In this document: positions 1 to 21,158 of the stretch, piece after piece
How the letters are laid out: each line of letters begins with the position of its first letter
Position numbering within the stretch: position 1 is the stretch's first letter
IMG/VR virus record: IMGVR_UViG_3300050045_000022
Coordinates: 1-21,158 of that record
From: a virus
Strand: one strand, 5' to 3'
Length of the DNA: 21,158 nucleotides
Made by a program: the position numbers and the translations under genes
The notes under the pieces: model-generated
The model's input: only the letters and a program-made list of their open reading frames with translations
Database searches by the model: none
Told to the model about the DNA's origin: nothing

Positions 1-60
1 CAAACTGCGCAAGCGCCGCACACAGACTATCGCCGAGAAAGGCACGGAGCAAGCGCCTGT
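1..60. repeat. 60 bp direct repeat, copy 1
   Basis: The first 60 bases are identical to positions 299-358, an offset of 298 bases. The copy at 299 lies inside the gene at 252-614 and encodes part of its basic N-terminal region (KLRKRRTQTIAEKGTEQAPV). Read in the same frame here, the segment runs straight into the gene at 77-244. It is either the 3' part of a partly duplicated gene cut by the window edge, or an assembly artefact at a contig end. Confidence 0.9.
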
Positions 61-76
61 TGTACAAAGGAGAAAT

Positions 77-244
77 ATGGATCAGCCGACTGATGCGGAA
101 CTTCTAGAACGACAGCGACAAGTGATTGTTGAATTGCGCCTAGAAAAGTACGAATTGCGTGAACAAGCGATAATGGCTTTGCGGAAAGCAACGGGCAAAG
201 CGTTTAGAGAGTGCGAAGAATTGTTGGCTAATGCTTACCGGTGA
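77..244 (+). CDS. Small hypothetical phage protein (55 aa)
   Basis: This short gene starts at an ATG six bases after a strong Shine-Dalgarno AAAGGAG (about 66-72) and ends with TGA at 242-244. The product is highly charged (MDQPTDAELLERQRQVIV...) and looks almost entirely helical, with many Glu, Arg, Leu and Gln residues, so a short coiled coil is likely. No catalytic motif is visible and I do not recognise a family. The frame is open upstream to the window start through the 60 bp repeat, but the ribosome site and ATG favour starting here. The next gene begins just after its stop. Confidence 0.6.
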   Translation: MDQPTDAELLERQRQVIVELRLEKYELREQAIMALRKATGKAFRECEELLANAYR

Positions 245-251
245 GGCACTG

Positions 252-614
252 ATGGACCCAACACAGGGCGGGGCTAACAACCCCGCCCGCCCTCCCCGCA
301 AACTGCGCAAGCGCCGCACACAGACTATCGCCGAGAAAGGCACGGAGCAAGCGCCTGTGCTGTATTGGTGGGAGATGCTGCTCGACTCGTACATCTTCCG
401 ACCATCAGAGACTTGCCGCGCAATGCTGACAGAGCGTGACGGGAAGTGGGACATGGTTCTGGAAGTGAACGGCAAGCGCTTTGTCGGCAACAGACCAACA
501 CTCGAAGAGGCATTCAAAGCAACGGACCACCTGATCTACAAGCAAGCAAAGGATTACTGGCTGCGCTCAGATGCAAGCGTAGTGCTCGAACCGTGGAAGG
601 GGACACTGGAATGA
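252..614 (+). CDS. Hypothetical phage protein with basic N-terminus (120 aa)
   Basis: The start at 252 (MDPTQGG...) is preferred over an in-frame ATG at 231 because a GAGG lies five bases upstream and the overlap with the previous gene disappears. Residues about 10-36 are Pro/Arg/Lys rich and contain the stretch encoded by the 60 bp direct repeat. The rest is a compact domain with KWDMVLEVNGKRFVGNRP, which looks like beta strands followed by a helix (TLEEAFKATDHLIYKQAKDYW). No enzyme motif was recognised. The stop overlaps the ATG of the next gene by four bases, implying coupled translation. Confidence 0.7.
   Translation: MDPTQGGANNPARPPRKLRKRRTQTIAEKGTEQAPVLYWWEMLLDSYIFRPSETCRAMLTERDGKWDMVLEVNGKRFVGNRPTLEEAFKATDHLIYKQAKDYWLRSDASVVLEPWKGTLE
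299..358. repeat. 60 bp direct repeat, copy 2
   Basis: This is an exact copy of positions 1-60 and lies within the gene at 252-614. The sequences differ on both sides of the block: after it, copy 1 continues tgtacaaagg and copy 2 gctgtattgg. Confidence 0.9.
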
Positions 615-736
615 GTTTCTTTAACGTTGACCTCTCAAAGATTGAAGAGCGCCTGTTCGCAGGGATTGCCAGCAATGCGCCTGGGGAGCGTTTCCCGAAT
701 AAGCTATGGGGCTCTAAAGTGCTATTGACGCGCTGA
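611..736 (+). CDS. Small hypothetical protein (41 aa)
   Basis: The ATG at 611 overlaps the preceding stop in an ATGA junction, and an AAGGGG lies about ten bases upstream inside the previous gene. The product begins MSFFNVDLSKIEERLFAGIA and ends with VLLTR; it has no membrane segment or metal-binding pair. The frame is open further upstream in the shadow of the previous gene, but only the ATG at 611 has a plausible ribosome site. Function unknown. Confidence 0.5.
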   Translation: MSFFNVDLSKIEERLFAGIASNAPGERFPNKLWGSKVLLTR

Positions 737-772
737 TCAGAGCTGCTATTCTGACAGCAGAGGGAAAGCAAA

Positions 773-988
773 ATGGATGCACAAGAAATTATCGAGATAG
801 TCAAAAGCGCAATCGTTGAGTCTGTGCAAGCTGCCGGACCTCTCGGCTGCCCCGGCGGTCCGCTGTATGCAGCGCTGATGTCATACGGCTGCACACTCGA
901 AACATTCGAGCGCTTTATGGCGCTGCTCATCAAAGAGCGCAAACTGGAAAAGCGCGGTCAGCTCTACTTCATCAAAGAGGCGAAATGA
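773..988 (+). CDS. Small hypothetical protein, possible winged-helix fold (71 aa)
   Basis: The start follows an AGAGGGAAAG purine-rich ribosome site. The product (MDAQEIIEIVKSAIVESVQA...) has helices, then a Gly/Pro turn (GPLGCPGGPLYAALMSYGC), a helix (TLETFERFMALLIKERKLEKR) and a final strand (GQLYFIKE). The helix-turn-helix-strand order, with a charged 'wing' near KLEKRGQLYFI, resembles small winged-helix proteins, as in phage replication or regulatory factors. This is inference from pattern only. It overlaps the next gene by four bases. Confidence 0.7.
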   Translation: MDAQEIIEIVKSAIVESVQAAGPLGCPGGPLYAALMSYGCTLETFERFMALLIKERKLEKRGQLYFIKEAK

Positions 989-1213
989 CCGTCATCGAGA
1001 AAGCCAAGACATTCATCTTGATCGCGTGGTTGATCGCCATTGTCAGTCTTCGTCGCACTGGGCGGCTGGCGTGAGAAGCGCAGAGCTGAGCGCATTCTCA
1101 GCCATGCCAAGTTCTATCTGTTCGCAACAACGTGCAGCTATCCGCAAGGGCGCCCGCGAGCCTCTGCTGCGATTGACTTGCTGACAGAAAAGATTTTTGA
1201 AGTCAGGAACTAA
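985..1213 (+). pseudogene. Single-pass membrane protein gene with apparent +1 frameshift
   Basis: The ATG at 985 overlaps the previous stop (ATGA). It encodes MTVIEKAKTFILIAWLIAIV, the start of a membrane segment, but this frame stops at 1072-1074. From about 1043 the next frame encodes VFVALGGWREKRRAERILSH and stays open to TAA at 1211-1213. Joined, the two parts give a normal single-pass protein of about 75 residues: a hydrophobic helix, a WREKRRAER cytoplasmic anchor and a soluble tail containing SYPQGRPRASAAIDLLTEKI. The change falls in gccattgtcagtcttcgtc (1036-1054). The simplest reading is a one-base insertion, either a real mutation or a sequencing error; programmed frameshifting is possible but no classical slippery site is seen. 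Confidence 0.6.
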
Positions 1214-1222
1214 AGGAGCACT

Positions 1223-1546
1223 ATGAACAAAGCACTCGCCGTGCTGGCAATGCTGCTCGGTTTTGCATCTGTCAGCACCTTCGCTCAGAATGACCCGCCT
1301 GTTGGGGTCACTGGGATCCAGAACGGCAACTCGGTACGAGAAGTCGTTTACAACAATTCAGCCAGCACTGTCTGCATCTATCCGTACGTCTACGAATCAG
1401 ACAACGTGTACGGCTCAGTCGTGCCGTCGATTCAAGTTGAGCCCGGAGAGCAGAACGTCAACATCGGCGCTTTCGCTCAAGCTAATTCGCAACTGGATTG
1501 GTCAGTTGAAGTGCGCGCCAAGTACCGAACAGGAACGTGCGCGTGA
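1223..1546 (+). CDS. Secreted hypothetical protein with Sec signal peptide (107 aa)
   Basis: The start is set by a strong AAAGGAG (about 1212-1218) five bases before ATG. Residues 1-21 (MNKALAVLAMLLGFASVSTFA) form a typical signal peptide with a likely cleavage at TFA|QND, so the mature protein of about 86 residues should be exported to the periplasm or envelope. The mature part is rich in Asn, Val and Tyr and looks beta-stranded (VREVVYNNSASTVCIYPYVY; PGEQNVNIGAFA). It has two cysteines, one of them close to the C-terminus, which could form a disulfide. No family recognised. It overlaps the next gene by four bases (GTGA). Confidence 0.75.
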   Translation: MNKALAVLAMLLGFASVSTFAQNDPPVGVTGIQNGNSVREVVYNNSASTVCIYPYVYESDNVYGSVVPSIQVEPGEQNVNIGAFAQANSQLDWSVEVRAKYRTGTCA

Positions 1547-1746
1547 GGGGCGCAGGGCGAGGCATTCTCAGATGGATTCGCAGTTTCGGCTCTTTCGGAG
1601 TCATAGTCGGCACTGTCGGAGCTTTCAAGTTCCTGCTAGAGCAAGAGTGGGGATTAGTGCTGCTCGGAATAGTCTTCGCTCTGCTCTCGTACAGTTGGTT
1701 CTGCTTATTCGATCACATTTTGGGAGAACAACATGAAAAGAAGTAA
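1543..1746 (+). CDS. Small two-helix membrane protein (67 aa)
   Basis: GTG at 1543 forms a GTGA overlap with the previous stop and sits eight bases after an AGGA, so it is preferred over GTG 1537. After a basic N-terminus (RGAGRGILRWIR) come two hydrophobic segments, roughly FGSFGVIVGTVGAFKFLL and GLVLLGIVFALLSYSWFCLF, then a charged tail (HILGEQHEKK). The small size and two membrane helices are compatible with a holin-like or other phage membrane protein, but nothing identifies it. It overlaps the next gene by 14 bases. Confidence 0.65.
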   Translation: MRGAGRGILRWIRSFGSFGVIVGTVGAFKFLLEQEWGLVLLGIVFALLSYSWFCLFDHILGEQHEKK

Positions 1747-2689
1747 CCGCATTTCACTCGCAACGTTTGCGCTGGCTGTGTTGTTTTCTCTGCCTGCGTT
1801 CGCATGGGACTGTACGACGCCCGGACAGATTCGTATCCAAGTGCCTAACGGCACGGTCGGCACAGGAACTGGTGACGGCAGCGGTCAAGTTGTGACTGTG
1901 CAGGGAATCACGTTTCAGTGTGTGAACCCGCCGTCAGCAAATCCGCCGAATGCTGTCAACACTTCATCGAGCAGCAGCTCTTCTAACAGCTCAGCAACGG
2001 GCGGCAATTCTTCGAGCACCAGCAGCGCTACTGGCGGCAATGCTACGTCGAATCAGACTCAGAAGCAAGGGCAGACACAGAGCAATTCGTCGACCAACAA
2101 CAATCAAAGCTCCGGCGGTTCAGTTTCAGATGTCGGCAACAGTGAGACGACTGTGGAAGCGCCGAAGATCCCTGTCAACACTGCGGAAGCCCCGCCAGTC
2201 TTTTCCACAGCGAATTGCTTCAAAGGCTTCTCAGCCGGCGGGCAGACTGCTGTGGCTGGACTCAGCTTCGGCGGAGGCGGTATCGACAAGAATTGCGCAG
2301 CAGAGCGCATCGCGCAAGACTACTATGCGATGGGCAACAGACTGGCAGCCTGTAAGGTCATCATCACGACAAAAGCATCCAAAGATGCTCACGTCACCCT
2401 TGCGGACTGCTTGAATGTTCCTGAGCGCCCTCGTGTGATCTTGCAGCCGACGCCCCAGGTGCCTTCTGCCCCTCCTGTCTCTGTGACTGTGAATCTACCG
2501 CCACAGCCGCCAGCGCAAGTCCTACCGATCTTCCACGAGTATGTCACTGTGACTGCTACGCCCGCGCAAGTTCGCGCAGCCCGCAGCCCAGCGCACAAGC
2601 CAGCGCCTGTTCACAAAGCACACAAGCCGTGCCCTTTAGACATTTTTGCTGCGGACTTCGACAAGTGCCTAGCTGACTTGAGCAAATAA
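1733..2689 (+). CDS. Large secreted protein with Ser/Asn-rich linker (318 aa)
   Basis: ATG at 1733 follows GGGAGAAC. Residues 1-24 are a signal peptide ending SLPAFA|WDC. A short N-terminal domain (about 25-65) has two cysteines that may pair. Residues about 72-135 are a low-complexity Ser/Asn/Thr/Gln/Gly linker. A second compact domain (about 155-230) contains NCFKGFSAGGQTAVAG, a Gly-rich SFGGGGIDKNC, an acidic helix and MGNRLAACKVIITTK, with several cysteines. The C-terminal 90 residues are Pro-rich (PPQPPAQVLP) and end in a basic region with CPLD and KCLAD. Function unknown; export and modular linkers suggest an envelope or virion-associated protein. Confidence 0.75.
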   Translation: MKRSNRISLATFALAVLFSLPAFAWDCTTPGQIRIQVPNGTVGTGTGDGSGQVVTVQGITFQCVNPPSANPPNAVNTSSSSSSSNSSATGGNSSSTSSATGGNATSNQTQKQGQTQSNSSTNNNQSSGGSVSDVGNSETTVEAPKIPVNTAEAPPVFSTANCFKGFSAGGQTAVAGLSFGGGGIDKNCAAERIAQDYYAMGNRLAACKVIITTKASKDAHVTLADCLNVPERPRVILQPTPQVPSAPPVSVTVNLPPQPPAQVLPIFHEYVTVTATPAQVRAARSPAHKPAPVHKAHKPCPLDIFAADFDKCLADLSK

Positions 2690-2690
2690 C

Positions 2691-2771
2691 ATGGCAGGAA
2701 TCTACATCACGGTGGCGCTCTGCGCCGCAGTACTCGACATAATCTATCAGTGGCGGAGGTCTGTAAAGTGA
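2691..2771 (+). CDS. Very small membrane peptide (26 aa)
   Basis: ATG at 2691 lies two bases after the preceding stop. The peptide MAGIYITVALCAAVLDIIYQ plus WRRSVK is one hydrophobic helix followed by a basic anchor. Its stop overlaps the GTG of the next gene (GTGA), and the next gene's ribosome site lies inside it, so translating this peptide would couple to the downstream gene. The physical pattern and overlap support it, but short length limits certainty. Confidence 0.5.
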   Translation: MAGIYITVALCAAVLDIIYQWRRSVK

Positions 2772-3091
2772 GTGAGCCAACAGCAGCAGAGCTGGACAAC
2801 TTCGAGCAGGAACTGATGATGGAAGAGCAAGACGAGCTGGCGATCGCGCTGCTCATTGACTCTGTGCCATCTTCAGGGAAATGTGACCACGGGGTCTATA
2901 TTGCAAAGGGCGACACCTTTGCTCACTACTGCACAGCATGCAATCCGGGCGTGGCGCGGATCATGCGCCCACCAATGCGCGTTGCTCTTGCGACCAAGCA
3001 AGAGCGCACACTCGACCTCGCCGAATTCTTTGAGCAGCCCCTCTCCGAGAGACTCTCGTTCGCCGCACACATGGAGGACATGACATTATGA
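2768..3091 (+). CDS. Hypothetical protein with possible zinc site (107 aa)
   Basis: I choose GTG 2768 rather than an upstream in-frame start near 2750 because GGAGG (2755-2759) lies eight bases before it and it gives a GTGA overlap. The N-terminus is acidic and helical (SEPTAAELDNFEQELMMEEQ). The middle has CDHGVYIAKGDTFAHYCTAC, where Cys, His, His, Cys and Cys could bind zinc. The C-terminal part (LDLAEFFEQPLSERLSFAAH) is helical. Small proteins with this Cys/His pattern are common in phages and usually of unknown role. It overlaps the next gene by four bases. Confidence 0.7.
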   Translation: MSEPTAAELDNFEQELMMEEQDELAIALLIDSVPSSGKCDHGVYIAKGDTFAHYCTACNPGVARIMRPPMRVALATKQERTLDLAEFFEQPLSERLSFAAHMEDMTL

Positions 3092-4053
3092 AGAAATTCC
3101 TGATGGCTAAACTCATTGGTCTGGTGCTCGTCGGTCATGTCTCAGCACAGGTGAGTAATCATGTTCAAGTACGGATCCAAGAAGTACAACGACTATCAAC
3201 GGTGGTATCAAAAACAAGAGAGCACCAGAGCATACCAGTTATGGCGCACCAAGAAAAGACACAGCGGCAACTGGTCGCGCAGAAAGCTGACATTCAAAGC
3301 ATGGCGCCTGAAGTTTCCAAAACAGTACAGAGTATTGCTGCGCGAGATGGCAGCAGCAGATCGGAACAAAGCGCGGAAGAGGCGGCGCAGCGCCCAGAAG
3401 AGAGCGCACAAGCCAGAACTGCTGAAGAAGCAGCGCAACCGTTGCGCTATCTGCCGTCGCTTGTTTACCAAGAAGAATCTGCCGTGCAAAGATCACTGCC
3501 ACAAGACTCAGAAAAAGCGCGGATTGCTGTGCACCAACTGCAACTTCGGACTGGGGCACTTCAAAGACTCTCCGGAACTGCTCAAGAGAGCAGTCAAGTA
3601 TCTCCGAACATATTCGAGCTCGCGCATGCGATCGCGAAAGCAGAAGGATTCCTAGTTAAAGGATCCTTACCCAACCGGACACACAATCCGGGCGACATTC
3701 GTGCAGTGAGCGCTCACCAGTTCCCCGGGCAGGTGGGGATCAATTCCAAGCGCTATGCGATCTTCCGCAATGACGCCGCGGGCTTCGGAGCGCTCTATCA
3801 TCAGCTTGAGAAAGTGGAAGCAGGCGAGTCGCGCTTCTACTCAGCAGACATCACGATGCGGCAGTTCTCGAAGACGTATGCGGAAGTCAACGATGTGTGG
3901 CTTCACAACGTCTGCAAGATGCTGAGCATTTCGCCCAGCATGACTCTGCGGCAGTACTTCAACAGCAACCGATCGCTGGTGCTCGCTGCTGACACTGCGC
4001 CGCTGGATCCGCCAACGACTTTTGAATTCACCCTAGGAGATGTGCAACCTTGA
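3088..4053 (+). CDS. Secreted lysozyme/transglycosylase-like protein, contains a nested gene (321 aa)
   Basis: Residues 1-20 (MKKFLMAKLIGLVLVGHVSA) are a signal peptide; GGAGG lies ten bases before the ATG, which overlaps the previous stop. From about residue 172 there is a compact domain: a helix with a possible catalytic Glu (ELAHAIAKAEGF), the typical NRTHNPGDIRAV loop, YAIFRNDAAGFGAL and a helical C-terminus. This resembles lysozyme-like domains of phage peptidoglycan-degrading proteins. Residues about 22-170 are low-complexity Gln/Ser/Glu/Ala sequence, the out-of-frame reading of the complete endonuclease VII gene at 3161-3655. The protein would therefore be a signal peptide and enzyme domain joined by an overprinted linker. 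Alternatively the enzyme starts internally (ATG at 3241 or 3301) and the signal peptide is a separate relic. Confidence 0.65.
   Translation: MKKFLMAKLIGLVLVGHVSAQVSNHVQVRIQEVQRLSTVVSKTREHQSIPVMAHQEKTQRQLVAQKADIQSMAPEVSKTVQSIAARDGSSRSEQSAEEAAQRPEESAQARTAEEAAQPLRYLPSLVYQEESAVQRSLPQDSEKARIAVHQLQLRTGALQRLSGTAQESSQVSPNIFELAHAIAKAEGFLVKGSLPNRTHNPGDIRAVSAHQFPGQVGINSKRYAIFRNDAAGFGALYHQLEKVEAGESRFYSADITMRQFSKTYAEVNDVWLHNVCKMLSISPSMTLRQYFNSNRSLVLAADTAPLDPPTTFEFTLGDVQP
3161..3655 (+). CDS. Endonuclease VII-family nuclease (HNH/ββα-metal), nested gene (164 aa)
   Basis: The product has the recombination endonuclease VII layout. A long Lys/Arg-rich helical N-terminus is followed by CAICRRLF (Cys95, Cys98), DHCHKT (Asp111-His114), then GLLCTNCNFGLGHFKDSPE (Cys124, Cys127, Asn128) and a final helix LLKRAVKYL. 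The four cysteines should bind structural zinc and DHCH/N form the nuclease centre. T4 endonuclease VII resolves branched DNA, but many phage relatives behave as free-standing homing nucleases; which applies here is not known. The gene lies entirely inside the 3088-4053 gene in a different frame, beginning just after that gene's signal peptide codons, with a modest GGTGAG ribosome site. Confidence 0.85.
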   Translation: MFKYGSKKYNDYQRWYQKQESTRAYQLWRTKKRHSGNWSRRKLTFKAWRLKFPKQYRVLLREMAAADRNKARKRRRSAQKRAHKPELLKKQRNRCAICRRLFTKKNLPCKDHCHKTQKKRGLLCTNCNFGLGHFKDSPELLKRAVKYLRTYSSSRMRSRKQKDS

Positions 4054-4481
4054 GAGAGAAACTGCTCCAGCTTCTGAACAACAGCCCAGCTACGGCTGGT
4101 CGCCCAGACGACTTTCTGGAAACGCTTGCCGACGACATTCAGGCAGTCATCATCCGCGCCATTCACCCAGCCAACACTGACGATGCTGTTGCAGCGCTTG
4201 AAGAGCAAGTCGAAGAGGTCTACGGCTCTGACTTCGGCGTGCACCTCTTCAACCTCTACTCGGTCGAGAAGTTTCCCGGCAAGAGCGAGCTGGTATTCTC
4301 AGCACGGAAGCGCCTTGTCCGCGCTATGATCCAGACCATTCTCGTTGAGCAATGTATCGACTATGACTGCGACGTAGAAGACATGCCCGCGCTGCTGTCA
4401 AACGTCACCGACGGGAACACACTCAAGCGCCGCCTAACTGAGTTGCAGGCTACTCCTACCCCCGGAGCGCTTCCCAACTAA
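4050..4481 (+). CDS. Hypothetical protein (143 aa)
   Basis: The best start is TTG at 4050, which makes a TTGA overlap with the previous stop and lies ten bases after AGGAGA. The product (MREKLLQLLNNSPA...) is acidic and mostly helical, with LADDIQAVIIRAIHPANTDD, DAVAALEEQVEEVYG and SARKRLVRAMIQTILVEQC. No membrane segment, metal-binding cluster or nucleotide-binding loop is visible. Its length and sequence do not match a family I can name. Confidence 0.7.
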   Translation: MREKLLQLLNNSPATAGRPDDFLETLADDIQAVIIRAIHPANTDDAVAALEEQVEEVYGSDFGVHLFNLYSVEKFPGKSELVFSARKRLVRAMIQTILVEQCIDYDCDVEDMPALLSNVTDGNTLKRRLTELQATPTPGALPN

Positions 4482-4524
4482 TTGCTGGACAGCCGATCAC
4501 AAACTGAAGTACACTGAGGAAACT

Positions 4525-5220
4525 ATGCCAGAGACTGCCGTAGCGGTTGCGCCCGAAGAGAACCTCGCGTACGGCGTTGCAGAACAAGCGCCCGAAGCTG
4601 AAGCCAAACCACAGATGACCCGCGAGCAGGCTGTTGAGTACGTGCTCGGGCATCAGATCAAGTCATTCGAGCAGAACGACATCAAGCAGCGCATCCAAAT
4701 TGCGTTGCGCAAGGGCATCATCACTGAGAATCCCAGCATCGAGTACACGCTGGAAGAATTGAAGGCGCTCGTGCCGCTGCCGCATGACCGCTGGAACTAC
4801 GACTGGGTCAATGAAGAGAAGGGCACCCGCGGCGTAGTCGCCAAGGATGCTCACGGTCTGCTTGCTGTGCCGAAGCAGCGCGGTCGGCGCAAGAAGCACA
4901 TGACCAAACACCAACAGGACATCAAGTCCACTTCGCTTTCCATCTTCAAGCAACTCTTCGCTGCGAAGGCAGAGCGCCTGAAGGCTGTCTGCAAGACAGA
5001 GGAAATCGAGTATCTCGGTGTCCCTGACTCTGCTCTCCCTGAACTGGGGAAGCAAGCTGCAATGCAGGCGCTCACAGCAGTGAAGGACAAAGCGAAGCGC
5101 AAGCGTGACAAAGCGCGGCGCAGACAGAAATACTCACGTGCTGTCAATGCCGGCATCTTCGGCATGAACAACCCCGGGGAGCGCAACTTCGTGGAGCATG
5201 GAGGACAGTTTGGGAGCTAA
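4525..5220 (+). CDS. Hypothetical protein, basic central and C-terminal regions (231 aa)
   Basis: ATG follows TGAGG seven bases upstream. Residues 1-32 are Ala/Glu/Pro-rich and probably disordered. A helical domain follows (TREQAVEYVLGHQIKSFEQN...RIQIALRKGIITENPSIEYT), then a basic stretch (PKQRGRRKKHMTKHQQD), a helical Ala/Lys region and a very basic tail (KAKRKRDKARRRQKYSRAV). The charge pattern suggests nucleic-acid binding, but no known motif supports a specific role. The 42 bases before it contain no clear promoter. The end overlaps the next gene by 23 bases. Confidence 0.7.
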   Translation: MPETAVAVAPEENLAYGVAEQAPEAEAKPQMTREQAVEYVLGHQIKSFEQNDIKQRIQIALRKGIITENPSIEYTLEELKALVPLPHDRWNYDWVNEEKGTRGVVAKDAHGLLAVPKQRGRRKKHMTKHQQDIKSTSLSIFKQLFAAKAERLKAVCKTEEIEYLGVPDSALPELGKQAAMQALTAVKDKAKRKRDKARRRQKYSRAVNAGIFGMNNPGERNFVEHGGQFGS

Positions 5221-5527
5221 CAAGCCACAAGCAGCAGTATGGCGCCAGTCTGCGCCAGCCTCTGGTCCGATCATCGCTCAGACAGAGAGCGACGGACTCA
5301 ACAGCGTGCGGGAACTGCGCGACCTGTATGTTCAGAAAGCGGAGTGGACGGAGCGCTTCCAGAAGAATCCCAACTCCTACTATCGCGCCGCTGCTGATGA
5401 ACTGAACAAGTTACTCGCTGATGCAGCAGCGCTCACAGTCAAGCCGCCCGTGTTCATCGGACTTGACTTAGCCTCTCACGAAGACACGACTGCTGCCGCA
5501 GTCATTGAAGCCAATGCGACAGCCTGA
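5198..5527 (+). CDS. Hypothetical protein (109 aa)
   Basis: The gene begins inside the end of its upstream neighbour; the nearest ribosome site (GGAG) is unusually close to the ATG, so the exact start is uncertain. The N-terminus is loose and polar (PASGPIIAQTESDG). A helical middle (VRELRDLYVQKAEWTERFQK...YYRAAADELNKLLADAAAL) leads to VFIGLDLASHEDTTAAAVIE. The last segment resembles a strand-loop with acidic residues as in RNase H-like folds, but it is too short to carry a full domain. Function unknown. Confidence 0.6.
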   Translation: MEDSLGANKPQAAVWRQSAPASGPIIAQTESDGLNSVRELRDLYVQKAEWTERFQKNPNSYYRAAADELNKLLADAAALTVKPPVFIGLDLASHEDTTAAAVIEANATA

Positions 5528-5675
5528 GAACGCTGAACCACGTTACCTCGTCGGGATGCTGCTTGTGGTGCTGAGCGGACTGCTCGCGATCCACAGCCCA
5601 CTTGCGGCACTCCTGCCCTATAGCGCGGGCGCTGCTGTGCTCTTCTACCTCGCGAAGGACTTTATCATCGGATGA
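5514..5675 (+). CDS. Small two-helix membrane protein (53 aa)
   Basis: ATG at 5514 overlaps the previous gene by 14 bases. The product has a short polar N-terminus (MRQPENAEPRYL), a hydrophobic segment (VGMLLVVLSGLLAIHSPLAA) and a second segment (SAGAAVLFYLAKDFIIG). A Pro-containing turn separates the two. The stop overlaps the next ATG (ATGA). Two-helix topology and small size fit a holin-like role, but there is no family evidence. Confidence 0.6.
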   Translation: MRQPENAEPRYLVGMLLVVLSGLLAIHSPLAALLPYSAGAAVLFYLAKDFIIG

Positions 5676-5929
5676 AATACCTCTTGGCTCTCTTCGTGTT
5701 CGCGATCGTCTACGCCTGCTCTTGGTGCGCAGTCAGACTGGGCGCAAAGAAGCAGCCAGCCCCTCCCCCGAGGGTGACATTCGTTCCGGAAGCGCCCGAG
5801 GGATCTATTCCGCGCTATAACTCAAGGCGCTGGGCGCGTGCAGTGTTCCACAACGGAATGTGTACCACCGAAGAACTGAATGCATTTTATTCCACGCATC
5901 CGGAAGACTTGACCGACCCTGACAGATAG
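5672..5929 (+). CDS. Membrane-anchored hypothetical protein (85 aa)
   Basis: The ATG is coupled by ATGA to the preceding membrane gene. Residues 1-24 (MKYLLALFVFAIVYACSWCA) form one N-terminal membrane segment or uncleaved signal anchor. Next come a basic Pro-rich linker (RLGAKKQPAPPPR) and a small soluble part with RYNSRRWARAVFHNGMC and an acidic end (STHPEDLTDPDR). The topology suggests a periplasm- or cytoplasm-facing domain tethered to the inner membrane. Cys16 or Cys19 might be lipidated but no clear lipobox is present. Confidence 0.7.
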   Translation: MKYLLALFVFAIVYACSWCAVRLGAKKQPAPPPRVTFVPEAPEGSIPRYNSRRWARAVFHNGMCTTEELNAFYSTHPEDLTDPDR

Positions 5930-5943
5930 GATAAACTGCCACA

Positions 5944-7068
5944 ATGCCAATCAATGAAAAGACAACACTGAGCCTGACTCTGCGCCCAAAAGACTTCTCG
6001 GAAGTCATCGGACTCGATGTGGCGGTGAACACTGCCAAAGCCAAGCTGGATGCCGGCGGCGTGCCACGCGCTATCCTGCTCAAAGGACCTTACGGTTGCG
6101 GCAAGACGACTCTCGCGCTCATCATTGCGCGTTACATCCAGGGTCCTCTCTTCGACGGAGAGCCAGACATCGAAGAAATCAATGCAGCCAACTACCGCAA
6201 GATCGACGACATGCGCACGCTCATTCAAGGCTGCGGATCTTATCCGATGCGCGGTCTCTACAAAGTCATCCTGATGGATGAGTGCCACCAGCTCACGAAA
6301 GATTCCAAAGAGGTGCTGCTGAAAGAGCTGGAAGCGAAGAAGTCAACGACGGTGTGGATCCTCTGCACCACGGATCCCGGGTCATTGAATGAGGGCATCC
6401 GTTCTCGGTGCATGATTCTCGAAGTCAAGGGCATGGAAGCGCAAGAGCGCCACAACCTCATCGCCCGCGCATCGAATGAGTTGCAGCACTTGGGAGACAT
6501 CACTCCGTTCGAGAACGAGATTACGAAACAGAACGTCGTGAGTCCGCGCAAGATTCTGCAAGCGTTTGAACTCTACCACTTCGGCACGCCTCTCGCTCAG
6601 GCAGTTGCTCAGCAAGCCATCGAGAGCCTGCCGGAGTATTCTGACATCGCGCTCTGCTGCATCTACGGCAAGTGGGACGAACCAGTCACCATATTCGGCG
6701 GCTCTGTGACTCTCAAGCCACTCGGACAGTTGCTCAAGGAACTCGATGAGCGCTTGAAGAAGAAGCCAGCGCCTTCGTCTGACACTTCAGAGAAAGAAGA
6801 CAGCATCGACGGAGATGACCTGGGGAGCAAGACGGAAGTTGCGACAGCACTCCGTGCAATCTTGGGCGCCTATCTCAAGGGTCAACTTCTGCCGACAATC
6901 CAGAAGAACAATTCCTTCAAGTTCAAACAGGCTGCGCAGAGCGAGAAAGCTGCCCGCGCAATGAACGTGCTCGCCAGCTTCATCAATCCTGCGGCGTTCG
7001 AGTTGCAGTGGTCTGGAGTGATCGCAACGCTGTACAAAGTGAATTCTATAATGCAAGGAAACAAGTAA
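5944..7068 (+). CDS. Clamp-loader AAA+ ATPase (DNA polymerase III gamma/tau or RFC small subunit-like, 374 aa)
   Basis: This protein should open and load a sliding clamp on primed DNA for the replicative polymerase, using ATP. It begins with LRPKDFSEVIG (the usual 'RP..f.evvG' start of clamp loaders). Walker A is GPYGCGKTT (residues 48-56), Walker B VILMDECH (about 108-115), sensor 1 CTTDP (141-145) and the diagnostic SRC motif lies at 154-156 (IRSRC). A lid domain follows, then a variable acidic linker (about 275-300, SSDTSEKEDSIDGDD) and a helical C-terminal oligomerisation domain. The zinc module of bacterial gamma/tau is absent, as in phage and archaeal RFC-like small subunits. The ribosome site is weak. 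The polymerase and clamp are not in this window. Confidence 0.93.
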   Translation: MPINEKTTLSLTLRPKDFSEVIGLDVAVNTAKAKLDAGGVPRAILLKGPYGCGKTTLALIIARYIQGPLFDGEPDIEEINAANYRKIDDMRTLIQGCGSYPMRGLYKVILMDECHQLTKDSKEVLLKELEAKKSTTVWILCTTDPGSLNEGIRSRCMILEVKGMEAQERHNLIARASNELQHLGDITPFENEITKQNVVSPRKILQAFELYHFGTPLAQAVAQQAIESLPEYSDIALCCIYGKWDEPVTIFGGSVTLKPLGQLLKELDERLKKKPAPSSDTSEKEDSIDGDDLGSKTEVATALRAILGAYLKGQLLPTIQKNNSFKFKQAAQSEKAARAMNVLASFINPAAFELQWSGVIATLYKVNSIMQGNK

Positions 7069-7081
7069 GCTGTAGTATAAT
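7047..7081 (+). promoter_or_regulatory. Possible sigma70-type -10 elements before the HNH gene
   Basis: Two perfect TATAAT hexamers occur within 35 bases, at 7047-7052 (end of the clamp-loader gene) and 7076-7081 (touching the ATG at 7080). Neither has a convincing TTGACA-like -35 at 16-18 bases. Free-standing nuclease genes often carry their own promoter, which makes the site worth noting, but this is weak evidence. Confidence 0.2.
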
Positions 7082-7523
7082 GTCAAGCATGAGCACAAAA
7101 CTTTGTGAGTGCGGCTGCGGCTCAGAAGTGATGCCTGACAGTCGGGGCAGACAGCGACGTTTTATCAACAGGCATGCTCGTAGGTCTCACAGGATGACAG
7201 ATACACCCGAAGAGCATGCTTATAAGGGCGCCAAGCAGCGCTGCACTAATCCGAAGCATCCCAAATATCCTGACTACGGCGGTCGAGGGATCAAGTTTCT
7301 GTTCACGTCATTCGAGCAGTTCTATGCTGAGCTAGGTCCTCGCCCGCCCGCTGTAGATGAGCGCGGTAAAGCAATTTACTCTCTTGACCGCAAAAACAAT
7401 CACGGAAACTATGAACTCGGAAATGTGAGATGGGCTACGCGCAGCGAACAGCGCTTAAATGAGCGTCGCATGGAAAGCAAAGAAACTATTTTGTGGGGCA
7501 CGGAGGGATTCTCAAAATGTTAG
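7080..7523 (+). CDS. HNH-type endonuclease-like protein (147 aa)
   Basis: The product starts with a Cys cluster (LCECGCGSEV) that resembles a zinc knuckle and a basic region (RGRQRRFINRHARRSHR). It then has the pattern typical of a large phage HNH-like family: AYKGAKQRCTNPKHPKYPDY, GGRGIKFL, a helix around FEQFYAELGPRPP, and YSLDRKNNHGNYELGNVRWA followed by TRSEQRLNERR. The LDR.nN.G.Y..gNvRWAt segment corresponds to the catalytic/DNA-binding core in this family. Starts at 7080 or 7089 are both possible. It sits between the clamp loader and membrane genes as an apparently independent insert. Confidence 0.8.
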   Translation: MSSMSTKLCECGCGSEVMPDSRGRQRRFINRHARRSHRMTDTPEEHAYKGAKQRCTNPKHPKYPDYGGRGIKFLFTSFEQFYAELGPRPPAVDERGKAIYSLDRKNNHGNYELGNVRWATRSEQRLNERRMESKETILWGTEGFSKC

Positions 7524-7822
7524 CTATGCTGATCGCTGGTTGGGCAATCGGAATCGTTTTCGTGTTCAGCACTATGCTGAACTTCTACCTCAAGGCGCAG
7601 AACTTTGAACTGCGGAAGCAGATCAAGGAGCTAGGCAAAGAGCAAGCGGACTCTGATGCCAAGTTGCAGAAGCTGGCAGCCACAGTGCAAGAGCGCGAGA
7701 ATCTGCCGTACGTCATCAACATCAGCGAGCAGGTGACCAACACCATCGCCGATCGTGTCTGCAACCGCGTCCAAGTCATACTGCATTCGCAGAATGAAGC
7801 GGTGCTCGCAAAGATGTCCTAA
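7517..7822 (+). CDS. Membrane-anchored coiled-coil protein, candidate inner-membrane spanin (101 aa)
   Basis: ATG 7517 lies ten bases after GGAGGG and overlaps the HNH stop by seven bases. The product has an N-terminal membrane helix (MLAMLIAGWAIGIVFVFSTM), then a charged coiled coil (NFELRKQIKELGKEQADSDA...KLQKLAATVQERENL) and a soluble tail (NISEQVTNTIADRVCNRVQV). This topology matches i-spanins such as lambda Rz, which bridge the inner membrane to an outer-membrane partner during lysis of Gram-negative hosts. The T4-type lysozyme is 0.5 kb downstream. No Rz1-like lipoprotein was identified, so the role is inference. Confidence 0.65.
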   Translation: MLAMLIAGWAIGIVFVFSTMLNFYLKAQNFELRKQIKELGKEQADSDAKLQKLAATVQERENLPYVINISEQVTNTIADRVCNRVQVILHSQNEAVLAKMS

Positions 7823-8068
7823 ATGGATCGCTTAGAAGAAGCCAAAGACCGATACCTCAACCAGTGGACCCACTGCGGTAAGCTGCTCCATGCGCAGAAC
7901 TCACAGATTCGTTGCGATTGCGGGCAAGCATGGGTCTGGGCAGGCACTCTCGGAGAGATGATGGAGCACTTGGAGACGATGGAGCAAGTCACCAGACAGG
8001 CAGGTCTGACTCCAGCGCCCGTGCAAGTGACCACAGAAGACTCCGACGAAGTGGGGTTCTCTTGGTGA
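7823..8068 (+). CDS. Hypothetical protein with Cys cluster (81 aa)
   Basis: The ATG abuts the previous stop with no spacer and no strong ribosome site, implying reinitiation. The product (MDRLEEAKDRYLNQWTHCGK...) has Cys/His residues in WTHCGKLLHAQNSQIRCDCG that could bind zinc, then a helix (LGEMMEHLETMEQVTRQAG) and an acidic tail (TTEDSDEVGFSW). I do not recognise a family. Confidence 0.65.
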   Translation: MDRLEEAKDRYLNQWTHCGKLLHAQNSQIRCDCGQAWVWAGTLGEMMEHLETMEQVTRQAGLTPAPVQVTTEDSDEVGFSW

Positions 8069-8092
8069 ACAGAGGTGCATGAGGGGGAAGAG

Positions 8093-8338
8093 ATGAGCCT
8101 GCCACTGCACCATGCTGACTTGATCGGATCCGCTTTCAGTCTCAGCGGGCAGTGGTTCGTTTACAAACGGAAGTGGTGGGGCTGGGTGCTGTGCTCTGCC
8201 GGCGCTGCTTGCTTCTGCTGGGTCAATGCTCACTTCGGCGCCTGGGGCATGGAACCAATCTCAGCTTTTGCTACGCTGATGAGCGCCCGCTCCGCAGTAA
8301 AGTGGTTGCAATCTCGGCGCGATACTTTGCTATACTGA
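8093..8338 (+). CDS. Small membrane protein (81 aa)
   Basis: ATG 8093 is chosen over GTG 8075 because GAGGGG lies six bases upstream. Two membrane segments are visible: roughly WWGWVLCSAGAACFCWVNAH and MEPISAFATLMSARSAVKWL, with basic loops (VYKRKW; QSRRD). The first is rich in Trp and Cys. It directly precedes the lysozyme, so it is a holin candidate by position and topology, but many phage genomes carry similar small membrane proteins of other function. Confidence 0.65.
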   Translation: MSLPLHHADLIGSAFSLSGQWFVYKRKWWGWVLCSAGAACFCWVNAHFGAWGMEPISAFATLMSARSAVKWLQSRRDTLLY

Positions 8339-8347
8339 GGGAACCAA

Positions 8348-8791
8348 ATGAGCAACTTTGTTTATTCCAAATCCGGCTTGGCGTTCACTGAGCGCTTCGA
8401 GTCTTGCCGTCTCACTGCTTACCAAGACATCCGCGGAATCTGGACGATTGGATGGGGGCACACAGGTCCGGAAGTCGTCGAGGGTCTTGTGTGGACTCAA
8501 GAGCAGGCGGATGCTCAAGCGCTTGCCGATACGGACCGCTTCCAGACCAACGTCAATCGCGTCGTGACTTACCCGATCAACCAGAACGAATTCGACGCGC
8601 TCGTTGACTTCTCCTTCAATGACGGCAATGCTGCGCTCGACGGATCCACGCTGCTCAAAGATGTGAACGAGGGCAACCTTGACGGCGCTGCTGCGCAATT
8701 CCAATTGTGGGATCATGCCGCTGGAAAAGTCGTAGCCGGGTTGCTGCGTCGCAGACTCGCTGAAGCTGCGGAGTTTACCAATGGGAATTAA
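8348..8791 (+). CDS. T4-type lysozyme (GH24 endolysin, 147 aa)
   Basis: This endolysin should cleave the glycan chains of peptidoglycan at the end of infection. The catalytic triad of the family is in place: Glu18 (RFESCRLTAY), Asp27 (YQDIRG) and Thr33 (WTIGWGHT), with the same 9 and 6 residue spacings as Glu11-Asp20-Thr26 of T4 lysozyme. QNEFDALVDFSFNDG and the C-terminal LLRRRLAEAAEF segment also match the fold. There is no signal peptide or N-terminal membrane anchor, so it needs a holin to reach the wall. The gene is preceded by a GAGG ribosome site and overlaps the next gene by 11 bases. Confidence 0.92.
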   Translation: MSNFVYSKSGLAFTERFESCRLTAYQDIRGIWTIGWGHTGPEVVEGLVWTQEQADAQALADTDRFQTNVNRVVTYPINQNEFDALVDFSFNDGNAALDGSTLLKDVNEGNLDGAAAQFQLWDHAAGKVVAGLLRRRLAEAAEFTNGN

Positions 8792-9005
8792 GCCCGTCCA
8801 GTTGTCATACCCTGCGGAATGGCTGCTGGACATCTTCAACAACGGCAGCAAGCGCCCGGGCTATCAGTACCAGTACATGCCTGAACCGCATCCGATGCCA
8901 TGGATTCTCGATGACTTCTGCGGGATCGGTCACGGCTGGTGGATCATTCTCGTTCTGCTTGGAATCGAAATCGCTCTGGGGGTCAAAATATGCCACGGTC
9001 TTTAA
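8781..9005 (+). CDS. Small membrane protein (74 aa)
   Basis: ATG 8781 lies inside the end of the lysozyme gene, with GGAG eight bases upstream. The N-terminal half is soluble and Pro/Tyr-rich (YPAEWLLDIFNNGSKRPGYQ; MPEPHPMPWILDDF). One membrane helix follows (GWWIILVLLGIEIALGVKIC). Placement next to the lysozyme suggests a lysis-cassette accessory, but nothing in the sequence proves it. Confidence 0.65.
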   Translation: MGIKPVQLSYPAEWLLDIFNNGSKRPGYQYQYMPEPHPMPWILDDFCGIGHGWWIILVLLGIEIALGVKICHGL

Positions 9006-9436
9006 GAGGTCTTTTCACCGGAATGTTCGGTGAACTCGCACTCGTCGGCTTAATCATTCTCGGACTCTACTGCATAGCAGCCCGCGCCGACACCACAGCA
9101 AGTCACAAGCAGCGCAGCAATGCCTTCGGCACTACAGCCTACCAAGACAACCCCAATTCCTATCTGGTCGGTTACGTGAGTAGAGCAGATGTGGCGCAGG
9201 TGAGCAAGAGCCGAACCATCATCGTGTTGGAAGTCCGCCCGATGAACACCTTCCAGATGTTCTCTCAGCAGTTGCAACTCTGCGACGGCATCAGTGAGGA
9301 CCTCGGTAAGAAGCTGATGGAAGCAATCGACAAGCGCGAAGTGATCGTGTTCACCTACAGTCGTGTCAGACATCTGACAGAATGCAACGACTTGTACCGG
9401 ATTGACCAGATGGCGACTGAGCCGCTGCCGCAGTAG
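8990..9436 (+). CDS. Secreted or membrane-anchored hypothetical protein (148 aa)
   Basis: ATG 8990 follows a GGGGG ribosome site and overlaps the previous gene by 16 bases. Residues 1-34 (basic RSLRG, then GELALVGLIILGLYCIAARA) look like a signal peptide with cleavage after ARA, or an uncleaved anchor. The mature part is a mixed alpha/beta domain with VGYVSRADVAQVSKSRTIIV, a helix around NTFQMFSQQLQLCDG and REVIVFTYSRVRHLTECNDLY, with two cysteines that might pair. Unknown function. It ends before the structured noncoding region. Confidence 0.7.
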   Translation: MPRSLRGLFTGMFGELALVGLIILGLYCIAARADTTASHKQRSNAFGTTAYQDNPNSYLVGYVSRADVAQVSKSRTIIVLEVRPMNTFQMFSQQLQLCDGISEDLGKKLMEAIDKREVIVFTYSRVRHLTECNDLYRIDQMATEPLPQ

Positions 9437-9468
9437 CCCGTCACAGGTTGCCAGATATTATGCCACAA

Positions 9469-9567
9469 CGGGCATTGCGTTCTGGTGTAAGTCTGCACGC
9501 ACTCCACTCCGGAGTTGAGGTACGCAATGCCCGCCCCCTATTCAATAGGGGATCCGCGGGGCGGGGG
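9469..9567 (+). promoter_or_regulatory. Nested, mutually exclusive inverted repeats (candidate RNA switch)
   Basis: Three perfect inverted repeats occur in this noncoding stretch. Stem A: 9469-9480 with 9522-9533 (12 bp, CGGGCATTGCGT), with a 41-base loop that contains the palindrome ACTCCGGAGT. Stem B: 9535-9542 with 9544-9551 (8 bp, CCCCTATT). Stem C: 9530-9537 with 9558-9565 (8 bp, CCCGCCCC with GGGGCGGG). Stem C shares bases with both A and B, so A+B and C cannot form together. C also captures much of the G-run that is the only ribosome site of the gene at 9573. No T-run follows, so it is not a typical intrinsic terminator. Confidence 0.6.
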
Positions 9568-9572
9568 ATCAA

Positions 9573-9860
9573 ATGGAAGGCAAGCTACAACTACGCATCG
9601 AGTACCTTGACGGAACATTCTACGCCGAAGAAATCGGCATGTCCTGGCCGGTGGGGCAAGAAGCCACAGCCTGTATGAAGCTGCTCGCTGACATCAAAGC
9701 GGTGGGCGGACTGCTTCAGGCGCCTGACAAGAATCGCATTACACTGCGCTGCTGGAACAGCATGAAGTCGATCGACATTCAAGCTAGTGAGATTGTCACT
9801 GGAGACTTGGGCGATCTGGCGCGGCTGACTCCGCCTGCGAAGACCGGCATTATTCTGTGA
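9573..9860 (+). CDS. Hypothetical protein (95 aa)
   Basis: ATG 9573 follows GCGGGGGATCAA; the G-run serves as the ribosome site and lies within a potential stem. The product begins with beta-like segments (EGKLQLRIEYLDGTFYAEEI), then a helix (QEATACMKLLADIKAVGGLL), strand regions (KNRITLRCWNSMKSIDIQAS) and an acidic stretch (TGDLGDLARL). No motif recognised. It is the first gene after the structured region and leads a translationally coupled set. Confidence 0.7.
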   Translation: MEGKLQLRIEYLDGTFYAEEIGMSWPVGQEATACMKLLADIKAVGGLLQAPDKNRITLRCWNSMKSIDIQASEIVTGDLGDLARLTPPAKTGIIL

Positions 9861-9931
9861 ATCCGAGAACTGAACTCGAAAAGCGCTATCCGACAGCAGA
9901 CTTCTCCGTCTACTTCAGGCACCTTCAATGA
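9857..9931 (+). CDS. Possible very small protein (24 aa)
   Basis: GTG 9857 forms a GTGA overlap with the previous stop, and the stop of this frame (TGA 9929-9931) overlaps the next ATG in an ATGA junction. The peptide is (V/M)NPRTELEKRYPTADFSVY followed by FRHLQ. The perfect coupling on both sides is the only support; it may instead be just spacer read by reinitiating ribosomes. Confidence 0.35.
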   Translation: MNPRTELEKRYPTADFSVYFRHLQ

Positions 9932-10230
9932 AGAAGCCCTCTTGGTTGCGTGTACCGGAGAGCCGGACAGGACAATTTCTTTACGGTTTTGCAGATCAAT
10001 TTTTATACTTCTTCGTGGTCTGCGCGAATTTCAGAGCAGTAGCGATTGGTCTGAAGTGTGCAACAGCGAGCACAGACGTGCTAATCACAGCACAAGCCTT
10101 TATCAGCAAGAAGTTCGCTATAGACAAAGAAGAGTGCCGAACATATTGGGTCGGGCTTGGAGAAACAATTGGCGGCGGATTAGGAAGCATTCTGAGCATC
10201 TGGGTTACGCAACGAATCTTCGGGCGGTGA
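9928..10230 (+). CDS. Membrane protein (100 aa)
   Basis: The gene starts in an ATGA junction. After a basic start (MKKPSWLRVPESRTGQ) come a hydrophobic segment (FLYGFADQFLYFFVVCANF), a second weaker segment around AVAIGLKCATAS, and a Gly-rich C-terminal segment (YWVGLGETIGGGLGSILSIW) ending with a basic tail. Between them DKEECRTYW is charged. The GxxxG-like Gly-rich helix is compatible with helix packing in an oligomer. It has no recognised family. Confidence 0.65.
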   Translation: MKKPSWLRVPESRTGQFLYGFADQFLYFFVVCANFRAVAIGLKCATASTDVLITAQAFISKKFAIDKEECRTYWVGLGETIGGGLGSILSIWVTQRIFGR

Positions 10231-10233
10231 GTC

Positions 10234-10665
10234 GTGAGAATCTGGGCATCAAGACAGCAATGGCAAGCCTTCCTTCATCGCTGCAAAGCGGCGTACCCGA
10301 ATGAGCACTGCGAAGCTGTCTGGGGAGAAGAGACCGTCGACAGCTTCCGCGTAATGCGGATGGTGCGGATGCGCCTGAACAAAGCAACGTCCAAGCTGAT
10401 CGACTACGACGACATCGAAATCAAGCGCCAGAAGTGGGCAGCAGAGCAAGAGGGCTTGAAGTTCCTGGGGACTGCGCACACGCACCCCGGGAAAGACTTG
10501 GACTCGGCGCCATCGGCTTTCGACCACCACGCCTGCGCTGCTTGTGAGCGCATCATGGGGATCGTGAACCTGTACAAAGCGCCTGACGGGCGGCGCTACA
10601 TTGTGGAGACCAACTGGTGGTTCCCCCAGCGCAAGATCGAATTCGATTTGGATGACTCACTCTAA
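10234..10665 (+). CDS. JAB/MPN-like metalloprotease domain protein (143 aa)
   Basis: The core FLGTAHTHPGKDLDSAPS, with FD immediately after, carries the JAMM-type zinc motif: His82 and His84 (HTHP), then Ser94 and Asp97. The gap between the second His and Ser is nine residues, two more than the usual HxHx7SxxD. Glu27 could serve as the general base. Flanking strand GIVNLYKAP fits the fold. Phage JAB domain proteins are often tail-assembly or host-targeting peptidases; here no tail gene is visible. The start is GTG 10234, only four bases after the preceding stop, with a weak ribosome site. The last 31 bases are imperfectly duplicated at 10759-10790. Confidence 0.75.
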   Translation: MRIWASRQQWQAFLHRCKAAYPNEHCEAVWGEETVDSFRVMRMVRMRLNKATSKLIDYDDIEIKRQKWAAEQEGLKFLGTAHTHPGKDLDSAPSAFDHHACAACERIMGIVNLYKAPDGRRYIVETNWWFPQRKIEFDLDDSL

Positions 10666-10666
10666 G
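10636..10666. repeat. Imperfect duplication of the JAB gene 3' end, copy 1
   Basis: This stretch, including the stop of the JAB gene, resembles 10759-10790 (attcgatt(t)tggatgactc is shared, with few substitutions and one inserted T in the second copy). The two copies bracket the methyltransferase remnant. Confidence 0.75.
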
Positions 10667-10686
10667 GGTTGCGAGGTGCAAAGAGA

Positions 10687-10779
10687 ATGCTTAACCTTTA
10701 CAACGGTGACTGCCTTGATGTGATGAAACTAATACCTTCAGGCATAGAAGGTGCCGAGGTCGGATTCGATTTTGGATGA
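10687..10779 (+). pseudogene. Truncated DNA methyltransferase N-terminus (30 codons)
   Basis: After a plausible ribosome site (GAGG/AGAG) an ATG opens MLNLYNGDCLDVMKLIPSG, which closely resembles the N-terminus of Dam/N4-type DNA methyltransferases: strand, NGDCL turn and the helix before the catalytic DPPY. Immediately after SG the similarity ends and the frame runs into a copy of the JAB gene tail, stopping at 10777-10779. The SAM-binding and DPPY motifs are missing, so it cannot methylate DNA. It is best read as a deletion or replacement remnant. A short functional leader peptide is an unlikely alternative. Confidence 0.65.
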
Positions 10780-10790
10780 CTCGCTGTAAG
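10759..10790. repeat. Imperfect duplication of the JAB gene 3' end, copy 2
   Basis: This copy carries one extra T in the TTTT run relative to 10636-10666, which shifts its frame so that it ends the methyltransferase remnant instead of encoding the JAB tail FDLDDSL. It probably marks the recombination point that removed the rest of the methyltransferase gene. Confidence 0.75.
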
Positions 10791-10829
10791 TGTTAGCGTC
10801 ACAGAAAGCCTGCTATTGTGGAGGCTTCT

Positions 10830-11063
10830 ATGCTTAAGAAAATTATCTGCGACATTTTTACTGAGCCAGGCGCAACCAACCATCAGGTATGCCCTGCTCG
10901 TTGCATCGCAGTTCTGGGCTCGCTGACTTTTCTGGCGCTCGGCGCTGCGCACTACATCCAGCATCATGTCTTCGATGCGCAGCAGTTCGCGCTCGGCTTC
11001 GGTACAATCATGGGCGGCATTGGTGTGGCGCTCGGTCTCAAGCGCGACTCTCCGAAGGAGTAA
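10830..11063 (+). CDS. Small membrane protein, holin-like (77 aa)
   Basis: ATG 10830 is chosen over GTG 10818 because GGAGG lies six bases upstream. The protein has a cytoplasmic start (MLKKIICDIFTEPGATNHQV), a first membrane helix (CIAVLGSLTFLALGAAHYI), a short loop (QHHVFDAQQF) and a second Gly-rich helix (ALGFGTIMGGIGVALGLK), ending with RDSPKE. The order helix, D.QqF.lG.G...gG.G.al..K is familiar from small phage membrane proteins annotated as holins. No direct evidence of pore formation. Confidence 0.7.
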   Translation: MLKKIICDIFTEPGATNHQVCPARCIAVLGSLTFLALGAAHYIQHHVFDAQQFALGFGTIMGGIGVALGLKRDSPKE

Positions 11064-11067
11064 AGCG

Positions 11068-11301
11068 ATGGCAATTCATGTCTACGCATGCAAGTACGGG
11101 CATCGCATCGAGATGGATGAGCCCGCCAATCACGAATTCAAGAGACTGCGCTGCAATCATCACTGGAAGGGACTCGGCACTATCTGCGGTGCTCGTCTTG
11201 TGCTGAGCGCTAACGTCGCGACAGCGCCTCCCATTCTGAAAGCCGGTGGAGTAGGTGGATTCTACAAACCAACACGACCAGAGCGCCACTCGGAAGACTA
11301 A
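11068..11301 (+). CDS. Zinc-ribbon-like small protein (77 aa)
   Basis: ATG 11068 follows AAGGAG by seven bases, so the longer frame open upstream is not needed. The N-terminal half has VYACKYGHRIEM, LRCNHH and GTICGARLVL, giving Cys/His positions that could bind one zinc, as in regulatory zinc-ribbon proteins. The C-terminal part is Gly/Pro-rich (PPILKAGGVGGFYKPT) and basic. It overlaps the next gene by 47 bases. Confidence 0.65.
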   Translation: MAIHVYACKYGHRIEMDEPANHEFKRLRCNHHWKGLGTICGARLVLSANVATAPPILKAGGVGGFYKPTRPERHSED

Positions 11302-11680
11302 GCCCGAGTACGACAAGTGGTACCATCGCGCTCACTGGTATCGGCTGCGCGGCATGGTGCTCGCGCGGGATCCCATCTGCAAGATGTGCAATCGCAATCC
11401 TTCCACGATTGCAGATCACATCCTTCCGCACAAGGGAATCTGGGAGTTATTTTCTGACTTGCTGAACCTCCAGGGGTTGTGCAAGGGCTGCCATGACATC
11501 AAGACTTCGCGAGAAGACGGTGGCTACGGCAGAGCGCCAGCAACTCACGAGCGCACAGAGACACCGAAGCCCGTTCCGACTGGAGAAAAGGGCGGCGCAG
11601 AGTTTCAGTCGTCAAGTATTTCAACATCCAAGCTCGATAAAGCACTTGAGATGGATGAAGACTTTCTGAAGGGCTTATGA
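11255..11680 (+). CDS. HNH endonuclease (141 aa)
   Basis: The sequence has the complete HNH core: ARDPICKMCN (Cys42, Cys45), ADHILPHKG (Asp54-His55, His59), LLNLQGLCKGCHDIKT (Asn71, Cys76, Cys79, His80) and the final basic residues. Two CxxC pairs bind structural zinc and DH/N/H form the metal-dependent nuclease site. This is the same class as the HNH proteins located beside terminase genes in many siphophages, where they support DNA packaging, but no terminase is seen here. The C-terminus is acidic and Ser-rich. The start is GTG 11255 within the previous gene, with GGTGGAG upstream. Confidence 0.85.
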   Translation: MDSTNQHDQSATRKTKPEYDKWYHRAHWYRLRGMVLARDPICKMCNRNPSTIADHILPHKGIWELFSDLLNLQGLCKGCHDIKTSREDGGYGRAPATHERTETPKPVPTGEKGGAEFQSSSISTSKLDKALEMDEDFLKGL

Positions 11681-12108
11681 GATGCAGCACCTGTAACGGT
11701 AAAATAAAGAAGAACCAGAATCGTAAAGGAGTATGTAACCGCTGTTACCAAGCAAAGTGGATGCGTGAGCACTACGATTTGGAAAAGCGGAGAGATTGGC
11801 GCCAGCGTAATGCAGCGCGACTCATGCTCCTTGGCGCAAAGAACAGTGGCGGAGAATGCACAATTTCTTTGGATGATATTGTGATCCCTGAGTTTTGTCC
11901 TGTGCTCGGAATCAGGCTCATGACAAAATGTATGAAGAGAGGCACTACATCGTTAGATGCTGCTCCGTCTCTTGACCGTCGCGACAATTCCCGTGGTTAC
12001 GTTCCAGGGAATGTATTCGTAATCTCTCAGAGAGCTAACAGGCTCAAGAGTGATGCTTCACCAGAAGAGTTGCGCCGCTTGTGGATGTATGTTAGTATTT
12101 CAGAGTAA
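11677..12108 (+). CDS. HNH-like endonuclease with zinc knuckle (143 aa)
   Basis: Coupled to the previous nuclease gene by ATGA. An N-terminal zinc module (MRCSTCNGKI...GVCNRCYQAK; Cys3, Cys6, Cys20, Cys23) is followed by a basic helix and the core CPVLGIRL, PSLDRRDNSRGYVPGNVFVI, SQRANRLKSDASPEEL. The sLDR.Dns.GYv.GNv.viS.rAN..K pattern is characteristic of a phage HNH/endonuclease VII-like family. Its direct succession to another HNH gene of a different subtype is notable. Probable free-standing homing nuclease. Confidence 0.8.
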   Translation: MRCSTCNGKIKKNQNRKGVCNRCYQAKWMREHYDLEKRRDWRQRNAARLMLLGAKNSGGECTISLDDIVIPEFCPVLGIRLMTKCMKRGTTSLDAAPSLDRRDNSRGYVPGNVFVISQRANRLKSDASPEELRRLWMYVSISE

Positions 12109-12121
12109 AAGGAGAAGGACC

Positions 12122-12286
12122 ATGGTGAAACTATCAGACTATCAGCGCTTACGGAAGGCTGGGCTCTGCACCCGTGATTGCGGACGCAAGGGCGAACTCA
12201 AGAATCCGAAAGCCCCTGCATCCAAGACTAACACGCGGCGCAGTGAGTGCCGGCAGTGCCGAGACGACTCACACGGCAAGAAATAA
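12122..12286 (+). CDS. Zinc-binding mini-protein (54 aa)
   Basis: ATG 12122 follows AAAGGAGAAGGACC. The product is very basic and has two Cys pairs: GLCTRDCGRKG and ECRQCRDDSHGKK, with a Lys/Pro/Thr-rich stretch between them. Four Cys with or without His could hold a single zinc, suggesting nucleic-acid binding. Its stop shares one base with the next ATG (TAATG). Confidence 0.65.
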   Translation: MVKLSDYQRLRKAGLCTRDCGRKGELKNPKAPASKTNTRRSECRQCRDDSHGKK

Positions 12287-12495
12287 TGGCTTGCCGGACA
12301 CATCTCGAACAGAAGTGCGGCGAGACTCTCGTGCGGACACTTCTCGCCCAGCAGGATGAGCGCTTGAAGAAACTGGAAGCGGAGTACGATGCCGGCGTGA
12401 TCGGTTACCGCACACTGCTGTACCGCTTACGCTGGGCTCGCGCAGACTACAATCGACTCGAAAGTCTTGCACGGCGCTACAACTTCATGATATGA
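12286..12495 (+). CDS. Small helical protein (69 aa)
   Basis: ATG 12286 makes a TAATG junction with the preceding stop. The product MACRTHLEQKCGETLVRTLL continues through a helix (AQQDERLKKLEAEYDAGVIG) and a strongly basic, aromatic helix (YRLRWARADYNRLESLARRY). It looks like two long helices forming a hairpin coiled coil. No family recognised. Confidence 0.6.
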   Translation: MACRTHLEQKCGETLVRTLLAQQDERLKKLEAEYDAGVIGYRTLLYRLRWARADYNRLESLARRYNFMI

Positions 12496-12704
12496 TTCAA
12501 CACATGGAGCATTACATTCCGCCAGCAGTCTTCAACGAGCTGCAAGAATGGGCGGCTGACAAAGCCCCGCTTCGCGTTCCAGACCAACCAAAGTTCGGCA
12601 AGCAACCTCACACTTTAGAACTGAAGACAGTTAACGGCTCTCTCGTCGCAATGTGCGTGCTGGTAGAGTCTAAAGAACTGATCGACGTGCTGAGGCTCTC
12701 ATGA
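12492..12704 (+). CDS. Hypothetical protein (70 aa)
   Basis: Starts in an ATGA overlap (an alternative ATG at 12504 also fits) and ends in another. The product has a helix (IPPAVFNELQEWAADKAPLR), then strands (HTLELKTVNGSLVAMCVLVE) and a helix (SKELIDVLRLS). A compact alpha/beta fold is likely, but no motif is seen. Confidence 0.6.
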   Translation: MIQHMEHYIPPAVFNELQEWAADKAPLRVPDQPKFGKQPHTLELKTVNGSLVAMCVLVESKELIDVLRLS

Positions 12705-13009
12705 CACTGCGCATGCAGCGCCTTATCCGCACAGCGCTGAGCTTCCCTATCATCTGGCGCTGGGCTGTCAAGAAGGCTGAAGCTGAGCCGCACACACGCG
12801 CTGCGGATTGCCTACCGTGCTTAGGAAAGCAGCGCCGTGAGAAGTACAAGCATATCCCGTTCTTAGCCATCTCTGGCTCACTCATCTGCAAACGATGCAG
12901 CCTTCCGGTGTGGTATTGGAAGCAATCACCGAAGTGCAAACTGAAGAAACCACCTGTACAGGGGACACCGATCAAGCGCCCAGATTACATAATCGTTCCT
13001 GTTGACTGA
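12701..13009 (+). CDS. Zinc-finger-like basic protein (102 aa)
   Basis: ATGA-coupled to its neighbour. The protein is highly basic with CLPCLGKQRREKYKHIPF and SLICKRCSLPVWYWKQSPKC, that is CxxC and CxxC spaced about 30 residues apart, a classical zinc-ribbon arrangement. The C-terminus is basic and Pro-rich (KKPPVQGTPIKRPDYIIVPV). Probably binds nucleic acid or a protein partner; exact role unknown. Confidence 0.65.
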   Translation: MTLRMQRLIRTALSFPIIWRWAVKKAEAEPHTRAADCLPCLGKQRREKYKHIPFLAISGSLICKRCSLPVWYWKQSPKCKLKKPPVQGTPIKRPDYIIVPVD

Positions 13010-13018
13010 GGATCCTAA

Positions 13019-13360
13019 ATGACTGTGCTCATGCTGCCGAAGTGCCCGCAATGTGAAACAGCTATGGGCTGGGATGAGTCTCTGCCCCTTGAGAACGGAA
13101 AGATGGCGAAGTGTCCGAAGTGCGGGCATCTCACACCGTGCTGGGAAAAAGAGGCGCCCGCGCCCCGCAAGAGAAAGCCGCAGACTTTAGCAGAGCTGGA
13201 ACCCGTCCCGTTCGCGTGGAAGACGAAGAAGCATGGCGCCGTCACTGTGACTGCTATCAGCCCTTCGCAGAGCGGCGGACTGGTAGAGATTGACGACGGT
13301 GAACACGCGCCGTGTTGGGTGCGGGGTAAGAGCATATTCGGTTTTGATGTGTACTGCTGA
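13019..13360 (+). CDS. Zinc-ribbon protein (113 aa)
   Basis: The N-terminal ribbon has KCPQCETAM and KCPKCGHLTPC, spaced by about 24 residues, a good zinc-ribbon. A basic Pro-rich linker (KEAPAPRKRKPQTLAELEPV) leads to a small beta domain (GAVTVTAISPSQSGGLVEID; FGFDVYC). A DNA- or RNA-interacting role is plausible but not shown. It shares the last base with the ATG of the next gene. Confidence 0.7.
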   Translation: MTVLMLPKCPQCETAMGWDESLPLENGKMAKCPKCGHLTPCWEKEAPAPRKRKPQTLAELEPVPFAWKTKKHGAVTVTAISPSQSGGLVEIDDGEHAPCWVRGKSIFGFDVYC

Positions 13361-13812
13361 TGCCAAAGCGGAAAGACACTTGCGCAGAGCATCCAGACAG
13401 TCCGCGCATTCCGCGCGGCTACGGTGAGACCGGCCGAACACGGTGCGCTGCTTGCTTCAAGAATATGCACCAGCGTTCAGCACTGAAGCGAGCCACTGAC
13501 CCGCGGTACCGTTACAATCTCGCTAAGGTGCACGCAAAGATTGTCGGAAAAGAATTCACGCTCACGTTGCCAGAGTACTCGGCGCTGATTTCTCTTCCGT
13601 GTGTTTATCGAATCTCGGCTGCTGACGACCAGAAGATTGGACTGGACAGACGAGACAACACAAAGGGTTACACTTTAGAGAACTCATTACCGTGCTGCTC
13701 TTTACACAACACGATGCGGAATCGGTTCTTCACGTATGAGCAGACATTAGAAATCGTGCAGCGCTATCAGATACACTGCGGGAGCATGGGCTCTGGAGCT
13801 AGGAAGAAATAA
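13360..13812 (+). CDS. Endonuclease VII/HNH-like nuclease (150 aa)
   Basis: Begins MPKRKDTCAEHPDSP with a possible N-terminal Cys/His module (RTRCAACFKNMHQR). The catalytic half contains DDQKIGLDRRDNTKGYTLEN, SLPCCSLHNTMRNRFF and a helix TYEQTLEIVQRY. The LDR.Dn..GYt.eN..pcC..hN..r pattern matches free-standing phage HNH nucleases of the same broad family as the gene at 11677. The cysteines in PCCSLHN replace the spacing seen in classical HNH. Starts and ends with one-base TGATG/TAATG junctions. Confidence 0.75.
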   Translation: MPKRKDTCAEHPDSPRIPRGYGETGRTRCAACFKNMHQRSALKRATDPRYRYNLAKVHAKIVGKEFTLTLPEYSALISLPCVYRISAADDQKIGLDRRDNTKGYTLENSLPCCSLHNTMRNRFFTYEQTLEIVQRYQIHCGSMGSGARKK

Positions 13813-14120
13813 TGGGCGAGCTAATCACTTTTTACTATCCGCGGAACAGGATTGTCGCAACTCCGTTCAAAGCGGAAGAGCCAGCACCAGAACCGCCAAG
13901 CACACAGATGCCAGCAGAGGACTTGTTGAAAGAAGCTCTCGCGCTCGGTGCTGATGCAATCCGAGACATCCTCATCCTGATTCGGCACAAAGACGGCTCG
14001 CTCAACTTCACCACGAACCTCAAGGGGCTGTCTGACATGCTGCTCCTGATGGAAAAGATCAAGCTGTACGCACTCCAACACCCAGAAGAAGTGGGAGACG
14101 AAGGACCTCAAATATCATGA
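13812..14120 (+). CDS. Hypothetical protein (102 aa)
   Basis: A TAATG junction joins it to the nuclease gene. The N-terminus is loose (FYYPRNRIVATPFKAEEPAP EPPSTQ region), then helical with PAEDLLKEALALGADAIRDI and LKGLSDMLLLMEKIKLYALQ. Two Leu-rich helices suggest a helical bundle or protein-interaction module. It overlaps the MazG-like gene by four bases. Confidence 0.65.
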   Translation: MGELITFYYPRNRIVATPFKAEEPAPEPPSTQMPAEDLLKEALALGADAIRDILILIRHKDGSLNFTTNLKGLSDMLLLMEKIKLYALQHPEEVGDEGPQIS

Positions 14121-14482
14121 TGAAGCAAGCAAGTGCCCTAAACGCTTTTTCGGCTATTTGTCACAAAGCAAATATAGGCTGGTGGAAAAACCCGCGCACC
14201 GGCAAAGCACTCAAGCGCAATCACGGTGAATTGCTCGCACTCATCCACAGCGAGATTAGTGAAGCACTCGAGGGCGTGCGCAAAAACCTTATGGATGTCA
14301 AACTCCCCCATCGCAAGATGGTGGAAGTAGAGCTCGCAGACGCGCTAATACGCATCTTCGATTATGCTGGAGGCTTTGGCTACGATCTTGGCGGCGCGTT
14401 CGTTGAGAAAATGGCGTACAATGCCAAGCGGGCAGACCACAAGCCCGGGGACCGTCTCAAAAAGCACGGCAAGAAATTCTAA
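14117..14482 (+). CDS. MazG-like nucleotide pyrophosphohydrolase (121 aa)
   Basis: This all-helical enzyme family hydrolyses NTPs or dNTPs to the monophosphate and pyrophosphate, often to adjust the phage nucleotide pool or counter host starvation signalling. The metal-binding residues are in place: Glu46 and Glu49 (IHSEISEALEGVRK), then Glu72 and Asp75 (EVELADALIRIFDY). The substrate-side GWWKN and C-terminal YNAKRADHK also fit the phage subgroup. A few members of this superfamily (MazZ) make dGMP for 2-aminoadenine DNA, but the partner genes of that pathway are not seen here. Starts at the second of two candidate ATGs (14117, 14120) are both possible. Confidence 0.85.
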   Translation: MMKQASALNAFSAICHKANIGWWKNPRTGKALKRNHGELLALIHSEISEALEGVRKNLMDVKLPHRKMVEVELADALIRIFDYAGGFGYDLGGAFVEKMAYNAKRADHKPGDRLKKHGKKF

Positions 14483-14484
14483 AA

Positions 14485-14685
14485 ATGCCGCTGACTGCCC
14501 AGCAGCGTGAACTCCGCAAGCAGAAGCGCAATGAGGCTTTCTCTGTGTGGGTTGACACTATTCGCCTCCGCGGATCCATGCGCGGTTTGTTGCTTGAGCG
14601 CATCACGGTAGACGAATGGAAAGAATACGATTCGCCCACTTACGCTTGCCCTTCCTACAGCGAGCGTGCTATAGTGAAGCCATGA
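14485..14685 (+). CDS. Small basic protein (66 aa)
   Basis: Begins two bases after the MazG stop without a strong ribosome site. The product MPLTAQQRELRKQKRNEAFS has a basic helical start, then VWVDTIRLRGSMRGLLLERI and an acidic helix (TVDEWKEYDSPTYA). No motif recognised. A 25-base spacer with the next gene's AAGGAG follows. Confidence 0.55.
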   Translation: MPLTAQQRELRKQKRNEAFSVWVDTIRLRGSMRGLLLERITVDEWKEYDSPTYACPSYSERAIVKP

Positions 14686-14710
14686 ACAAGGGCAGATTAG
14701 AAGGAGCGCT

Positions 14711-15247
14711 ATGTCAGCTTCCGCAGCAGTAGTGAACCGCTTAGCCGCCGAGTTGCATCGCAACTATCGCGCTGCTGAGAAAGCGCTCAACGGTCCAGAC
14801 AAGACGGACAGGGATCCATCATTGAAGGACGGCGTGACTCTGCGCCACGACCACGGCTGGGAATCTTGTCACAAGCAAAAGTACTTCCGGCGCAGAGCGC
14901 AGACTCTCATCACGCGCGCAACGTGCTTGAATCCTCAGACGCTCGGAGAAGCTGAGCAAGCGCTCGACTCTATGGTGCTCATTCGGCGCCTGATTGTCAA
15001 CGATGCTCCACTGCCCAGACACATTGAAGCATTCATGCGGAACGTCGCAGAAGCGCCCGCCATCGCGCATCAAGAGCACATGATCGAAGAACTCTGCGCC
15101 GCGTTCCAAGTGCCGGAGTATCTTGTCACCGGAAACACAGGCGAAGCCCGCCGCAAAGCGCAGCGCGATGCAACCATCCGAAAGACTCTCTGGCCGGTGC
15201 GCACGAATGCAATCTCTGGTCCGCAAAACGGACGCGGGTTGCTGTGA
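14711..15247 (+). CDS. Hypothetical protein (178 aa)
   Basis: The start is well supported by GAAGGAGC before ATG. The product is basic and helical: SAAVVNRLAAELHRNYRAAE, a central loop with DRDPSLKDGVTLRHDHGWES, FRRRAQTLITRATCLN and LGEAEQALDSMVLIRRLIVN. The C-terminus is basic (GNTGEARRKAQRDATIRKTL). It precedes the exonuclease and overlaps it in a GTGA junction. No family recognised. Confidence 0.65.
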   Translation: MSASAAVVNRLAAELHRNYRAAEKALNGPDKTDRDPSLKDGVTLRHDHGWESCHKQKYFRRRAQTLITRATCLNPQTLGEAEQALDSMVLIRRLIVNDAPLPRHIEAFMRNVAEAPAIAHQEHMIEELCAAFQVPEYLVTGNTGEARRKAQRDATIRKTLWPVRTNAISGPQNGRGLL

Positions 15248-16023
15248 ACCCGCGCGCCTTCATCGTCGATGCTTCATACATGCAATACAGGGCGCATTAC
15301 GTGACAGAGCAGCGGCAGAGCTACACCAAAGAGGGAATTCCCAACGCGGCTGTGCTGCTGCTGCGCAAGATGCTGGACAAGCTGAAGCGCGATTACTCCC
15401 CTGATGTCATGGTCGCAGGCTGTGATTCTGCCTCACCCACTTTCCGCAAGAAGTTGTACGCCGATTACAAAGCTAACCGAGAAGCGCCACCTGCTGACTA
15501 TGCAGCGCAGCGCCCCGGGTTCTTAGAGTCATTCAATAAAGAGCAGATTCCCACATTCGCTGCTGAGGGCTTTGAAGCTGACGATGTTATCGGCACTCTG
15601 GCGAAGCAGTACTCAGAGCAAGGGCACGATGTCACGATCATCAGCGGCGACAAGGACATGAACCAGCTCGTAAGCATCAGCCATGATAACGGCTGCGTCT
15701 CAGTGCTGAACACGAACAAGAATCGTCTACTCGGTCCGTTTGAAGTGCTGGAAGTCTTCGGAGTCTGGCCGCACGAGATCCCAGACTATCTGGCGCTGGT
15801 CGGAGATACGAGCGACAACATTCCAGGCGCCAAGGGGATCGGACCGAAGGGCGCGGTCGAACTCATCAAGCAGTTCGGCTGTGTCGAAGAGATGATTCAA
15901 CGGGCGGGAGAAATTTCCTCTGGACATCTGCGCCACAACGTGGTAATCTACAAGGAGTGGATTCTGCTGAGCAAGAAGCTAACCGTTATTGACTGCGCCG
16001 CACCCATTCAGAGGACATCATGA
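15244..16023 (+). CDS. 5'-3' exonuclease (FEN/Pol I N-terminal family, 259 aa)
   Basis: This nuclease removes 5' ends or flaps, as in primer removal and DNA processing during replication. The metal-binding acidic residues of the family are visible: Asp9 (FIVDAS), Asp61 (AGCDSAS), the arch region FRKKLYADYKANR (67-79), Glu111-Asp114 (GFEADDVIG), and SGDKDMNQLV (134-143; Asp136 and Asp138). The helix-three-turn-helix DNA-binding segment is GDTSDNIPGAKGIGPKGA (187-204). Length fits the isolated phage nuclease, without the polymerase domain. GTG 15244 gives the usual overlap; the end overlaps a membrane gene (ATGA). Confidence 0.93.
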   Translation: MNPRAFIVDASYMQYRAHYVTEQRQSYTKEGIPNAAVLLLRKMLDKLKRDYSPDVMVAGCDSASPTFRKKLYADYKANREAPPADYAAQRPGFLESFNKEQIPTFAAEGFEADDVIGTLAKQYSEQGHDVTIISGDKDMNQLVSISHDNGCVSVLNTNKNRLLGPFEVLEVFGVWPHEIPDYLALVGDTSDNIPGAKGIGPKGAVELIKQFGCVEEMIQRAGEISSGHLRHNVVIYKEWILLSKKLTVIDCAAPIQRTS

Positions 16024-16211
16024 CACATGCCGGCTGGGCAATCTCTTCGCTGTTGTACCTTTTCTTCGGCGCCATCACTGCTGATGTTGCGAATGATGAA
16101 GCTAAAGCCGTCGGCAGTCCTGCTCCGTTCGGAAGCCTGTTCATCATCGCTGCAATATGGCCGGCGATGCTTGCTGCCCGCATCGTCTACCGTTTCGTTC
16201 GCAAGTTCTAA
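16020..16211 (+). CDS. Small two-helix membrane protein (63 aa)
   Basis: ATGA-coupled to the exonuclease. Two hydrophobic segments are visible: WAISSLLYLFFGAITADVA and FGSLFIIAAIWPAMLAARIV, with an acidic loop (NDEAKAVGSPAP) between them and a basic end (YRFVRKF). Topology and size fit phage holin-like proteins; no proof of function. Confidence 0.65.
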   Translation: MTHAGWAISSLLYLFFGAITADVANDEAKAVGSPAPFGSLFIIAAIWPAMLAARIVYRFVRKF

Positions 16212-16293
16212 AAGGGTCGCATCAATCAGATTGCGAGTATCAGCCAAAGTCAGCAGAGCATGAGCAGATAGACTGCACCTGCATTCTCTCAGC

Positions 16294-16686
16294 ATGAAGA
16301 CAGGCACTACATGCAAGACTACGAAGCGTTATCCGCGCTGCACAGCCGGACCGCTGCGGCACAAGTACATCCACAGGATTGTGGCGGCTGCGCTGCTCGG
16401 CAGAGAGTTGACGAAGGATGAAGAGGTTCACCACAAAGATGGTGACCGTCGCAACTTCAACTGGGACAATCTGCTGGTGCTCGGATCCAAAGACCACGGT
16501 TGGGTGAGCAGCAAGCAGAACTGGTACATGCGCGAGCATGACTTCCTGCTCAAGCAAGAGTGGGATGACTACATGGAAACCGAGTACAAACGGTTCGCTG
16601 CCGATATTGCTGTTGCAAAAGCAAACGGCGTGCCGTATAGTGTTGAAGACGGACAGATGAGAGAGCGCTTCGAAGGGTGGTCATAG
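16294..16686 (+). CDS. HNH homing-type endonuclease (130 aa)
   Basis: The core is a clear HNH_3-like motif: KYIHRIVAAALLGRELTKDE, EVHHKDGDRRNFNWDNLLVL, then GSKDHGW. His46 and His47 (HH), Asn54/Asn59 and His68 are the likely metal and catalytic positions. A C-terminal helical part follows (FLLKQEWDDYMETEYKRFAA). There is no Shine-Dalgarno at normal spacing, and the 82 bases before it hold no gene. The end is immediately followed, in the same frame, by radical-SAM sequence, suggesting insertion into or next to that gene. Confidence 0.85.
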   Translation: MKTGTTCKTTKRYPRCTAGPLRHKYIHRIVAAALLGRELTKDEEVHHKDGDRRNFNWDNLLVLGSKDHGWVSSKQNWYMREHDFLLKQEWDDYMETEYKRFAADIAVAKANGVPYSVEDGQMRERFEGWS

Positions 16687-16896
16687 TGGCTGAGGATCCA
16701 GGGCTCTGGTACATCAACGGCAGAATCCGCACGGGCGCAGTCCCGCTATGTCCGGCGCGTACCACGCTACTTCTCCTTGTACCTGTCTTCGCAAAGCGGA
16801 TGCAATCAAGCCTGCCGGATGTGTCACTTGACTGCAACGAAGCAGACGAAGCTCGTCGATGCGACTCCCCAAGTCTATGAAGTTCATCAAAGAAAA
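16687..16896 (+). pseudogene. Decayed or frameshifted radical-SAM gene fragment
   Basis: In the same frame as the HNH gene, directly after its TAG, the sequence encodes [20 protein letters not shown] and then [20 protein letters not shown]. Cx3Cx2C (GCNQACRMC) is the radical-SAM iron-sulfur motif, and the SSQ.GC context resembles RlmN/Cfr-like enzymes and related phage proteins. No normal start codon lies in frame after the TAG. A GTG at 16686 would read into this frame if one G of GAGG (16692-16695) were removed. The similarity ends near [11 protein letters not shown], before any 'GEP'-like motif, and the next gene starts at 16922. So the enzyme is truncated and probably not functional. Confidence 0.55.
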
Positions 16897-16921
16897 CAAA
16901 ATATCGAAGGAGTGGAAAACA

Positions 16922-17422
16922 ATGAAGATCACAGTCGATTTCGAGAACGGGATGCAGGTCACTCTGAAGCCGGAGAACGTGCAACTCGTGGACAACCACG
17001 GCAAGGACACAGTGCTGACTTTCAAGACGGACCACACGCTGGTGCCGATCATGTTCTTCAAGTCACTGCTTGCCACGCCCGTCGAGTTGGGTTTGCGCAA
17101 TGCAGCGCTTGCCGCTGCTGCCAAAGCTGCATCAGAGAAGAAGCCCGCGCCTGGCGCTCCTGCTGCTACGACGGAGACTGGCACCGACAAAGAACTGCTC
17201 AAGAAGGCTCTGGACGAATCCAAGCCCGGTGAGACAGTGACAGCCGGTCCTGCTGCTACCGCAGCGCCCGCCAAACAGGTCGTCACTTTGCAGCGCCCAC
17301 TCCAAGCACCGCGGCTCGCTGGTCCCGCGGTTGTGGGTCCTGCTGGCTCTGCCACATCGGATTTCACTCCGACTTTGCCGGTAGTTGACGGAGGCGTTGC
17401 ACCTTCTTCCAAACCCGAGTAA
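16922..17422 (+). CDS. Hypothetical protein with Ala/Pro-rich C-terminus (166 aa)
   Basis: ATG 16922 follows AAGGAG (about 16906-16911), so the longer upstream frame is not needed. The N-terminal domain is beta-rich ([38 protein letters not shown]) and ends with a helix around [20 protein letters not shown]. The C-terminal half is low-complexity Ala/Pro/Gly/Thr ([24 protein letters not shown]), probably a disordered linker. Function unknown. Confidence 0.7.
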
Positions 17423-17474
17423 GCTGTCAACATGGTTCCATGATGACAAACATATTGACGCGAGGTGAAAAGCA

Positions 17475-17690
17475 ATGCAGCATCCAATCTTGATGTACGG
17501 GCTGAGCGTCTACGGACTATTCGCAGCCGCTTTCATCTATCTGTGGTATCGCTTGTGCAGGAAGAATGCACAGGCGCCCAAAGTGCAGACTTGCACGCGG
17601 CAAGCGCCGCATGTCTGTACAGTAAACGGACCGTGCAACGGGTTCCCTGCTGCTGAGGGACTCAACGGCAGAATGCCGACTGTCCTCTAA
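17475..17690 (+). CDS. Membrane-anchored small protein with Cys motifs (71 aa)
   Basis: ATG follows GAGGTGAAAAGC. The membrane helix is YGLSVYGLFAAAFIYLWYRL, then a basic stretch and two Cys-containing segments (QTCTRQAPHVCTVNGPCNGF). The short Cys-rich tail after an N-terminal anchor suggests a disulfide-bonded periplasmic or cytoplasmic metal-binding part. No family recognised. Forty bases upstream contain the 12-bp palindrome CATGGTTCCATG with no promoter signature. Confidence 0.65.
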   Translation: MQHPILMYGLSVYGLFAAAFIYLWYRLCRKNAQAPKVQTCTRQAPHVCTVNGPCNGFPAAEGLNGRMPTVL

Positions 17691-17993
17691 ATGCCCGCCA
17701 TCTATATGTCGTTCGCGTTCGCGCCGGATGATACCACAGAGCAGCGCATGTCGAAGCTGTATCTGGGGATCATCTCGGTCGCTGAGCAGCTATACACCTA
17801 CAATGCCGCGATCGCGGAGATGCGGAAGACTGCTGCCACGCTGCAAAGCGGAATAGAGGCATTCGACAAAGACCTCGCGCGAATGAAAAAGCAGTACGAT
17901 GAATTGAAGGCGATGCTGAAAGCGGAGAAAGAAGCTGGACAATTACCAGACGAGCGCTTTATAGTAAAGCCACCAGCAGAGTGGAATGTATGA
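17691..17993 (+). CDS. Coiled-coil hypothetical protein (100 aa)
   Basis: Starts directly after the preceding stop (alternative ATG at 17706 gives MSFAFAP). Residues about 25-85 form a long helix with heptad-like spacing (AEQLYTYNAAIAEMRKTAAT; LQSGIEAFDKDLARMKKQYD; ELKAMLKAEKEA). It is probably a parallel or antiparallel coiled coil. The end (ERFIVKPPAEWNV) overlaps the next gene by four bases. Confidence 0.65.
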   Translation: MPAIYMSFAFAPDDTTEQRMSKLYLGIISVAEQLYTYNAAIAEMRKTAATLQSGIEAFDKDLARMKKQYDELKAMLKAEKEAGQLPDERFIVKPPAEWNV

Positions 17994-18199
17994 CACCTTG
18001 TGGAATCACTTTCATCGGCATTATAGCGGCGCCATTCGCTGCGCTGTTCATCTGGTTGATCGCGCCCATCTTTGGCAAAGCGAAGCCCTGTCCTGTTTGC
18101 GGATCCGAAAAAGTAGTTACTGGATACGATCTCGGTATGTCCCCTTGGGATGGAGTCTGCAATCCGATATGTGAGTGCCCCAACAGGTGCAAACTGTGA
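17990..18199 (+). CDS. Membrane-anchored zinc-finger-like protein (69 aa)
   Basis: The ATGA junction decides the start at 17990. One N-terminal membrane segment (ITFIGIIAAPFAALFIWLIA) is followed by CPVCGSEKVV and VCNPICECPNRCKL. Several Cys pairs could bind zinc. Overlaps the next gene by four bases (GTGA). Confidence 0.65.
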   Translation: MTPCGITFIGIIAAPFAALFIWLIAPIFGKAKPCPVCGSEKVVTGYDLGMSPWDGVCNPICECPNRCKL

Positions 18200-18531
18200 G
18201 CATGGACGGCTTGCGGGATTCTACAATCACCTTCTATGTTGAGTGGCTGGAAGAGGCACAGCCAGACCTGACTGATGCGCAGCGCTATGAGATGGCAGTT
18301 GGCTTCACAGATGCGCAGTGCACCCCGCCAGCCGCCGCTGCTGATGACATCACAGATGAGGATGTCGTTGACTTGCTTGATGCTACCGAGCGCGCGAATA
18401 TGCGCAAGCGTGAGCGCCTGACAGGACGAGAGCTGGACAAGATTCTCAACATGCAACCTCCGCAACCTCCGCAGCCCTCCCCGAAAACGGATGCGCGACC
18501 GCGCAGACTCTCTGACTACGGCAAGAGCTAA
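18196..18531 (+). CDS. Hypothetical acidic protein (111 aa)
   Basis: Start at GTG 18196 (GTGA) or ATG 18202. A helical N-terminus (YVEWLEEAQPDLTDAQRYEM) is followed by an acidic region (DDITDEDVVDLLDATE), a basic helix (RANMRKRERLTGRELDKIL) and a Pro-rich end (PPQPPQPSPKT). The frame continues to look coding after its TAA, which is discussed under the next entry. Function unknown. Confidence 0.65.
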   Translation: MSMDGLRDSTITFYVEWLEEAQPDLTDAQRYEMAVGFTDAQCTPPAAAADDITDEDVVDLLDATERANMRKRERLTGRELDKILNMQPPQPPQPSPKTDARPRRLSDYGKS

Positions 18532-18642
18532 TGAAATTATTCGGACAACTCGTTCGCTGCGCGTGTGCTGTTTGCGAAAAACGTGCAAGACCTACACGCG
18601 CTCGAAACCGAACAAGTCAGCGCCAACAAGAAGGTGACATGA
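18531..18642 (+). pseudogene. Probable small gene broken by a one-base insertion in an A-run
   Basis: ATG at 18531 makes a TAATG junction. As read, it gives MKLFGQLVRCACAVCEKRAR and would continue through the next gene. But the neighbouring frame from 18535 reads NYSDNSFAARVLFAKNVQDL then HALETEQVSANKKVT and stops at 18640-18642 in an ATGA junction with ATG 18639. Removing one A from ATGAAATT at 18531-18538 would join ATG to this frame and give a natural 36-residue protein whose end is coupled to the next gene. That pattern suggests an indel in the sequence or a real inactivating mutation. Confidence 0.5.
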
Positions 18643-18785
18643 AATCCGTATTCGATTCTCGACACATGCTGCCTGTCAATCCTTGGAAAGAAGCGATCGT
18701 CCAAGCCTGCATCGTGGCGGCAGTGCTCAGTCTGTTGCTTCCGAGTTGTCACACAAGATCACTTCAAGCAGCTTCGCGGCTGTGA
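18639..18785 (+). CDS. Small membrane protein (48 aa)
   Basis: ATG 18639 has AAGAAGGTG before it and fits the small-gene coupling pattern; the longer version from 18531 is in the same frame and remains an alternative. The product MKSVFDSRHMLPVNPWKEAI continues with a membrane segment (VQACIVAAVLSLLLPS). The tail CHTRSLQAASRL is short. Topology is one helix near the C-terminus. Confidence 0.5.
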   Translation: MKSVFDSRHMLPVNPWKEAIVQACIVAAVLSLLLPSCHTRSLQAASRL

Positions 18786-18817
18786 TGGGTTGGAGATTCT
18801 AACAAGGAGAATTGAAC

Positions 18818-19603
18818 ATGTCACGCACCATAAAAGATATTTTGGCTCTGTTTCCCGAAACAACAAAGAAGGATTGGAAGCAACACGCAAGAGGTGATGG
18901 GTGGGTGTGTAGCACCGCCCATGCACATGAATCTTCCTTCATCGAAGGCATTGTGTTCGGCAATGCTCAGGTGTACGGCGCTTGGGTGTCCGGCAATGCT
19001 CAGGTGTTCGGCAATGCTCAGGTGTACGGCAATGCTCAGGTGTCCGGTGATGCTCAGGTGTACGGCAATGCTCGGGTGTCCGGCAATGCTCGGGTGTACG
19101 GCAATGCTCGGGTGTCCGGCAATGCTCGGGTGTTCGGCATTGCTCAGGTGTTCGGCAATGCTCGGGTGTCCGGCGATGCTCGGGTGTCCGGCAATGCTCG
19201 GGTGTCCGGCAATGCTCGGGTGTCCGGCAATGCTCAGGTGTCCGGCAATGCTCAGGTGTCCGGTGATGCTCAGGTGTCCGGCAATGCTTGGGTGTTCGTC
19301 AATGCTCGGGTGTCCGGAGATGCTCGGGTGTCCGGCAATGCTCGGGTGTACGGCGATGCTCAGGTGTACGGCAATGCTAAGGTGTACGGCGATGCTTGGA
19401 AAACAGCTCCGCTGTTGGTACAGGGAACCCAGCATACAGCAACCAACTGCAAACATGGTTTCATTGCTATTGGTTGTCAAGTTCACACCTTCGCACATTG
19501 GCAAACACATGTTGAGAGCATTGCGCGTGCACATGGTTACACCGAAGTTGAAGTTGCAGAGTATCGCTCAATCGTTGACTTCATGGTTAAGGTTGGTAAA
19601 TAG
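18818..19603 (+). CDS. Hexapeptide-repeat (left-handed beta-helix) protein, copy 1 (261 aa)
   Basis: ATG 18818 is seven bases after AAGGAG. The N-terminus (about 1-47; IKDILALFPETTKKDWKQHA) is shared with the paralogue at 20001. Next come 24 hexapeptide units, G-N/D-A-Q/R-V-S/Y/F, encoded by 18-bp repeats. One unit is five residues (GAWVS), from a 3-base deletion. Such repeats fold as a left-handed beta-helix, one turn per three units, as in bacterial hexapeptide proteins. A C-terminal domain follows, with VQGTQHTATNCKHGFIAIGC, HTFAHWQTHVES and a final helix. No enzymatic motif is seen. The role could be a structural scaffold, host interaction, or nucleotide/acyl-binding trimer; none is shown. 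Composition differs from the neighbours. Confidence 0.8.
   Translation: MSRTIKDILALFPETTKKDWKQHARGDGWVCSTAHAHESSFIEGIVFGNAQVYGAWVSGNAQVFGNAQVYGNAQVSGDAQVYGNARVSGNARVYGNARVSGNARVFGIAQVFGNARVSGDARVSGNARVSGNARVSGNAQVSGNAQVSGDAQVSGNAWVFVNARVSGDARVSGNARVYGDAQVYGNAKVYGDAWKTAPLLVQGTQHTATNCKHGFIAIGCQVHTFAHWQTHVESIARAHGYTEVEVAEYRSIVDFMVKVGK
18959..19399. repeat. 18-bp tandem repeat array in hexapeptide gene 1
   Basis: About 24 copies of an 18-base unit (ggcaatgctcaggtgtcc-like). Units differ mainly at three codons: cag/cgg/tgg (Gln/Arg/Trp), tcc/tac/ttc (Ser/Tyr/Phe) and aat/gat (Asn/Asp). The unit pattern makes all six frames open, producing long false ORFs on both strands. The block 19136-19315 is collinear with 20229-20408 in the second array. 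Confidence 0.95.
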
Positions 19604-19634
19604 AGATTGCCCGCAGACGATTGCAACGGCACGG
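19569..19634. repeat. 66 bp exact direct repeat, copy 1
   Basis: Identical to 20770-20835 (offset 1201). It covers the last codons of the hexapeptide gene, its TAG stop and about 30 bases of downstream sequence (agattgcccgcagacgattg is part of it). The noncoding part is as identical as the coding part, although the rest of the C-terminal domains differ. Confidence 0.95.
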
Positions 19635-19647
19635 CGTGGGTTACGAA

Positions 19648-19896
19648 ATGATCTTGATAACAAAAATCGCACAGCCTGAGGTTGGCGCGGTCATGGCTCA
19701 GTATTGTGAGGTGTGCAAGACCACCACCTTTATGGTGCATGAGTTGGCGAAGCGACCTGATGATGGTGATTATTGGTTGCTTACCATGCCTTGCTCAACG
19801 CACCCATGGAAGTTCACGTGTGAGTTGGATAAGGTGCAACTATCGGCAGTCCCGAGGTACCCTCTATATGTCAGAGCGCAAGACGCAATCATCTGA
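19648..19896 (+). CDS. Small protein with CxxC motif (82 aa)
   Basis: The start is uncertain: ATG 19648 and ATG 19693 are both in frame. The shorter version begins MAQYCEVCKTTTFMVHELAK, the longer has MILITKIAQPEVGAV before it. One CxxC pair and Cys/His residues further on (PCSTHPWKFTCELDK) may bind a metal. It lies between the two hexapeptide genes and shares their lower-GC, T/G-rich composition. It overlaps the next gene. Confidence 0.6.
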   Translation: MILITKIAQPEVGAVMAQYCEVCKTTTFMVHELAKRPDDGDYWLLTMPCSTHPWKFTCELDKVQLSAVPRYPLYVRAQDAII

Positions 19897-20017
19897 GTTG
19901 TTTGAGGAACGTGCTGCAATCATGCAGTACGACGGCAACATGACCAAAGAGCAGGCCGAGCGTGAGGCAAGTAAAGACCGACAAATTAACAAGGAGAAAC
20001 ATGAAAACCATCAATGA
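19868..20017 (+). CDS. Small charged protein (49 aa)
   Basis: ATG 19868 follows GAGGTACCC by a normal spacing. The product MSERKTQSSELFEERAAIMQ continues with YDGNMTKEQAEREASKDRQ, a pattern familiar from short phage proteins with a helix-turn of the '(I)MqyDGn.T.eqAe..A' type, function unknown. It overlaps the end of the preceding gene and the ATG of the second hexapeptide gene at 20001. Confidence 0.65.
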   Translation: MSERKTQSSELFEERAAIMQYDGNMTKEQAEREASKDRQINKEKHENHQ

Positions 20018-20804
20018 CATTCTAGCGTTGTTTCCGTGGACAAATGCCGAAGAGTGGAAACAACACCCAAAAGGTAATGGGTGGGTCAGTATTAATGCAC
20101 ATGTGGAAGCATCATGCACCATCGAAGGTTTGGTGTTCGGCAATGCTCATGTGTCCGGCGAAGCTCAGGTGTCCGTCAATGCTCAGGTGTTCGGCGATGC
20201 TCAGGTGTCCGGCAATGCTCGGGTGTCCGGCATTGCTCAGGTGTTCGGCAATGCTCGGGTGTCCGGCGATGCTCGGGTGTCCGGCAATGCTCGGGTGTCC
20301 GGCAATGCTCAGGTGTCCGGCAGTGCTCAGGTGTCCGGTGATGCTCAGGTGTCCGGTGATGCTCAGGTGTCCGGCAATGCTTGGGTGTTCGTCAATGCTC
20401 GGGTGTTCGGCAATGCTGCTGTGTTCGGCAATGCTCGGGTGTCCGGCAATGCTGCTGTGTTCGGCAATGCTCAGGTGTCCGTCAATGCTGCTGTGTTCGG
20501 CAATGCTTGGGTGTTCGGCGATGCTCAGGTGTACGACAATGCTCGGGTGTCCGGCGATGCTTGGGTGTTCGGCAATGCTCATGTGTCCGGCGATGCTTGG
20601 GAAACAACCCCATTATTTGTGCAAGGCACAAGGCACGGCGCAACCAACTGCAAGCATGGTTGGTTAGCAATAGGTTGTCAGGTCCGCACCTTTGCCGATT
20701 GGAAAGCCAACGTTGAGACAATTGCCGAAGAGAATGGTTACACCAAGAAGGAAGCGGCTGAGTACCGGGCAATCGTTGACTTCATGGTTAAGGTTGGTAA
20801 ATAG
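20001..20804 (+). CDS. Hexapeptide-repeat (left-handed beta-helix) protein, copy 2 (267 aa)
   Basis: ATG 20001 lies after AAGGAGAAAC. It is a paralogue of the protein at 18818: similar N-terminus (MKTINDILALFPWTNAEEWK), 25 hexapeptide units, all of six residues, and similar C-terminal domain (FVQGTRHGATNCKHGWLAIG, then AEYRAIVDFMVKVGK). Units with Ala at the variable position (GNAAVF, VNAAVF) occur only here. The last 66 bases of gene plus downstream are identical to the first gene; the rest of the C-terminal region differs at many positions. A role in adhesion or as a virion/host-surface protein is possible but unproven. Confidence 0.8.
   Translation: MKTINDILALFPWTNAEEWKQHPKGNGWVSINAHVEASCTIEGLVFGNAHVSGEAQVSVNAQVFGDAQVSGNARVSGIAQVFGNARVSGDARVSGNARVSGNAQVSGSAQVSGDAQVSGDAQVSGNAWVFVNARVFGNAAVFGNARVSGNAAVFGNAQVSVNAAVFGNAWVFGDAQVYDNARVSGDAWVFGNAHVSGDAWETTPLFVQGTRHGATNCKHGWLAIGCQVRTFADWKANVETIAEENGYTKKEAAEYRAIVDFMVKVGK
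20139..20600. repeat. 18-bp tandem repeat array in hexapeptide gene 2
   Basis: 25 full units plus the start of another, all in the same register. Units 6-14 (20229 to about 20390) follow the same order of rare variants (GIAQVF, GNARVS, GDARVS ... GNAWVF, then VNARV) as units 11-19 of the first array, while the flanking units differ. Confidence 0.95.
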
Positions 20805-20835
20805 AGATTGCCCGCAGACGATTGCAACGGCACGG
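20770..20835. repeat. 66 bp exact direct repeat, copy 2
   Basis: Identical to 19569-19634. After it, the sequence diverges (ttgcatgagg here, cgtgggttac in the first copy). Confidence 0.95.
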
Positions 20836-20962
20836 TTGCATGAGGTGGGCAAAGGGTGGTTGGTCCAGACCGGAATAGGCTCACAAGCGTTGTCGGCCAC
20901 CCAAAGCGTTGTCGGCCATTGCCGGCCACCCAAGCGCTGCATCGCGATTGTCGCAGAAGCCT
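20836..20962. other. Noncoding, GC-rich with short repeats
   Basis: No supported gene lies here. The text holds two near copies of agcgttgtcggcca (about 20886-20919), a third partial gccggccaccc, and the hairpin GGTCCAGACC at about 20868-20877. No T-run follows, so it is not a clear terminator. It separates the hexapeptide module from the next genes. Confidence 0.5.
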
Positions 20963-21076
20963 ATGCGAACGGAAATGGTGTTCACAGTTTTGTACGGCAC
21001 TGGCACAGAAGAGCCGAAAGGAATCCTGCATGGAACGCTCGCTGGTCTTAGCGCAGCAGATAATCGCAAGCCTTGA
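20963..21076 (+). CDS. Possible small protein (37 aa)
   Basis: The frame from ATG 20963 (or 20975) gives MRTEMVFTVLYGTGTEEPKG followed by ILHGTLAGLSAADNRKP. It looks like natural protein sequence (strand, Gly/Thr turn, strand, helix) and returns to the codon usage of the main segment. The ribosome site is weak (CGGAA before 20975) and the frame overlaps the next gene by 47 bases. Confidence 0.35.
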   Translation: MRTEMVFTVLYGTGTEEPKGILHGTLAGLSAADNRKP

Positions 21077-21158
21077 ATTCAACCACATCGACTTCAGCGC
21101 TCACAGACTGACAGCGGAAAGAGTCGTTCAGACTCATGTCGAGGCGCTGCTGAAAGAA
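21030..21158 (+). CDS. Hypothetical protein, 3' end outside the window
   Basis: ATG 21030 follows GAAAGGAA by eight bases. The 43 visible codons (MERSLVLAQQIIASLEFNHI...VVQTHVEALLKE) form a helical, charged N-terminus. No family is recognisable from this part. Open to the window end. Confidence 0.55.
   Translation, partial: MERSLVLAQQIIASLEFNHIDFSAHRLTAERVVQTHVEALLKE

Follow-up and report, generated by a model that had tools for sequence, protein, structure and literature searches.

Nuclease genes inserted out of frame into phage genes were described in 2025 for the ShiLan domain and for Pacc40 gp60 (Arsenault, Gosselin and Gogarten; PMC11855218). These are HNH nucleases inside DNA methylase genes, and no ribosome-binding site was detectable for them. 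The locus examined here resembles them in that a nuclease occupies another frame of a phage gene, the host frame stays open, intron or intein parts are lacking and the distribution is patchy. It differs in that the nuclease is of the endonuclease VII type, the host gene codes for a putatively secreted lysozyme-like protein and the ribosome-binding site of the nuclease is clear; moreover, a near-identical empty allele is known and host DNA supplies the C-terminus of the nuclease. The ShiLan type is characterized by an HNH nuclease ORF in another frame within the insert, an open host frame and uninserted homologues. All of these features are found here, with the last 16 nuclease codons lying in host DNA, except that the nuclease belongs to the endonuclease VII family, which also consists of beta-beta-alpha-metal nucleases (PMC6083498). 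Since it is an endonuclease VII and not an HNH nuclease, we consider the locus a variant of the ShiLan type rather than a member in the strict sense. In the 2025 paper, a term search found neither endonuclease VII nor lysozyme nor synonymous-codon tests. This kind of nesting has thus been described; new in the present case are the endonuclease VII family, a host predicted to be secreted, the clear ribosome-binding site and the near-identical allele without the insert. A previous interpretation made from the DNA letters and their open reading frames (the sequence-only reading) had viewed the locus as an unusual mobile gene that adds a linker to its host protein; unusual it is, but not unprecedented (PMC11855218).

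Three other groups of elements invite comparison. F-CphI, a homing endonuclease of cyanophage S-PM2 with the DHHRN (endonuclease VII) motif (PMC6083498), shares the catalytic motif C-C / D-H-H / R / C-C-N with the nuclease studied here and is 41% identical to it over 68 amino acids; its gene, however, is free-standing downstream of psbA and not nested in another frame. Inteins also leave the frame of the host gene open, but the present insert is without a self-splicing domain, and the host-frame peptide lacks the nuclease and would be retained. SegF, SegG and MobE of T4-like phages are reportedly free-standing and spread by cleavage of empty sites, whereby the flanks are co-converted; they lie between genes or split a gene, whereas the host frame here is whole. 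SegF and SegG are among the enzymes cited in PMC6083498. In the literature searched, no endonuclease VII was found nested out of frame, in a secreted protein or inside an intein.

The window, by which we mean the whole 21-kb stretch analysed, is an IMG/VR virus record from a metagenomic contig. Its ORF list contains a host ORF at 3088-4053 (321 aa) and a nuclease ORF at 3161-3655 (164 aa), both on the plus strand and the second offset by +1 from the first, so the nuclease gene is indeed nested in another frame of the host gene, as had been proposed. The host gene overlaps both of its neighbors, starting inside an ATGA shared with the gene upstream (2750-3091) and ending inside a TTGA shared with the one that follows at 4050; it is preceded by a Shine-Dalgarno sequence GGAGG (3073-3077, duplex energy -9.3). 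Its 321 codons comprise a signal peptide, a linker of about 149 residues rich in Q, S, E and A, and a lysozyme-like domain. The signal peptide (MKKFLMAKLIGLVLVGHVSA, 3088-3147), with probable cleavage before Q (VSA/Q) as judged by reading the sequence, opens the frame at 3088 as had been claimed; it is nearly the same in L002, a close relative of the host gene, and similar N-terminal signals are found in the more distant relatives L005-L010.

When IMG/VR was scanned with the host domain, contig L002 was the sole close relative. The L002 gene codes for 172 aa (MKKFLMAKLVGLVLVGQVAAQVSGNVYELAHAIAW...) and is 447 nt shorter than that of the window. Alignment of the two places 447 nt (net) of inserted DNA at about 3157-3606, with junctions located within a few bases; the length of the insert is divisible by three. 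Identity to L002 is 98-99% up to 3137, drops to 63% in a 19-nt tract on the left of the insert (3138-3156) and to 60% in a 58-nt tract on its right (3607-3664), and is 97-100% from there to 4201, including 253 nt downstream that are identical. Short tracts that are diverged but homologous and hug the insert are as co-conversion from a diverged donor would leave them. Distant secreted relatives from three IMG/VR locus groups (L005/L006/L010, L007/L008 and L009) are 42-47% identical to the host domain, which in these proteins follows the signal peptide within about 10-15 residues and without a linker. With no insert between signal peptide and domain, these distant relatives mark the short form as ancestral; the window and L002 as a pair could by themselves reflect a loss in L002 by recombination, and it is the distant relatives that give the polarity. 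The sequence-only reading had suggested a search for uninserted relatives of the domain and an alignment of their junctions, and L002 provides such a version with near-identical flanks. Together with the distant short relatives, it supports the idea that a nuclease gene was inserted at the signal-peptide junction with the host frame unbroken, leaving a linker that is predicted from the inserted frame. No second occupied allele was found, the insert being known from one metagenomic contig only; two scans of genome contigs with the host domain and a search of 8 kb of DNA against named phages returned no match.

The nuclease was matched to endonuclease VII by both Pfam (PF02945, E = 3.3e-19) and PHROG (PHROG 2914, 2.9e-23). 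It shows the residue pattern of DHHRN-type enzymes (CX2-4C, DHxH, R, CX2CN) with C95, C98, D111, H112, H114, R120, C124, C127 and N128 all intact, which bears out the earlier statement that no metal or catalytic residue is missing. Its Shine-Dalgarno sequence, AGGTGAG (3149-3155), lies within the host codons CAG GTG AGT for QVS and has a duplex energy of -8.4, a strength matched by 8.8% of the ATGs in the window. The corresponding site in L002 reads CAA GTG AGC, with a pairing energy of -4.6. The C-terminal YL conserved in the family is encoded at 3599-3604, which is the right junction, and the nuclease proper ends there; most of its relatives end a few residues past YL. The last 16 codons (RTYSSSRMRSRKQKDS, 3605-3652) and the stop are host-gene DNA read in the nuclease frame, in agreement with the earlier observation that the 3' end of the nuclease gene also encodes the conserved start of the host domain. 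Members of the endonuclease VII family are free-standing in many phages. As a single-protein query against IMG/VR, the window nuclease returned no near relative, and an alignment of nine endonuclease VII proteins contained no stretch conserved enough to serve as a scan query.

Two further features were noted along the L002 alignment. QVS is encoded at both ends of the insert (CAGGTGAGT, 3148-3156; CAAGTATCT, 3595-3603) and once in L002 (CAAGTGAGC); this doubling is possibly a decayed target-site duplication or due to chance. We do not claim such a duplication because the right copy also encodes the conserved KYL of the nuclease. In addition, identity to L002 falls sharply from 97% to 76% at 4202-4480, inside the downstream gene, in what appears to be another recombination border unrelated to the nuclease.

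The host frame across the insert encodes 147 residues of the linker (3157-3597) with 15% Q, 13% A, 12% S and 10% E and a net charge of 0, a composition that fits the low-complexity Gln/Ser/Glu/Ala linker foreseen earlier; its fold is mostly of low confidence in the predicted model. The domain that follows (AHAIAKAEGF ... NRTHNPGD ..., 3598-3960) has pLDDT values of 80-93 over most of its length. Profiles of the domain family matched PHROG endolysins (2.9e-8) and tape measure proteins (5.6e-7), and a PDB profile search matched Gp29 (9vvp, 3.9e-5). A Pfam search of the host domain gave no match. In Foldseek, the linker obscured the search with the full host model, and a search with the domain by itself also had no strong match, the one to Enc34 endolysin being weak. 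Weak PDB profile matches to lethal factor (E 0.05-0.08) were judged to be due to chance. The host domain thus appears related to virion-associated endolysin and tape-measure domains. The existence of a domain at the end of the host frame, as claimed earlier, is clear; the lysozyme label is moderately supported, and "lysozyme-like" seems reasonable for what we treat as a putative hydrolase. A canonical phage lysozyme is encoded elsewhere in the window (8348-8791; PF00959, 2e-42), which makes it unlikely that the product of 3088-4053 serves as the main endolysin.

The host frame is open through the whole nuclease gene, as the sequence-only reading had pointed out, with no stop over the 148 core nuclease codons. 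When the nuclease codons were permuted synonymously among themselves, 3.9 host-frame stops were expected (P0 = 0.005); the expectation rose to 6.5 stops with synonymous shuffling by phage codon usage (P0 = 0.0006) and to 8.9 stops when codons were drawn as in the window's remaining nuclease genes (P0 = 2e-5). Likewise, T-ending codons are used at none of the 33 nuclease positions where a host-frame stop would arise and at 13 of 71 elsewhere (Fisher P = 0.005). In those remaining nuclease genes, each of the alternative forward frames is interrupted by 2-15 stops. The host frame is therefore open beyond chance. The shuffle tests fit both selection after insertion and the survival of inserts that were already open; the avoidance of stops could be a survivor bias, with only open-frame inserts persisting, rather than the result of later selection.

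We propose that a homing gene of the endonuclease VII type was very probably inserted into the gene of a secreted lysozyme-like protein, just past the codons of its signal peptide and with the nuclease in the +1 frame, giving a host protein with a disordered extension and an intact domain. Since the insert is a multiple of three and without host-frame stops, ribosomes starting at 3088 would read through it and produce a preprotein for secretion, in which a disordered N-terminal extension of about 149 residues would be retained ahead of an intact, possibly still functional domain. Ribosomes starting at 3161, guided by the Shine-Dalgarno sequence that overlaps the host QVS codons, would produce the nuclease. 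Cleavage by this enzyme would presumably hit the empty allele close to where signal peptide and domain meet, and repair from the occupied allele would copy the insert together with short flanks. The strong ribosome-binding site, kinship with F-CphI, a proven homing endonuclease, the avoidance of stops and the near-identical flanks in L002 all favor this explanation, and further gains and losses of nuclease genes distinguish the window from a related contig, G001 (L018 and L019).

Other explanations of the locus were considered. The long host frame would be accidental if the insertion had broken the lysozyme-like gene and left its domain dead or internally started, and weak in-frame starts do occur inside the insert (GTG 3484 and GTG 3529). 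This is improbable, however, given an insert divisible by three with no stop where 3.9-8.9 are expected, and downstream DNA of 253 nt identical to L002. No in-frame start is present between 3529 and 3706, so the domain could hardly be made separately, and an internal start would forfeit the signal peptide common to the secreted relatives examined. The sequence-only reading had named as signs of an accidental frame a domain starting at an internal ATG after the nuclease and stops in the linker frame of close relatives; neither was seen. It is less probable still that the insert is spliced out as a group I intron or an intein and leaves no linker. Homing nucleases are often carried in introns and inteins, and a nested relative (L102, below) sits within an intein in another gene, but the insert here is almost entirely nuclease gene and so has no room for a ribozyme; neither an Rfam match to a group I or II intron ribozyme (E<=1 over 2600-4600) nor a Hint domain in the host frame (Pfam) was found. 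The order of events could also be reversed, with the linker as an old part of the host protein in which the nuclease frame arose or was captured, as a dual-coding stretch with a low-complexity protein on one side might suggest. We give this the least credence, for the nuclease belongs to a conserved family that is free-standing in many phages, and the other secreted relatives found, including L002, are without the linker.

A more serious contender, although still unlikely, accepts the arrangement as real and holds that recombination with an empty donor removed the insert from L002, the nuclease of the window now being a resident that no longer homes. The flank pattern would be the same whichever way gene conversion went, and it is L002, not the window, that departs from the family consensus AIAKAEGF with AIAWTEGF. 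Against a resident nuclease stand its undecayed reading frame and its full set of active-site residues. Loss in L002 is compatible with the anatomy we propose for the insertion and differs from it only in present mobility.

Insertion of a nuclease gene without damage to the host frame is not confined to this locus. We screened 80 endonuclease VII loci from IMG/VR for openness of the alternative frames, and most have many stops in both. Six of the 80 are contained in a long host ORF that is read in a different frame. Five of these hosts (L031, L048, L074, L089 and L034) are helicase genes with Helicase_C, four of them also with N6_N4_Mtase; the sixth (L102) is an intein (Intein_splicing, 3.7e-17) carried by the gene for the large subunit of a phage terminase. 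The L102 nuclease (1644-2222) is nested within L102:715-3153 where the intein's own homing endonuclease would sit, and some named phages match this terminase in two pieces, without that stretch.

A second survey covered 80 helicase-methylase loci collected by host homology and not deduplicated. The site is empty in most loci, and an endonuclease VII is nested at one common site in L107, L108/L109, L111, L155 and L168, of which L107, L108 and L111 are on the same contigs as L089, L048 and L031. The two surveys thus place such nesting at one helicase(-methylase) site, between the two helicase lobes, in seven lineages (L031, L048, L074, L089, L034, L155 and L168), with the nuclease found in both alternative forward frames. 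The nested nuclease of L155 matched F-CphI over 93% of the query. At another site, AP2/HNH-like nucleases are nested in L158 (1687-2265) and L112/L113 (L113:1711-2307); the published Pacc40 gp60 insertion, an HNH nuclease recovered as a positive control, lies at this same site. A third helicase site holds an endonuclease VII in L231, and ordinary in-frame inteins are present in four loci of the survey. The host frame was retained in all nine survey loci with an out-of-frame nuclease. No host frame of the survey is interrupted, even the shortest running open for 316 aa before the site, and the host frame is open in every nested case found. Nested endonuclease VII genes make up 7 of 142 in the pool, which was chosen by similarity and so gives no general frequency. 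Out-of-frame nesting is a recurring class and not a single case. The argument from chance is uneven across this class, since codon permutation was non-significant for L102 (0.40), L158 (0.24), L113 (0.75), L231 (0.26) and Pacc40 (1.0).

These cases imply that a selfish nuclease can, by dual coding, settle in a gene that is not killed by it, with no need for splicing. Whether the principle is general we regard as evenly balanced: introns and inteins may be joined by out-of-frame nesting as a third means by which phage homing endonucleases reside inside useful genes, with the DNA of the element selected to code for harmless filler in the host frame. This would span endonuclease VII and HNH nucleases and secreted lysozyme-like, helicase-methylase and terminase-intein hosts, and the secreted filler may even be a working linker. 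The nested set allows selection to be measured on both frames, and the window and L002 form a single pair of sequences in which homing and the tolerance of the host frame can be put to a direct test. Nested endonuclease VII genes such as those in helicase-methylase genes and the intein may escape annotation that assigns one gene to each stretch.

Five or more additional nuclease genes of HNH or HNH-like type are present in the window (7032-7523, 11255-11680, 11677-12108, 13360-13812 and 16294-16686). Several nuclease genes present in either the window or G001 are missing or replaced in the other; that at 13360-13812 is absent from G001, and an endonuclease VII gene at G001 9112-9516 is absent from the window. 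Two paralogous genes with GNAxVxGxAxV repeats of the left-handed beta-helix type lie at 18812-19603 and 19962-20804, with a further locus in L002 (3135-3665); on either strand, several reading frames of their DNA are open. In G001 a relative of the repeat gene occupies a different position, and the repeat gene thus itself looks mobile.
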